A DNA stretch of 64,000 nucleotides from Sphingobacteriaceae bacterium. Lineage in GTDB: Bacteria > Bacteroidota > Bacteroidia > Sphingobacteriales > Sphingobacteriaceae. The notes below the pieces were generated by a model. The model was given only the letters and a program-made list of their open reading frames with translations. It was not told the DNA's origin and made no database searches. Shown here in pieces: positions 1-64,000 of this stretch. Made by a program: the position numbers and the translations under genes. Within the stretch, counting starts at the first letter, position 1; each line of letters opens with the position of its first letter. Location: contig CANHCS010000001.1 of the NCBI GenBank assembly GCA_947459195.1, positions 1-64,000 on the forward strand, in the 5' to 3' direction.

Positions 1-448
1 GATTCCCCATACCATAAATACAAGAGACAGAAGAAACCACAATGAGGTCTCGCCTCCCCGACATGAGGGCAGAAGTGGTCCGGAGGCGTAATTTTTCGAT
101 CTCTTCGTTGATGGAAAGATCTTTTTCGATGTAAGTATTGCTGGAAGGGATATAAGCCTCCGGCTGATAATAGTCGTAGTAAGAAACAAAATAGTTGACA
201 GAATTTTCTGGGAAAAACTGCTTGAATTCACCATAAAGTTGTGCTGCCAGCGTTTTATTATGGCTCAGGATGAGCGTAGGTTTCTGGGTTTGCTGTATGA
301 CATTGGCAATACTGAAGGTTTTTCCCGATCCGGTGACCCCCAAGAGCGTTTGGTAATGTTCCTGTTGGCGTACTCCTTCCACCAATTGCTGGATGGCTTC
401 AGGCTGATCGCCGGTGGGCAGGTATTCGGAAGTGAGTTTAAATTCCAT
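1..448 (-). CDS. uvrB: Excinuclease ABC subunit B (UvrB), N-terminal part; gene runs off the left edge
   Basis: Minus-strand translation from 448 reads [26 protein letters not shown]...[17 protein letters not shown]...[48 protein letters not shown], with UvrB Walker A and the [14 protein letters not shown] motif. Confidence 0.95.
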
Positions 449-509
449 CTGCCTGTAAAGATACGACGTGGTTTAACAGATTAAGTCCAATAAAATTGTA
501 AATTTAGCT

Positions 510-1154
510 ATGCCCTTTATTCTGACTCAACAGCCCTCCATTGGGAATCATTTTTTAGCCGAATTACGTGATGCGCAAATTCAGCAGGACAGCATGCGCT
601 TCCGAAAAAATTTAGAACGCTTAGGCGAGATCTTTGCCTATGAAATCAGTAAAAATTTAAGTTTCAGCCAAAGCGATATTGAAACTCCTCTGGGTACGGC
701 CACCACGCCTTTGTTGAACGAAATGCCTGTTTTGTCAACTATTTTGCGTGCCGGTTTGCCACTTCACCAGGGTTTGCTCAACTTTTTTGATGGGGCTGAT
801 TCCGCTTTCATTGGGGCATTTCGTAAAACGCATAAGACCGGAAAATTCACCATTGAATTGAAATATTTTACCTCCCCCAATTTGAATGGCCGAACCTTGA
901 TTCTGGCTGATCCGATGATGGCCACCGGGCAGAGTATCGTGCTTTGCTGCAAGGAATTGATGCGTCAGTATAAAATAAAAGACCTGCACATTGTGTCGGT
1001 TATTGCCAGTACTGAGGGCTTGGCGCATGTGCAGGCCCATTTACCCAAAGCGAAAATTTGGTTGGGCGATTTGGATGATGAACTTACCTCCAAATCATAC
1101 ATTGTACCAGGTTTGGGCGATGCAGGTGATTTAGCCTTTGGAGAAAAGGTTTAA
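510..1154 (+). CDS. upp: Uracil phosphoribosyltransferase
   Basis: 214-aa ORF with ILADPMMATGQS PRPP-binding motif and PVLSTILRAGLPLHQGLL typical of UPRTase. Confidence 0.9.
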   Translation: MPFILTQQPSIGNHFLAELRDAQIQQDSMRFRKNLERLGEIFAYEISKNLSFSQSDIETPLGTATTPLLNEMPVLSTILRAGLPLHQGLLNFFDGADSAFIGAFRKTHKTGKFTIELKYFTSPNLNGRTLILADPMMATGQSIVLCCKELMRQYKIKDLHIVSVIASTEGLAHVQAHLPKAKIWLGDLDDELTSKSYIVPGLGDAGDLAFGEKV

Positions 1155-1176
1155 TTGTGCAGCTTTGTAAGCCCGC

Positions 1177-1869
1177 ATGAAGTACAAACATTTATTTTTC
1201 GACCTCGACCATACCATTTGGGATTTCGACCGGAATGCAGAAGAAACGCTGCAAGAACTGTATCACACCTATCGACTAAAAAACCTCGGAATTCATTCGC
1301 CCGATGCATTCATTGAAACTTATACCCTCAATAATCATCAGCTTTGGGCTGATTATCACCTGGGTAAAATATCAAAAGAGGAGTTGAGAGAGACCCGTTT
1401 CAGTAAAACTTTCTTGGATATGGGTCTGCATCCCGACCTCATTCCGCGTCAATTTGAAGATGATTACGTGCGGATTTGTCCTACTAAAACCAATCTTTTT
1501 CCGGAAGCGCATGAAACCCTGGCCTATCTTCAGGATAAATATATTTTGCACATCATTTCGAATGGTTTCAAAGAATCTACTGAGATGAAAATTGAGCTGA
1601 CCGGTTTAGCCAAGTATTTCGGAAATATCTTCATCTCTGAGGTGATCGGCTTCAACAAGCCCGACGCTGCTATTTTTAAGCATGTTTTAGTACAGGCCGG
1701 AGCTGAAGTACATCATAGTTTGATGATTGGCGACAGTCTGGAAGCAGATGTACGTGGCGCTTTAAGTTTTGGGATGGATGCGATTTATTTCAACCCGGAT
1801 AAAAAAGAAAAACCGGAAGACATCCCTGAGCAAATTCATCACCTTAGTGAATTAAAACAACTATTATGA
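1177..1869 (+). CDS. HAD-family hydrolase, YjjG-like pyrimidine nucleotidase
   Basis: FFDLDHTIWDFDRNAEETL motif I; HIISNGFKES motif II; GFNKPDAAIF; MIGDSLEADVRGA motif IV. Confidence 0.88.
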   Translation: MKYKHLFFDLDHTIWDFDRNAEETLQELYHTYRLKNLGIHSPDAFIETYTLNNHQLWADYHLGKISKEELRETRFSKTFLDMGLHPDLIPRQFEDDYVRICPTKTNLFPEAHETLAYLQDKYILHIISNGFKESTEMKIELTGLAKYFGNIFISEVIGFNKPDAAIFKHVLVQAGAEVHHSLMIGDSLEADVRGALSFGMDAIYFNPDKKEKPEDIPEQIHHLSELKQLL

Positions 1870-2393
1870 GCATGCAACAAATGGCCGATCGGACTTTGAA
1901 GATTCTTGATCGATACGAACAATTTTTAAACCAGGTTGCTGAGTCAGATTTTAAATTGAACCCTGTTGAGGGCGTTTGGTCTTACTCAGAAGTATATTCG
2001 CATATTTTCACCGCTAACCATGCGTGTTTAATCGCCATTCAGAATTGTATTCAGGGTAAGAGTATTGATTCGAAAGAGCCTGCCAGTATTGCTGGTCGAC
2101 TGATCTTATTTTTTGGAATCTTCCCTCCCGTCAAAATTAAAGCACCTGAACGCATTGCCGCTATGGTTAAGAAAATTTCGAAGGAGGAGGCGCAAGTTCA
2201 AGTGCAAAAATTCAGGGAAAATTTGATAGAACTGCTCCCGAAAATGGAACAAGCTTCGCCTACGCAAAAGGCCAAGCATCCCCGAATGGGACTTTTTAAT
2301 GTACGCCAATGGTTACGTTTCATTGAAATTCACACGCTGCATCATGAAAAGCAGCTTTATCGGGTCAAAGGCATGCTCAAAAAATCTCGATAA
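1866..2393 (+). CDS. DinB-like damage-inducible/metal-dependent hydrolase-fold protein
   Basis: 175-aa ORF overlapping the HAD stop (ATGA); WSYSEVYSHIFTANH and IEIHTLHHEKQLYRVK His pattern of DinB_2-like proteins. Confidence 0.65.
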   Translation: MSMQQMADRTLKILDRYEQFLNQVAESDFKLNPVEGVWSYSEVYSHIFTANHACLIAIQNCIQGKSIDSKEPASIAGRLILFFGIFPPVKIKAPERIAAMVKKISKEEAQVQVQKFRENLIELLPKMEQASPTQKAKHPRMGLFNVRQWLRFIEIHTLHHEKQLYRVKGMLKKSR

Positions 2394-2457
2394 CTTCATC
2401 TAAGCTTAACTATTTATTCATATTCGGCTGCTTTCTTTGCTTAAAAGAATCATATTG

Positions 2458-2580
2458 ATGTTAAGTGATTTAGCACCCTTTGTTTTTGCGAGTTTATTGC
2501 TCTTGCTGGTCGGTTTTTGGTTCAGTCCGTATGAACTTAAAATCGAAGAGCATGACGAGGAGGAAATCTTGTATTTGTAG
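2458..2580 (+). CDS. Candidate 40-aa single-pass membrane protein (smORF)
   Basis: ATG...TAG reading MLSDLAPFVFASLLLLLVGFWFSPYELKIEEHDEEEILYL: one hydrophobic segment followed by an acidic tail; lies in an otherwise unexplained 248-bp gap; below the supplied ORF cutoff. Confidence 0.4.
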   Translation: MLSDLAPFVFASLLLLLVGFWFSPYELKIEEHDEEEILYL

Positions 2581-2641
2581 ATTTTTTATCCGGCCCTTCG
2601 CAGAAATTATCTTATAATTGTTTTGATCTTCGTATCCGCAT

Positions 2642-3625
2642 ATGATCAAACAGTTCAGGACCTTCCATCCCTTTAATATACCGCTGCTGATACTTGGCGC
2701 ATTGTTTTTGCGCTTTGTTCTTTGGGATGAATCACTTGCTGCTGATCTTTCATTTCATCAATTATATCAGCATTTGCTGCTTGATCATCTACCTGCTTTA
2801 CAATTGGGAGGAGGAACTCATTTTATGCTTAGTTTGAGTATCCTCATTATTCAGGCATTTTGGTTCAATTCAATTGTAAACACACATAATTTGATTGGTA
2901 AAGCCAGTTTTTTACCTGCTTTGCTCTTTATTATTTGTGCCAATTTGCTGAACTCATTTGTTTATTTCGGACCGGTACAGGTACTCAATTTCTTTGTCAT
3001 CTGGCTTTTGAATGAATTCTTTAAAATGTATCGGGTGCAAGAAATCAGACCTTTGATTTACAATGCCGGAATGATAATTGCATTGGGAACAATCATTTAC
3101 ACCCCTTTTGTTTTAATGCTGCCACTCATCTGGATCAGCCTGCTGATTTTCAGACCATTCAATTGGAGAGAATGGATGCTTGGCCTTTTGGGATTCCTGA
3201 CAGTTTTCTTCTTTCTGGGGTTTTATTATTACTGGAATGATGCACTTGCACTTAGTCAGTCAGCCTGGACCAATCCTGTTGGCCTTGCTCCAATTAAAAC
3301 TTTCAATTATTGGATCCTATTACCCTTAGGCATAGTGAGCATCTTAAGTTTTATTCAATTGAGAATGAACTTTTTCAAGAGCGTGGTGCACATCCGAAAA
3401 TCGTATCAGTTATTATTCATGTTCTTTTTGATGGCCCTGGTTTCAGCCAGTCCGAAGTTTGGGGCAATGAGCAATCATTATTTATTGGCGGCGGCACCAC
3501 TGGCAGTCTTGTTCTCCTATTACTTTATGCATGCTGCAAAAAAATGGATTTATGAGGGTGTTTTTTTCTTATTACTGGCCTCTATTTTCATTTTCGAGTT
3601 CTTCCCGGACTTTAACTTTTTTTAA
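2642..3625 (+). CDS. DUF6427-like multi-pass membrane protein
   Basis: 327-aa highly hydrophobic ORF with many TM segments; resembles the Bacteroidota DUF6427 family. Confidence 0.65.
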   Translation: MIKQFRTFHPFNIPLLILGALFLRFVLWDESLAADLSFHQLYQHLLLDHLPALQLGGGTHFMLSLSILIIQAFWFNSIVNTHNLIGKASFLPALLFIICANLLNSFVYFGPVQVLNFFVIWLLNEFFKMYRVQEIRPLIYNAGMIIALGTIIYTPFVLMLPLIWISLLIFRPFNWREWMLGLLGFLTVFFFLGFYYYWNDALALSQSAWTNPVGLAPIKTFNYWILLPLGIVSILSFIQLRMNFFKSVVHIRKSYQLLFMFFLMALVSASPKFGAMSNHYLLAAAPLAVLFSYYFMHAAKKWIYEGVFFLLLASIFIFEFFPDFNFF

Positions 3626-3670
3626 CAGATCGGGTCTCCGAAAATTCACTAAATTGAATAGCTTTGTAGT

Positions 3671-4363
3671 ATGAAATTTGGTGTAGTTACCTTCCCCGGG
3701 TCCAATTGCGATCAGGACATGATCGATGTGCTGAGCAATATCATGGGTCAACAAGTAGAAAATTTATGGCATAAAAATCACGACCTCAAAGGGGTGGATA
3801 TGGTGATTTTGCCTGGTGGGTTTTCTTACGGCGATTACCTGCGTTCCGGCGCCATTGCTCGTTTTTCGCCCGTAATGCAAGAGGTAATTGCATTTGCGAA
3901 AAGGGGAGGCTATGTAATGGGTATCTGTAACGGATTTCAAATTCTTACCGAAGCCGGTTTGGTTCCTGGAGCTTTACTGCATAACCGAAACCGTAAATTC
4001 ATTTGTAAGAACATCTATCTCAAACCCGAAACCAATTACAGTTTAGTAAGTGCCGAACTTGATTTAAACAAGGCTCTTAAAATTCCGATTGCCCATGGAG
4101 AAGGCAATTATTTCGCTAAACCTGAGGAACTCCAAGCAATGAAGGATCAGGATCAGATCTTGTTCCGTTATTGTGATGAAAATGCACAAGTAACAGAAGC
4201 TGCCAATCCCAATGGGTCAATTGACAACATCGCGGGGGTTTGCAACGAAGGCAGAAATGTATTTGGCATGATGCCCCATCCTGAAAGAGCCGCCGATTCG
4301 GTTTTAGCCAATCAGGATGGTTTGGGGATTTTTGAATCAATTTTAAAAATGGCCCTGGCCTAA
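3671..4363 (+). CDS. purQ: Phosphoribosylformylglycinamidine synthase subunit PurQ
   Basis: MKFGVVTFPGSNCDQDM, GGFSYGDYLRSGAIA, GICNGFQILTEAGLVPGALL, MMPHPERA class I amidotransferase motifs. Confidence 0.96.
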   Translation: MKFGVVTFPGSNCDQDMIDVLSNIMGQQVENLWHKNHDLKGVDMVILPGGFSYGDYLRSGAIARFSPVMQEVIAFAKRGGYVMGICNGFQILTEAGLVPGALLHNRNRKFICKNIYLKPETNYSLVSAELDLNKALKIPIAHGEGNYFAKPEELQAMKDQDQILFRYCDENAQVTEAANPNGSIDNIAGVCNEGRNVFGMMPHPERAADSVLANQDGLGIFESILKMALA

Positions 4364-4367
4364 GCCT

Positions 4368-5120
4368 GTGAATAACCTGGTCATCGATATCGGGAACTCA
4401 GGTCTCAAGTTGGCGATTTTTCATCAACGCAAGCTGGTCCACAAAATCCTCCTTCAACAAATAGATCCCACCCAAGTCCGACAGCTCGTTAAAGAGTATG
4501 AAGTTGAAAATAGCCTGCTCTCATCAGTTGGTCAAGACGCGGAAGCAATAGCAAACCTGCTCAAAACTATTACCGTTTATCAGCGTTTTTCATCCAACAC
4601 GGCATTGCCTTTGATCAATGAATATAAAAGCCCGGAAACATTGGGTTCAGATCGTTTAGCCGGCCTGATGGGTGCCAGATTTATATATCCGGATCAGCCA
4701 GTTTTGGTGATAGATGCCGGAACCTGTATTACTTATGATTTGATTGATGATAAAAGTAGGTATGAAGGCGGCAGTATCAGTCCGGGAATCCAAATGCGCT
4801 TAAAGGCCTTAAATCATTTCACGGGTAAACTTCCTTTAGTTGATTTTGACCCAGATTTTGAGGGTTTAATTGGTAGAGATACCCGCGAATCTATTTTATC
4901 TGGAGTAATCAACGGCGTCGTAGCCGAAGTGGAAGGTTTTATCCAAAAATATAGTCAGCGACGTGCTCATTTGCGGGTGATACTATGTGGCGGAGATGCC
5001 CGTTTTTTTGATACTCGCCTTAAAAATAGCATCTTTGCCAACTATCTTTCTTGTGAACCCGATTTAGTGCTAATAGGTTTGAATGAAGTTATCTGTCATC
5101 AACATGATCAAAAAAGTTAA
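4368..5120 (+). CDS. coaX: Type III pantothenate kinase
   Basis: GTG start; MNNLVIDIGNSGLKLAIF, LGSDRLAGLMGARFIYP, VIDAGTCITYDLID, GGSISPGIQMRLKALNHFTGKLP. Confidence 0.95.
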   Translation: MNNLVIDIGNSGLKLAIFHQRKLVHKILLQQIDPTQVRQLVKEYEVENSLLSSVGQDAEAIANLLKTITVYQRFSSNTALPLINEYKSPETLGSDRLAGLMGARFIYPDQPVLVIDAGTCITYDLIDDKSRYEGGSISPGIQMRLKALNHFTGKLPLVDFDPDFEGLIGRDTRESILSGVINGVVAEVEGFIQKYSQRRAHLRVILCGGDARFFDTRLKNSIFANYLSCEPDLVLIGLNEVICHQHDQKS

Positions 5121-6396
5121 ATATATCGCTGTATGTATCATATTATTTTTTGCGGTAAATGTGCATGCGCAAAATACCACCAATTCGCCCTACAGCCAAT
5201 TTGGCTTAGGTGATATCAAACCTGCATTAATTGCTCAAAATATCGGTATGGGTGGCCTGGCTATGGGTATTCGTAAAGCTGGAGGCTACAATAATATTAA
5301 CGTTGCCAATCCTGCAGCTTACAGTGCGATCAACCTCAGCACCTTTGATATTGGTGCTACCATTGATTTTAGAACACTCAGTAAATCGAGTATGTCTGAA
5401 AGAACTACAAACGGTACTTTAAGTCATTTATTGATCGCTATTCCGGTCAATCCTAAATCTGCGCTTAGTTTTGGTTTGATGCCCTATTCAGATTTGGGAT
5501 ATCAATATCGTACCCATAAATTACTCGAAGATGTAAAAGTGGACCAGGTTTACGCAGGTGAAGGAGGTTTATCGAGAGCGCATTTGGGCTATGGCTATCA
5601 GGTAGCAAAAAATTTAAGTTTGGGTTTTAACATGGCCTACATCTTTGGAAATTTGAAGAATAAACAATCCACAGAATTTCCGGAGGATATAACCGCCTTG
5701 AGTTCAAGAAACCAAGCTGAAAAGAGTGTAGGAGGATTTAATTTTCAATATGGAATTCAATATGTGGTGAATCCGGAAGGAAAAAATGTATTGACCATCG
5801 GTTATTCGGGTACCACTTCCTCTAAATTAAATACCAATGGCTCCATGACCAGCTTCCGCTACAGCTATGATGCCATCAATCAGACTGAATCGGCCCCGAT
5901 AGATACCATTTACTTCAATCCGGAGGTGGCATCAAATATGCGTATTCCGCAAACACACAGCATTGGATTTGCCTTCGAAAGAGCTAACAAGTGGGTAATG
6001 GGGGCTGATTTTACCTATAGCAGATGGTCTCAATTTAGCGAAGGCGGCGTCAATGCCGGTTTAAATGATAGTTTTGGTATCGCCGTAGGGGGTCAATATA
6101 CCCCAGATTATACGGCAGTTTCCAACTATTTCAAATTGATCGACTACAGCTTGGGAGTCAGGTTCAATAAAACTTATATGAAAGTTCAGTCTCAGCAAAT
6201 CAATCAAACAGCCCTATGTTTTGGTTTAGGTTTGCCTTTGCCCTCAAACCGTACTGCTTTTTATAAAATTAATTTTGCCGCAGAGTGGGGTAAGAGAGGA
6301 ACTTTATCGAATAACTTGGTCCGTGAAAATTACCTAAATCTGCGTTTGGGCTTTACGCTCAACGACCGGTGGTTCATTAAACCTAAATACGATTAA
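5104..6396 (+). CDS. Outer-membrane beta-barrel protein (conserved Bacteroidota family)
   Basis: Signal peptide MIKKVKYIAVCIILFFAVNVHAQ; alternating beta-barrel pattern; ORF track start 5083 is a likely over-extension, 5104 is in frame and gives a clean signal peptide. Confidence 0.75.
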   Translation: MIKKVKYIAVCIILFFAVNVHAQNTTNSPYSQFGLGDIKPALIAQNIGMGGLAMGIRKAGGYNNINVANPAAYSAINLSTFDIGATIDFRTLSKSSMSERTTNGTLSHLLIAIPVNPKSALSFGLMPYSDLGYQYRTHKLLEDVKVDQVYAGEGGLSRAHLGYGYQVAKNLSLGFNMAYIFGNLKNKQSTEFPEDITALSSRNQAEKSVGGFNFQYGIQYVVNPEGKNVLTIGYSGTTSSKLNTNGSMTSFRYSYDAINQTESAPIDTIYFNPEVASNMRIPQTHSIGFAFERANKWVMGADFTYSRWSQFSEGGVNAGLNDSFGIAVGGQYTPDYTAVSNYFKLIDYSLGVRFNKTYMKVQSQQINQTALCFGLGLPLPSNRTAFYKINFAAEWGKRGTLSNNLVRENYLNLRLGFTLNDRWFIKPKYD

Positions 6397-6414
6397 TCTT
6401 TCAATTATAGCGGA

Positions 6415-6963
6415 ATGAAAGTCCGTTTCATTTATTTGAGCCTGTTTTTCATAGGCATGTTCTTGATCAGTTCTTGTGAAAACGATCTCAGGGAGGTGGA
6501 ACGCATCGCATCCCAAAAATCAGAAATCCCAATGGATCGAACCACAGGCCTTGAGCTCATTTATAGTGATGGAGCCCTGGTCAAAGCAAAATTAATTACC
6601 CCCGAATTGCTTCATTTCAAAACGAATAGTCCCTACTATGAGATGAAAAAAGGGGTCACCATTATCTTTCTGGATGTCAATCAGCAGGAATCAAGCCGAG
6701 TGGTAGCGGATTATGCCATTCGTCGTGAAAATGAAAAAAATATGGAACTCCGGAACAATGTGGTGGTTACCACCCGAGAAGGCAAAACCTTTAAATCGGA
6801 TGAACTAATCTGGGATGAAAATTTACGCCGGTTCTATTCTAATAAAACAGTAGCCATTAAAACAGTTTCGCAAACTATATTTGGAACGAAGTTTTGGGCA
6901 AATGAAGATTTCAGCTATTATGAAATAGAACAGTCTACCGGCAATTTTAATGTAGGTCAATAA
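6415..6963 (+). CDS. lptC: LPS export ABC transporter periplasmic protein LptC
   Basis: Lipoprotein-like N-terminus (LISSCEND), YSDGALVKAKLITPEL, NMELRNNVVVTTREGKTFKSDELIWDENLRRFYSNKTVAIKT typical of LptC. Confidence 0.88.
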   Translation: MKVRFIYLSLFFIGMFLISSCENDLREVERIASQKSEIPMDRTTGLELIYSDGALVKAKLITPELLHFKTNSPYYEMKKGVTIIFLDVNQQESSRVVADYAIRRENEKNMELRNNVVVTTREGKTFKSDELIWDENLRRFYSNKTVAIKTVSQTIFGTKFWANEDFSYYEIEQSTGNFNVGQ

Positions 6964-7055
6964 TCATAAGTTTTTAGCGCTGAATCACAATTTTATACCA
7001 ATTTTTCCGAAAATTTGTATCTTGCGCCTCTTTTGAAGAAACTAAAGCTAATCAT

Positions 7056-9167
7056 ATGGGAATAATGGGTTTCCTGCGAAATAGAGCAGGTGTTATCATT
7101 GTCAGTTTAATAGGACTTTCTGTCGTTGCATTTTTAATTAGCGATGCCGTTCGTTTGGGTAGTCCATTTTGGAGCGCCAGCAATAACCAAGTTGGTGAAG
7201 TAGCAGGAGAAACGATTGACATTCAATCTTTCAATGCTAAATTGGAAGAAAACGCCAATAATTTTAAGCAGCAAATGGGTCAATCTTCCCTAAGCACTCA
7301 AATGATGGCTTATGTGGTAGAAAACACCTGGAACCAAACAGTTTCTCAGATCTTACTTGAAAAAGAACTGAATTTGCTCGGCTTGCAAGTTGGCAAAACA
7401 GAACTGAATGACATGATCAGTGGTAAAAATCCTGATCCACAGGTATTACAAGCTTTTGGCAATCCGCAGACTGGCCAGATCAACCGCGATCAGTTGAATC
7501 AATTCTTAAATAATATAGAGAAAGAAGATGCTGCCAGCCCAATGCGTCAGCAGTGGGGCAATTTCTTACTTAACCTGACCCAGAACCGTTTAAGCGAGAA
7601 ATATTTCAACCTCGTAAAAAACAGTTTATACGTTACTACTTTAGAAGCTCGTGAAGATTACCAACAGCGTAACAAACTGGCCAGCTTCAAATACTTAAGT
7701 TTAGATTACACTTCTATTCCCGATCAACAAATCAAGTTGACAGACGGAGATTTCCAAGATTACTACGAAAAGAATAAATATCGGTTTAACAATAAAGTTG
7801 AAACCCGCAGTTTTGAATATGTGGTGTTCGATGCCAAGCCATCTAAAGCAGATTCAGCAGAAATCAATGCGAAGATTGTTAAGTTGACCAATGATTTCAG
7901 AGTAAGTGCCAACGATTCTTTATTTGTAAGCATCAACTCTGATACCAAAACACCAATTGCATATGTACGCAAAGGCCAATTGGAGCCGGCCTTAGATTCT
8001 GCAGTGTTCAAAGCAGTCGCAGGAACCTTGTTAGGCCCAATATTTACCGGTAATTCTTACAAACTGGCCAAAGTGCTGGATGTAAAAGTAGGTCCGGATT
8101 CAGTTTCGGCCAGCCATATTTTGATTAATCCGGCTACCGAGGGTGGTTTAGATAAAGCAAAAGCAAAAGCTGATTCAATTCGTAACCTGATTGCAAAAGG
8201 CGCAAGCTTTGCAGCATTGGCTAAACAGTTTGGTAGCGATGGCAGTAAAGATAAAGGTGGCGATTTGGGAACTTTTGGCAGAGGTGCCATGGTGCCTGCT
8301 TTTGAAAATGCAGTTTTCAACGGTAAAACTGGCGACCTAAAAGTAATTACCACCCAATTTGGAGTGCATGTCATTAACATTAACGCTCAAAAAGGATCTT
8401 CGAAAGTGGTAAAAGTCGCTTTAGTAGACAAATCATTGAGCAGCAGCAGCAAAACTCAACAAGCGGCTTATGCCAAAGCTTCTGCTTTCTTAAACAAAGC
8501 AAGCGATGCCAAAGCCTTTGATGAATTAGCTAAGCAGTCGAACTATAAAAAACTTATTGCACAAGATGTGGTAGGTACGCAAGCTGATCTTGCCGGTCTT
8601 GAAAATCCGCGTGAAATTATCCGTTGGGCTTATCGTGCCGATGTTGGTGACGTATCTGACCAGGTTTTTGAAACTGGCGATCAATTTGTAATCGCGAAGC
8701 TAACAGACGTAAAAGAAAAAGGCACACTTTCTTTAGAGCAGGTTAAAAAACAAATTGAACCACAGGTAATCAAAGAGGTTAAAGCCAACCGTTTGGAAGA
8801 AAAATTGAACCAGGCCTTGGCCGGAGCTTCCAGCTTAGAGCAGGTAGCTCAAAAAGTGGGTAAAACTGTAATCCCGGTTGAAAACCTGGTGTTCGCCAAT
8901 CCTATTTTACCGGGTATTGGGCAAGAAAATAAATTGGTGGGTGCAATATTTGGAGCACAGCCAGCAAAATTATCTAAAGCAATTAGAGGCGAGAGCGGCG
9001 TGTATGCCTTTATGGTCAACGGTATTTCAAATCCTGCACCTCTCTTAAACCCTGCAAAACAAAAACAACAACTGGTACAGTACCTTTACCAACGTGGTGC
9101 CGGTGCTGCATTTGGGGTTTTGCGTGATCAGGCTGATGTCAAAGATTACCGCGTAAAATTCTTTTAA
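7056..9167 (+). CDS. Peptidylprolyl isomerase, PpiD/SurA-N type membrane-anchored chaperone
   Basis: N-terminal TM helix, SurA_N-like region, parvulin signature ASHILINPATEGGLDKAKAKADSIRNLIAKGASFAALAKQFGSDGSKDKGGDLGTFGRGAMVPAFENAVF. Confidence 0.93.
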   Translation: MGIMGFLRNRAGVIIVSLIGLSVVAFLISDAVRLGSPFWSASNNQVGEVAGETIDIQSFNAKLEENANNFKQQMGQSSLSTQMMAYVVENTWNQTVSQILLEKELNLLGLQVGKTELNDMISGKNPDPQVLQAFGNPQTGQINRDQLNQFLNNIEKEDAASPMRQQWGNFLLNLTQNRLSEKYFNLVKNSLYVTTLEAREDYQQRNKLASFKYLSLDYTSIPDQQIKLTDGDFQDYYEKNKYRFNNKVETRSFEYVVFDAKPSKADSAEINAKIVKLTNDFRVSANDSLFVSINSDTKTPIAYVRKGQLEPALDSAVFKAVAGTLLGPIFTGNSYKLAKVLDVKVGPDSVSASHILINPATEGGLDKAKAKADSIRNLIAKGASFAALAKQFGSDGSKDKGGDLGTFGRGAMVPAFENAVFNGKTGDLKVITTQFGVHVININAQKGSSKVVKVALVDKSLSSSSKTQQAAYAKASAFLNKASDAKAFDELAKQSNYKKLIAQDVVGTQADLAGLENPREIIRWAYRADVGDVSDQVFETGDQFVIAKLTDVKEKGTLSLEQVKKQIEPQVIKEVKANRLEEKLNQALAGASSLEQVAQKVGKTVIPVENLVFANPILPGIGQENKLVGAIFGAQPAKLSKAIRGESGVYAFMVNGISNPAPLLNPAKQKQQLVQYLYQRGAGAAFGVLRDQADVKDYRVKFF

Positions 9168-9189
9168 GAAGCTTATTTCTTAACTTTAT

Positions 9190-9228
9190 ATCCGGGAAGA
9201 TTTACATCTTTCCGGATTTTTTATTTTT
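9190..9228 (+). terminator. Rho-independent terminator after the PpiD-like gene
   Basis: ATCCGGGAAGAT (9190-9201) / ATCTTTCCGGAT (9206-9217) stem with one G-T pair, 4-nt loop, followed by TTTTTATTTTT. Confidence 0.85.
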
Positions 9229-9233
9229 CAGCT

Positions 9234-9752
9234 ATGGACCTCGATTTAAATCTTAGAAATAAAGTTGCTGAAAGCGGCATTGTGAGTGTGGATCTGTCTA
9301 AATTTTATCCAACAGGTGAACGCATACTGTACGATATCAAGGACAACCTATTTCAGGGATTGATCTTACGTGAGAAAGACTTCAGAGAATATGTAAAGTT
9401 GCACGATTGGGCAGCATACACTGGTAAGCACGTAGCTATTCATTGCAGTACCGATGCCATTGTGCCTACTTGGGCATATATGTTGCTGGCTACCAAGTTA
9501 AGCCCCTATGCTGCAAGTATTGTTTTCGGCGACTTGGATTTACTCGAAACGGTCTTATTTGACAGGGCGCTTGCCAGTTTAGATTTGGAAAGTTATCGCG
9601 ATCAAAGGGTTGTGGTAAAAGGTTGCGGCGAAATCCCGGTTCCCGATTCGGCATATGTAAGCCTGGCAGCTAAGTTAGTGAATGTAGCAAAAAGCGTGAT
9701 GTATGGGGAGCCTTGTTCAACTGTGCCGCTCTTTAAAAGGAAAGATGTTTAA
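9234..9752 (+). CDS. DUF2480 family protein
   Basis: 172-aa ORF; VSVDLSKFYPTGERILYDIKDNLFQGLILREKDFREYVK and VVVKGCGEIPVPDSAYVSL characteristic of the family. Confidence 0.8.
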   Translation: MDLDLNLRNKVAESGIVSVDLSKFYPTGERILYDIKDNLFQGLILREKDFREYVKLHDWAAYTGKHVAIHCSTDAIVPTWAYMLLATKLSPYAASIVFGDLDLLETVLFDRALASLDLESYRDQRVVVKGCGEIPVPDSAYVSLAAKLVNVAKSVMYGEPCSTVPLFKRKDV

Positions 9753-9762
9753 ATTCATCCAC

Positions 9763-10545
9763 ATGAAAAAAGTCTTTTTGTTTCTATCCCTGCTATGCAG
9801 TTTGGCTGTAGTTCAAGCGCAAGAATTGAAGAATACCGCCGAAGTAGCCTTCCAACCCGGAGAGGAACTCCTATATAAACTCAGGTATGGTATTTTTACC
9901 GCTGCCGAAGCAAAATTAAGAATCATTGATACTGACCTTAAGTTTGACGACCGACCGGTATTTCACCTCATAGCTGAGGGCCGAACTTCGGGCACATTTG
10001 ATATCTTTCATCGGGTGAGAAACAGATACGATTCGTACATCGATCGAAAAGAGTTAACACCTTATCTATACACCGAAAATATACACGAGTCGAGTTATCG
10101 CAGAAATGATAAGGCCCGCTTTTATCAGGAGCAGCAAAAAGTAGTCTCCAACAAAGGTACCTTCAAAGGATCTGCTCAAACTTTTGATGTGATTTCGGCC
10201 TATTATTTTGCCCGCAGTATCGACATTTCTAATATTAAAAAAGGAGATAAATTCTCCATGTCGTATTTCTTAAGCGATGGTATCTCTCAGTTAGAAATAG
10301 AATATTTAGGTAAAGAGGTGGTGAAAACTGCTTTGGGTAAATTCAATTGCCTGAAATTCAGCCCTTCCATCCAACCCGGTCGCATCTTCAGGAAAGACAG
10401 CAAATTATACCTATGGATTACCGACGATGGTAACCGTATTCCGGTAAAAGCCCATGTTGAAGTATTGGTAGGATCCATCACTATGGAATTGGTCAATGCC
10501 AAAGGCTTAAAGTATCCCTTGGCTGCAAAAAAAGTAGAACCATGA
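9763..10545 (+). CDS. DUF3108 domain-containing exported protein
   Basis: Signal peptide MKKVFLFLSLLCSLAVVQAQ; AFQPGEELLYKLRYGIFTAAEAKLRI...; ORF track start 9703 overlaps the preceding gene, 9763 in frame preferred. Confidence 0.8.
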   Translation: MKKVFLFLSLLCSLAVVQAQELKNTAEVAFQPGEELLYKLRYGIFTAAEAKLRIIDTDLKFDDRPVFHLIAEGRTSGTFDIFHRVRNRYDSYIDRKELTPYLYTENIHESSYRRNDKARFYQEQQKVVSNKGTFKGSAQTFDVISAYYFARSIDISNIKKGDKFSMSYFLSDGISQLEIEYLGKEVVKTALGKFNCLKFSPSIQPGRIFRKDSKLYLWITDDGNRIPVKAHVEVLVGSITMELVNAKGLKYPLAAKKVEP

Positions 10546-11108
10546 TCGAAGTAGGCCATGTCTTGGTCCACGAAGACCTCATTTCCGAGCAATTTGTATG
10601 CAATTTAAATGCTTGCAAAGGTGCATGTTGTATTGAAGGCGATGCAGGCGCACCCCTCGAGCATGCAGAAAAAGCGATTTTGGAAGAAGTCTATCCAATG
10701 GTAAAACCACTGATGACCGCCAAGGGAATAGAGACTGTGGAGGCTGAAGGTGTTTATGTGAAAGATTTTGAAGGTGATTATACCACTCCTTGCGTAGATG
10801 GAAATAAGGAATGTGCTTATGTAATTTGGGAAAACGGGATCACCAAATGTTCCATTGAGAAAGCATATGAAATGGGAATGGTAAAGTGGAAGAAGCCCCT
10901 CTCTTGCCATTTATATCCCATCCGCATCACTTCCTATCCGGAGTTTGATGTATTGCATTACGATCGCTGGTCTATTTGTAGTGCAGCCTGCTCACATGGA
11001 GCCGAATTAAAAGTACTGGTATATCAATTCCTAAAAGAGCCGCTCATTCGGAAATATGGGGACGCCTGGTTTGCCGAATTAGAGGAAAAGGTGCAAGCAT
11101 CTCTATAG
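10542..11108 (+). CDS. DUF3109 family cysteine-rich protein
   Basis: 188-aa ORF with CNLNACKGACC, C..GNKEC, KC, SCHLYPIRI, ICSAAC cysteine pattern; start overlaps previous stop (ATGA). Confidence 0.82.
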   Translation: MIEVGHVLVHEDLISEQFVCNLNACKGACCIEGDAGAPLEHAEKAILEEVYPMVKPLMTAKGIETVEAEGVYVKDFEGDYTTPCVDGNKECAYVIWENGITKCSIEKAYEMGMVKWKKPLSCHLYPIRITSYPEFDVLHYDRWSICSAACSHGAELKVLVYQFLKEPLIRKYGDAWFAELEEKVQASL

Positions 11109-11148
11109 AAATTCTTATTTTTAACCATCAACCTATAAAATCCACCAA

Positions 11149-12015
11149 ATGAAAGGAATTATACTTGCCGGCGGTTCCGGCACCCGTTTACATCCCTTAA
11201 CCTTGGCGGTAAGCAAGCAATTGATGCCTGTTTACGATAAGCCGATGATCTATTATCCGCTATCTACGCTCATGCAAGCGGGCATCAATGAAATTCTTGT
11301 AATTTCTACCCCGCATGATTTGCCTCATTTTGAAAAGTTATTAGGTAGCGGCCAACAATTAGGGTGTAAATTTTCTTATGCCGTACAGGAAGTTCCCAAT
11401 GGTTTGGCACAGGCCTTTGTAATTGGTGCCGATTTTATCGGGAATGATGATGTAGCTTTAATTTTAGGTGATAATATTTTTTATGGCGATGGTATGGACC
11501 GACTGATGCAAGAATCGACTAAGCCTGATGGCGGCGTAGTGTTTGCCTACCCGGTTTCAGATCCGGAGCGCTATGGCGTGGTAGAGTTCGATGCCCAGCA
11601 GCGTGCCATATCTATTGAAGAAAAACCTGCCAGCCCTAAATCGAATTATGCGGTACCGGGCTTATATTTTTACGATAATTCGGTGGTAGAAATTGCCAAA
11701 AATATTCAGCCTTCGGCTCGTGGCGAATATGAAATTACCGATGTGAACAAAACCTACCTGGCCCAGGGCAAACTAAAAGTAGCAGTCCTGAGTCGCGGTA
11801 CAGCCTGGCTCGATACCGGCACTTTTAATTCCCTGATGCAGGCCGGACAGTTTGTGCAAGTGATAGAAGAACGCCAGGGCTTAAAAATTGGTTGTATTGA
11901 GGAAATAGCCTATCGCATGGGCTTTATTAGCAAAGAAGAATTAAAAGCAATTGCCGAACCATTGGTGAAAAGCGGTTATGGTCAATACTTACTCAGAATC
12001 ATTCATCAGAATTGA
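11149..12015 (+). CDS. rfbA: Glucose-1-phosphate thymidylyltransferase
   Basis: [86 protein letters not shown]. Confidence 0.97.
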
Positions 12016-12044
12016 TAGGAGATATTAATAGTTAAATTACAAGC

Positions 12045-13181
12045 ATGAAGGTTGCATTAATTACGGGTATTACAGGTCAGGATGGGGCATATTTGGCAGA
12101 ATTTCTGCTAAAGAAAGGTTATTTTGTTCACGGTTTAAAAAGAAGAAGTTCTTCCTTTAATACCGAACGCATAGACCATCTTTACCAAGATCCTCATGAG
12201 GAGCAAGTTCGTTTCAAGCTTCATTATGGTGATTTAACAGATTCCACCAATCTCATTCGTATTATTCAGGAAACACAACCGGATGAAATTTATAACCTGG
12301 CAGCGCAAAGCCATGTAAAAGTGAGTTTCGATACGCCTGAATACACTGCCAATGCAGATGGCGTAGGAACACTCAGAATTCTGGAAGCTGTTCGTTTGTT
12401 GGGGATGACGAAAAAAACCAAGATTTACCAGGCCTCTACTTCAGAGCTCTATGGATTGGTACAGGCGGTTCCGCAAAGCGAAACAACACCTTTCTACCCA
12501 CGTTCACCTTATGGAGTGGCCAAGTTATACGCTTACTGGATTACGGTAAACTATCGCGAAGCCTACGAGATGTATGCCTGCAACGGAATCTTATTCAATC
12601 ATGAGAGCCCCATTCGTGGCGAAACCTTCGTGACTCGTAAAATTACCCGTGCTGCGGCTAAGATTGCTCTTGGTCTGCAGCAGACGCTCTTTTTAGGTAA
12701 TTTATCTGCTCAACGAGATTGGGGCCATGCCAAAGATTATGTGGAGGCCATGTGGCTCATCTTACAACAAGAAAAGCCTGAGGATTATGTGATTGCAACC
12801 GGCGTGACCACCACAGTGAGGGACTTTGTAAAATTAGCTTTCGAAGAACTGGGTATTGAAATCGAATTCAGTGGTAAGGCCGAGAATGAAAAAGGAGTAA
12901 TTATCCATGTGAACGAAGCCCGCTGCAAGGAATTAGGGATTAACCCCGATGCGTTGAAGCTGGGCACCACGGTTGTAAAGGTCGATCCTAAATATTACCG
13001 CCCTACCGAAGTGGATCTCTTACTGGGTGATCCAAGTAAAGCAAAAAAACAATTGGGTTGGACTCCAAAGTACGATCTGCCAGCCTTGGTTCAAGATATG
13101 GTGATTGCCGATCTGCATTTAATGAAGAAAGACGAATTTTTGAAGCAGGGGGGCTATAAAACCCACAATTACTTCGAATAG
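12045..13181 (+). CDS. gmd: GDP-mannose 4,6-dehydratase
   Basis: [72 protein letters not shown]. Confidence 0.97.
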
Positions 13182-13320
13182 TTTGTTTTTTGTATAAAAT
13201 TGATTAAACCCGGCCATGCGTCGGTTTTTTTGTTATTTTATAATATAAATTACTTAATTAAAAATAATTAACTAATAATAACTAACTAAAAATAGTTATA
13301 TTTATTGTAAACTAAATCCA

Positions 13321-13388
13321 ATTGCAGCGGATACCGGCCACGAAGGGTATGCCTGCAGCCGTATGAGCGGAAAGCGGGACTCAATTAA
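13321..13388. other. GC-rich, probably structured intergenic element (possible ncRNA, repeat or bidirectional terminator)
   Basis: ATTGCAGCGGATACCGGCCACGAAGGGTATGCCTGCAGCCGTATGAGCGGAAAGCGGGACTCAATTAAA: GC-rich block in very AT-rich flanks; ATACC (13331-13335)/GGTAT (13346-13350) hairpin, CTGCAG palindrome, no ORF. Confidence 0.4.
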
Positions 13389-13421
13389 AATAGAAGTACA
13401 GTTTTGGCATTTTAAAATAGT

Positions 13422-15350
13422 TTAAGAAGCAATGGTTTGCGTAGCACGGCTATGGGCCATTTCTTTCACTTTTTGTTGAATAGCTGCCGCATCGTAACCA
13501 CATTCAGCCCATAATTCTGGCTGTTCTCCATGTTCAATTACCTGATCGGGGATACCGAGTCTGATTACCCTGGCAGTGTAATTATTTTCGGCCATGAACT
13601 CGATCACTGCAGATCCCATACCTCCCTGAATGCAACCATCTTCAACCGTAATTACGTTTTTGAATTTAGAGAACACTTCGTGGAGCAATTGTTCGTCGAT
13701 GGGTTTGGCAAAACGCATGTCGTAATGTGCCGGATAAATGCCTTCGGCATTCAATTCTTGGCAAGCTTTTGTTGCTTCGTTGCCGATGTGGCCAATACTG
13801 AGAATGGCCACCTCTTCGCCGTCACAAATTTTTCGGCCTTTACCAACAGGAATTGCTTTAAACGGACGTTTCCAGTCGGGCATCACCCCATTTCCTCTCG
13901 GATAGCGAATGGAGAAAGGTCCCATGTTTTCTTGTTGGGCAGTGTACATGAGGTTGCGTAGTTCTTCTTCGTTCATTGGGGCCGAAACCACCATGTTCGG
14001 GATACAACGCATGTAGGCCAGATCATAAGCACCGTGGTGCGTAGGTCCATCGGCTCCGGCTACCCCACCGCGATCTAAACAGAAAACCACATTGAGTTTT
14101 TGGATGGCTACATCGTGGATCACCTGATCGTAAGCACGCTGCATGAAACTGGAATAGATATTACAGAAAGGCACCATGCCCTGCGTAGCCAGTCCGGCAG
14201 AAAAAGTAACGGCATGCTGCTCGGCAATACCTACGTCGAATGCCCTTTTGGGCATGGCTTTCATCATGATATTTAACGAACAGCCGGAAGGCATGGCGGG
14301 CGTAATACCCATGATTTTATCATTTTTTTCAGCCAGTTCCACGATGGTATGTCCAAAAACATCCTGGTATTTTGGTGGTTGCGGTTTGTCAGAAACCGAT
14401 TTTTTGATTTCGCCGGTTATTTTATCGAATAAGCCGGGCGCATGCCATTTTGTTTGATCCTGCTCTGCCAAAGCGTAACCTTTACCTTTTACCGTTACGC
14501 AATGCAGCAATTTAGGACCGGGAATATTTTTCAGATCGTTGAGCACTTTTACCAGGTGTTTTACATCGTGACCGTCGATAGGTCCGAAATACCTGAAATT
14601 AAGTGCTTCGAAGAAATTGCTTTTCTTGAGGAGCGTTCCTTTGATGCTCTTCTCGATCTTCTTCACCAGCTCATGAGCGTTGGGGCCAAGGCTGGAAAGT
14701 TTATTTAAAACCAATGAAACATCATCGCGGAAGCGATTATATGTTTTAGAGGTGGTAATATCTGTGAGGTATTCTTTCAGTGCGCCCACATTTGGGTCGA
14801 TGGACATGCAATTATCATTAAGAATCACCAGCAGGTTAGAATTCTCAATACCGGCATGGTTGAGTGCCTCAAAGGCCAAACCTGCCGTCATGGCACCGTC
14901 GCCAATTACGGCCACATGCTGACGTTCAGTATTGCCCTGGTATTGCGAAGCAACGGCCATCCCCAAGGCTGCAGAAATTGAAGTAGAGGAGTGTCCCACC
15001 CCAAAAGTGTCGTATTCGCTTTCTGATCTTTTTGGGAAACCGCTGATTCCTTTATAAATACGGTTGGTGTGAAAATTTTTACGTCGCCCGGTCAGTATTT
15101 TATGACCGTAAGCCTGGTGGCCTACGTCCCATACCAATTGGTCATCGGGGGTATTAAGTACATAATGTAAAGCTACGCTGAGTTCTACTACGCCTAAACT
15201 GGCGCCAAAATGGCCACCATTCACGGAAACTACATCAATGATGTATTGACGCAATTCCTGGCAGATCTGCTCCAGCTCGCTTTCATCAAATTTTTTTAAA
15301 TCAGCGGGCAGGTTGATCCTCTCTAATAGTTCACCGGCTTTAATTTCCAT
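13422..15350 (-). CDS. dxs: 1-deoxy-D-xylulose-5-phosphate synthase
   Basis: 642-aa ORF; GGHFGASLGVVELSVALHYV, DVGHQAYGHKILTGRR, GDGAMTAGLAFEALNHAG, DRGGVAGADGPTHHGAYDL. Confidence 0.97.
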   Translation of the reverse strand: MEIKAGELLERINLPADLKKFDESELEQICQELRQYIIDVVSVNGGHFGASLGVVELSVALHYVLNTPDDQLVWDVGHQAYGHKILTGRRKNFHTNRIYKGISGFPKRSESEYDTFGVGHSSTSISAALGMAVASQYQGNTERQHVAVIGDGAMTAGLAFEALNHAGIENSNLLVILNDNCMSIDPNVGALKEYLTDITTSKTYNRFRDDVSLVLNKLSSLGPNAHELVKKIEKSIKGTLLKKSNFFEALNFRYFGPIDGHDVKHLVKVLNDLKNIPGPKLLHCVTVKGKGYALAEQDQTKWHAPGLFDKITGEIKKSVSDKPQPPKYQDVFGHTIVELAEKNDKIMGITPAMPSGCSLNIMMKAMPKRAFDVGIAEQHAVTFSAGLATQGMVPFCNIYSSFMQRAYDQVIHDVAIQKLNVVFCLDRGGVAGADGPTHHGAYDLAYMRCIPNMVVSAPMNEEELRNLMYTAQQENMGPFSIRYPRGNGVMPDWKRPFKAIPVGKGRKICDGEEVAILSIGHIGNEATKACQELNAEGIYPAHYDMRFAKPIDEQLLHEVFSKFKNVITVEDGCIQGGMGSAVIEFMAENNYTARVIRLGIPDQVIEHGEQPELWAECGYDAAAIQQKVKEMAHSRATQTIAS

Positions 15351-15452
15351 TTAGTATAGATGTTCAAAAAGTGTTGGAACACAAATTAAGCAAATTTGCG
15401 CCTAATAATCTTACAATTTAAATATTTTGAATGTAAAACTTATTAATTGGTT

Positions 15453-15460
15453 TAATTTTG
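15453..15460 (+). promoter_or_regulatory. Bacteroidota -7-like element (TAATTTTG) upstream of scpA
   Basis: Matches TAnnTTTG; ATG begins 10 nt downstream at 15471. Confidence 0.4.
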
Positions 15461-15470
15461 TTTTACTCGT

Positions 15471-16223
15471 ATGCAGGCTTCAGAAAACTTTGAGATCAGG
15501 CTTCCCAAATTTGAGGGTCCTTTCGATTTGCTGTTATTTTTCATCGAAAGGGACGAGCTGGATATTTACGATATTCCCATTGCTAAGATTACTGACGATT
15601 TTCTGAACTATATTCACCAGCTCAATGCCATGAACATGGAAGTGGCCAGTGAGTTTATTTATGTTGCTGCCACCCTGATGCGAATCAAGGCAAAAATGCT
15701 ATTGCCCCGACAGGAATTGGATGAGGAGGGCAATGAAATCGATCATCGTAAAGACCTGGTTCAGAAACTCTTGGAATACAAGCGCTTTAAATTAGTGACC
15801 GAAGAGCTGAAACTTTTGGAAGAGGAGCGCTTGTTGAAGGAGAAGCGAGGACACCTAGCTTTTGACTTGCAGCAAATTAGCCAGCAACATGCGCAACCGG
15901 GGGAAGAATTGGCAAGTTTCGATTTGTACAAATTGATGCTCACTTATGAGCGGATCATGAACAAGTACGATATCCGGTCTCGGGAAGTGAAACATACGGT
16001 GGTTCAGTATCCATATACCATCGAAGGGCAAAAAAAGGTGATCATGGATTTGTTGTCACTCAATCAGCAGTTAGATTTCGATTATCTGAAGAAAAAATCA
16101 GATAATAAGGTTCATTTCGTCTATAATTTCTTGGCCCTGCTCGAAATGTTGCAACAGCAATTGGTATCGATTCAAACCGGTTTGGGTTATAATAATTTTT
16201 GGGTGGAAGCCAAATCGGTTTGA
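15471..16223 (+). CDS. scpA: Segregation and condensation protein A
   Basis: FEIRLPKFEGPFDLLLFFIERDELDIYDIPIAKITDDFLNYI; EFIYVAATLMRIKAKMLLP. Confidence 0.93.
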   Translation: MQASENFEIRLPKFEGPFDLLLFFIERDELDIYDIPIAKITDDFLNYIHQLNAMNMEVASEFIYVAATLMRIKAKMLLPRQELDEEGNEIDHRKDLVQKLLEYKRFKLVTEELKLLEEERLLKEKRGHLAFDLQQISQQHAQPGEELASFDLYKLMLTYERIMNKYDIRSREVKHTVVQYPYTIEGQKKVIMDLLSLNQQLDFDYLKKKSDNKVHFVYNFLALLEMLQQQLVSIQTGLGYNNFWVEAKSV

Positions 16224-16298
16224 GCCCGATTTCCCCAAAATTTTATGCGGCTCATTAGATTAAATATGTATTTTTAGGCACTTATTTTTAAAGATTCC

Positions 16299-17573
16299 AT
16301 GAAGAGAGATAAACTCATTTTTCAGCTGATTGAAGAAGAATTACATCGCCAGGAGACCGGTATCGAACTGATTGCTTCCGAGAATTTTGTTAGTCCGCAA
16401 GTGATGGAAGCCGCCGGTTCGGTTTTGACCAATAAGTATGCCGAGGGTTTACCTGGAAAAAGGTATTACGGCGGCTGCGAAGTAGTAGACGAAATTGAAA
16501 ACATTGCCATAGACAGAGCCAAAGAATTGTTCAACGCTGCTTGGGTAAATGTGCAACCACATTCGGGTGCACAGGCAAACGCTGCCATATTTCTGGCATT
16601 ATTAAAGCCCGGCGATAAGATTTTAGGATTTGACCTCTCTCATGGCGGGCACCTTACCCATGGCTCTCCAGTAAATTTTTCAGGTAAATTATATCAACCC
16701 TTTTTTTACGGGGTTAAACCAGACACCGGCTTAATTGATTACGAACAACTCGAAAGGGTAGCGCTCAAAGAAAAACCAAAACTGATCATTTGTGGGGCTT
16801 CGGCTTACTCAAGAGAGTGGGATTATGCATTCATTCGCAAAGTAGCCGATCAGGTGGGTGCTTTAGTGCTGGCCGATATTTCACACCCTTCCGGCTTAAT
16901 TGCCCGAGGCTTATTGAACGATCCGCTTCCGCACTGCCATGTGGTGAGTACCACCACGCACAAAACTTTACGTGGGCCGCGTGGAGGGATGATCATGATG
17001 GGAAAAGATTTTGAAAATCCTTTCGGTTTAACCACTCCAAAAGGCGAGATCAAAATGATGTCGGCTCTCTTAGATGGGGCCGTTTTCCCGGGTACCCAGG
17101 GTGGTCCGTTGGAGCACATCATTGCTGCTAAAGCCATTGCTTTTGGCGAAGCTTTGACTGAGAGCTATATGAAATACATCATCCAAGTAAAGAAAAATGC
17201 AGCGGCCATGGCCGATGCCCTAATGCAGAGAAATTACCAGATCATTTCGGGTGGAACTGATAATCATTTGATGCTACTCGATCTTAGAAATAAAAACATC
17301 AGCGGTAAAGCTGCTGAAGCAGCTTTGGGCGAGGCGGGTATTACGGTGAATAAGAACATGGTGCCTTACGATGATAAATCTCCATTCGTTACTTCTGGTA
17401 TCCGCTTAGGAACTGCAGCAATTACCACACGTGGTTTGAAAGAAAAACACATGGAATTGATTGTTGATCTGATCGATCAGGCCCTTACACAAGCGGAGCA
17501 ACCCAAAAAACTTCACAAAATTCATCAGCAGGTTTCTGAGCTGATGTCCAAATATCCGCTTTATAAAGCTTGA
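16299..17573 (+). CDS. glyA: Serine hydroxymethyltransferase
   Basis: [68 protein letters not shown]. Confidence 0.98.
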
Positions 17574-17584
17574 TCATAAAACAC

Positions 17585-17616
17585 AAAAGAGCCGGAATAC
17601 CGGCTCTTTTGCTTTC
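17585..17616 (+). terminator. Rho-independent terminator after glyA
   Basis: Perfect 11-bp stem AAAAGAGCCGG (17585-17595) / CCGGCTCTTTT (17600-17610), 4-nt loop. Confidence 0.9.
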
Positions 17617-17712
17617 TAAAAATTAACGCATACGTTAGGATTATTTGGGAGAAATCCAACGTAATCCTTTATACGTAAGAATGCTAACTCCGGTTACAAT
17701 TATTTTCAATTT

Positions 17713-18405
17713 TTAATCGGCGTAAGCCAAAGCAGCCAAACTGAGCTTTATTTCGACTTTTTCTTGTAAACAAAGGGCACAGGCTTCGAGCGTGGAGCCG
17801 GTGGTGATTACGTCATCAATCAGTAGAATATGTTTTCCTTGGAGTTCCCCAGGTCGATGAATGGAAAATGCTTCCTGCATGTTTTCATACCTCGAAAACC
17901 TGTTCTTTTTTGTCTGACTTTCGGTATGTAGATTTCTGATTAAATGAGTGTTCGATAGATCTACCTGAAGCACCTTGCTCAGCCCTTTGGCAATGGCTTC
18001 ACTTTGATTATACCCCCTCATTTTCAATTTTTTTGGATGTAGTGGTACGGGAATGATCAGATCAGGTTTAATAAAATTTGCAGATTGCGATAATTCGTAA
18101 CCATACAACTCCCCTAATCTTACTCCCAGTTGTTCCCGTTTTCGGTATTTGATTTGATGGAGAAGTGCTTGTACCCGACCGCCTTTTTTAAAGTGTAGAT
18201 AAGCTCCTGCCTGAAAAAATGAAATCCTGCCCCAAAATTGTCTGGCCACTTTGTTGTTTGGATCGTTGTGATGGGCGGTTAAAGGGAGTTTGTAAATGCA
18301 GGAGGTGCAGATCTCTACTTCGCCCTTGAACAAATTTTTGGCACAGGCACCACACAATTCTGGAAAAAATAATGCCAGAAAATCGTTAAAATATTCTTTG
18401 AGCAT
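17713..18405 (-). CDS. ComF family protein (phosphoribosyltransferase-like)
   Basis: CGACAKNLFKGEVEICTSC Zn-ribbon, IIPVPLHPKKLKMRGYNQSEAIAKGLS, ILLIDDVITTGSTLEAC PRTase motif. Confidence 0.92.
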   Translation of the reverse strand: MLKEYFNDFLALFFPELCGACAKNLFKGEVEICTSCIYKLPLTAHHNDPNNKVARQFWGRISFFQAGAYLHFKKGGRVQALLHQIKYRKREQLGVRLGELYGYELSQSANFIKPDLIIPVPLHPKKLKMRGYNQSEAIAKGLSKVLQVDLSNTHLIRNLHTESQTKKNRFSRYENMQEAFSIHRPGELQGKHILLIDDVITTGSTLEACALCLQEKVEIKLSLAALAYAD

Positions 18406-18447
18406 AGCTTGATAGCTTATACTCTATAGAACACGAAATGCTGAAAA

Positions 18448-19494
18448 TTATTGTTTTTTTACTGCCAACTGACCGCAGGCTGCATCGATGTCTTTTCCGC
18501 GGCTGCGCCTGATATTGGTGATGATGCCTTTGCTCCTGAGGTATTCGGCAAAGACTTCTATTTTATCGATGGCCGCATTTTGGAAAGCGGCAAAAGAAAT
18601 TGGGTTATACTCGATGATGTTCACTTTGCAAGGAACGTGCTTGCAGAAGCGGGCCAGTTCCTCCGCATCCGAAATTTCATCATTAAAATCGTTGAAAACG
18701 ATGTACTCGTAGGTTACCGGATTCTTTGTCTTAGCATAATAATATTTCAATGCTTCGGCCAAAGCCTTGAGGCTGTTCTGCTCATTGATGGGCATGATCT
18801 CGTTCCTTTTCTGATCATTGGCCGCATGCAGAGAGAGCGCCAGGTTGAACTTCACGCCATCATCGCCCAGTTTTTTAATCATTTTGGCAATACCCGCTGT
18901 TGAAACCGTAATGCGCTTATACGACATGTTCAGCCCATCTTCGGCTGTAATTCGTTCAATGGATTTCAACACATTTGCATAATTGAGCAAAGGTTCGCCC
19001 ATGCCCATGTAAACAATATTGCTCAGTGGCAATTGGTAGTTCTCTTCTGCCTGACGGGAGATCAAAACTACTTGATCAAATATTTCATCTGCATTGAGGT
19101 TACGCTTGCGGTCCATGTATCCGGTGGCGCAAAATTTACAGGTTAAACTGCAGCCTACTTGCGAACTGACACAGGCGGTCATTCGCTCGGGAGTCGGAAT
19201 AAGTACGCCCTCAATCAGGTTTTCATCGTATAGCCTGAACGAATTTTTGATGGTCCCATCGGCACTAAATTGAGAGTCATCAACGCGGATATGATTAATC
19301 TGATATTGTTCTTTTAACTTTTCTCTGAGTGCTTTTGGCAGATTGCTCATCTCATCAAAGTGCGTACAAGCCTTGGCCCAAAGCCAGTCGTACAACTGTT
19401 TGGCCCTGAATGCAGGTTCACCCATGGCCTTAAAATGCTCGCTTAAGGCCTCGGGAGACAGACTTCTGATATCTATTTTTGCTGGTTCTGCCAT
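18448..19494 (-). CDS. rlmN: 23S rRNA (adenine2503-C2)-methyltransferase
   Basis: SSQVGCSLTCKFCATGYMDRKRNL radical SAM CxxxCxxC; NIVYMGMGEPLLNY; SRGKDIDAACGQL. Confidence 0.96.
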   Translation of the reverse strand: MAEPAKIDIRSLSPEALSEHFKAMGEPAFRAKQLYDWLWAKACTHFDEMSNLPKALREKLKEQYQINHIRVDDSQFSADGTIKNSFRLYDENLIEGVLIPTPERMTACVSSQVGCSLTCKFCATGYMDRKRNLNADEIFDQVVLISRQAEENYQLPLSNIVYMGMGEPLLNYANVLKSIERITAEDGLNMSYKRITVSTAGIAKMIKKLGDDGVKFNLALSLHAANDQKRNEIMPINEQNSLKALAEALKYYYAKTKNPVTYEYIVFNDFNDEISDAEELARFCKHVPCKVNIIEYNPISFAAFQNAAIDKIEVFAEYLRSKGIITNIRRSRGKDIDAACGQLAVKKQ

Positions 19495-19661
19495 GAGGAG
19501 ACAAAATTATCCAATTTTTAAAAATTAACTCTATAAAATAATTTTTATAGTTTAAACGAAACAATTTTCTATTATTTTTGATTATATATTATTATTCCAC
19601 ACCATTCTTTTTAGCGACTGCGACACCTAAGCACGAGTGATGATGTGATAGCTTGAAGATT

Positions 19662-20837
19662 ATGCCGAACTATTTCTCTGCTGATTATGTTTTCCCAGTG
19701 AATACTAAACCTATTCCCAATGGGGTAGTTGCCATTAGTTCACATGGTGAAATTATAGGTGTTTACGAAAAGGACCATCCCGATCTGAAGAATCAGTCTA
19801 TCGAAAAACACAAAGGGATCATCGTTCCCGGATTTGTGAATAGCCACTGCCACCTGGAACTTTCCCACTTAAAGGGAAAAGTTCAACCGAACACAGGATT
19901 GATAGAATTTATCAAAGGTGTTTTAGGACTCAAACAATTCGATCAGGAGGAGGTATTGGCGGCCATGGAAGCTGCCGACGAGGAAATGCAGAAGAATGGG
20001 ATTGTAGCAGTGGGTGATATTTCTAATCACATCCTTTCCAAATCTGTAAAAGAGAAGAGTAAACTATACTATCATACATTTATCGAATTGATTGGGATCA
20101 ATCCCGCTGTAGCGAGAGAGGTATTTCAAAAAGGTTTGAAATTGAAGGAGGAATTTGCGCCCTTGCCCAATTCCATCACCCCGCATGCGCCCTATTCGGT
20201 GAGCAAAGAGCTGATCAAGGAGATTGCCCATTTCGCCATCAAATCAGAAAATATCATCAGTATTCATAACCAGGAAAGTGAGGAGGAAAACAAATTTTTT
20301 AGGTATCGAACTGGAAAATTTTTAGACCTATACGAATTTTTGAAGCAAGATATCAGCTTTTTTAAGCCACAAGCCCGAAATTCACTGCAGACTTTTACGC
20401 CATCCTTCCCTGAAAACCAACGCATTCTTCTCGTACACAATACCTATACCAGCCTGAAGGATCTTTATTTTGTAAAACGTTTCAATCGGGATGTTTACTG
20501 GTGTTTTTGCCCTAAGGCCAATCTCTACATAGAAAACCGCTTGCCCAAGGTAGATTTATTCCTACCTCAGGATTTCCAGCTCACGGTTGGCACCGACAGC
20601 TATGCTTCTAATGACGGACTTTGTGTTTTATCAGAACTAAAGGTGTTACACGAGCATTTCCCTAAATTAGCCTTCAGCGAAACCATTCGTTGGGCCACCC
20701 TCAACGGGGCCAAATTCCTAGGTATTGATAAAACGTTTGGAAGCTTAGAAAAAGGTAAAAAACCCGGTTTAAATCTTATCACTTACACAAACGATCTCCA
20801 ACTGACTCGTAATTCGGGTGTTAAAAAATTAATATAA
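19662..20837 (+). CDS. Amidohydrolase family protein (metal-dependent deaminase/chlorohydrolase type)
   Basis: GIIVPGFVNSHCHLELSHLKG, SITPHAPYSVS, TVGTDSYASNDGL; ORF track start at TTG 19653, ATG 19662 also possible. Confidence 0.83.
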   Translation: MPNYFSADYVFPVNTKPIPNGVVAISSHGEIIGVYEKDHPDLKNQSIEKHKGIIVPGFVNSHCHLELSHLKGKVQPNTGLIEFIKGVLGLKQFDQEEVLAAMEAADEEMQKNGIVAVGDISNHILSKSVKEKSKLYYHTFIELIGINPAVAREVFQKGLKLKEEFAPLPNSITPHAPYSVSKELIKEIAHFAIKSENIISIHNQESEEENKFFRYRTGKFLDLYEFLKQDISFFKPQARNSLQTFTPSFPENQRILLVHNTYTSLKDLYFVKRFNRDVYWCFCPKANLYIENRLPKVDLFLPQDFQLTVGTDSYASNDGLCVLSELKVLHEHFPKLAFSETIRWATLNGAKFLGIDKTFGSLEKGKKPGLNLITYTNDLQLTRNSGVKKLI

Positions 20838-20883
20838 GCACGCAATATTTGCGCATTTGGACTGAAAGCTTCAAATTAGACAG

Positions 20884-21828
20884 ATGAATTCAGTCCAAAA
20901 GCTTTTTGGGATTAAATATCCAATCATACAAGCAGGCATGGTTTGGTGCAGTGGCTGGCGCTTGGCAGCAGCGGTTTCGAACGCTGGTGGCTTGGGTCTC
21001 ATTGGGGCGGGTTCCATGTATCCAGAAGTTTTAAGAGAACACATTCGGAAATGTAAACAGGCTACCCAGCAGCCTTTTGGCGTCAATATTCCACTTCTGT
21101 ATCCTGATATAGATCAGTTAATGGAAATTTTGGTGGCGGAAGGCATAAAAATCGTGTTCACATCTGCCGGCAATCCTGCAACCTGGACTCCCTTTTTAAA
21201 AGAGAAAGGGATAATTGTGGTACATGTGGTAGCCAACACGAAATTCGCCATAAAAGCAGCAGAAAGTGGTGTAGATGCAATTGTTGCCGAGGGATTTGAG
21301 GCCGGTGGTCATAACGGCAGGGAAGAAACCACCACCATGTGCCTGGTACCCATGCTCAAAGAAGTAGTAAACTTACCCATCATTGCTGCCGGAGGAATAG
21401 CCAGCGGTAAATCTATGTTGGCGGCATTTGCATTGGGAGCAGATGGCGTGCAAATTGGTTCCCGGTTTGCAGTGACTGAAGAATCTTCGGCACATGAAAA
21501 CTTCAAAAAAGCAATTTTAAATGCTAAAGAAGGCGATACCAAATTGCGCTTGAAATCGCTGGTGCCCGTGCGATTACTCGAAAATGAATTCGCTCTCAAA
21601 GTTGCCGAAGCCGAACAGGCTGGTGCCAGCAGAACTGAATTAGCGACTTTATTGGGACGAGCTCGTGCCAAAAAAGGTATGTTTGAAGGCGACATGAAGG
21701 AGGGAGAATTAGAGATTGGGCAGGTATCGGCCATGCTGGACCGCGTACAACCGGCTGCAGAGATTCTGAACGAAATATGGACCGAATTTTTGTTTGAAAA
21801 ACAACGATTAGCAGATTTAAAACTTTAA
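20884..21828 (+). CDS. Nitronate monooxygenase (2-nitropropane dioxygenase family)
   Basis: YPIIQAGMVWCSGWRLAAAVSNAGGLGLIGAGSM; VDAIVAEGFEAGGHNGREETTTMCLVP; PIIAAGGIASGKSMLAAFALGADGVQIGSRF. Confidence 0.9.
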   Translation: MNSVQKLFGIKYPIIQAGMVWCSGWRLAAAVSNAGGLGLIGAGSMYPEVLREHIRKCKQATQQPFGVNIPLLYPDIDQLMEILVAEGIKIVFTSAGNPATWTPFLKEKGIIVVHVVANTKFAIKAAESGVDAIVAEGFEAGGHNGREETTTMCLVPMLKEVVNLPIIAAGGIASGKSMLAAFALGADGVQIGSRFAVTEESSAHENFKKAILNAKEGDTKLRLKSLVPVRLLENEFALKVAEAEQAGASRTELATLLGRARAKKGMFEGDMKEGELEIGQVSAMLDRVQPAAEILNEIWTEFLFEKQRLADLKL

Positions 21829-21830
21829 AG

Positions 21831-22115
21831 ATGAAACACCTTCAAGTTAGTGTGTATGGAAAAGTTCAGGGTGTTTTCTTCAGGGCCAGTGCCAAAGCGG
21901 TGGCCGATGTGCTCGGCGTAAAAGGCCTGGTGCTGAATCAGCCGGACGGCAGCGTTTACATAGAAGCAGAAGGCGATGATTTTTCATTAGAAGAGTTTCT
22001 CGATTTTTGTCGTCAGGGGCCTGAAAAAGCCCAGGTGGAAAAAGTAGTGATCAATGAAGCTGAACCGAAAAACTATCGTAATTTTGAAATAAAGAAAAAG
22101 TTAGTTAGCCCCTAA
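21831..22115 (+). CDS. acyP: Acylphosphatase
   Basis: VSVYGKVQGVFFRASAKAVADVLGVKGLVLNQPDGSVYIEAEG. Confidence 0.92.
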   Translation: MKHLQVSVYGKVQGVFFRASAKAVADVLGVKGLVLNQPDGSVYIEAEGDDFSLEEFLDFCRQGPEKAQVEKVVINEAEPKNYRNFEIKKKLVSP

Positions 22116-22133
22116 ATCCTTTAGCTTAAGCCT

Positions 22134-23636
22134 TTGTCTACAGCCAGAAAATTTGCCGGTCAAACAGCTATTTACGGAATCAGTACCGTGGTTTCGAGGG
22201 TGCTCAATTTTTTTCTTACCCCGCTTTACGTGAGGGTTTATCCGGCTAAAGCTTATGGTATTTTTACTACGATGTACAGTTGGGCATCTTTGTTGAATGC
22301 CTTGCTCTCTTTTGGTATGGAAACCACTTTTTTCCGATACCTCCATAAGTATGAAAATGATCGCGAAAAGGTATATCAAAATACTTTTTTCAGCATTGCC
22401 TTGCTGACATTTTCATTTTTTCTTTTCGCATTTTGGTTTGTAGATGATATCGCCTTTTGGATGCAGCGTAATCAAGCTGCCTACCAACCCGATTACGCTC
22501 AATACGTAAAGTTTTTCATTTACATCTTGGTAATTGATGCCCTCACCGTTATTCCTTTTGCCAAGTTGAGGGCTGAGGGCCGATCATTGCGCTACGCCGG
22601 ACTCAAGTCTTTGAATGTTTTCTTATTCATCATTTTCAACCTGTTTTTCATTTTTGGAATACCTTATATCCTTGAAAATAATTTGACGGGTGCCGAGTTT
22701 TTTAGCACCTGGTACAGGCCATCCTGGGTAGGTTACGTGTTCATTTCAAATTTATTAGCCAGTGGCATTACCTTTTTATTGCTGAGCCCCGAACTTGCTA
22801 AACTACGTTGGCAAATAGATACTGCTTTGCTCAGAGATATGTACAGTTACAGTTGGCCGGTTTTGGTTGCAAACATTTCCTTTATCATCAATGAAAATAT
22901 TGATAAGATCCTGATCGGGCGTTTACTGCCTGTCAGTATTAGCCAACAGGAAGTGGGTATTTACGGAGCCACTTGTAAACTGGCCATATTTTTAAGCATT
23001 TTTATTCAGGCCTTCCGTTTAGGTGCCGAACCTTTCTTTTTTTCGCATTCCAAAAAAGAGCAAGCCCGTCAGACTTATGCAAAAATTATGCATTATTTCG
23101 TTATTGCGGTTTGTTTGATTTGTATGGGTTTGGTGGCCAATTTGGAGATCCTCAAATATTTCATCCGCGGAAATGCAGAACAACAGCAATTGTATTGGTC
23201 GGGATTACAAGTGGTGCCCATTTTGCTTTTTGCCTACATCAGTTTGGGTATTTATATGAATCTTTCCATCTGGTATAAACTTTCAGACCAAACCCGCTAC
23301 GGATTGTACATTTCGTCAGTTGGAGCCTTGCTCACCATTGGCTTAAACATTTGGTTGGTTCCACAATATAGTTATCTTGCCTCTGCATGGATCACTTTAT
23401 TGGCTTATGCAACCATGATGCTACTTTCTTATTGGTTAGGGCAAAAAAATTATCCCATTCCCTATCCGGTAAAACGTATCGCTGTTTATTTGCTGCTCAC
23501 AGCTTTGATGGTATTCAGCTCTTTTTATTTATTTAAATCAGACCTGCTTGTAGGTAACATATTATTTGCTCTCTTTGTAATCGGAACTTTAATGGCTGAA
23601 CAAAAAGGCATCAGGCAATTATTAAAGCAGCAATAA
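22134..23636 (+). CDS. Lipopolysaccharide/oligosaccharide flippase (Wzx/MurJ-type, MATE-like fold)
   Basis: TTG start; MSTARKFAGQTAIYGISTVVSRVLNFFLTPLYVRVYPAKAYGIFTTMYSWASLLN... with about 14 hydrophobic segments. Confidence 0.88.
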   Translation: MSTARKFAGQTAIYGISTVVSRVLNFFLTPLYVRVYPAKAYGIFTTMYSWASLLNALLSFGMETTFFRYLHKYENDREKVYQNTFFSIALLTFSFFLFAFWFVDDIAFWMQRNQAAYQPDYAQYVKFFIYILVIDALTVIPFAKLRAEGRSLRYAGLKSLNVFLFIIFNLFFIFGIPYILENNLTGAEFFSTWYRPSWVGYVFISNLLASGITFLLLSPELAKLRWQIDTALLRDMYSYSWPVLVANISFIINENIDKILIGRLLPVSISQQEVGIYGATCKLAIFLSIFIQAFRLGAEPFFFSHSKKEQARQTYAKIMHYFVIAVCLICMGLVANLEILKYFIRGNAEQQQLYWSGLQVVPILLFAYISLGIYMNLSIWYKLSDQTRYGLYISSVGALLTIGLNIWLVPQYSYLASAWITLLAYATMMLLSYWLGQKNYPIPYPVKRIAVYLLLTALMVFSSFYLFKSDLLVGNILFALFVIGTLMAEQKGIRQLLKQQ

Positions 23637-23639
23637 ACA

Positions 23640-24080
23640 ATGACGGTCAAAATCATCAATAAATCGCATCATAGCTTGCCGACTTACGAAACTCCATCGT
23701 CTGCCGGTATGGATCTGAAGGCTTTTGTGGCATCAACCGTTATGCTGAAACCCATGGAACGTCAATTGATTCCGACGGGGATTTATCTCGAATTGCCTAT
23801 TGGTTATGAAGCCCAAATTAGACCCCGCAGTGGTTTGGCTTTAAAATATGGTGTGACGGTACTCAACACGCCGGGTACCATTGATGCCGATTACCGAGGT
23901 GAAATTAAAATCCTTTTGATCAATTTTTCGGACAGTGATTTTTTAATTCAAGATGGTGACCGAATTGCTCAGATGATCATTTCCAAACATGAGAAGGTGG
24001 ATTGGCAAGAAGTAGAAGTGTTAACCGAGACACAAAGAGGAGCCGGCGGTTATGGCCATACCGGTGTATCCAAAAATTAA
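23640..24080 (+). CDS. dut: dUTP diphosphatase
   Basis: [61 protein letters not shown]. Confidence 0.97.
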
Positions 24081-24082
24081 GA

Positions 24083-24871
24083 ATGATGAAATTTTTGAAA
24101 CCAATTATTTGTTATCAGCTGCTTTTTGTAGCCCTTCTGTTTACTGCAACTTCCTGCAAAACCAAGAAAATACTGCCTCCGCCAGATAACAGTGCCTTAG
24201 AAAGAGGAAATGCCGAAAAGCTGGCTGCCATCAAACAAGCCCAAGTGGATTTTGATACCTTTTCTATCAAAGCTAAAGCTGAACTCAATTTAGATGGCAA
24301 TAACAATGAGGTGAACATCAATATCAGGATGCAGAAAGATAAAAAGATCTGGATCTCTGTAACTGCATTGGCCGGACTGGAAGCCGCAAGGGTACTTATT
24401 ACGCCTGATAGCATCCATGTTTTAAACCGCTTAGAGAGTATTTACTTAAAGAAGCCTTTTAGTTTTATTCACGAATACACCAATCCGCAAATCAATTTCC
24501 AAACGGTACAAGCCATTTTACTGGCCAACCCCATTGAAGAAGCCATGGTGCAAAAGCCCGATTTTAGCATGCAAAATGAGCAGCTAACTTTATCGGGCAT
24601 TTCGTCTAGTCTTGCCTATCAATTTCAATTCAACGATATTTTAAGGGTTTCCAGCACCTTATTAAAAGATACCCTGAATGCCCAGCAGTTAGAGGTAAAG
24701 TATAGCGACTATTATACGGAAGCATCCAGCCTGGTTCCACACTTATTGAAATTGCAGTCTCAAGCTGGAACTAAATCTATCAAAGCTGAGATGAGATACA
24801 GTAAAATTGAGAAAGATATTTCGATCGATTTCCCCTTCAGTGTTCCTAAAAGATTTTCAGTGAAAAGGTAA
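24083..24871 (+). CDS. DUF4292 domain-containing lipoprotein
   Basis: Lipobox LLFTATSCKTKK; DTFSIKAKAELNLDGNNNEVNINIRMQKDKKIWISVTALAGLEAARVLITPDSI; track start 24002 over-extended into dut. Confidence 0.8.
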   Translation: MMKFLKPIICYQLLFVALLFTATSCKTKKILPPPDNSALERGNAEKLAAIKQAQVDFDTFSIKAKAELNLDGNNNEVNINIRMQKDKKIWISVTALAGLEAARVLITPDSIHVLNRLESIYLKKPFSFIHEYTNPQINFQTVQAILLANPIEEAMVQKPDFSMQNEQLTLSGISSSLAYQFQFNDILRVSSTLLKDTLNAQQLEVKYSDYYTEASSLVPHLLKLQSQAGTKSIKAEMRYSKIEKDISIDFPFSVPKRFSVKR

Positions 24872-24878
24872 TTTTAGA

Positions 24879-24886
24879 TACATTTG
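24879..24886 (+). promoter_or_regulatory. Bacteroidota -7-like element (TACATTTG) 4 nt before the envC-like ATG
   Basis: TACATTTGCGCAATG; exact TAnnTTTG octamer with ATG at 24891. Confidence 0.5.
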
Positions 24887-24890
24887 CGCA

Positions 24891-26135
24891 ATGAGGTGGC
24901 TAATACTTGTTTTGTTTCTTTCTTTTACTGCAACAGCTTTTGGGCAGAGCAGTGCCGAACTCAAACGCCGCAAAGAGGCCTTAAGTCGTGAGATTGAAGA
25001 ACTGAACCGTACCCTCAACAAAACCTCCAGCAGTAAATCCTTATCCCTGAAACAAATCAGGGCTTTGAATGCCAAAATCAGGCTCAGAGAGCAGAAAATA
25101 AGAACTATCAATTCTGAGATCCGTTTATTGGATGATAAAATCAACGAAAATACCCGTACGGTAAATAAGCTGCAATCCGATCTCAATCAATTGAAGAAGG
25201 AATATGCGGAGATGGTTCGATTTGCTTTTAGAAATCAGGGTGCCTACAGTAAACTGATGTTTATTTTTGCTGCTGACAACTTCAATCAGGCTTTTAAGCG
25301 ACTCAAATATTTACAGCAGTTTACCGAGTATCGCAAAAAACAAGCCGGATATATTGAGAACACTCAAAACGATCTGAACTCTCAGATTGTTCAGCTCGAT
25401 AAGAATAAAAAAGAGAAAACCTACCTCTTAACTGACGAGCAGAAAGAAAAACAAACGCTTGGTAAGGAAAAAAATAAGCAAACACAGGTATTAAGCGGAC
25501 TAACCAAGCAAGAGAAGCAACTCAAACAAGAATTAAGCAAAAAACAAAGAGAATCTCTTCAATTGAACAGGGCCCTCCAGGCAGCTATCGCCCGTGAAAT
25601 TGAGGCCGAACGCAAAAAAGCAGAAGATGAAGCCACCAAAACTGAAGCAAGAACAGGTGTGGCTGCCAAGCCGGTAGCCAAAGGCTCCAGTATCTTGTCG
25701 GCAACGCCCGAAGCTGCCAAGCTTTCTGCCGATTTTCTGGGGAATCGTGGCCGCTTGCCTTGGCCGGTGGCCAATGGAAATATCAGCGAAGGTTTTGGCC
25801 GCCACAGTTATGGCGCTAATGTAACCATTCAAAACAATGGGGTGGATATTCAAACTGCACCTGGATCGGCCGTGAGAGCAGTTTTTGGTGGAGAGGTAAG
25901 AAAGGTATTTATGCCACCGGGTAGCTCTACTTATGTGGTGATGATTCGTCATGGAGAGTACTTTACCGCTTATTCCAACCTCAAATCGGTGAGCGTATCG
26001 GCCGGACAAAAAGTAAGTCTCAAACAAACAATCGGTACGGTAGCAACCGATCCGACGGATGGCAGTACCGAGGTGCATTTTGAGCTTTGGAAAGGCGGAA
26101 CCCCGCAGAATCCGACAGGTTGGTTGGCTAATTAA
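24891..26135 (+). CDS. Murein hydrolase activator EnvC-like, coiled coil plus M23/LytM peptidase domain
   Basis: Signal peptide, long coiled coil, RLPWPVANGNISEGFGRHSYGANVTIQNNGVDIQTAPGSAVRAVFGGEV...TEVHFELWKGGTPQNP. Confidence 0.92.
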   Translation: MRWLILVLFLSFTATAFGQSSAELKRRKEALSREIEELNRTLNKTSSSKSLSLKQIRALNAKIRLREQKIRTINSEIRLLDDKINENTRTVNKLQSDLNQLKKEYAEMVRFAFRNQGAYSKLMFIFAADNFNQAFKRLKYLQQFTEYRKKQAGYIENTQNDLNSQIVQLDKNKKEKTYLLTDEQKEKQTLGKEKNKQTQVLSGLTKQEKQLKQELSKKQRESLQLNRALQAAIAREIEAERKKAEDEATKTEARTGVAAKPVAKGSSILSATPEAAKLSADFLGNRGRLPWPVANGNISEGFGRHSYGANVTIQNNGVDIQTAPGSAVRAVFGGEVRKVFMPPGSSTYVVMIRHGEYFTAYSNLKSVSVSAGQKVSLKQTIGTVATDPTDGSTEVHFELWKGGTPQNPTGWLAN

Positions 26136-26159
26136 ACCCTGTCTTCCATCAAAAAATCT

Positions 26160-26167
26160 TATATTTG
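26160..26167 (+). promoter_or_regulatory. Bacteroidota -7-like element (TATATTTG) upstream of the first tatA
   Basis: Exact TAnnTTTG; ATG at 26182. Confidence 0.4.
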
Positions 26168-26181
26168 CTACATCGTTTAAA

Positions 26182-26457
26182 ATGATGCATAGTTACGTGT
26201 TCTTATTCCTCAACATCGGTACCCCAGAATTAATGTTTATTCTGTTGGCCATTCTATTGTTGTTTGGTGGGAATAAGTTGCCCGAACTTGCTCGTGGTTT
26301 AGGAAAGGGTATTCGAGAGTTTAAAGATGCCTCAGATAATGTTAAACGCGAAATTCATCGCAACATGAATGAAGTGAAACAAAACATCGAGGAATCTGCT
26401 CAGGATTTAAATCCAGACGCCGCTCCCAAGCAACAAGATCAATCATCCTTAAAATAA
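26182..26457 (+). CDS. tatA: Sec-independent protein translocase TatA/E (copy 1)
   Basis: MMHSYVFLFLNIGTPELMFILLAILLLFGGNKLPELARGLGKGIREFKDA; internal in-frame ATG preferred over 26059. Confidence 0.92.
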   Translation: MMHSYVFLFLNIGTPELMFILLAILLLFGGNKLPELARGLGKGIREFKDASDNVKREIHRNMNEVKQNIEESAQDLNPDAAPKQQDQSSLK

Positions 26458-26463
26458 GATATT

Positions 26464-26655
26464 ATGTTCAATTCGATATTTTTAATCGGTTTAGGTACCC
26501 CAGAGTTAATCGGTATATTACTGGTTGTATTATTACTTTTTGGTGGTAAAAAAATTCCTGAATTAATGCGTGGCCTGGGCAAAGGCGTAAAAGAATTCAA
26601 AGACGCAAAAGACGGTTCCACAGAGGCTGCCGAAAAGGAAGAAAAATCTAAATAA
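26464..26655 (+). CDS. tatA: Sec-independent protein translocase TatA/E (copy 2)
   Basis: [51 protein letters not shown]. Confidence 0.92.
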
Positions 26656-26748
26656 TTTATTGAGGAGGATATAAATTTCTCCCTTAGCTTTTATCTCCAA
26701 ACTTGTTGGAGATCCGGCCATTTTAATCTGATCAAATTATTGAATTAG

Positions 26749-27897
26749 ATGAAAAAAGCATTGGTATTTATTACGGTATTCAGTTTGCAGGTAAGCATCA
26801 TGCTTGCAAGTACGCGGGAGCGCTCCAGTTTCGCTGTGGCGCAGCCGTTTGCAACAGATTCGCTGAATACCAGGGTTAAACCCTCCGATAAATACCGACC
26901 AGATTCTATCAAACAAGCGATTGCCACCACCAGAAATGCGCCAGTTCAAGGTTTCATCGACGTTTTACTCAAACGTAAAGAACAGGTGGGTAAATTATTA
27001 GGCTTGTCTAATTATTATTTTCCGGTTTATGAGCGGGTGCTGAAAGAGTTCGGACTGCCCGAAGAACTCAAATTTTTATCCGTCATTGAGTCTGCTTTGA
27101 ATCCGCATGCCGTTTCGAGGGTGGGGGCCACGGGTCCATGGCAATTTATGGCACCTACTGCCAAGGCTTACGGATTAAAAATTAACCAAGAGGTTGACGA
27201 GCGTAAAGATCCGGTCCAAGCCAGTAAGGCCGCCGCTGCTTATTTGAGAGATGCCTTCGACCAATATGGCGATTGGCTCCTGGCCATTGCCTCTTATAAC
27301 TGTGGAAGAGGTGCAGTCAGTCGGGCCATTGCAAAAGCCGGTGGTAAGGCCGATTTTTGGGAGATCAGCCGTTTTTTACCTGCAGAAACCCGAAATTATG
27401 TACCTAAATTCTTAGCTACTGCCTACATTATGGGCAATTACCGGCAGTTTGACATCAACCCTTTGGCTCCGGCATTTAATACTTTAACCGATGTGATCGA
27501 TGTGATCAAACCTGTATCACTGGCAGCAGTTGCACGGGCCACAGGGATTGATCTACATCAACTTATTTTACTGAATCCATCTTATAAAAAATTAACGATC
27601 AACGGATCGGCCGATGCACCCAAGCCGCTGGTCATTCCAACCAATAGCAATCCCGATTATTTCGCACTTTATCAGGTATTAAACGGGAATGCTTCCAACA
27701 ATTTTGTTGCCCCGCAAAAAAATAATAACCCATCATCTACCTCTAAAACTATTTATCATATTGTAAAACGGGGGGATAACCTGAGTAGCATTGCCAAAAA
27801 ATTTAAGGGAGTAACCGTAAATCAAATCAAGACCTGGAACAAACTACGCAGTACGCAGCTCCAAGTGGGTAAGCGTTTGATCATTTATCAGGAATAG
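26749..27897 (+). CDS. Lytic transglycosylase (MltD-like) with C-terminal LysM
   Basis: FLSVIESALNPHAVSRVGATGPWQFMAPTAKAYGLKIN; ASYNCGRGAVSRAI; IYHIVKRGDNLSSIAKKFKGVTVNQIKTWNKL. Confidence 0.92.
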   Translation: MKKALVFITVFSLQVSIMLASTRERSSFAVAQPFATDSLNTRVKPSDKYRPDSIKQAIATTRNAPVQGFIDVLLKRKEQVGKLLGLSNYYFPVYERVLKEFGLPEELKFLSVIESALNPHAVSRVGATGPWQFMAPTAKAYGLKINQEVDERKDPVQASKAAAAYLRDAFDQYGDWLLAIASYNCGRGAVSRAIAKAGGKADFWEISRFLPAETRNYVPKFLATAYIMGNYRQFDINPLAPAFNTLTDVIDVIKPVSLAAVARATGIDLHQLILLNPSYKKLTINGSADAPKPLVIPTNSNPDYFALYQVLNGNASNNFVAPQKNNNPSSTSKTIYHIVKRGDNLSSIAKKFKGVTVNQIKTWNKLRSTQLQVGKRLIIYQE

Positions 27898-27982
27898 TTT
27901 TTGTTGGAACGAGCCGGGTTTTTAAACCCATTCTTCCCGAAAAGAATTGTAATTTTGAATCCGCTCAATAATTATAGCATAC

Positions 27983-30310
27983 ATGAGTAAAAACAACCGC
28001 AAGCAAGACGCATTAGATTATCATGCCCTGGGTCGTCCGGGTAAAATACAAGTATTACCCACCAAACCCACCAACTCCCAACGCGATTTGGCCCTGGCCT
28101 ACTCCCCCGGGGTGGCTGAGCCTTGTTTGAGGATTGCCGAGAATACAGAAGACGTTTACAAATACACGGCTAAGGGTAATCTGGTAGCAGTTATTAGTAA
28201 TGGTACGGCTGTTTTAGGCTTGGGCGATATTGGTCCGGAAGCCGGCAAGCCAGTAATGGAAGGAAAGGGTATTCTCTTCAAGATTTTTGCGGATATCGAT
28301 GTGTTTGATTTAGAGCTGGATACCAAAAATGTAGACGATTTTGTAAAGATCGTGAAAGCTTTAGAGCCAACCTTCGGAGGTGTCAACTTGGAAGACATCA
28401 AGGCTCCTGAATGTTTTGAAATTGAGCGTCGTTTGAAGGAGGAATTGAATATCCCGATCATGCACGACGACCAGCATGGTACGGCCATCATTTCTTCTGC
28501 TGCATTGCTCAATGCTTGCGAATTACAGAAGAAGAAAATCGATAAAGTTAAAATAGTGGTGAATGGGGCAGGTGCAGCGGCTATTTCTTGTTCTCGTTTA
28601 TACGTGAGCTTGGGAGCAAAAAAGGAAAATATTGTGATGATCGACCGTACAGGGGTGATCAATCAAAGCCGTCAGAATTTAGATGCTACTAAAGCAGAAT
28701 TTGCGACCAGTCGTAAAATTGATACCCTGGAAGAAGCCATCAGAGATGCCGATGTGTTCATCGGTTTATCATCTGCCGATGTATTGAGTCCGGCAATGCT
28801 TAAAACCATGGCCAAAAACCCGATCGTTTTCGCTATGGCCAATCCCGATCCGGAGATTGCTTATAACCTGGCGATTAAAACCCGTAAAGATGTTTTGATG
28901 GCCACTGGCCGTTCTGATTATCCCAATCAGGTGAACAACGTGCTGGGTTTCCCCTACATTTTCAGAGGAGCACTCGATGTGAGAGCTACCACCATCAACG
29001 AAGAAATGAAGATTGCTGCGGTTAAAGCGATTGCAGACCTGGCTAAAAAGCCGGTTCCAGAAGCTGTTAACCTGGCTTACAATACAAAAAATTTAAAATT
29101 CGGTAAAGATTACATCATCCCTAAACCTTTAGATTTTAGGTTAATTACTGCGGTATCACCGGCAGTAGCTAAAGCAGCCATGGATTCTGGGGTAGCCCGT
29201 TATCCGATTAAAGACTGGGATGCTTACCGCGAGGAATTAAAACTTCGTTTGGGCATGGATGATGCCTTGATGAGAGCCATTACCAATAAGGCTAAAATTG
29301 ATCCGAAACGAGTAGTTTTTGCCGAAGCCGACAATTATAAAATTCTCAAGGCAGCCCAAATTGTTAAAGAAGAAGGAATTGCGATCCCGATTCTGTTAGG
29401 TAAAAAACAAAAAATTGAAGAGATCATTGAGGAAAATGAATTAGACCTGGAAGGTGTAAGTATCATTGATCCAATGGAAGAAGTGGAATTGACGCAACAA
29501 TTTGCCCAATACCTTTTTGAGCAGCGCCAACGACGTGGCATTACGCTTTACGAAGCTAAAAAGTTGATGCGTGATCGTAACTATTTCGGTGCTTGCATGG
29601 TTCAATTTGGACAGGCAGATGCCCTAATCTCCGGATTGACCAAAAACTACATCCAAACCATTCGTCCGGCTTTGCAGGTAATTGGTACTGAGCCTGGTGT
29701 GAACCGTGTGGCAGGTATGTATATGATGCTAACCAGCAAAGGACCGGTGTTTTTTGGAGATACCACGGTTAATGTAGATCCAAGTGTTCAGGAGTTGGTG
29801 GATATTACGGTATTGATCGATCGATCGGTGAAGAAATTCAACATCCATCCGCGGATTGCCATGCTTTCTTATTCAAATTTTGGTTCTAATGAAGGACCTA
29901 TACCTGAAAAGACCCGTGAGGCAGTTAGGATACTGCATGAAAAGTATCCTGATATCATGGTTGATGGTGAAATGCAAGCTAATTTTGCCATGAATGCTGA
30001 TTTAATGAAAGATAATTTTCCTTTCAGTACGCTCAATGGCCAACCGGCCAACACCCTGGTTTTCCCGAATTTAGAATCAGGAAACATCGCCTACAAATTG
30101 ATCCAGGAATTGGGTGAGGCAGAAGCAATTGGCCCCATCCTATTAGGTTTGAATAAGCCGGTTCACATTTTGCAGTTGGGTAGTTCGGTGAGAGAGATCG
30201 TTAATATGGTGACCATTGCCGTGGTAGATGCCCAGTCAAAAGCTGAAGTGAATTTGGTAAAGGCGGGTATCAAGGGGATTATTAACCGCATTCGTAAAAC
30301 CAGCCGCTAA
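27983..30310 (+). CDS. NADP-dependent malic enzyme fused to phosphotransacetylase-like domain
   Basis: AYSPGVAEPCLRI, GNGLGDIGPEAGKPVMEGK-type region, HDDQHGTAIISSAALLNA; C-terminal PTA-like domain (VVFAEADNYKILKAAQIVKEEGIAIPILLGKK...). Confidence 0.95.
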   Translation: MSKNNRKQDALDYHALGRPGKIQVLPTKPTNSQRDLALAYSPGVAEPCLRIAENTEDVYKYTAKGNLVAVISNGTAVLGLGDIGPEAGKPVMEGKGILFKIFADIDVFDLELDTKNVDDFVKIVKALEPTFGGVNLEDIKAPECFEIERRLKEELNIPIMHDDQHGTAIISSAALLNACELQKKKIDKVKIVVNGAGAAAISCSRLYVSLGAKKENIVMIDRTGVINQSRQNLDATKAEFATSRKIDTLEEAIRDADVFIGLSSADVLSPAMLKTMAKNPIVFAMANPDPEIAYNLAIKTRKDVLMATGRSDYPNQVNNVLGFPYIFRGALDVRATTINEEMKIAAVKAIADLAKKPVPEAVNLAYNTKNLKFGKDYIIPKPLDFRLITAVSPAVAKAAMDSGVARYPIKDWDAYREELKLRLGMDDALMRAITNKAKIDPKRVVFAEADNYKILKAAQIVKEEGIAIPILLGKKQKIEEIIEENELDLEGVSIIDPMEEVELTQQFAQYLFEQRQRRGITLYEAKKLMRDRNYFGACMVQFGQADALISGLTKNYIQTIRPALQVIGTEPGVNRVAGMYMMLTSKGPVFFGDTTVNVDPSVQELVDITVLIDRSVKKFNIHPRIAMLSYSNFGSNEGPIPEKTREAVRILHEKYPDIMVDGEMQANFAMNADLMKDNFPFSTLNGQPANTLVFPNLESGNIAYKLIQELGEAEAIGPILLGLNKPVHILQLGSSVREIVNMVTIAVVDAQSKAEVNLVKAGIKGIINRIRKTSR

Positions 30311-30313
30311 TTC

Positions 30314-30898
30314 ATGTACGCCTACATCGATGGTAAACTCAGTTTTAAAGGTCCCACTTATGTGGTGATCGAAGCCGGTGGTGTAGGCTATCATATCAAT
30401 ATTTCTTTAAATACTTTCTCGTCGATTCAGGATCAGGAACAGTGTAAATTATACACCTGGCTGCATGTAAAGGAAGATGCCCATACTTTGTACGGCTTTG
30501 CCGATGAAGGAGAGCGCCGTTTGTTCCTCCATTTGATTTCAGTCTCGGGTATTGGACCTAATACTGGTCGCATGATGCTTTCTTCCATTACCCCGCAAGA
30601 AATTCAGCAGGCCATTGTAAATGGAGATGTCCCTTTGATACAAAGAATTAAAGGGATTGGTCCAAAATCGGCTCAACGTCTCATTCTCGAGTTGCAGGAC
30701 AAATTGAAACGTGAGGGTTACGATTCACTCATTTCTATACCTAAAAATCATACCGTTAAAGACGAAGCCTTGTCGGCCTTGATCATGCTCGGGTTTGCTA
30801 AAAATGCTGCCGAAAAAGCCCTTGATCAGGCAATAAATCAAGCAAATGGCAGTTTAACTGTTGAGGCCTTGATAAAGATTGCTTTAAAAAGCTTATAA
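30314..30898 (+). CDS. ruvA: Holliday junction branch migration protein RuvA
   Basis: MYAYIDGKLSFKGPTYVVIEAGGVGYHINIS; LISVSGIGPNTGRMMLS; RIKGIGPKSAQRLILEL. Confidence 0.96.
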   Translation: MYAYIDGKLSFKGPTYVVIEAGGVGYHINISLNTFSSIQDQEQCKLYTWLHVKEDAHTLYGFADEGERRLFLHLISVSGIGPNTGRMMLSSITPQEIQQAIVNGDVPLIQRIKGIGPKSAQRLILELQDKLKREGYDSLISIPKNHTVKDEALSALIMLGFAKNAAEKALDQAINQANGSLTVEALIKIALKSL

Positions 30899-30922
30899 TT
30901 ACTAAAACTATTTAACTATAAA

Positions 30923-33900
30923 TTGAAGAAGACAGCAGCGGTTTTCTTATTTCTTTTTTTGGCAATTTTTGGAATCGGCCAGCATGCGCTCCATGCCCAA
31001 ATTGAAATTAAAAAAACAGATACGCTGGCTCTCATTTATCCTTTTAAAGATTTCAAATCACTCAGTTTTAAAAAACCTGTTGGAATTAGTTTGCCCAACC
31101 CGGCAAACATCAAACGTTCCACCGAATTCAATCCGCTGAGCCGTCAATATGTGATTGAGGAAAAAGTGGGTGATCGATTTTACAGGCAACCACAATATTT
31201 TTCAATTAAGGAATACCAGCGTTTTGAAAATCAGCAGATCACCCAAAAGCACTGGCGAGAATTGGCCGATCTACCTATTGCCGAAGCCCGTCAGCCAGGT
31301 TTTATTCCGGCAGTAAGGGTAAACAGTAAATCTTTTGAACGAATTTTTGGAGGATCTACCATCGAAGTGAGACCCCAGGGTTCGGCGGAGCTCACCTTGG
31401 CGGGTCGCATCAACCGAAATGAGAATCCGCTCTTCAATGAGCGTCAGCGTACCCAGGGGAATTTTGATTTCAACCAGCGTATTCAGATGAATTTGGTCGG
31501 GCAAGTGGGTACCAAATTGAAAATAAATACGAATTATAATACGGAGGCCCAATTTGACTTTGAAAATCAGGTGAAGTTGGATTATACCGGTAATGAAGAT
31601 GAGATCATTAGAAAAATTGAGGCGGGTAACGTGAATCTTCCTTTAAATTCTTCTTTAATTACCGGAAGCCAGGCGCTGTTTGGCTTGAAAACCCAGTTGC
31701 AATTTGGGCGATTGAATGTGACCTCTGTTTTTTCACAGCAAAAATCACAATCCAAAGAAATTACTATTTCAAATGGTGCCCAGCAGAATGAATTCCGCAT
31801 ACTGGCAGATAACTATGAAGCCAACAGACATTTCTTTTTGGCACAGTACTTCCGTGATAATTACAATCAGGCGCTGAAGAAATTGCCACTCATCAGTTCT
31901 ACCATCAATATCACTAAAATTGAAGTGTGGATTACCAACCGGGCTAATAATAATACCGATGCCCGGGATATCTTGGCTTTTTTAGATTTGGGAGAAAATC
32001 GACCTTACAACACAGCCAAGGTGCAGGGCGGACCGGTATATTCTCTGGCACCTGCTGCTTTTAAGGCGCCGGGATTTGCGCAACAGTCTAATAATCTGCT
32101 CGACCTTTTGGAGCAAAATCCGGAGATTAGACTAACCAATTCCAATAAAGTATTTGATTTTTATTCGGGCATAGCCGATATCCCGCCTACAGATAACTAT
32201 GCAAAATTAACTTATGCCAGGAGGCTCACCGAACGAGAATATACCCTCAATCCCTTACTGGGTTATATTTCATTGAACAGTGCGCTCAATGCCGATGAAG
32301 TATTGGCTGTGGCATACCGTTATACCGTAAATGGGGTGGAATACCAGGTGGGAGAGTTTTCTACTGATATTCCGGTAAACAACAATACGCCCAATGTGCT
32401 ATTTGTTAAACTCCTCAAAAATGAAATACTCAAAACCAAAGTCCCTGCCGGGCTGAACTCTACTTACAAAAGGTTTCCCCTTTGGGATTTAATGATGAAA
32501 AACATTTATTCTTTAGGTGCTTATCAGATCGGCCGGAATGATTTTCGTTTGAATATTTTTCGTTTAGATGAGGCCACGGGAATCGAAAAGCCTCAGATGT
32601 TGGAGGGGGAAGATACCAAGGACAAACTCTGGTTGCAGTTGACGGGCTTAGATCAATTGAATCAGCAAAGCGACCGCAAGCCCGATGGTTTTTTTGATTT
32701 TCTGGAGAACCTTACCATCGATCCGCTCAATGGACGGATCACTTTCCCTACCCTGGAACCCTTCGGGGCCGATCTGCAGGCCCAGTTTAAATCAGGAGAA
32801 CAGGCGCTCATTGATAAATATGTGTATGATCCTCTATACAGTGCTACCAAACCCGATGCACAACAATTTTTCCCAGAGCTGAACCGCTACATTATCAAAG
32901 GTACTTATCAATCTCAGGTGAGTTCCGAATTCCAGTTAAATGCTATCAATGTGCCTGAGGGCTCCGTGCAGGTAATTGCGGGTAATTTGCCCTTACAGGA
33001 AGGAACTGATTTTACAATTGATTATAACATTGGTAGGGTGAGGATTTTGAACCAGGCCTTATTGAATTCGGGACAGCCGATCCGCATCAAACTAGAAAAT
33101 AATGAGCTTTTCGGCCTTCAACAACGATCACTTTTCGGATCACGGTTCGATTATGCAGTTAATAAGAACTTGAACGTGGGGGCAACCATTCTCAACCTCA
33201 CCGAGCGTCCGCTTACTCAGAAAGTAAACATTGGAGAAGAACCGATATCGAACACCATATGGGGCCTTGATTTAAACTATAATTCTTCTTCACGCTGGTT
33301 AACCAGAATGGTTGATAAGCTCCCTCTGATCAATACAAAAGCAGAATCAACTATTAATTTTAATGGTGAATACGCCAATTTCGTGCCAGGCCATCCAAGG
33401 GCGCTCAATTTTGCAGGGAATAGAAACGGTACCAGTTATCTGGATGATTTTGAAGCCAGTCGCTCCTTAATAGATTTAAAAAGTGCCATTACCTGGCAGA
33501 TTTCGGGCACTCCCCAATTATTCAACATCGATTATAATAGCAATGGGCTGGAGTATGGCTTTAACCGGGCTCGATTGGCTTGGTATAACATCGATCCTAT
33601 TTTCTACAACAGAAGCGGCTTGGGTACACCAGAAGATATTAAACTCAATGCTAACGAATTATCGAATCATTACAGCAGAGAGGTGCTGGAGCGGGAAGTA
33701 TTCCCTTTTAAGGATTCACCAACCGGTCAGCCTTTGTTTTTGAATACCCTCAATATGGCCTTTTACCCAAACATTAGGGGCCCCTATAACTTTACTACCA
33801 CCGGGATTGATCCGAACGGTAATTTATTAGATCCCAAAAAGCGCTGGGGTGGTATGTTCAGACGAATAGATAATAATGATTTTGAAGCCCTGAATATTGA

Positions 33901-36900
33901 ATTCATTGAATTGTGGATGCTGGATCCTTTCATCTATAAACCCAATTCACAAGGAGGTGATCTGTATTTTAATCTTGGAAATATATCGGAGGATATCCTG
34001 AAAGATGGAAGAAAATCTCTGGAAAATGGCTTGCCTACCGATGGAGATATCAATAAGACAGAACCCACCATTTGGGGGAAGGTGCCCAAACTGCAACCGG
34101 TTATACAGGCATTTGATAATAATCCGGATGCCAGAAAATTACAAGATATCGGGATCGACGGATTGAGTACCGAGGAAGAGAAAAATCCGGCTGCCTTTGA
34201 TGGCTTTGTGAGTAAAGTAACTCCGCTGCTCAATGCTACTGCCGCTGCTGCCATCGGCCAAGATCCTGCTACTGATGATTATCAATATTTTAGAGGAAAT
34301 CAATTTACAGACCCGAGCACCCCAATATTAAAGCGTTATGAACGTTTCAATGGTACCGAAGGGAACTCGAAAACACCTGCTCAATCGCTTGCCGAAACCG
34401 GACTCGAGAATACAGCTGCTACTCCCTTGCCAGATGGAGAGGATGTGAACCGGGATAATAATTCCTCTAAAACAGATGAATATTTTGAGTATAAATTGTC
34501 TATCAGGCCACAAGATCTGGAAATAGGTAAAAACCACATCACCGACATTGTAAAAACTACGGTCAAATTAGCCAATGGCAAACAGGAAACCGTTCGCTGG
34601 ATACAGTTCAGGATTCCGCTCGCAACTGCTTTTGAACCCAAGCCCAACAACCCTCAAGATTTTAAATCGATCAGATTCATGAGGGCCTTTATGACCAATT
34701 TTGCCGATACTGCTATTTTACGTTTTGCCAAAATGCAATTGGTACGGGGCGAATGGCGGCGTTATAATCCGGAAAAAAATCCGGCCAAGTCCATTGTAGA
34801 TCCGAGCATCATCAATCCGGTAGCCGATGATTTTGACCTGGAAGTGAGTGCAGTAAACATTGAAGAAAATGGTAAAAGGAGTCCTATCCCTTATGTCACG
34901 CCACCCGGCATTCTGCGAGAACTCGACTTTAGTGGTTTTAATGGCAATACCCGTCAAAATGAACAATCTTTATCGGTAAGAGTAAAGGGCCTAAAAGATG
35001 GTTATGGACAGGCGGCATTTCGTACTACTTTCAACGATTTCCGTTCTTACCGTCGAATGGAAATGTTTATTCATGCCGAAAGTTCAGCTCAGGATGCCAC
35101 GCTAAAAGATAAAGATATCAATGCCTTTATTCGGATCGGTAGTGATAACCAGGATAATTATTACGAGTACAGCATCCCGTTAAAAATTACTTCACCCGGT
35201 ACTTCCGACCCTTCGGCCATTTGGCCTGATCAAAATAGAATGGAAGTATCGCTTATACAGTTACAGGAAGCCAAGGCTGCCAGGAATAAAGCAATTTTAG
35301 ATGGCAATTTTCCATCCAGCAGTTTGCCATTTATTTATCCCGTTCCGGGGACAGAAAATACCATTACCGTGATGGGGCAGCCCGATATGAGTAAGGTGAG
35401 GGTGTTTATGTTAGGGGTATTCAATCCACTCAAAAAACCACTCAATCCTCTAGGAGATGATGGTTTAGAGAAATCGATAGAGGTTTGGTTCAATGAATTG
35501 CGTTTAACCGAATTTGATCAGCGTGGTGGCTGGGCTGCCACTGCAAGGATGAACGCTAAACTGGCTGATTTTGCCGATGTGAGTGTTTCGGGGAGCAGGA
35601 GTACCAATGGTTTCGGTTCTCTGGAGCGACGGGTGAGCGAACGCAACAGGAGTGATAACACCCTGTTCGATGTTTCTTCCAGTATTGAGGCCGGCAAATT
35701 ATTCCCGCAACGCAGTGGAATTAAAATTCCGATGTTCGTTAATTTCTCCAGCCAGGTAAACACCCCGATGTTTGATCCTCGTTCGCCCGACTTGGAGCTG
35801 AACAGTGTGTTAAAAAATAGTAACAAGGCCGAGCAGCAGGAGGTTTTAAATGTAGTTCAGGATTATACCACCCGCAAAAGCATCAATTTTACCAATGTGC
35901 GTAAAATAAAAACCAATCCCGAAAGCAAAGCTCAGCCATGGGATATCGAGAATTGGAGTGCCACTTATGCATTCACCGAATTCCGTCATCGCGATTTTAT
36001 CAATGAACAAAATATTCAGAAAACTTACCGGGCAGCATTGGCCTACAATTTTGCCGGTCAGCCTAAAGTCTATACGCCATTCGCCAAGATCATTAAAAAC
36101 AATACACTGGCATTGTTCAAAGACTTTAATTTTAGTTTATTACCTTCTGTTCTCAATTTCCGGATAGATGTGGACCGAATGTACTCGGAAAATACCTTGA
36201 GGAACAACGATCCGAATAATTTTATTCCGCTACAAAACTTCAATAAAAACTTCCAGATGAACCGTATTTATGGGATCAGCTGGAATTTGACCAAATCTAT
36301 GCAGCTGGATTTTAATGCTACCAATTATGCGATCATTGATGAGCCAGATGGACGAATTAATGGTTTGAAACGAGATACGATTTGGCAAAATTTAATGCGG
36401 CTGGGCCGAACAACCGATTATGGCCATACCCTCAATTTAACGTATAACCTCCCCATTAATAAACTACCGGGATTAAGTTGGGTAAATATCACCACCCGCT
36501 ATGGAACTACTTTTAATTGGAGAACAGAGCCCTTGGCTACTTTACGTGATCCTGATGTTAATTTAGGGAACAGCATTCAAAACACTAGAGTAATTCAGGT
36601 GAACCCCAGCCTGAATCTTTCTTCTTTCTATAACCAATTCAAATTCATCAGAAAATTAAGTGCTGGCGACCAACAAAATGGTTTCGCTAAAGCCTTGATC
36701 AATGCCCTTACCGGACTCAAAAATATAGGTGGGGCTTATACCAGAACGGAAGGTATTTTTATGCCCGGCTATTTGCCAAATACTACCGCTTTTGGACAAG
36801 ATTTTGATGCCAATGCCCCCGGTTGGGATTTCTTATTTGGCAGTCAGCGTGATATTCGGGTAAGAGCAGTCAATAACTCCTGGATTAGTAACGATCCACT

Positions 36901-38023
36901 CCTCAACCAACTTTATGTAAGCGGTTTAAAAGAAGACCTCAATCTGCGAGGTAGTTTAGAAATCATTAAAGATTTAAGGATTGAGTTAACGGCACTCAAA
37001 AGCCGCAACTTCAATTATGCTACCACTTTTAAATTTGTTCCGCAGTCAAATAGTTTCGAGAACTTGAATCCCATTACCACTGGTGATTATAGTATTTCCT
37101 TCTTTAGTTTGAAAACAGCCTTTAAAAACAACACAGAGGTGTTTCGTCAATTTGAAGCAAACAGGGCGGTGGTTTCTCAGCGTTTAGGAGCACTCAACCC
37201 CAATTCTGTGGGGCAGTTGGACGGTTATGCCAATGGCTACGGAAAAAATTCGCAAGATGTGGTGATGTCTGCATTCTTGGCAGCCTTCAGCGGTAAAAGT
37301 CCGCAGCAAATTAGCCTTAATTCTTTCCCACGGATTCCGGTACCTAACTGGCGCTTGAATTATAATGGCCTGAACAAAATCCCAATTTTAAGCGATCTGT
37401 TCTCTTCTATTGATATTAACCATACCTACCGTTCGGTTTATAACATCAATGGCTTTAATACTTTAGCCCGCTTTGAAGAAAAAGATGGTTATGTCAACAT
37501 CAAAGATGCAGTGGGCAATTTCTTGCCTCGTTATCAGTTCAATCAGGTAACATTGGTGGAGCAATTTGTTCCTTTTATAGGGCTAGATATGCGTTTCAAA
37601 AACAACATGACTAGTAATTTTGAATACCGAAAATCCCGAACTATGAGTTTAAGTTTAGCCAACAGTCAACTGGCGCTTCAAACCGACGATGCCCTGGTGT
37701 TTGGTTTGGGTTATCGGACCACCCAATTCCGTTTCCCCTTTGGCTTGTTCAGCAGCCTTAAAATGAATAATGATTTGAATTTTAAATTAGACATCGCCAT
37801 CAACGACCGTAAAACGGTGATCTACCGTGCCGATGTTGGCGATCCGGAAGTGTCATCAGGAGCGAAAAATATCACTTACCGCCCATCCATAGATTATGTT
37901 TTGAATCAGCGCTTCAATTTGAGATTATTCTACGATGGCAATATCACCAAACCTTATACTTCCCAAAGTTTCAATACCTCATTTAGTAATTTTGGTGCAA
38001 GTTTGCGCTTTACCATTCAATAA
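30923..38023 (+). CDS. sprA: Cell-surface protein SprA, type IX secretion system translocon barrel
   Basis: 2366-aa exported protein (TTG start, MKKTAAVFLFLFLAIFGIGQHALHAQ); PSKNAERSTEF-type N-term, LDDFEASRS, GTSYLDDFEA, size and position between ruvA and gcvH as known for sprA. Confidence 0.93.
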   Translation: MKKTAAVFLFLFLAIFGIGQHALHAQIEIKKTDTLALIYPFKDFKSLSFKKPVGISLPNPANIKRSTEFNPLSRQYVIEEKVGDRFYRQPQYFSIKEYQRFENQQITQKHWRELADLPIAEARQPGFIPAVRVNSKSFERIFGGSTIEVRPQGSAELTLAGRINRNENPLFNERQRTQGNFDFNQRIQMNLVGQVGTKLKINTNYNTEAQFDFENQVKLDYTGNEDEIIRKIEAGNVNLPLNSSLITGSQALFGLKTQLQFGRLNVTSVFSQQKSQSKEITISNGAQQNEFRILADNYEANRHFFLAQYFRDNYNQALKKLPLISSTINITKIEVWITNRANNNTDARDILAFLDLGENRPYNTAKVQGGPVYSLAPAAFKAPGFAQQSNNLLDLLEQNPEIRLTNSNKVFDFYSGIADIPPTDNYAKLTYARRLTEREYTLNPLLGYISLNSALNADEVLAVAYRYTVNGVEYQVGEFSTDIPVNNNTPNVLFVKLLKNEILKTKVPAGLNSTYKRFPLWDLMMKNIYSLGAYQIGRNDFRLNIFRLDEATGIEKPQMLEGEDTKDKLWLQLTGLDQLNQQSDRKPDGFFDFLENLTIDPLNGRITFPTLEPFGADLQAQFKSGEQALIDKYVYDPLYSATKPDAQQFFPELNRYIIKGTYQSQVSSEFQLNAINVPEGSVQVIAGNLPLQEGTDFTIDYNIGRVRILNQALLNSGQPIRIKLENNELFGLQQRSLFGSRFDYAVNKNLNVGATILNLTERPLTQKVNIGEEPISNTIWGLDLNYNSSSRWLTRMVDKLPLINTKAESTINFNGEYANFVPGHPRALNFAGNRNGTSYLDDFEASRSLIDLKSAITWQISGTPQLFNIDYNSNGLEYGFNRARLAWYNIDPIFYNRSGLGTPEDIKLNANELSNHYSREVLEREVFPFKDSPTGQPLFLNTLNMAFYPNIRGPYNFTTTGIDPNGNLLDPKKRWGGMFRRIDNNDFEALNIEFIELWMLDPFIYKPNSQGGDLYFNLGNISEDILKDGRKSLENGLPTDGDINKTEPTIWGKVPKLQPVIQAFDNNPDARKLQDIGIDGLSTEEEKNPAAFDGFVSKVTPLLNATAAAAIGQDPATDDYQYFRGNQFTDPSTPILKRYERFNGTEGNSKTPAQSLAETGLENTAATPLPDGEDVNRDNNSSKTDEYFEYKLSIRPQDLEIGKNHITDIVKTTVKLANGKQETVRWIQFRIPLATAFEPKPNNPQDFKSIRFMRAFMTNFADTAILRFAKMQLVRGEWRRYNPEKNPAKSIVDPSIINPVADDFDLEVSAVNIEENGKRSPIPYVTPPGILRELDFSGFNGNTRQNEQSLSVRVKGLKDGYGQAAFRTTFNDFRSYRRMEMFIHAESSAQDATLKDKDINAFIRIGSDNQDNYYEYSIPLKITSPGTSDPSAIWPDQNRMEVSLIQLQEAKAARNKAILDGNFPSSSLPFIYPVPGTENTITVMGQPDMSKVRVFMLGVFNPLKKPLNPLGDDGLEKSIEVWFNELRLTEFDQRGGWAATARMNAKLADFADVSVSGSRSTNGFGSLERRVSERNRSDNTLFDVSSSIEAGKLFPQRSGIKIPMFVNFSSQVNTPMFDPRSPDLELNSVLKNSNKAEQQEVLNVVQDYTTRKSINFTNVRKIKTNPESKAQPWDIENWSATYAFTEFRHRDFINEQNIQKTYRAALAYNFAGQPKVYTPFAKIIKNNTLALFKDFNFSLLPSVLNFRIDVDRMYSENTLRNNDPNNFIPLQNFNKNFQMNRIYGISWNLTKSMQLDFNATNYAIIDEPDGRINGLKRDTIWQNLMRLGRTTDYGHTLNLTYNLPINKLPGLSWVNITTRYGTTFNWRTEPLATLRDPDVNLGNSIQNTRVIQVNPSLNLSSFYNQFKFIRKLSAGDQQNGFAKALINALTGLKNIGGAYTRTEGIFMPGYLPNTTAFGQDFDANAPGWDFLFGSQRDIRVRAVNNSWISNDPLLNQLYVSGLKEDLNLRGSLEIIKDLRIELTALKSRNFNYATTFKFVPQSNSFENLNPITTGDYSISFFSLKTAFKNNTEVFRQFEANRAVVSQRLGALNPNSVGQLDGYANGYGKNSQDVVMSAFLAAFSGKSPQQISLNSFPRIPVPNWRLNYNGLNKIPILSDLFSSIDINHTYRSVYNINGFNTLARFEEKDGYVNIKDAVGNFLPRYQFNQVTLVEQFVPFIGLDMRFKNNMTSNFEYRKSRTMSLSLANSQLALQTDDALVFGLGYRTTQFRFPFGLFSSLKMNNDLNFKLDIAINDRKTVIYRADVGDPEVSSGAKNITYRPSIDYVLNQRFNLRLFYDGNITKPYTSQSFNTSFSNFGASLRFTIQ

Positions 38024-38074
38024 TAACGTTGCGATTTTAAACAGATTAAGCTATTTTTGAGCAAACGAAATTTT

Positions 38075-38455
38075 ATGAACTTCCCATCCGAACTTAAATA
38101 TACCACCGACCACGAATGGATCCGTGTGGAAGGCAACCATGCTTTTGTTGGTATCACCGATTTTGCACAAAGAGAATTGGGCGACATCGTTTACATCGAC
38201 ATCAACACCATTGGTAAAAATGTAGCTAAAGAAGCAGTTTTTGGAACCGTTGAAGCAGTTAAAACCGTATCAGACTTGTTCATGCCAGTGAGCGGCACCG
38301 TGGTTGAATTCAATAAGAAACTGGATACAAATCCCGAATTGGTAAATCAAGATCCTTATGGAGATGGCTGGATGGTAAAAATCGAATTAAGCGATGTCGC
38401 TGAGGCCGGTCAACTGCTTTCTGCTGCCGACTATGCTGCACAAGTAGGAGCTTAA
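38075..38455 (+). CDS. gcvH: Glycine cleavage system protein H
   Basis: [61 protein letters not shown] lipoyl site. Confidence 0.97.
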
Positions 38456-38850
38456 TGCTGAAAACACTCCGATATCAATACCTGGCCATTATCTGGGCTT
38501 TGCTGATATTGATTTTGTGTAATTTGCCTGCTCAGGACCTGCCCGACTCGAGTAGATTTTTCGAAGGCTTTGATAAGCTGGCTCATACCGGCTTTTTCTT
38601 TGTCCTTACGGTGCTCTTGTTTTATGGTAAAATCAGCCAGCAGAACAGTTATAGCTATCGATTATTAACCATCATTAAAATTCTGTTGATCAGTTCGGCA
38701 CTGGGGGCCCTTATCGAGTGGATGCAATGGAAATGGTTCACCTACCGCTCGGCCGAATGGTGGGATTTCATCTGTGATTTAATCGGCGTGGGCATGGGTG
38801 TGTTCAGCTATGTTTTTCTACATCGCTTCCGATTACAAGAAATGAAGTAG
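38455..38850 (+). CDS. VanZ family membrane protein
   Basis: 131 aa, 4 TM; LPDSSRFFEGFDKLAHTGFFFVLTVLLFY...ALIEWMQWKWFTYRSAEWWDFICDLIG. Confidence 0.8.
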   Translation: MLKTLRYQYLAIIWALLILILCNLPAQDLPDSSRFFEGFDKLAHTGFFFVLTVLLFYGKISQQNSYSYRLLTIIKILLISSALGALIEWMQWKWFTYRSAEWWDFICDLIGVGMGVFSYVFLHRFRLQEMK

Positions 38851-38922
38851 TAAATACGTTAAATTTTACAATACATCCATTTATCGGAACGCTCCTTATT
38901 TGGATTTAATTTAAATAAGACC

Positions 38923-38930
38923 TACTTTTG
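38923..38930 (+). promoter_or_regulatory. Bacteroidota -7-like element (TACTTTTG) upstream of feoA
   Basis: Exact TAnnTTTG, 11 nt before the GTG at 38942. Confidence 0.4.
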
Positions 38931-38941
38931 AGATCTAAACT

Positions 38942-39172
38942 GTGAAAAAGGTGAAAACTAAATTATCGCAATTAGCCCCGGGAGAATCTGGCATCATCAA
39001 AGAATTTACTGACCTCGAAATGTCGGTTAAATTAATGGAAATGGGCTGTTTACCAGGCGAAGCCATCCAGGTAGAAAGAATAGCTCCCCTGGGCGATCCC
39101 ATTGCGGTAAACATCTCCGGATATCAGTTGAGTCTTCGTAAAAAAGAGGCATCTACCATCATCTTACAATAA
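38942..39172 (+). CDS. feoA: Ferrous iron transport protein A (FeoA)
   Basis: KLSQLAPGESGIIKEFTDLEMSVKLMEMGCLPGEAIQVERIAPLGDPIAVNISGYQLSLRKKEASTI. Confidence 0.92.
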   Translation: MKKVKTKLSQLAPGESGIIKEFTDLEMSVKLMEMGCLPGEAIQVERIAPLGDPIAVNISGYQLSLRKKEASTIILQ

Positions 39173-39180
39173 CACATTCC

Positions 39181-41301
39181 GTGAAAACAAATTTGAAAGT
39201 GGCACTTGTTGGTAATCCCAACACAGGTAAATCGACACTTTTCAATTCTTTAACCGGACTGAATCAAAAAGTTGGCAATTTCCCGGGAGTTACGGTCGAT
39301 AAAAAAACCGGACAAAGCAAGCTCAATGACCATCAGGAGGCCATGGTCATCGATTTGCCCGGAGCCTACAGCTTATATCCAAAAAGTAAAGATGAGGGCA
39401 TTGTACTCGATGTGTTGGTCGATCCGAGCAACCCGGTTCATCCCGATTTAGTCGTATTTATTGCCGATGCTACCAACCTGAAACGCAATTTATTGCTTTA
39501 CACGCAGGTGGCTGATTTGAAGATCCCGGTCATCATTGCCTTGAATATGATGGACCTGGCCAAGCGCTCGGGCTTCCAGATCAAGGTAGATGAGCTGTCC
39601 GCCAAGTTGGGAGTGAGAATAGTGCCCATCTCTGCTCGTAGTGGAGCAGGCATAGCAGATTTAAAACAAGCCATTGCAGAAGCCGGTACGATTCCGCTTC
39701 AGGCAGATGTGCTCGACTTGAAAGAATTACTGCCCGACAGCCGTCTCATTGAGGATGTACAGCAAGAATTCTCGCTGAAACAAGCTTATACTGCCCTCCA
39801 ATATCTGCATCATTACCAACACTTATCATTCTTAACTGATTCACAAATTGATGATTTGGCCCAGAGGGCTGAACAGTCTGATTTTAAGTCGCAACAATTG
39901 CAGGCCCGTGAAACCATCGCCCGTTATCAGTTCATTAATGAAACTTTATTCGATACGTTCATCAGCCCCGACAATCCCGTTCAGGAGAGTTATAGCAATC
40001 GGATCGATCATATCTTAACACATAAAATCTGGGGTCTTGCCATTTTTATGGCGGTACTCTTTATCATTTTCCAGTCCATTTATGCCTGGTCTGAGTACCC
40101 GATGAGCCTCATCGAGTCGTTGTTTATTTGGCTGGTGAATGCCGTGCATGATTATTTACCTGCCGGAGCGCTCACCAACCTCTTGGCCGATGGTATCCTG
40201 GCCGGACTGAGCGGTGTATTGGTATTCATCCCACAAATAGCCATTTTATTTGCTTTTATTGCAGTTTTAGAAGATACGGGCTATATGGCCCGGGTTACCT
40301 TCATGATGGATCGAATCATGAGAAAGGTGGGTTTGAATGGAAAATCGGTAGTGCCCATCATTGGTGGCCTGGCTTGTGCCGTGCCCTCCATCATGAGTGC
40401 CCGTAACATCGAAAACTGGAAAGACCGCATCATCACCATCATGGTGACCCCCTTGGTCAGCTGCTCGGCCCGCTTGCCCATTTATACTTTATTGATTGCC
40501 CTTGTAGTGCCCGATGAGCGCCTCTGGGGATTATTCAATTTACAAGGACTGGCCCTCATGGGCATGTACTTGCTCAGCATGCTGAGTGCCGTTTTGGTGG
40601 CCTGGGTCATGAAATACCTCATCAAAGCCCGCGAACGTGGCTATTTCATCATGGAATTGCCGGTATACCGCATGCCCCGCTGGAACAACGTAGCATTTAC
40701 CATGTACGAGAAAGTAAAGGCATTTGTGTTGGAGGCGGGCAAGGTAATCATCGCCATCTCAGTAATTTTATGGGTACTGGCTTCCTACGGACCTCCGGCT
40801 AAATTTAAAGCCATCGATCAGCAGTTTGCATCTCCCGCATATACGGCCAAGTATTCAGTAGAGCAGATTGATCATTTAAAAGCATCCGCCAAATTAGAGA
40901 ACTCCTTCGCCGGCATATTAGGCAAGAGCATCGAACCGGTCATTAAACCCCTGGGTTTCGACTGGAAAATCGGAATCGCTCTCATCACTTCATTTGCTGC
41001 CCGCGAAGTTTTTGTGGGTACCATGGCCACACTTTACAGTGTAGAAGGAGATGCCAGCCGTATGGATTCGGTAAAAGAGAAAATGGCATCTGCCCGAAAC
41101 CCCGAAACAGGCCAATTGGTATTTACTTTGCCTGTGGCTTTTTCGCTGATGATCTTTTATGCCTACGCCATGCAGTGCATGAGTACGCTGGCCGTAGTTT
41201 ATCGCGAAACTAAAAGCTGGAAATGGCCCATTACACAATTCGTTTACATGACGGCCATGGCTTACCTCGCCAGTTTATTGGTGTATCAGTTTCTGAAATA
41301 A
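39181..41301 (+). CDS. feoB: Ferrous iron transport protein B (FeoB)
   Basis: VALVGNPNTGKSTLFNSLTG G1; NMMDLA G4; Gate motifs; GFDWKIGIALITSFAAREVFVGTMATLY. Confidence 0.97.
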   Translation: MKTNLKVALVGNPNTGKSTLFNSLTGLNQKVGNFPGVTVDKKTGQSKLNDHQEAMVIDLPGAYSLYPKSKDEGIVLDVLVDPSNPVHPDLVVFIADATNLKRNLLLYTQVADLKIPVIIALNMMDLAKRSGFQIKVDELSAKLGVRIVPISARSGAGIADLKQAIAEAGTIPLQADVLDLKELLPDSRLIEDVQQEFSLKQAYTALQYLHHYQHLSFLTDSQIDDLAQRAEQSDFKSQQLQARETIARYQFINETLFDTFISPDNPVQESYSNRIDHILTHKIWGLAIFMAVLFIIFQSIYAWSEYPMSLIESLFIWLVNAVHDYLPAGALTNLLADGILAGLSGVLVFIPQIAILFAFIAVLEDTGYMARVTFMMDRIMRKVGLNGKSVVPIIGGLACAVPSIMSARNIENWKDRIITIMVTPLVSCSARLPIYTLLIALVVPDERLWGLFNLQGLALMGMYLLSMLSAVLVAWVMKYLIKARERGYFIMELPVYRMPRWNNVAFTMYEKVKAFVLEAGKVIIAISVILWVLASYGPPAKFKAIDQQFASPAYTAKYSVEQIDHLKASAKLENSFAGILGKSIEPVIKPLGFDWKIGIALITSFAAREVFVGTMATLYSVEGDASRMDSVKEKMASARNPETGQLVFTLPVAFSLMIFYAYAMQCMSTLAVVYRETKSWKWPITQFVYMTAMAYLASLLVYQFLK

Positions 41302-41316
41302 TCACGATATTCAGTC

Positions 41317-41928
41317 GTGGATAAAATCAAAGTACTCGAACAATACCTCCCAGCTCCCTCAGCGCCCATCATTGCCCGCTGGATCGATCATTTTCAGTGC
41401 GACTTTAAAATTTCCAGAGCCCGTAACACTAAATATGGCGATTACCGACCGCCACATGCCGGTCAGGGCCATCGCATTTCCATAAATTATGATTTAAACC
41501 CCTTCGCTTTTTTAGTTACCACCGTACACGAGTTTGCACACTTACTTACCTGGAACGAACATCAGCGAAAAGCAAAACCACATGGATCAGAATGGAAGGC
41601 TAATTTCAAGCGGATGATGCGCCCTTTCTTTGAGCAAGAAGTTTTTCCGGCCGACATCCGCCAAGCCATTGTACGATACCTGGAAAACCCCGCTGCTTCC
41701 AGTTGTGCCGATCCGCATTTATTTAAAACACTCAAAAAATACGACCTGCGTTCAGAGCAGGTAGTCCTGCTCGAAACCTTACCCGCAGGTTCCGTATTTA
41801 AGATCAAAGACGGACGTACCTTCCGCAAAGAAGCCAAAATCAGGAAAAGATTTCGATGTACAGAGCTCGCAAGCGGAAGGTTATACTTGTTTAATCCGCT
41901 GGTAGAAGTCGAATCAATAAGCAAGTAA
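41317..41928 (+). CDS. SprT-like domain-containing protein
   Basis: HRISINYDLNPFAFLVTTVHEFAHLLTWNEHQRKAKPHGSEWKANFKRMM, HExxH-type zincin (HEFAH). Confidence 0.88.
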   Translation: MDKIKVLEQYLPAPSAPIIARWIDHFQCDFKISRARNTKYGDYRPPHAGQGHRISINYDLNPFAFLVTTVHEFAHLLTWNEHQRKAKPHGSEWKANFKRMMRPFFEQEVFPADIRQAIVRYLENPAASSCADPHLFKTLKKYDLRSEQVVLLETLPAGSVFKIKDGRTFRKEAKIRKRFRCTELASGRLYLFNPLVEVESISK

Positions 41929-43890
41929 TTTTTGTATCGTTTCCTGGAGTCGTGCCTTCGCCAAAAACTGATCTTCCAAGGCCTTGCTCATGGGGATGGC
42001 GGTATCAAGGCTGGCGCAACGCATCACCGGGGCATCGAGGCTTTCGAAGGCATGTTCGGCAATATAAGCGCTCAATTCCGCTCCAAAGCCATTGCAAAGC
42101 GTGTCTTCGTGCAGGATGAGTACCTTGCCTGTTTTGTGGACCGTTGTCAATACCGCCTCGGTATCCCAAGGTTGTAAACTTCTCAAATCTAGCAGATCTG
42201 CGCTGATCTCCAGATGCTGATCCAGATACTCGAGCGCCCAGTGTACTCCCAATCCGTAAGTGATGATGGAAACTTGATCGCCACTGCGCAACAATCGTGC
42301 TTTGCCAATTTCAGTGGTATAGTAATCATCGAAAATAGGTTCTGAAATACCACGGTACAAAAACTTATGCTCAAAATATAAGACCGGATTGGGGTCTTCA
42401 ATGGCCGAAAGCAATAAGCCTTTAGCATCCGAAGGGAAGGCAGGGTACACCACTTTTAAACCCGGCGTTTTGGTAAACCAGGCCTCATTGCTTTGTGAGT
42501 GAAAAGGACCGGCCCCGGTACCGGCTCCGGTTGGCATGCGTATTACCACATCGGCCTGTTGGCCCCAGCGGTAATGTGTTTTAGCCAGGTTGTTTACAAT
42601 TTGGTTGAAGCCACAGCTTACAAAATCGGCAAACTGCATCTCCATGATGGCCTTGTATCCGTTAATAGACAAGCCCAAAGCCGCCCCCACAATGGCCGAT
42701 TCGCAGATAGGGGTATTCCGCACCCGTTCCTTCCCAAATTCTTCCACAAATCCCTGGGTAATCTTAAAGGCGCCGCCGTACTCTGCAATATCTTGTCCCA
42801 TAATCACCAGTTCCGGAAACTTTTGCATACCTGCTCTTAGCCCATCGCTGATGGCATCGATATAACGTTTCTCGGTTTGAGTTCCGCTTGCGCTGATGAT
42901 GGGCGCTCTGCCGGGTGCATACATGTCATCAAGCTCCAATTTTGCATCAGGTTCCACATCGGGCATGGCAAAAACAGCTTCTACATCCTGCTCTATTTCC
43001 TGTTTAAATTGTGCCCGGATGTTTTCAATATCGCTTTCATCAAGAATGCATTCCTCTAACAAATAATCCTCAAAATTTTGGAGTGGATCTTTCTCTGCCC
43101 AAATTTCGAACAACGCTTGCGGAACATATTTGGTACCTGAAGCTTCCTCGTGCCCACGCATGCGGAAGGTTTTGCATTCCACCAATACCGGCCTCGGATT
43201 TTTCCGAATGTCTTCGGCAAGTTCGTGGATGGTATGGTACACTTCGAGTACATTATTACCATCGATGAGTCGACCTTCCATGCCATAGCCTTTGGCCCGG
43301 TCTACCAGATTTTCGCAACGGTATTGCTCATTGGTAGGTGTAGAAAGTCCGTATCCATTGTTTTCAATGATGAATATGACCGGTAAATCCCAAACCGCTG
43401 CTACGTTGAGCGCCTCATGAAAATCACCTTCGCTGGTGGCTCCTTCGCCGGTATATACGAGGGTTACCTTCTCCTGTTGCCGTAATTTATCTGCAAGGGC
43501 AATCCCATCGGCCAGGGCCATTTGTGGTCCCAGGTGAGAGATCATGCCTATGATTTTATAATCTTGTGTGCCAAAATGGAAAGAGCGGTCGCGACCTTTG
43601 GTAAACCCTGCGGCCTTACCTTGCCATTGAGCCATCAATCTGCTCAGTTGAATACCCCTTGAAGTAAATACACCGAGGTTACGGTGCATGGGCAGTATGT
43701 ATTCATCTGCTTTGAGTGCCAGGGTGCTGCCCACGGCGATGGCCTCCTGGCCAATTCCTGAAAACCATTTGCCAATTCTTCCCTGACGCAAGAGGATGAG
43801 CATTTTTTCCTCAATCATGCGTGGTTTGAGGAGCTGCTGGTAGAAGTGCAGCAGTTGCTGGTCGTCTAGGTGCTTGCGGTCGAACTGCAT
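41914..43890 (-). CDS. 2-oxoacid dehydrogenase E1, fused alpha and beta subunits
   Basis: 658 aa: N-half GEGATSEGDFHEALNVAAVWDLPVIFIIENNGYGLSTP (E1 alpha TPP site), C-half GQDIAEYGGAFKITQGFVEEFGKERVRNTPICESAIVGAALG (E1 beta). Confidence 0.94.
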   Translation of the reverse strand: MQFDRKHLDDQQLLHFYQQLLKPRMIEEKMLILLRQGRIGKWFSGIGQEAIAVGSTLALKADEYILPMHRNLGVFTSRGIQLSRLMAQWQGKAAGFTKGRDRSFHFGTQDYKIIGMISHLGPQMALADGIALADKLRQQEKVTLVYTGEGATSEGDFHEALNVAAVWDLPVIFIIENNGYGLSTPTNEQYRCENLVDRAKGYGMEGRLIDGNNVLEVYHTIHELAEDIRKNPRPVLVECKTFRMRGHEEASGTKYVPQALFEIWAEKDPLQNFEDYLLEECILDESDIENIRAQFKQEIEQDVEAVFAMPDVEPDAKLELDDMYAPGRAPIISASGTQTEKRYIDAISDGLRAGMQKFPELVIMGQDIAEYGGAFKITQGFVEEFGKERVRNTPICESAIVGAALGLSINGYKAIMEMQFADFVSCGFNQIVNNLAKTHYRWGQQADVVIRMPTGAGTGAGPFHSQSNEAWFTKTPGLKVVYPAFPSDAKGLLLSAIEDPNPVLYFEHKFLYRGISEPIFDDYYTTEIGKARLLRSGDQVSIITYGLGVHWALEYLDQHLEISADLLDLRSLQPWDTEAVLTTVHKTGKVLILHEDTLCNGFGAELSAYIAEHAFESLDAPVMRCASLDTAIPMSKALEDQFLAKARLQETIQKLLAY

Positions 43891-43922
43891 TTGTTTTTCT
43901 TTGGCGTGTTGGCGGTCTAGGC

Positions 43923-45311
43923 TTAGGAGATTTTGTTTTCGTGCTCAGCCAGCCATTGTTTGCTGAAAGATTGGGGTGCTACTTCGGGTAAACTTCGATG
44001 CGTGCCCCAGCCCTTGCTGAAAAACTTTTGCATGATCTTGTTCTTCCACTTTCCGCTCAACAGATCCATGGTTTTGCGTTTGAGCATGCCTTTTTTCCAG
44101 GCAAACCAGGCCCAGCCTTCAATTTTATTATTCAGTCCCTCTTTTACGGCATCTCTGCGATTCAAGAGAAGCATTTTATGAATATCGATCTTCACCGGAC
44201 ATACTTCCGTACATTTACCGCAGAGGCTCGAAGCATAACTCAAATGCTTGAAAGTTTCCATACCCTGCATGTGCGGGGTAATCACCGATCCAATGGGGCC
44301 GCTGTAGGTAGTTTCGTAAGTGTGTCCGCCAATGTTTTTATAGATGGGGCAAGCGTTTAAACAAGCACCACAGCGAATGCAATACAAACCCTGACGCTGG
44401 TCTTTTTGAGCGAGTAAATCGCTACGACCATTGTCGAGCAAAATCACATACATCTCTTCCGGTCCATCGCTTTCATGTGGCTGTTTGGGTCCACCCAAAA
44501 TGGTATTGTAAACAGTCAAATTTTGACCGGTACCATGACTGGAGAGCAGGGGCCAAAAAAGGTCGAGGTCGGCCATGGAGGGAATCATTTTCTCTATGCC
44601 CACCACCGCGATGTGTATTTTGGGGAAGGTGGTGGTTAAGCGGGTATTGCCTTCATTTTCAGTAACTGCAATGCTGCCCGAATCGGCAATGAGGAAATTG
44701 GCGCCCGTAATGCCCACATCCGCTTGTGTATATTTCTGACGAAGTAATTCCCGGGCCTTTTGCGTGAGTTGTTCAGGAGTAGCGTCTATCGCAGTGCCAA
44801 ATTTCTCGTGAAACAGCTTTGCAATGTCTTCCTTGCTTAGGTGCATGGCGGGAGTAACAATGTGATAGGGTTTTTGCCCAAGTAATTGCACAATGTATTC
44901 ACCTAAATCGCTCTCCAGCGCTTCAATTTGATTTTTCTCAAGAAATTCATTGAGGTGAATTTCTTCGGTGGCCATCGATTTTGATTTAATGACTGATTTG
45001 GAGCCCGATTTTTTGATGATCTGCAAAATTTCCCGACGTGCTTCCTCCGCATCGTTTGCCCAGATCACTTTACCGCCTTTACGCTGGAAATTGGCTTCAA
45101 ACTCCGGCAATAATTTGTCGAGGTTTTCCATCACTTTCCATTTGATCACATGCGATTTGCGTTTAGCGGTTTCGAGGTTCGCAAATTTCGACAAGCCCCT
45201 GGCCAAGGCGGCATCGTATTTACCAATATTGTAATTGATAATTTTTCGATGGCCTAAATCAAAGGCTTTCTCAGCACTTTTTTCAATGAAGGAGGCTGCC
45301 GGCATTGTCAT
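43923..45311 (-). CDS. lutB: LutB/LldF-family iron-sulfur protein
   Basis: CIRCGACLNACPIYKNIGGHTYETTYSGPIGSVITP and CGKCTEVCPVKIDIHKMLLLNR ferredoxin-type clusters; SKSMATEEIHLNEFLE. Confidence 0.9.
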   Translation of the reverse strand: MTMPAASFIEKSAEKAFDLGHRKIINYNIGKYDAALARGLSKFANLETAKRKSHVIKWKVMENLDKLLPEFEANFQRKGGKVIWANDAEEARREILQIIKKSGSKSVIKSKSMATEEIHLNEFLEKNQIEALESDLGEYIVQLLGQKPYHIVTPAMHLSKEDIAKLFHEKFGTAIDATPEQLTQKARELLRQKYTQADVGITGANFLIADSGSIAVTENEGNTRLTTTFPKIHIAVVGIEKMIPSMADLDLFWPLLSSHGTGQNLTVYNTILGGPKQPHESDGPEEMYVILLDNGRSDLLAQKDQRQGLYCIRCGACLNACPIYKNIGGHTYETTYSGPIGSVITPHMQGMETFKHLSYASSLCGKCTEVCPVKIDIHKMLLLNRRDAVKEGLNNKIEGWAWFAWKKGMLKRKTMDLLSGKWKNKIMQKFFSKGWGTHRSLPEVAPQSFSKQWLAEHENKIS

Positions 45312-45346
45312 GCAACGAATTTAGGAAAAAGACTGGCAAATGAACA

Positions 45347-45376
45347 CAAAAAAAGCCCCCGGAAAATCCGGAGGCT
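45347..45376 (-). terminator. Rho-independent terminator of the M28 peptidase gene
   Basis: On the minus strand AGCCTCCGGA-TTT-TCCGGGGGCT followed by TTTTTTT. Confidence 0.85.
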
Positions 45377-45399
45377 GAATGATTATTTTTTAATGACGA

Positions 45400-46980
45400 T
45401 TAGCGGTCGGCAGGGAAATCATTTTTCACATCCACCACCGGGGCTTTATCGCGGTTTACAAGATCCCATCCGGTGTAAAAAACTAGTCGGGCTCGCTTTG
45501 TTAAAGCCTCGAAATTGATTTTACCAATCTCATCGCTGGCTTTGTGGTAATCTTCGTGTACACCGTTAAAATAGAATACAATTGGAATGCCATGTTTGGC
45601 GAAGTTATAATGATCAGAACGGTAGTAAATACGCTCCGGATCGTTTGGATCATTGTATTTGTAATCAAAGTTAAGGCGGGTATAAGTTGCATTCACATAC
45701 TCGCTGATCTTGTGTAAATCGGTGCTCAGTTTATCAGAACCAATCACATAAATATAATCCGGATTGTCTTTGTGAGCATCGTCTACACGGCCAATCATGT
45801 CAATATTCAAATTGGCTACCGTTTTATTCAGCGGGAAAACAGGATTGTCAGAGTACCAATCTGAACCCAATAAGCCTTTCTCTTCGCCTACCACGGTAAG
45901 GAATAAGATGCTGCGACGTGGTCCATTTCCTTCTGCTTTTGCTTTTACAAAGGCTTCCGCAATTTCCAATACACCGGTTGTTCCAGAACCATCATCATCG
46001 GCACCATTGTGAATTTTATCTACTCCCTCACCATGTACACCCACGTGGTCGTAGTGCGCACTGATTACGATTATCTCATCTTTCAAATCAGAACCTTCCA
46101 GGAAACCTAAAACGTTTTCAGCTTTAACCGCTGTTACATTTGAAACTAAATTCGCCTCAAAAGAGGTTTTGATGGTTTTGCTATCTGCTTTACCAGCTGC
46201 TGCAATTTTAGCCGTTAAGTCGGTAATGCTGCTTTTCGATTTGGCAAGCATTGCATTGGCTACCGATGCCGAAACGGTCATAACCGGAGCTTGAGTTGGC
46301 TGGTTAGCCTTGTCTAAGACCATTCGGGCATTTTTAAGGTAAGCACCCATGCGCTTCACCGTGTTTTCCATATCTGGGTTGAACATGATGATCAATGCCG
46401 GGTTTTTACTTTGCAGGTTGCGCATGCGTTTGTTGCTATTCCATGTAGAAGCTTTCTCTGTTCCGGTAATGATAGATTTACCATCTACGAATGGTTCTTT
46501 TTGAGCAGAAAATAAAACTACTTTACCTTTCAGGTCTAAACCTGCCAGTTCATTGAATTTTTCATCTTCAATACCATAACCAACAAAAACAATTTCTTTT
46601 ACCGCTTTATTGGTGTTGATTTTGGAAGTAGAAGCATAAAAGTCTTTAAAGTTTTCGAAGTTCTGTTTGCCTACTTTCAGCGTTGAGTTGCCCGGTGCTA
46701 TTTCATTAAGTCCTACTTTTTGAAAATAAGAACCGTTCACAGGCGCTTTCAAGCCTAAGCTTTTGAAATGTGCAGCAATGTATTCTGCCGCTTTCCAAGC
46801 ACCCGATTTACCGGTTTCTCTACCTTCGTAGTCATCAGAAGCTAAAATTGACAAGTGCTTATAGGCATCTTCTTTTGTGATACTGCTCCCGTATTTCAGA
46901 GCATTTTTATCCTGAGCCATGCCGTTACTGCTGAGTAGCAGGGCGGCCGCAAGTATTAAAATGGAACCTTTGTGTTTCAT
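45400..46980 (-). CDS. M28 family metallopeptidase, exported
   Basis: Signal peptide from MKHKGSILILAAALLLSSNGMAQ; ISAHYDHVG, HNGADDDGSGTTGVLEIAEAF, VVGEEKGLLGS; track start 47052 over-extended into rpiB. Confidence 0.93.
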   Translation of the reverse strand: MKHKGSILILAAALLLSSNGMAQDKNALKYGSSITKEDAYKHLSILASDDYEGRETGKSGAWKAAEYIAAHFKSLGLKAPVNGSYFQKVGLNEIAPGNSTLKVGKQNFENFKDFYASTSKINTNKAVKEIVFVGYGIEDEKFNELAGLDLKGKVVLFSAQKEPFVDGKSIITGTEKASTWNSNKRMRNLQSKNPALIIMFNPDMENTVKRMGAYLKNARMVLDKANQPTQAPVMTVSASVANAMLAKSKSSITDLTAKIAAAGKADSKTIKTSFEANLVSNVTAVKAENVLGFLEGSDLKDEIIVISAHYDHVGVHGEGVDKIHNGADDDGSGTTGVLEIAEAFVKAKAEGNGPRRSILFLTVVGEEKGLLGSDWYSDNPVFPLNKTVANLNIDMIGRVDDAHKDNPDYIYVIGSDKLSTDLHKISEYVNATYTRLNFDYKYNDPNDPERIYYRSDHYNFAKHGIPIVFYFNGVHEDYHKASDEIGKINFEALTKRARLVFYTGWDLVNRDKAPVVDVKNDFPADR

Positions 46981-47005
46981 GTTTATGATTTTGGTTAAGA
47001 TTGAT

Positions 47006-47446
47006 TTAACAAGAAATTTTATCGACCCGATTTTGGTGTCTTCCACCATCAAAACCGGTATTCAGAAATTTATCGGCGATCTTTATCGCAGTTTCAGGAG
47101 TTACAAAACGGGCCGGGATACAAAGCACATTTGCATTGTTATGCTGACGGGCAAGTTCTGCAATTTCTTCTGTCCAGCAAAGCGCTGCTCTAATTCCCTG
47201 ATGTTTATTTGCCGTAATGGCTACACCGTTGGCACTACCGCAGAGGAGAATGCCCAGGTCGTATTCACCATTTTCAACCGCCGCTGCCACGGGATGTGAA
47301 AAATCAGGATAGTCTACAGAATCTGTGCTGTAGGTTCCGAAATCTTTCAGCTCAAAATGGTGCAAATGTTTTTTAAGCAGTTCTTTGTAATCAAAGCCTG
47401 CATGGTCTGCTCCAATAGCAATTCTCTGTTTCCAAGTTGACATCAA
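47006..47446 (-). CDS. rpiB: Ribose 5-phosphate isomerase B
   Basis: IAIGADHAGFDYKELLKKHL; LLCGSANGVAITANKHQGIRAALCW; HNNANVLCIPARF. Confidence 0.95.
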   Translation of the reverse strand: MMSTWKQRIAIGADHAGFDYKELLKKHLHHFELKDFGTYSTDSVDYPDFSHPVAAAVENGEYDLGILLCGSANGVAITANKHQGIRAALCWTEEIAELARQHNNANVLCIPARFVTPETAIKIADKFLNTGFDGGRHQNRVDKISC

Positions 47447-47502
47447 TCAAATGTATGATTTTCATCGAAATTAAATCGTAAAAATTTTGATGGGAGAATC
47501 GA

Positions 47503-48372
47503 TTAGTTCTGGTAAAACTCCAATTCTTTTTGCTTCCGTTTCTTCTCTACCTTGCCCGATACGATGATACTGATCTCATAAAGTAAGAAAAGCGGTAAGC
47601 TCACCGTGAACATGGTAAACAAGTCGGGAGTGGGCGTAACTATTGCCGCAATAATAAGGATGATGACCGTAGCATACCTGCGACTGTTGCGCATGAATTG
47701 CGGGGTCATGACGCCCAATTTAGATAGGATGTAAATTACGATGGGCAATTCGAAAATAATACCTGTACCCAGTGTAAGTGTGGCCACTGTGGAGAGATAT
47801 GAATCGATGGTAATGTTATTGACGATGTATGCACTCACCGTATAGTTGGCCAGGAAATTGACCGAGAGCGGTGCGATGATGTAGTAACCGAATAAAATCC
47901 CTAAAACAAATAATAAGCTGGCATAAAACACAAAACCACTTGCCGATTTACGTTCATTTTCGTGCAAAGCCGGTTTCACAAATCGCCAGAGTTCCCAAAG
48001 CAGGTAAGGGAAACCGAGTACAATACCGATGATCAACGATGAATTCATTTGCAGGGTAAACTGACCTGCCATTTCGGTATTGATGATGTTGAAAGGAATT
48101 TCTTTGATACAAAAATCGGCTTCCAAGCTGAACTTGTCAGCCAAAACGCACATCATCCGATAAGTCCAAAAGGAAGGATTCTTAGGCCCCATCACGATCT
48201 GATTAAAGATCACATCGTAATAAATAAAAGCCAGTGCGGTGACAGAAACGATCACGAGAGCGGAACGCACCAAGTGCATTCTCAGCGATGCCAAGTGGCC
48301 AAAAAACGACATTTCCTCTTCGAGATTTGCCCTTACTTTTTTGGGTTTGCTATTGGCCTGCTCTTCGCTCAT
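47503..48372 (-). CDS. tatC: Sec-independent protein translocase TatC
   Basis: EEEMSFFGHLASLRMHLVRS; FELPIVIYILSKLGVMTPQFMRNSRRYATVIILIIAAIVTPTPDLFTM. Confidence 0.95.
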   Translation of the reverse strand: MSEEQANSKPKKVRANLEEEMSFFGHLASLRMHLVRSALVIVSVTALAFIYYDVIFNQIVMGPKNPSFWTYRMMCVLADKFSLEADFCIKEIPFNIINTEMAGQFTLQMNSSLIIGIVLGFPYLLWELWRFVKPALHENERKSASGFVFYASLLFVLGILFGYYIIAPLSVNFLANYTVSAYIVNNITIDSYLSTVATLTLGTGIIFELPIVIYILSKLGVMTPQFMRNSRRYATVIILIIAAIVTPTPDLFTMFTVSLPLFLLYEISIIVSGKVEKKRKQKELEFYQN

Positions 48373-48378
48373 GTTTCC

Positions 48379-49719
48379 TTATTCCTTGATTTCGAAGGTC
48401 TCCATAAACTTCGTGGTAAACTCACCTTTTCTGAAGTTTGGATCTTTCATTAAACGCTGGTGGAAAGGAATGGTAGTTTTAATACCTTCAATTACAAATT
48501 CGCTCAAAGCTCTTTCCATCTTGTTGATCGCTTCTTCGCGGGTTTGAGCCACGCAGATCAACTTGGCGATCATGGAATCGTAATTAGGTGGAATTTGATA
48601 ACCGGCATACACATGGGTATCTACACGAACCCCATGGCCACCCGGTGAGTGGAAGTTTTTGATGGCTCCAGGTGCCGGGCGGAAACCGTTAAAAGGATCT
48701 TCCGCATTGATACGGCACTCGATGGCGAACATTGCTGGCTCGTAATTTTTCCCACTGATAGGTTCACCGGCAGCCACTTTAATTTGTTCTTTAATCAAAT
48801 CGTAATTGATCACCTCTTCAGTTACGGGATGCTCTACCTGAATACGAGTATTCATCTCCATGAAGTAGAAATTTCGGTGTTTGTCGACCAGGAACTCAAT
48901 GGTACCAGCACCTTCGTAATTTACGGCTTGCGCACCTTTGATGGCTGCTTCACCCATTTTCTTACGCAATTCTGGCGTCATAAAAGGAGAAGGAGATTCT
49001 TCTACTAGTTTTTGGTGACGACGCTGAATGGAACAATCACGCTCAGAGAGGTGACAAGCTTTACCGAACTGATCACCAACAATTTGTATCTCTATGTGTC
49101 GGGGATCTTCTACAAACTTCTCTAAGTAGATACCGTCGTTACCGAAGGCAGCTCCTGCTTCCTGACGGGCCGAATCCCAGGCTGGTTCAAATTCTTCATC
49201 TTTCCAAACAATCCGCATCCCTCGGCCACCACCACCGGCAGTCGCTTTGAGGATGATGGGATAACCAATTTCGTTGGCGATTTTAATTCCCTCTTTCACA
49301 TCGCTTAGTAAACCATCTGAGCCCGGAATGGTGGGAACGCCCGCCTTTTTCATGGTGTCTTTAGCCGAGGCTTTGTCGCCCATGGCATTGATCTGTTCAG
49401 GAGTAGCGCCGATAAATTTAATGCCGTAATCGCGGCAAATGGCAGAAAATTTGGCATTTTCAGATAAAAATCCGTAGCCTGGATGGATGGCATCGGCATT
49501 GGTTAGCTCTGCAGCTGCAATGATATTTGGGATACTTAAATAAGAATCTTTACTGGGTGGAGGGCCTATACAAACCGCCTCATCTGCAAAGCGAACATGT
49601 AAACTTTCCCGATCGGCAGTTGAGTAAACTGCAACGGTTTTGATACCCATCTCCTTACAGGTACGGATGATACGTAAAGCAATCTCTCCACGGTTGGCAA
49701 TTAATATTTTCTTGAACAT
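48379..49719 (-). CDS. accC: Acetyl-CoA carboxylase biotin carboxylase subunit
   Basis: [80 protein letters not shown]. Confidence 0.98.
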
Positions 49720-49727
49720 GATATCCG

Positions 49728-49815
49728 ATTAATCGATTTGTCGATTTGCCAATTTGTCGATTAGATAATTTGTCAAGTTAATGGACAAATGAAAGAATGG
49801 ACAAATAGACAAATT
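49728..49815. repeat. Phased imperfect 8-bp tandem repeat, (ATTTGTCG)n turning into (GACAAATR)n, in the accB-accC spacer
   Basis: Octamers in register from 49728: ATTAATCG ATTTGTCG ATTTGCCA ATTTGTCG ATTAGATA ATTTGTCA AGTTAATG GACAAATG AAAGAATG GACAAATA GACAAATT. Confidence 0.8.
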
Positions 49816-49818
49816 TAA

Positions 49819-50301
49819 TTAGGCTGGTTCTACCAGGAATAATGGCTGGTCGTATTCAATCGGACTGGCATTATCTACCAGAACTTTTACAATACGCCCC
49901 GAAACTTCAGATTCAATTTCGTTAAATAATTTCATGGCCTCTACAATGCACAATACCTGACCGGGCTTAATTTCATCACCTACATTAACAAATACCGGTT
50001 TATCGGGGCTCGATGAGCGATAGAAGGTTCCAATCATTGGCGATTTTACGGTAATATAATTACTCTCATCAGCTGCAGGGTTAGCTACTGGAGCAGCAGG
50101 TGCCGGAGCAATGGGCGCAGCCGGTGCAGCAACCTGAGGGGCCATAGCTACCGGAGCAGCAGCAGGAATAGTGGCATTCACTACTGTTGGTGCCTGGTTG
50201 GTTTTTATGGTGATTTTAAAATCCTTTTCCTCAATGGAAACCTCATTTACGCCAGATTTATGTACGAACTTAATGAGTTCCTGAATTTGTTTGATGTCCA
50301 T
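49819..50301 (-). CDS. accB: Acetyl-CoA carboxylase biotin carboxyl carrier protein
   Basis: Ala/Pro-rich linker; VKSPMIGTFYRSSSPDKPVFVNVGDEIKPGQVLCIVEAMKLFNEIESEVSG biotinyl site. Confidence 0.96.
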   Translation of the reverse strand: MDIKQIQELIKFVHKSGVNEVSIEEKDFKITIKTNQAPTVVNATIPAAAPVAMAPQVAAPAAPIAPAPAAPVANPAADESNYITVKSPMIGTFYRSSSPDKPVFVNVGDEIKPGQVLCIVEAMKLFNEIESEVSGRIVKVLVDNASPIEYDQPLFLVEPA

Positions 50302-50380
50302 GTTTTTGGGATTAATTCAAATTCTTGTTTTGATCAGGATTCAAAAATAGAAATAAATATTAAGAAAACGTTTCGACGGC

Positions 50381-51370
50381 TTAATAAGCCCATTTCAGGT
50401 ACACAGAACCCCAGGTAAAACCTCCACCAAAGGCAGCTAATATCAGGGTATCACCTTTTTTCAATTGGCTTTCCCACTCGGCTAAGCACAAAGGAATGGT
50501 CCCATTGGTGGTATTGCCATATTTTTCGATGTTTACCATCACTTTTTCAGGTCCAACGCCCATTCGGTTAGCAGTGGCATCGATGATTCTTTTATTGGCC
50601 TGATGCGGAACTAACCAAGCCACCTCATCGGCTGTCAAGTGGTTGCGTTCCATGATTTCGGCAGCAACATCGGCCATATTAGTTACGGCAAATTTAAATA
50701 CCGCCTGGCCTTCCTGGTAGGCAAAATGTTCACGGGCATCCACTGTTGCATGGCTTGCCGGTTTGGCAGATCCACCTGCTTTTTGGTGTAAATAAACCCG
50801 GCCCGATCCATCACTTTTTAAGATGGAGTCCATCACGCCTAAATTTTCGGAATTAGGCTCCAGTAATACAGCTCCGCAGCCGTCGCCAAAGATGATGCAG
50901 GTTTGTCGATCTTCATAGTCGATGATCGACGACATTTTATCGCCACCAATTACTAAAACTTTTTTGTGTTTACCTGTTTCTATGAACTGAGCGCCAGTGC
51001 TTAATCCGTAAATAAAGCCCGAGCAGGCAGCATTTAAATCAAATCCCCAGGCGTTTTTTGCTCCAATTTTATCAGCTAAAATATTCGCGGTAGCCGGAAA
51101 AGGCATATCTGGCGTAGTGGTGCAAAAAATAATGAGCTCAATTTCTTCGGCAGAGATGCCTCTTTTTTTCAGTAAGCCTTCAACTGCCGGAACGGCCATA
51201 TCGGAAGTACCTAATCCTTCACCTTTTAAGATGTGACGTTCTTTGATACCTGTACGGGTGGTAATCCATTCATCGTTGGTATCAACCATACTTTCCAATT
51301 CTTTATTGGTAAGGATATAATCTGGAACGTAAGCATTTACTGCAGTGATGGCAGCATGAATTTTTTGCAT
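50381..51370 (-). CDS. fabH: Beta-ketoacyl-ACP synthase III
   Basis: [78 protein letters not shown] 51370 in frame preferred over 51409, which overlaps plsX. Confidence 0.95.
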
Positions 51371-51377
51371 GATTGGT

Positions 51378-52319
51378 TTAGGAATTAAGTGCTGATTTGA
51401 TTTTGTCAACCAGCTTTGATTCGATCATGGTTTTGGAAAGCAGCAACATATTTTTGATGGCTTCAGGGCTCGAAATCCCATGCCCGATAATCACCGGAGC
51501 ATTGACACCTAGAATAGGGCTTCCTCCATATTGCTCGTAATTAAATCGGTCAAAAAACTCGTCTTTAAAACCTTTTTTCAGGGTTAAAACATAAAAAGTT
51601 TCCGCCAGTTTCAGCATCACGTTACCAGTAAAACCGTCGCAAACAATCACATCTGCTTTGTCGTTAAACAGGTCACGACCTTCCACGTTTCCAACAAAAT
51701 TATATTGTTTTTCGGCTTTCATTAATGGGTAGGCACCCATACTCACGATGTTCCCCTTTTCTTCCTCTTCTCCGATATTCATCAAGGCAACTTTTGGATT
51801 GCTGATACCATATACACTCTCCGCGAAGATGCTACCAAGTAATCCAAATTGAGTAAGCATTTCTGGTTTGCAATCGGCATTGGCACCTACATCGAGCATA
51901 ATTCCGAAACCACTTTTTAGTTTGGGCACATTGGTGGCGATGGCTGGGCGTAAAACGCCTTCAATGGGTCTTACGCTGAACATAGCACCTACCAACATGG
52001 CGCCGGTATTTCCAGCCGAAGCAAAAGAATCAATTTTACCTTCTTTCAGGTACTGAAATCCAAGGCTGATACTGGAATTGGGTTTTTGGGTAATGGCTTT
52101 GGTGGGGTGCTCGCCCATACCGATCACCTCGGTGGCATGCACAAATTCAAAGCAGGATGGATCAATTTCGTGCTCGGCTAGAATAGGCATGGCCTGTTCT
52201 TTGTCGCCAAACAATACAATTTTTTGATCGGGGGATAAGACTTTTTGAGCTGCAATAGCTCCCAAAACGGCTGCTTTGGGAGCGTAATCTCCGCCCATGA
52301 AATCTAAGCCAATTTTCAT
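51378..52319 (-). CDS. plsX: Phosphate acyltransferase PlsX
   Basis: [63 protein letters not shown]-like. Confidence 0.96.
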
Positions 52320-52334
52320 TTTAGAAAATTAAAC

Positions 52335-52526
52335 TTAAGCGACGCTGGTATTTTCGATCACCAATTTACCTCTGTAATACAAGTTGCCGTCAACATTGTA
52401 AGCACGGTGAGGTAAGTGAACAGCACCTGTAGTTTTGCAGGTGAATAAAGTTGGAGCCTCCGCTTTGTAGTGAGTTCTTCTTTTATCTCTTCTCGATTTC
52501 GAGATCTTCCGTTTTGGATGTGCCAT
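52335..52526 (-). CDS. rpmF: 50S ribosomal protein L32
   Basis: [54 protein letters not shown]. Confidence 0.97.
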
Positions 52527-52539
52527 AGCTTCCTATTTG

Positions 52540-53079
52540 TTAATTCTTGTTTTTTATATTCTTAAGGGCTTCCCAACGTGGGTCGGCCGTATCTTCATTT
52601 TCTGGTTCAGGAACCGAAAGGCTTTTCAGCTTTTCAATCATCTCCTGATCGCACCATTGAGTGTTTCCCTCCTCTTCGCAACGCTTAAAGAGCGGAACTG
52701 CCAGCATGATGTATTCGTAAATCAATCCCGATACATCCAGCTCATGTTCATTTCGGTTCAGCAGGATGATCTCCTCTGTGTTGTCTTCCAGTAAGTCATC
52801 ATTACTGAATTTCACAATTTCGTGCTCGGTTAATTCCACTTTCGTGGGATAATCGGACAAACATAAATCGCAAGACTGGAAAATCTCACCTTTGATTTGG
52901 AAATTGAGGAGCATCATGGTCTCCTGTTTATCCAACTCCAGTGAAACCTGCAGTTTCCCGTTTTGAACCAGCGAATATTCAAATTCCTTAAAAAACGATT
53001 CGTCTAGGTCGAAATCGAATGAATGTTTACCAATTTTTAAGCCGGTAAATGGAATTCGGTATTGCTGTAAAGCTTTCAA
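52540..53079 (-). CDS. DUF177 (YceD-family) protein
   Basis: Immediately upstream of rpmF; FQSCDLCLSDYPTKVELTEHEIVKF...YEYIMLAVPLFKRCEEEGNTQWCD. Confidence 0.88.
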   Translation of the reverse strand: MKALQQYRIPFTGLKIGKHSFDFDLDESFFKEFEYSLVQNGKLQVSLELDKQETMMLLNFQIKGEIFQSCDLCLSDYPTKVELTEHEIVKFSNDDLLEDNTEEIILLNRNEHELDVSGLIYEYIMLAVPLFKRCEEEGNTQWCDQEMIEKLKSLSVPEPENEDTADPRWEALKNIKNKN

Positions 53080-53098
53080 AGCACGACAATTAAGCCTG

Positions 53099-53106
53099 CA
53101 AATGTA
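53099..53106 (-). promoter_or_regulatory. Bacteroidota -7-like element (TACATTTG) upstream of DUF177-rpmF-plsX-fabH
   Basis: Minus-strand TACATTTG, about 20 nt before the DUF177 ATG. Confidence 0.4.
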
Positions 53107-53148
53107 GAGAAAATTTATTTAAGCGGGAAGTTTTTTTGAAATTGCTGT

Positions 53149-54204
53149 TTAGTCCCGATCTCTAGACAGTTTACTAAATTTCAGGGGATTGGCCGTTAAT
53201 TCTGCAGTTTCGCGACGACTTTTAACGATATGAACCGCTGCGAATACCGCTTCGCGGAAAGATCCGGCATCGGCTTCGTTTTTACCGGCAATGTCGTACG
53301 CGGTCCCGTGATCAGGCGAAGTACGTACAATTGGTAGACCGGCGGTATAATTCACCCCGTTATGGAAGGCCAATTGCTTGAAAGGGATCAATCCCTGGTC
53401 GTGGTACATGGCCAGTACAGCATCAAACTGTTTCCAGCTTTGCTTGGCAAAAAAGCCATCGGCCGGATAAGGCCCAAATGCCAAGATTCCTTTTTTATTT
53501 GCTTCTTCCACCGCAGGGGCGATGATTTTTTGTTCCTCTTCGCCAATTAAACCTTCATCCCCTGCATGCGGATTTAATCCTAAAACGGCAATTTTTGGTT
53601 TTTCAACCCAGAAATCGGTTTTAAGCGATTGATTGATCAGTTCCAGTTTTTTAAGGATCTTCTCTTTGGTCACTTTTTTGCTCACTTCGGCCACCGGAAT
53701 GTGTCCGGTTACGAGTCCTACCCGCAAATCTTCGCCCATGAGCAACATTAAAGATTCATCTGCTCCAGCTTTTGCCTGTATGTATTCGGTATGACCGGCA
53801 AATTGGAAGTTTTCGCTTTGGATATTTTGCTTGTTGATGGGCGCAGTTACCAGGGCATCAATTTCGCCTGCAACTAAGTCATTGGTAGCTCTTTCGAGCG
53901 ATAAGAAAGCGTATTTGCCGCCAATTTCTGTCGATTGCCCCAATTCAATTTTCACATCTTCCTCCCAGCAATTGATCATATTGGGTCTTTTAGGGTGCGC
54001 ATCTGCCGATTTGTTGATCACATTGAAGCTGAAATCATCAATCCCCAAAGTTTTACGATGAAAAGAGGCCACTTTGGTATTCCCGTAAACAATTGGCGTA
54101 CAATAATCGAGGATGCGCTTATCTAACAGGGTTTTGATAATCACTTCCAACCCAATGCCGTTCACATCGCCAATAGAAATACCAATTTTGACTTTATCAC
54201 TCAT
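53149..54204 (-). CDS. pdxA: 4-hydroxythreonine-4-phosphate dehydrogenase
   Basis: IGISIGDVNGIGLEVIIKTL; VTAPINKQNIQSENFQFAGHTEYIQ; GLNPHAGDEGLIG; MYHDQGLIPFKQLAFHNGVNYTAGLPIVRTSPDHGTAYDIAG. Confidence 0.96.
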   Translation of the reverse strand: MSDKVKIGISIGDVNGIGLEVIIKTLLDKRILDYCTPIVYGNTKVASFHRKTLGIDDFSFNVINKSADAHPKRPNMINCWEEDVKIELGQSTEIGGKYAFLSLERATNDLVAGEIDALVTAPINKQNIQSENFQFAGHTEYIQAKAGADESLMLLMGEDLRVGLVTGHIPVAEVSKKVTKEKILKKLELINQSLKTDFWVEKPKIAVLGLNPHAGDEGLIGEEEQKIIAPAVEEANKKGILAFGPYPADGFFAKQSWKQFDAVLAMYHDQGLIPFKQLAFHNGVNYTAGLPIVRTSPDHGTAYDIAGKNEADAGSFREAVFAAVHIVKSRRETAELTANPLKFSKLSRDRD

Positions 54205-54290
54205 AATTTCCTGCAAAATAAGTAAAAGCGATGGCAAAGCGCCAAATACTGCTTAAACTTTCCTTAATTTGTCCTCAAATTCCCGATTCG

Positions 54291-55073
54291 ATGAGTTTGG
54301 TCAGAGCCAAGAAACATTTAGGTCAACACTTTTTAACCGACAAAAATATTGCCGAGAAGATTGTGAACAGCTTGCAGCTGGCGGATCAATATCAGCAAGT
54401 GCTGGAGGTGGGACCCGGAATGGGTATTCTTTCTGACTTTTTGTTGCAAAAAACCGCATATGAGACTTGGCTACTAGATATAGATGATGAATCGGTAGAT
54501 TTTTTAGGGAAGAAATATCCGCAGCTTCAACATCGGCTAATTCATGGCGATTTTTTGGAGCTCGATTTTGGCAAGTACTTTAAAGGCCCGATGGCGGTGA
54601 TTGGAAATTTCCCCTACAATATTTCATCGCAAATTTTGTTTAAAGTTTTAGATAATCGGCAGCAGGTAGAAGAGGTGGTGGGCATGTTTCAGAAAGAAGT
54701 AGCCGAGCGATGTGCCGCCAAGCCGGGCAGCAAGGTGTACGGTATTTTGAGCGTTTTTCTGCAAGCCTATTATAAGGTAGAATACTTATTTACGGTGAAG
54801 GCCGGGGTGTTCAATCCACCGCCGAAAGTGCTTTCGGCGGTCATTCGCCTCACTCGCAACGAGGTGGAAACCCTGCCTTGTGATGAGAAGTTGTTTTGGC
54901 AAGTAGTCAAAGCGGCTTTTAATCAGCGACGTAAAACTTTGCGTAATGCCCTTTCGGGAATTTTGGCTAAAGATAAATTAATAGGAGAAACGCTACTCGA
55001 GCTACGTGCCGAACGTTTAACAGTAGCTGATTTTGTAAAACTGACTCAATTGATCCAAGTAGCAAATGTCTAA
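54291..55073 (+). CDS. rsmA: 16S rRNA (adenine1518-N6/adenine1519-N6)-dimethyltransferase
   Basis: VRAKKHLGQHFLTDKNIAEKIV; LEVGPGMGILSDFLL; VIGNFPYNISSQILFKVL; FNQRRKTLRNAL; ATG 54291 preferred over 54231. Confidence 0.96.
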   Translation: MSLVRAKKHLGQHFLTDKNIAEKIVNSLQLADQYQQVLEVGPGMGILSDFLLQKTAYETWLLDIDDESVDFLGKKYPQLQHRLIHGDFLELDFGKYFKGPMAVIGNFPYNISSQILFKVLDNRQQVEEVVGMFQKEVAERCAAKPGSKVYGILSVFLQAYYKVEYLFTVKAGVFNPPPKVLSAVIRLTRNEVETLPCDEKLFWQVVKAAFNQRRKTLRNALSGILAKDKLIGETLLELRAERLTVADFVKLTQLIQVANV

Positions 55074-55998
55074 AAAGCAGATTCTGATAGTTGACGACTT
55101 ACATCCGGTTTTTAAACAGGAAGCTGAGGCCTTGGGGTATGCTGTAACCGATGAACCGCTCTTTACCCGTGAGCAAACCCTGGCGGCGATTAAAGATTAC
55201 GAGGGTTTGGCAGTACGCACCAAGTTCCAAGTTGACCGCGAAATGATAGATGCTGCGCCGAGGCTCAAATTCATCGCTCGTGCCGGTGCCGGTATGGATA
55301 ATGTGGATGAGGCTTATGCCAAAGAAAAGGGGATCACCTGCATAAATGCTCCCGAAGGCAATGCAGATGCCGTAGCCGAACACACCATTGGGATGTTACT
55401 TTCCTTGATGAATCATTTGCGCCAGGCGGATCAACAAGTGCGTCAAGGAATTTGGGATCGCGAAGCAAACCGGGCTTGGGAATTGAAGGGTCGCACTTTT
55501 GGTATTATCGGTTACGGATACATGGGCCAGGCCTTGGCTCAAAAATTACAAGGCTTTGGACTCGATGTGATCGCTTACGATAAATACAAGACCGGTTTTT
55601 CTGATACTTATGCTCGTGAAGTGAGCATGGAAGAGATCGTAAAGTTTAGCGATGTGCTCAGTTTACACATTCCACTTACCCGTGAAACTCGTCAGCTGGT
55701 AAATCATGAATACCTGTTTCATTTCAGAAAACCTATCTTCTTGCTGAATACTTCGAGAGGGGAGATTGTGCAAACCGAAGCCATACTAAAAGCAATAGAG
55801 GAAGGTAAAATATTGGGAGCAGGTTTGGATGTTTTGGAAGTAGAAAAGTTTCCTGCATTGAGCGAACAAAGCTGGTATCCTTCATTAAAAGTGAACAATA
55901 AAGTATTACTCAGTCCGCATGTAGCTGGCTGGACTTTTGAATCTTACCGAAAAATATCGGAGGTTTTGGCTGCCAAATTGAAAAATTTGGAAATCTAA
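55066..55998 (+). CDS. D-isomer-specific 2-hydroxyacid dehydrogenase (phosphoglycerate dehydrogenase-like)
   Basis: FIARAGAGMDNVDEAYAKEKGITCINAPEGNADAVAEHTIGMLLSL; FGIIGYGYMGQALAQKL; LNTSRGEIV; GAGLDVLE. Confidence 0.92.
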   Translation: MSKKQILIVDDLHPVFKQEAEALGYAVTDEPLFTREQTLAAIKDYEGLAVRTKFQVDREMIDAAPRLKFIARAGAGMDNVDEAYAKEKGITCINAPEGNADAVAEHTIGMLLSLMNHLRQADQQVRQGIWDREANRAWELKGRTFGIIGYGYMGQALAQKLQGFGLDVIAYDKYKTGFSDTYAREVSMEEIVKFSDVLSLHIPLTRETRQLVNHEYLFHFRKPIFLLNTSRGEIVQTEAILKAIEEGKILGAGLDVLEVEKFPALSEQSWYPSLKVNNKVLLSPHVAGWTFESYRKISEVLAAKLKNLEI

Positions 55999-56029
55999 AA
56001 CGGTACTTTTATCTTCGTACTACACCAAG

Positions 56030-56072
56030 CAAGACTATTTCGGCAGCGCTGATTTAGTCTTGTTTGTTTTTT
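56030..56072 (+). terminator. Putative Rho-independent terminator between the 2-hydroxyacid dehydrogenase and greA
   Basis: CAAGACTA (56030-56037) / TAGTCTTG (56055-56062) stem followed by TTTGTTTTTTAT. Confidence 0.6.
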
Positions 56073-56099
56073 ATACAGTACCTATAAACACAGATAACT

Positions 56100-56573
56100 A
56101 TGGCAGATGTAACGTATTATACCAAAGAAGGATTAGAGAAACTGAAACAAGAATTACAGCATTTGCGCACCGAAGGTCGTGCTCAAATTGCCAAGGCAAT
56201 TGCCGAAGCTCGTGATAAAGGCGACCTTTCCGAAAATGCCGAATACGATGCCGCTAAAGAAGCGCAGGGACATCACGAAGCTAAAATTGCCAAGCTGGAA
56301 GAAGTATTGGCCAATGCTCGCTTAATTGATGAATCGAAACTCGATACCTCCAAAGTGCTGGCCTTGTCTAAAGTAAAAATTAAAAACACCAAAAACGGTG
56401 CAGAGATGACCTATCAATTGGTTTCTGAAAGCGAAGCCGATTTAAAATCAGGAAAAATTTCTGTAAAATCTCCCATTGCCAAAGGTTTGTTAGGAAAATC
56501 GGTGGGCGATAAAGTGGAAATCACGGTTCCAGCTGGTCAGATTGAATTTGAAATTGTAGAAATCAGCCGATAA
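56100..56573 (+). CDS. greA: Transcription elongation factor GreA
   Basis: YYTKEGLEKLKQELQHLRTEGRAQIAKAIAEARDKGDLSENAEYDAAKEAQGHHEAKIAKLEEVL. Confidence 0.97.
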   Translation: MADVTYYTKEGLEKLKQELQHLRTEGRAQIAKAIAEARDKGDLSENAEYDAAKEAQGHHEAKIAKLEEVLANARLIDESKLDTSKVLALSKVKIKNTKNGAEMTYQLVSESEADLKSGKISVKSPIAKGLLGKSVGDKVEITVPAGQIEFEIVEISR

Positions 56574-56574
56574 G

Positions 56575-56967
56575 ATGAGCATCTTTTCTAAAATCATTTC
56601 TGGAGAAATACCTGCACACAAAGTTGCCGAAACCAACGATTATTTGGCATTTTTAGACATCAGCCCATTAACCAAAGGCCATGTGCTGGTGATCCCCAAA
56701 AAAGAAGTTGATTATATTTTTGATATTGATGATGAGGCTTATGCCGGATTAATGCTTTTCGCCAAAATTGTCGCCGAAGGCGTAAAAAAAGCCATTCCTT
56801 GTAAAAAGGTCGGTGTTTCGGTAATCGGTTTAGAAGTGCCACATGCCCATGTGCACTTGATCCCGATGAACTTGGTGAGTGATATGAATTTCGCCAAAGA
56901 AAAACTAAAACCGAGTCAGGAAGAATTGGCAGCCACCGCTCAAAAAATTAGGGCAGCACTTACTTAA
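56575..56967 (+). CDS. HIT family protein
   Basis: MSIFSKIISGEIPAHKVAETNDYLAFLDISPLTKGHVLVIPKKEVDYIFD; VPHAHVHLIPM histidine triad. Confidence 0.95.
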   Translation: MSIFSKIISGEIPAHKVAETNDYLAFLDISPLTKGHVLVIPKKEVDYIFDIDDEAYAGLMLFAKIVAEGVKKAIPCKKVGVSVIGLEVPHAHVHLIPMNLVSDMNFAKEKLKPSQEELAATAQKIRAALT

Positions 56968-57526
56968 TTCGCTTCTGGTTATCTTTTGCAAAAGCTGCCC
57001 AACCGGAGTAGCTTTTTTTGTTCGAGCCAGTTCCGATGCGTTGAAATGAATGGCAAACCGCAACCGCCAATCCATCAGTTGCATCTAAAAATTCTGGTGT
57101 TTCTTTAAATGAAAGCAAGGTTTGGAGCATGGCCGCTACCTGTTCTTTTCCAGCATTTCCATTACCCGTAATGGCTTGTTTAATTTTACGCGGAGAATAT
57201 TCGGTGATGGGTAAATTTCTGGAAAGTCCGGCAGCCATGGCCACACCCTGCGCCCTGCCCAACTTCAACATCACCTGAATGTTTTTCCCATAAAAAGGAG
57301 CCTCCAAAGCCATGCAATCGGGGTGGTATTGATCTATCAACTCCAGTGTTTTCTCAAAAATGACCTGCAGTTTGAGCGGATGATCATCCAGGTGGTTGAG
57401 CTTGATCACTCCCAAATTGATCAACTCCATTTTTGTCCCGGTCTCTTTGATCAATCCATAACCCATAATGGCGGTACCCGGGTCTATACCGAGTATGATT
57501 CTTTCTTTGGCCTGTTGGGTCTGCAT
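56960..57526 (-). CDS. ruvC: Crossover junction endodeoxyribonuclease RuvC
   Basis: ILGIDPGTAIMGYGLI; ALEAPFYGKNIQVMLKLGRAQGVAMAA; YSPRKIKQAITGNGNAGKEQVAAML; DATDGLAVAVCH. Confidence 0.96.
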   Translation of the reverse strand: MQTQQAKERIILGIDPGTAIMGYGLIKETGTKMELINLGVIKLNHLDDHPLKLQVIFEKTLELIDQYHPDCMALEAPFYGKNIQVMLKLGRAQGVAMAAGLSRNLPITEYSPRKIKQAITGNGNAGKEQVAAMLQTLLSFKETPEFLDATDGLAVAVCHSFQRIGTGSNKKSYSGWAAFAKDNQKRIK

Positions 57527-57695
57527 AATTACAATTATACATTATTTAGGCTTCTAAATAAAGTCATCCACCAATTCAAGATTAAACAAATAAGTTATAA
57601 CAATTTCTTTAAAATTATAAATACTTCTTAATTATTAATTATTTGGTGATTAATCATTAATTTTGGGGTGCTACCAAATACCTATGAGTTAAGTT

Positions 57696-58925
57696 GTGGA
57701 CCTCCAACATCATGATAATGAATTGATCAATTTGTTGTTGAAACGACAAGCTGAACTCAATTCGCTACTCGAATTAACACAAGCTATCAATAAAGGTGCC
57801 AGTCTGAAGGAGCTATTGGAAATGTTGCACGTGATTTTAAAAGTGCATTTAAAGGTCCATCAATTCAGGTTTTTTTTAAAGCAAGAAGGACTTTTCAAAG
57901 ATTTTTCGGGCTTTGGAGATGCGTATGTTGCACCGCAAAAACGCTTCCGTAAATCTTCGCTCTGCAAACATATTTATGAAATTAAACAGCAGCAGTTGCC
58001 GAGTAAAGATCTTTTTTGGCATTACGATTTTTATGTTCCTATTATCTATTATCGTAAACTTTCTGCTTTTGTATTGGTAAAAAGTTTGGATGAGGGAACA
58101 GGGTTTTTAAATCACGATTTGCAATTCATCCAGACTTTGGTTGGACAAGTGGTATTTGCCGAAGAGAACAAGCAATTATTGAGGGATAAGCTCGAAAAAG
58201 AACGTTTGGAGCGAGAATTAGAATTGGGCAGGCAAGTGCAATACATGCTGATCCCTGAACAGCTACTCACCGACTCCTCGGTTGAGATCAATGCTTGGTA
58301 TCAGCCGCATGAAAGCGTTGGCGGCGATTATTTTGATTTTGCCAAAATTAATCGAACCGAACTGATGTGGTGTATTGCAGATGTTTCGGGCAAGGGAGTT
58401 GCGGCGGCATTGCTGATGGCCAACCTGCAAGCCAGTTTAAGGGCATGGGTTGCCAATACCCGCAATCCGATGGAGATTATTGAAAGGCTGAATGAGTTCA
58501 TTTGGAAAAATACCCGTGGAGAATGGTATATCACACTTTTTTTAGGTATTTATGATACCGAAACCCGCTTGCTCAGCTATGTAAATGCCGGCCATCATCC
58601 GCCTATTTTATTTCATGATCATCAGTATCAAGCCTTAAAATCTGGGACTATTATGTTGGGTGCATTTGAAAAGCTGCCATTTATTGATGTAGGTCTGCAA
58701 TACCTCCAAAGCGGCGATTTTATTTTTAATTATACCGACGGCTTGATTGAAAGAAAAAATGTGGCAGAACATTTTTGTGAGCAACAATTGGCCGATTTTC
58801 TGAGGCTGAATTTGCACTTACCCATTTATGAGCTGCACCAGTCTTTATTAAAATATATTGAAGACAGCATCCAAGTAAAAGCGCCTACTGATGATTTGAC
58901 GATGCTTTCTGTAAGGATCAATTAA
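57696..58925 (+). CDS. PP2C/SpoIIE-type serine phosphatase (RsbU-like) with N-terminal GAF-like region
   Basis: GTG start; ELELGRQVQYMLIPEQLLTDSSVEINAWYQPHESVGGDYFDFAKI; CIADVSGKGVAAALLMANLQASLRA; YVNAGHHPPILF; NYTDGLIERKN; PTDDLTMLSVRI. Confidence 0.9.
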   Translation: MDLQHHDNELINLLLKRQAELNSLLELTQAINKGASLKELLEMLHVILKVHLKVHQFRFFLKQEGLFKDFSGFGDAYVAPQKRFRKSSLCKHIYEIKQQQLPSKDLFWHYDFYVPIIYYRKLSAFVLVKSLDEGTGFLNHDLQFIQTLVGQVVFAEENKQLLRDKLEKERLERELELGRQVQYMLIPEQLLTDSSVEINAWYQPHESVGGDYFDFAKINRTELMWCIADVSGKGVAAALLMANLQASLRAWVANTRNPMEIIERLNEFIWKNTRGEWYITLFLGIYDTETRLLSYVNAGHHPPILFHDHQYQALKSGTIMLGAFEKLPFIDVGLQYLQSGDFIFNYTDGLIERKNVAEHFCEQQLADFLRLNLHLPIYELHQSLLKYIEDSIQVKAPTDDLTMLSVRIN

Positions 58926-58957
58926 ACCTTTCGGGATATTTTTCTAATTTCAACCCA

Positions 58958-59557
58958 ATGCTTTTACCTTTTTTTCAAGAAGAATTCCTGGAAGCCGGTT
59001 GTGATGAAGCTGGTCGTGGCTGCCTTGCCGGTCCGGTATTTGCCGCTGCGGTGATCTTGCCTAAGGATTTCCATCACCCCTTGCTGAACGATTCTAAGCA
59101 GCTGAATGAAACGCAGCGAAAGCAACTTCGCATAGAAATAGAAGCGCAAGCCTTGGCCTTTGCAGTTGCGCAGGTAGATCATGAAGAGATCGATCGCATC
59201 AATATTTTGCAAGCCTCTTTTTTAGCTATGCACCGGGCTTTAGATACCTTAAAAACCAAACCTGAGTTCATCTTAGTAGATGGCAACCGATTTAAAAAAT
59301 ACCAGGATTTGTCCCATCAATGTATTATTAAAGGCGATGGCAAGTATTTCTCCATCGCAGCAGCTTCCATATTGGCTAAAACCTACCGGGATGATTTTAT
59401 GGAGCGTATCGCCGTTCAATACCCACAATACGATTGGTCCAGCAATAAAGGTTACCCAACCATTAAACACCGTGAAGCAGTACTTCAATACGGTTTTTCC
59501 CCTTACCATCGTCGTTCTTTTAAAGTGACCGATCCACAGTTGACATTATTTCAATAA
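58958..59557 (+). CDS. rnhB: Ribonuclease HII
   Basis: EAGCDEAGRGCLAGPVFAAAVILPKDF; LNDSKQLNETQRKQL; AAASILAKTYRDDFM; KGYPTIKHREA. Confidence 0.97.
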   Translation: MLLPFFQEEFLEAGCDEAGRGCLAGPVFAAAVILPKDFHHPLLNDSKQLNETQRKQLRIEIEAQALAFAVAQVDHEEIDRINILQASFLAMHRALDTLKTKPEFILVDGNRFKKYQDLSHQCIIKGDGKYFSIAAASILAKTYRDDFMERIAVQYPQYDWSSNKGYPTIKHREAVLQYGFSPYHRRSFKVTDPQLTLFQ

Positions 59558-59601
59558 ATCGCTAAGCGCTTTTTTCTTAATTTCGCCTCAAATAAAGTAA
59601 A

Positions 59602-60684
59602 ATGAAAAACACCGCCTTAACCCAAACTCATATCGCCTTAGGTGCCAAAATGGTCCCTTTTGCCGGATACAACATGCCAGTGCAATATGCCGGTATCAAT
59701 GTGGAACACGAAACCGTACGCAAAGCTGTGGGCGTATTTGATGTGAGTCACATGGGTGAGTTCATCTTAAAAGGGGAGGGCGCATTAGATTTGATTCAAA
59801 AGGTGACATCTAACGATGCATCCAAATTATATGACGGGAAGATCCAGTATTCATGCCTGCCAAACGAGCAGGGCGGTATTGTAGACGATTTGCTGGTATA
59901 CCGCATCGACGAAAAGACTTACATGCTGGTGGTAAATGCCTCCAATATTCAAAAAGACTGGGACTGGATCTCAAAATATAATTCGTATGGTGTGGACATG
60001 AAAGACATTTCGGACCGTACTTCCTTATTGGCCGTTCAGGGACCTAATGCCGCTCAGGCCTTGCAAAGCTTGACCGATATTGACTTGTCGGCTATGGAAT
60101 ACTATACTTTTCAGAAAGGCAAATTTGCCGGAGTAGATAATGTATTGATCTCGGCTACGGGCTATACCGGTGCTGGCGGTTTCGAAATTTATTTTGACAA
60201 TGAGCATGCTGATGTGATCTGGAAGGCCATTTTCGAAGCCGGTGCGCCATTTGGTATTCAGCCCATCGGTTTAGGTGCCCGCGATACTTTGCGCCTGGAA
60301 ATGGGTTTTTGCTTGTACGGTAATGATATCGACGATACCACTTCGCCATTAGAAGCCGGCCTGGGTTGGATCACCAAATTCACGAAAGATTTTGTGAACT
60401 CGGCCAATCTTTCGGCTCAAAAGCAGGACGGCGTCAAGCGCAAATTGGTCGGTTTTGAAATGTTGGAACGCGGTATTCCACGTCATGATTATGAGATCTG
60501 TGACCCAACTGGAAATACCATTGGTAAAGTAACTTCAGGAACTCAATCGCCATCTTTACAAAAAGCCATTGGTCTTGGTTATGTAGCCACCGATTTTGCC
60601 AAAGAAGACAGCGAAATTTTTATCAAAATCCGTGAACAGCTGGTGAAAGCCCAAGTGGTGAAATTCCCGTTCTATAAAGCTTAA
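59602..60684 (+). CDS. gcvT: Glycine cleavage system aminomethyltransferase
   Basis: [71 protein letters not shown]. Confidence 0.97.
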
Positions 60685-60685
60685 G

Positions 60686-61408
60686 ATGCAGCAAAAAAAA
60701 CTGGAGGTTTGCCTTAGTCCTGCCTTATTACACCTTTACGATATTAAAGATAGCCTGGTGGTGGTGATCGATATTTTTCGGGCCACTTCTTCCATGTGCT
60801 ATGGCATTGCCAACGGAGCCGAGGCCATTATTCCGGTGGCTACGGTGGACGCCTGCCGTTCTTATGAGCACACCGATTATTTGCTGGCTGCCGAGCGCAA
60901 TGGCGAAGTGGTGGAAGGTTTTGATTTTGGCAATTCACCTTTTTCCTATACTGCCGAAAAAGTTAGTGGCAAAACCGTAGTGGTCACTACCACCAACGGT
61001 ACTCATGCCATTAATAAAAGTCGGGAAGCCCGCAAGGTGTTGATTGGTTCTTTTTTGAATCTCAGCGCTTTGAGCCATTGGTTGAAAAACCAGCCACATG
61101 ATGTTTTGCTCTTATGTGCCGCTTGGAAAAATAAAGTGAACCTGGAAGATACTTTGTTTGCCGGAGCGGTGGCTTACCAGCTGCAAAACGAAGGCTACAA
61201 GTTCGATGATTCAGCCATCTTGTCTGCCGATCTTTATCAAATGGCACAGGGTAATCTGGATGAATTTTTGAAGAAAACATCGCACAGCGAACGCCTGAAA
61301 GAATTAAAAATTGAGGCCGATATTGCTTTTTGCCTTCAAATAGATCTGATCGATGCTATTCCTGTTTTGGATGGGGATCGCTTGGTGAAACTAGTATTGT
61401 CGAAATAG
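60686..61408 (+). CDS. 2-phosphosulfolactate phosphatase (ComB family)
   Basis: VVVIDIFRATSSMCYGIANGAEAIIPVATVD; GNSPFSY; KTVVVTTTNGTHAINKS; AAWKNKVNLEDTLFAGAV. Confidence 0.9.
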   Translation: MQQKKLEVCLSPALLHLYDIKDSLVVVIDIFRATSSMCYGIANGAEAIIPVATVDACRSYEHTDYLLAAERNGEVVEGFDFGNSPFSYTAEKVSGKTVVVTTTNGTHAINKSREARKVLIGSFLNLSALSHWLKNQPHDVLLLCAAWKNKVNLEDTLFAGAVAYQLQNEGYKFDDSAILSADLYQMAQGNLDEFLKKTSHSERLKELKIEADIAFCLQIDLIDAIPVLDGDRLVKLVLSK

Positions 61409-62664
61409 TTTTTAAGCAAATCTTGGTCAAATCTTTTGAATCCCATCTTTTTCGCTAGACTTGTATATTCTTTTTCTAAGTTCAGCAGATTTTCATCAGA
61501 GCCAATTTTTAATTCTGCTTGGTAGTGAGCGATTAAATAAAACAATTTAATGTATTCTTTGTAAGAGTCTAAAACATGGTCGAAGTTAATGAATTCTAGG
61601 TTCTTGAATCCTTGATGTGGCCGATCATTCGCGATATTCACAAAACAATACCCTATCAAATAAATACAATTCTCGGTGTAGGTCACCCAATTGGTGTTTT
61701 CAAATAATTCTTCGTAATATTTATCGATTATTTTCTCTAATAGACTTATTCTCTTAGTTAAAATACAGGCTGGGAACAGTTCATAAAAAAATTGGTTTTT
61801 TGCTTTATGTTTTTTTGCCAGGCTGAATATGAATTTTTCTTCTTCCATTATAAATGGCTTTGAAATCAATTGATAGCCGGTCCATCGTCCCAATAAAAGT
61901 GGATGGATTTCGGTTTCATTAAATTGATTCGAAATAATTTTGATCTCTTTTTCTCCTTTTAAATACCTATGATATTCGAAGATCAGACTGATAAACAGAT
62001 AATCACTTGCTACCGACTTCGTTTTGTCAATCAAGTAGTTTATTACCTTGCCGTATGTTCCATTTATCTCGGAGTAATCAATAAACAAAAAAGTATAAAA
62101 CTGATTTAACTGCGTTGAATTAAATAGGAAGAGAAAATCTTCAAGGTCTATTTTTCTAAATAATAAACCTAATGAAGATGCCAACTTAATTTGGTCTTCG
62201 TACTTTATGACTATACGATTTTCATTACTTAACAGCAGTTTTAGGTTGTTTGTGTTTTTCGAGCGGAAATTTGCAGTTAAAACACTAGACAAGAAATGAA
62301 TAAAATCTGGGTGTTTTTGTTGCGCCAACAACCATTGGAGGTCATTTTTTGAGATAAGATTCTCATTTTCGATTCTGTAAACCTGTTTCCATAAATACCA
62401 ATCTATATTCTTTCTACACTTTATTTGAAATTCGGCTACAGATGGGTACCCGCAGAACTCACACAGTGTTTGAAGGGTGTTGTTATTTGGTTTGCCAGAT
62501 TTTAGAAACGAAAAAAACCTTCTAAGGGTATTAAAGCCAAGCTTCTTGTTTACAGAAACTTCAATAGCGTTTTGAAGTAGTTTCAAATCCTTTTGAGATT
62601 CGATTCCACCTCCCATTTTCTTTTCTAGTTCTAATTTCAGTAGTTCTAAATCCGATGCGTTCAT
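61336..62664 (-). CDS. Uncharacterised 442-aa protein; N-terminal HTH-like region, helical C-terminal part
   Basis: Full-length ORF; NAIEVSVNKKLGFNTLRRFFSFLKSGKPNNNTLQTLCEFCGYPSVAEFQ resembles an N-terminal domain of uncharacterised Bacteroidota proteins; 73-bp convergent overlap with the ComB gene. Confidence 0.65.
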   Translation of the reverse strand: MNASDLELLKLELEKKMGGGIESQKDLKLLQNAIEVSVNKKLGFNTLRRFFSFLKSGKPNNNTLQTLCEFCGYPSVAEFQIKCRKNIDWYLWKQVYRIENENLISKNDLQWLLAQQKHPDFIHFLSSVLTANFRSKNTNNLKLLLSNENRIVIKYEDQIKLASSLGLLFRKIDLEDFLFLFNSTQLNQFYTFLFIDYSEINGTYGKVINYLIDKTKSVASDYLFISLIFEYHRYLKGEKEIKIISNQFNETEIHPLLLGRWTGYQLISKPFIMEEEKFIFSLAKKHKAKNQFFYELFPACILTKRISLLEKIIDKYYEELFENTNWVTYTENCIYLIGYCFVNIANDRPHQGFKNLEFINFDHVLDSYKEYIKLFYLIAHYQAELKIGSDENLLNLEKEYTSLAKKMGFKRFDQDLLKNYFDNTSFTKRSPSKTGIASIRSI

Positions 62665-62956
62665 TTATGGGCTATTTATGGGCTAATTTATTGATTTTTT
62701 TGACTGAAGTTAGCACATCACAATTAAAACAGTTATTCAATGCAACCCAACACTCTTCTTAAAACCACATGTTTATACATTTTTTTGCTTCAACCAAATG
62801 TTAATCGCCTCTAAATACTTTAGTAACTCAACGAGAAGTAGTTTATGCTAAATGCCGAGATGAACCTTTAACTGCGCTCACTCTAAGTCCCTACATCTAC
62901 CATACCAATGATATGTCAAACTCTGAACCTATTCATCAAAAAATAATTTAATCCTT

Positions 62957-63844
62957 ATGAAATACATTTATGTAATTATTCTGGCACTTTTATTTCAAGA
63001 CTGCTCAAAGTCAGAGCTTGCTACTAAATCATCTGTTCCCGAAAAACCTGAAGTAAAACAAGAGGCCATACCTGTATTTACTGATATTCCTGATCAGAAT
63101 TTTGAAAAGGCGCTCATCGAAAGAAAATTAGATACCATTTTAGACGCAAAGGTGAGGACTGTTAACATCATGTACATTGAACAATTGTTTTTAGATCGGG
63201 CCGGAATTACCAATATGACCGGGATTCAGGCCTTCAAAAATTTAAAAAATCTCAGTGTTTATAAAAACTCTGATCTTAAAACTCTGGACGTTACCCAAAA
63301 TACGAAGCTCACAAATCTTTGTATCTCAGATTGCGATATCTCCACCATTGATATTTCAAAAAACACGGAATTGGTTGAGATCACTTTTCAAAATAGTTCG
63401 GGACCTACTACTCCATATGGTACTACTAAGGGTCTTATTTCTATAGACTTGACGAAAAATAAAAAGCTTGAGAAAGTTTATTTATGGGCCAATCGGTTAA
63501 CCGCTCTGGATGTTAGTATGTGCCCAAATTTGGTAGACTTGTGGATAGGGGCAGGTGAGTCGCTATTAAATAGCGATAAAGGTGGTAATTTCATTGAATA
63601 TCTCGATTTAAGTAAAAATCCCAAATTGAATGTGCTTATGGCAGATAATAATAAATTAACTTATCTAAACATTAAGGGTACTGCTAATAATGGCCTTCCA
63701 AGAACTTGTGTAACCAAAAACAACCCAAATTTGCTTGAAATAAAGGTGACCAATAAAAAACGTGTTGACGATCATGCATATTATCTTAAATCCATTGGTA
63801 ATATTTGGTATACAAAGGATTCTCAAACTCAATATGTAGAATAA
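62957..63844 (+). CDS. Leucine-rich-repeat-like lipoprotein
   Basis: MKYIYVIILALLFQDCSKSE signal/lipobox-like start; repeats such as FKNLKNLSVYKNSDLKTLDVTQNTKLTNLCISDCDISTIDISKN, LEKVYLWANRLTALDVSMCPNL, LDLSKNPKLNVLMADNNKLTYLNI. Confidence 0.78.
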   Translation: MKYIYVIILALLFQDCSKSELATKSSVPEKPEVKQEAIPVFTDIPDQNFEKALIERKLDTILDAKVRTVNIMYIEQLFLDRAGITNMTGIQAFKNLKNLSVYKNSDLKTLDVTQNTKLTNLCISDCDISTIDISKNTELVEITFQNSSGPTTPYGTTKGLISIDLTKNKKLEKVYLWANRLTALDVSMCPNLVDLWIGAGESLLNSDKGGNFIEYLDLSKNPKLNVLMADNNKLTYLNIKGTANNGLPRTCVTKNNPNLLEIKVTNKKRVDDHAYYLKSIGNIWYTKDSQTQYVE

Positions 63845-64000
63845 CTATTTCAGTTTTTCGTTATTCCGATGCCTTTCTGTATCGCGTTTGGTTTTCTTCT
63901 CGAGGTTTTGCTGTAAAGCATGAGTTAAATCAATGCCGGTTTGGTTGGCCAGGCAGATCAATACGAATAGTACATCAGCCATTTCATCAGCCAGGTTGAC
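63845..64000 (-). CDS. MazG-like nucleotide pyrophosphohydrolase, C-terminal part; gene runs off the right edge
   Basis: Minus-strand translation VNLADEMADVLFVLICLANQTGIDLTHALQQNLEKKTKRDTERHRNNEKLK*. Confidence 0.8.
   Translation of the reverse strand, partial: VNLADEMADVLFVLICLANQTGIDLTHALQQNLEKKTKRDTERHRNNEKLK

Follow-up and report, generated by a model that had tools for sequence, protein, structure and literature searches.

The window, that is, the whole 64,000-nucleotide stretch of a Sphingobacteriaceae genome that was analyzed, contains a 240-bp spacer between two convergent genes. The left neighbor, on the plus strand at 12045-13181, is gmd, encoding a GDP-mannose 4,6-dehydratase-like protein, a name given by an initial annotation of this DNA and fitted by the translation. 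The right neighbor, on the minus strand at 13422-15350, is dxs, encoding 1-deoxy-D-xylulose-5-phosphate synthase, whose orthologues in sister species are 85-99% identical. Going from gmd, the spacer comprises a terminator-like hairpin, an A/T-rich stretch and a GC-rich block, in this order. The first of these, a GC hairpin followed by a T-run at about 13206-13232 (plus strand), lies outside the element described below, has a better paired sister-species homologue and, judging from its sequence, is probably the terminator of gmd. The A/T-rich stretch carries a palindrome, TAACTA-AAAA-TAGTTA (13283-13298), which all five sister species share at the corresponding position, two of them with compensatory substitutions (TACCTA/TAGGTA in G001 and G002); it is older than the insertion of the element and could serve as a repressor site or as an A/T-rich terminator. 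In another sister species, G005, about 816 extra bases, including an antisense reading frame, lie between gmd and the element (L070:340-1240), and a repeat of the final ~40 bases of gmd flanks them. A tRNA gene scan revealed no tRNA genes in the window.

The initial annotation had pointed to the GC-rich block behind the A/T-rich run between convergent ends of gmd and dxs, an arrangement that was confirmed, and the motifs that it quoted are all present: GCAGCGGATA at 13324-13333, GAGCGGAAAGCGGGACT at 13365-13381, CTGCAG at 13353-13358, ATACC at 13331-13335 and GGTAT at 13346-13350. It had also suggested an Rfam scan, with the caveat that a match would mean that the element is already described. 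This caveat applies: a sensitive cmscan search aligned 13310-13385 (plus strand) with Flavo-1 (RF01705) over model positions 1-76 of 76, with a score of 24.3 bits (E 0.013). Flavo-1 RNA was reported by Weinberg et al. (2010; PMC2864571) and has the Rfam type sRNA. The gathering cut-off of RF01705 is 42 bits, above the score of the window copy, and an ordinary Rfam scan of the window reports nothing; even the best Flavo-1 copy of the genome, at 41.5 bits, falls below it. Membership is nevertheless secure, because copies from sister species of the same genus pass the cut-off (46.7 bits in G005 and 42.8 bits in G003), and transitive homology between the sequences makes the window copy a diverged member of Flavo-1, although it fails the cut-off itself. 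Our own model R1 scores it at 42.8 bits, a figure that is not independent since the copy is one of the 45 training rows of R1. That the block exceeds chance is established by its end-to-end alignment together with a second genomic copy, on contig C60, which is 79% identical over 67 bp (E 3.6e-9). Altogether, the genome-wide search found eight Flavo-1-like places in the 1.8-Mb genome of 82 contigs, seven of them at E <= 0.01; the eighth, on the short GC-rich contig C81, is weak. A match to Atu_Ti3, lying inside dxs and below the cut-off, was dismissed as chance.

The structure was studied in an alignment, A1, of 45 related copies from several families, including the window copy. Its base pairs covary strongly: 94.4% of cells are paired, double-change cells number 105 against 29.5 in shuffles, and the covariation score is 0.512 against 0.158, while structures slid along the alignment pair at 30-43%. 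The shuffle control leaves the relatedness of the copies in place; even so, all four Watson-Crick types at a single pair, as at one freely covarying pair (UA 20, AU 16, GC 6, CG 2, besides GU 1), are hard to obtain without covariation. From outside to inside, the shared fold consists of a CCCG/CGGG stem, an A.G mismatch, a T-A pair and the freely covarying pair, then a GNA/GNA 3x3 loop, a 2-bp stem (GC/GC, GU/AC or others) and a second loop, usually also GNA/GNA, and finally a stem of 3-4 bp topped by a terminal hairpin of any sequence. Of the G.A contacts bounding the first loop, one is present in 45/45 rows and the other in 44/45; one bounding the second loop is kept in 43/45.

In the window, the 5′ arm TCCAATTGCAGCGGATAC (13317-13334) contains in order the outer stem, the GCA side of the first G.A-flanked loop, the 2-bp GC stem, the GG side of the second loop and the ATAC stem. 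It is followed by the variable terminal stem-loop region (13335-13360), of a subclass, ACCGGCC...GCCTG, common to the window, the C60 copy, the sister species and genome G006, and by the partner 3′ arm GTATGAGCGGAAAGCGGGA (13361-13379). The conserved inner stem thus joins ATAC at 13331-13334 with GTAT at 13361-13364. The hairpin that the initial annotation had drawn between ATACC and the nearer GGTAT is not a conserved pairing but a local one, as GGTAT is missing from both the orthologue in the sister species and the C60 copy. In addition, position 13320 is an A, which disrupts an otherwise almost invariant G-C pair (13320/13375), and the window strand folds no better than chance (z -0.6 against shuffles, compared with -3.3 for the orthologue).

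The Rfam model does not cover the whole unit. A box, CTTTTCAAA, is found with at most one mismatch 20-24 nt past the core in 20/50 Sphingobacteriaceae copies, against a control rate of 1.5%, and at the same offset (22 nt) the window has CATTTTAAA (13408-13416), with two mismatches to this consensus end box. These sequences indicate that the Sphingobacteriaceae unit extends into a 3′ tail, of which the window keeps a relic at 13386-13417 (plus strand); the block as annotated is real, but the unit is longer than the extent given to it, the relic running to about 13417. Flavobacterium copies have short or long 3′ tails, and 15/61 have a weaker 5′ box, TTTTGAAAA, compared with 5.5% in the control. 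Many G006 copies are paired head to head at a distance of 59-93 bp and bordered by TTTGAAAAGCAA...TTGCTTTTCAAA as terminal inverted repeats, which makes palindromic units of ~300 bp (L048-L055; for example, L048:8884-9145 and L054:2168-2388). An inverted doublet occurs once in G017, and none is present at the window copy.

The supposition that the block belongs to a dispersed structured element common to other Bacteroidota was borne out, homologues with the covarying structure being present in the genome, in sister species and in further families. Copy number is very uneven: from 0 to at least 62 in genomes of the same family, 107 in one Flavobacterium genome and zero in many relatives. Matches were found in 60/393 Bacteroidota genomes, in a survey that scored 11 candidates per genome, so that its counts are lower bounds. 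At the gmd-dxs site, the copy is present in the genome studied here (G000) and in G005, and the site is empty in G001, G002, G003 and G004. Three other sites, atpH-atpA among them, carry the element in G000, G005 and G003 but not in G001 and G004, and at a further site it occurs in G000 and G005 alone. The pattern is one of gains in one branch of the genus. The species pairs are too diverged for a target-site duplication to be read at these empty sites, and most insertion junctions from an automatic empty-site search are likewise too diverged. Copies are also lost at fixed sites. A copy follows nuoH in 42/80 Flavobacterium nuoH-nuoI loci, always in sense and often with an intact structure, which is most simply explained by one old insertion. 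Several nuo loci without a copy have a neat gap between GTAAT and AGCTTC, with the flanking boxes kept, a pattern suggestive of loss across the hairpin base.

As for the window copy, it is 82% identical to its orthologue and the flank is 79% identical; by this comparison no constraint is visible on it. Since it changes at the pace of its surroundings and no longer folds better than chance, it probably has no role at this location. Some other sites behave differently. At the L016 site, orthologous hairpins compensate (GCGCC/GGCGC versus TGCCGCC/GGCGGCA), a change that could be due to selection, to concerted evolution or to template-switch correction of imperfect palindromes. Together with the retention at 42/80 nuoH-nuoI loci, it hints that, at some sites, selection or concerted evolution acted on copies once they had inserted. 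Three Flavobacterium genomes share an orthologous site (L128:6161-6248, L093:1501-1586 and L191:3001-3078) at which the copies are of differing subclasses, GAAAATCC versus GGTATCC, with GT/AC versus CC/GG, which suggests replacement or concerted evolution of resident copies.

Is Flavo-1 an RNA gene, a terminator or a repeat, the three options of the initial annotation? Orientation bears directly on this question. The 61 copies of G363, with genes called by a simple longest-ORF rule, comprise 23 tandem-sense, 16 tandem-antisense, 13 convergent and 6 divergent ones and 3 overlapping a called ORF. Sense copies are not significantly more common than antisense ones (23 versus 16, p 0.34), nor more intact (median 60.5 versus 58.6 bits, p 0.38). 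There is a slight depletion between divergent genes (context versus background gaps, p 0.08-0.12), which could result from selection or from target choice. In the same genome, each of three rRNA operons has a Flavo-1 copy upstream of 16S (L167:14077, L177:3001 and L196:3001), and the sequence common to the operons stops at the element; a multi-copy 138-aa "gene" beside copies of this genome proved to be a spurious ORF upstream of 16S rRNA.

According to the Rfam entry (Gene; sRNA), Flavo-1 would be an sRNA or a structured RNA within transcripts, and the window copy a diverged RNA gene. The strong covariation and the strand-specific structure are in keeping with this, and G-U exceeds A-C among the non-Watson-Crick cells (24 versus 5; pairs 0-9, alignments A2-A4), although models scored as RNA lean that way. 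These 24 G-U cells are, however, out of about 1790 (ten pairs, three alignments), a level rare for an RNA family. The freedom of orientation and the equal intactness are better arguments for DNA than the G-U versus A-C counts, which point both ways. With antisense copies matching sense ones in frequency and intactness, the ncRNA reading loses ground; the neutral evolution of the window copy also speaks against it. In the published transcriptome of F. psychrophilum, some copies overlap structured 5′ regions, but matches occur on either strand relative to transcripts, and many of them are not transcribed (PMC9723704). On balance, we regard an RNA gene as unlikely.

An intrinsic or bidirectional terminator serving gmd and dxs would suit the position between convergent 3′ ends and the hairpin potential of the block, and many copies elsewhere lie close after stop codons. 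It is unsupported, because gmd has its own terminator-like hairpin upstream and copies occur inside operons, sense ones being found within both nuo and atp (nuoH-nuoI and atpH-atpA). Moreover, by eye the 3′ arm is followed by CTCAATTAAAATAG and no T-run, and the spacer is without the element in four of the five sister species; a terminator is the least probable of all the readings considered. A repeat fits best among the three options. Retention as a functional DNA site of a chromosome-structuring or replication-linked protein would agree with the free orientation relative to genes and with the long retention at some sites. It is scarcely likely, in view of the zero copies in many relatives and of the lack of replichore polarity of the copy strand in three of four genomes, the fourth being marginal (p 0.05, post hoc).

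If Flavo-1 is a mobile repeat, what moves it? No mobilizing protein was found among RAYT proteins, ORF6N proteins and genes enclosed by paired copies. REP/REPIN elements are moved by RAYT, a Y1 transposase (PF01797), and the dispersed intergenic hairpins and head-to-head doublets of G006 recall them. Copy numbers of Flavo-1 are, however, unrelated to PF01797 matches: there are none in the genus of the window genome or in G027, which has at least 29 Flavo-1 copies, while G018 has eight matches and one copy, and no RAYT gene adjoins a copy in the stretches inspected. In the form tested, this reading is largely refuted, and we give it very little weight. Paired copies enclose only ordinary genes rather than a transposase, and no related autonomous transposon is present in the stretches inspected.

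The other candidate is the ORF6N protein (PF10543), whose gene might form an autonomous unit with Flavo-1. An ORF6N gene lies directly upstream of the copy in the nuoH-nuoI spacer at about ten Flavobacterium loci, with the same order once in G017, and of 30 ORF6N loci of the genus Flavobacterium, four are followed by a sense copy of Flavo-1, the nuo site being once more one of the four. The remaining 26/30 are without a recognized neighbor, and ORF6N is absent from some Flavo-1-bearing genomes (the genus of the window genome, G006, G015 and G027). It was therefore set aside as mostly unlinked and, where present, having palindromes of its own, and such a partnership seems highly improbable, if slightly less so than RAYT. 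In several Flavobacterium species, the ORF6N protein inserted in the nuo operon upstream of Flavo-1 is of ~173 aa (L227, L234, L240, L243 and L262); its gene is broken in L237 and reduced to remnants in L273 and L260. Flavobacterium ORF6N genes at L309, L311, L317, L318, L319 and L325 are trailed by their own palindromes (AAGGTCGCAAATTGCGACCTT and GGTCACAAATTGTGACC), and similar palindromes lie within the nuo-site ORF6N genes; these are possibly self-recognition sites.

The explanation that we favor, and consider probable, is that the window block is a diverged and decaying copy of Flavo-1 and that the family is a dispersed intergenic repeat, presumably of mobile DNA. The family is a Bacteroidota repeat with a covarying fold-back; relatives have empty sites, copies have been lost at fixed sites, and neither orientation is preferred with respect to transcription. 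Flavo-1 would spread as mobile DNA: one strand, when the DNA is single-stranded, would fold into the short helices, the two G.A-flanked internal loops and the freely varying terminal hairpin, and a putative protein would recognize this fold and copy or move the element, by analogy with REP/REPIN or attC sites. Once inserted, copies would be passed on vertically, decay or disappear, the last probably when replication slips across the base of the hairpin. Insertion into the gmd-dxs spacer would date from the common ancestor of G000 and G005, and the window copy now has no detectable function there. This mobile-DNA reading of the family is new and plausible but lacks its enzyme; the failure to find a mobilizer counts against it, as does the absence of Flavo-1 from plasmid and phage records and, with one strict pattern, from viral contigs; the hints of selection or concerted evolution at some sites weigh on the same side. 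More tentatively, and with rather less than even confidence, we propose that Flavo-1 has been misfiled as RNA and is a class of mobile DNA that serves, as a folded single strand with two G.A-bounded loops and an exchangeable hairpin, as the substrate of the putative mobilizer, and that in Sphingobacteriaceae includes palindromic doublets with terminal inverted repeats.

An orphan since 2010, Flavo-1 is listed with the most abundant families of predicted sRNAs (PMC9029176). The window copy in itself is unremarkable and its family already known. A demonstration of insertion either way, sites within essential operons, absence in sister species and neutral decay would shift the search from RNA targets to a mobilizing protein, and it cautions against annotating every copy as an RNA gene. 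Compared with known systems, the element agrees with Flavo-1 of RF01705 in its full-length alignment, arms, nested short helices, two internal loops, variable terminal hairpin and distribution in Bacteroidota, whereas the window copy falls below the cut-off, the actual unit includes a 3′ tail that the Rfam model leaves out, and the evidence speaks more for a repeat of mobile DNA than for the RNA gene assumed by the entry. With MITEs, the non-autonomous derivatives of IS elements, it shares its non-coding and dispersed nature, empty sites and, in the G006 doublets, terminal inverted repeats; unlike MITEs, most copies have no convincing second terminal repeat, and no autonomous relative appeared in the stretches inspected. 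The likeness to integron attC sites is one of analogy only, in the conserved imperfect stem, the unpaired features, the variable terminal structure and the reading on one strand; Flavo-1 has no attC core boxes or cassette arrays, and no linkage to an integrase was seen. REP/REPIN elements (BIMEs) are likewise short dispersed intergenic fold-backs, with inverted doublets as in one Flavo-1-bearing genome, and Flavo-1 behaves like a fold that is recognized on one strand. They differ in that Flavo-1 shows no correlation with RAYT, that most of its copies, including that of the window, are single, and that REP elements lack its conserved non-Watson-Crick loops and its variable hairpin.
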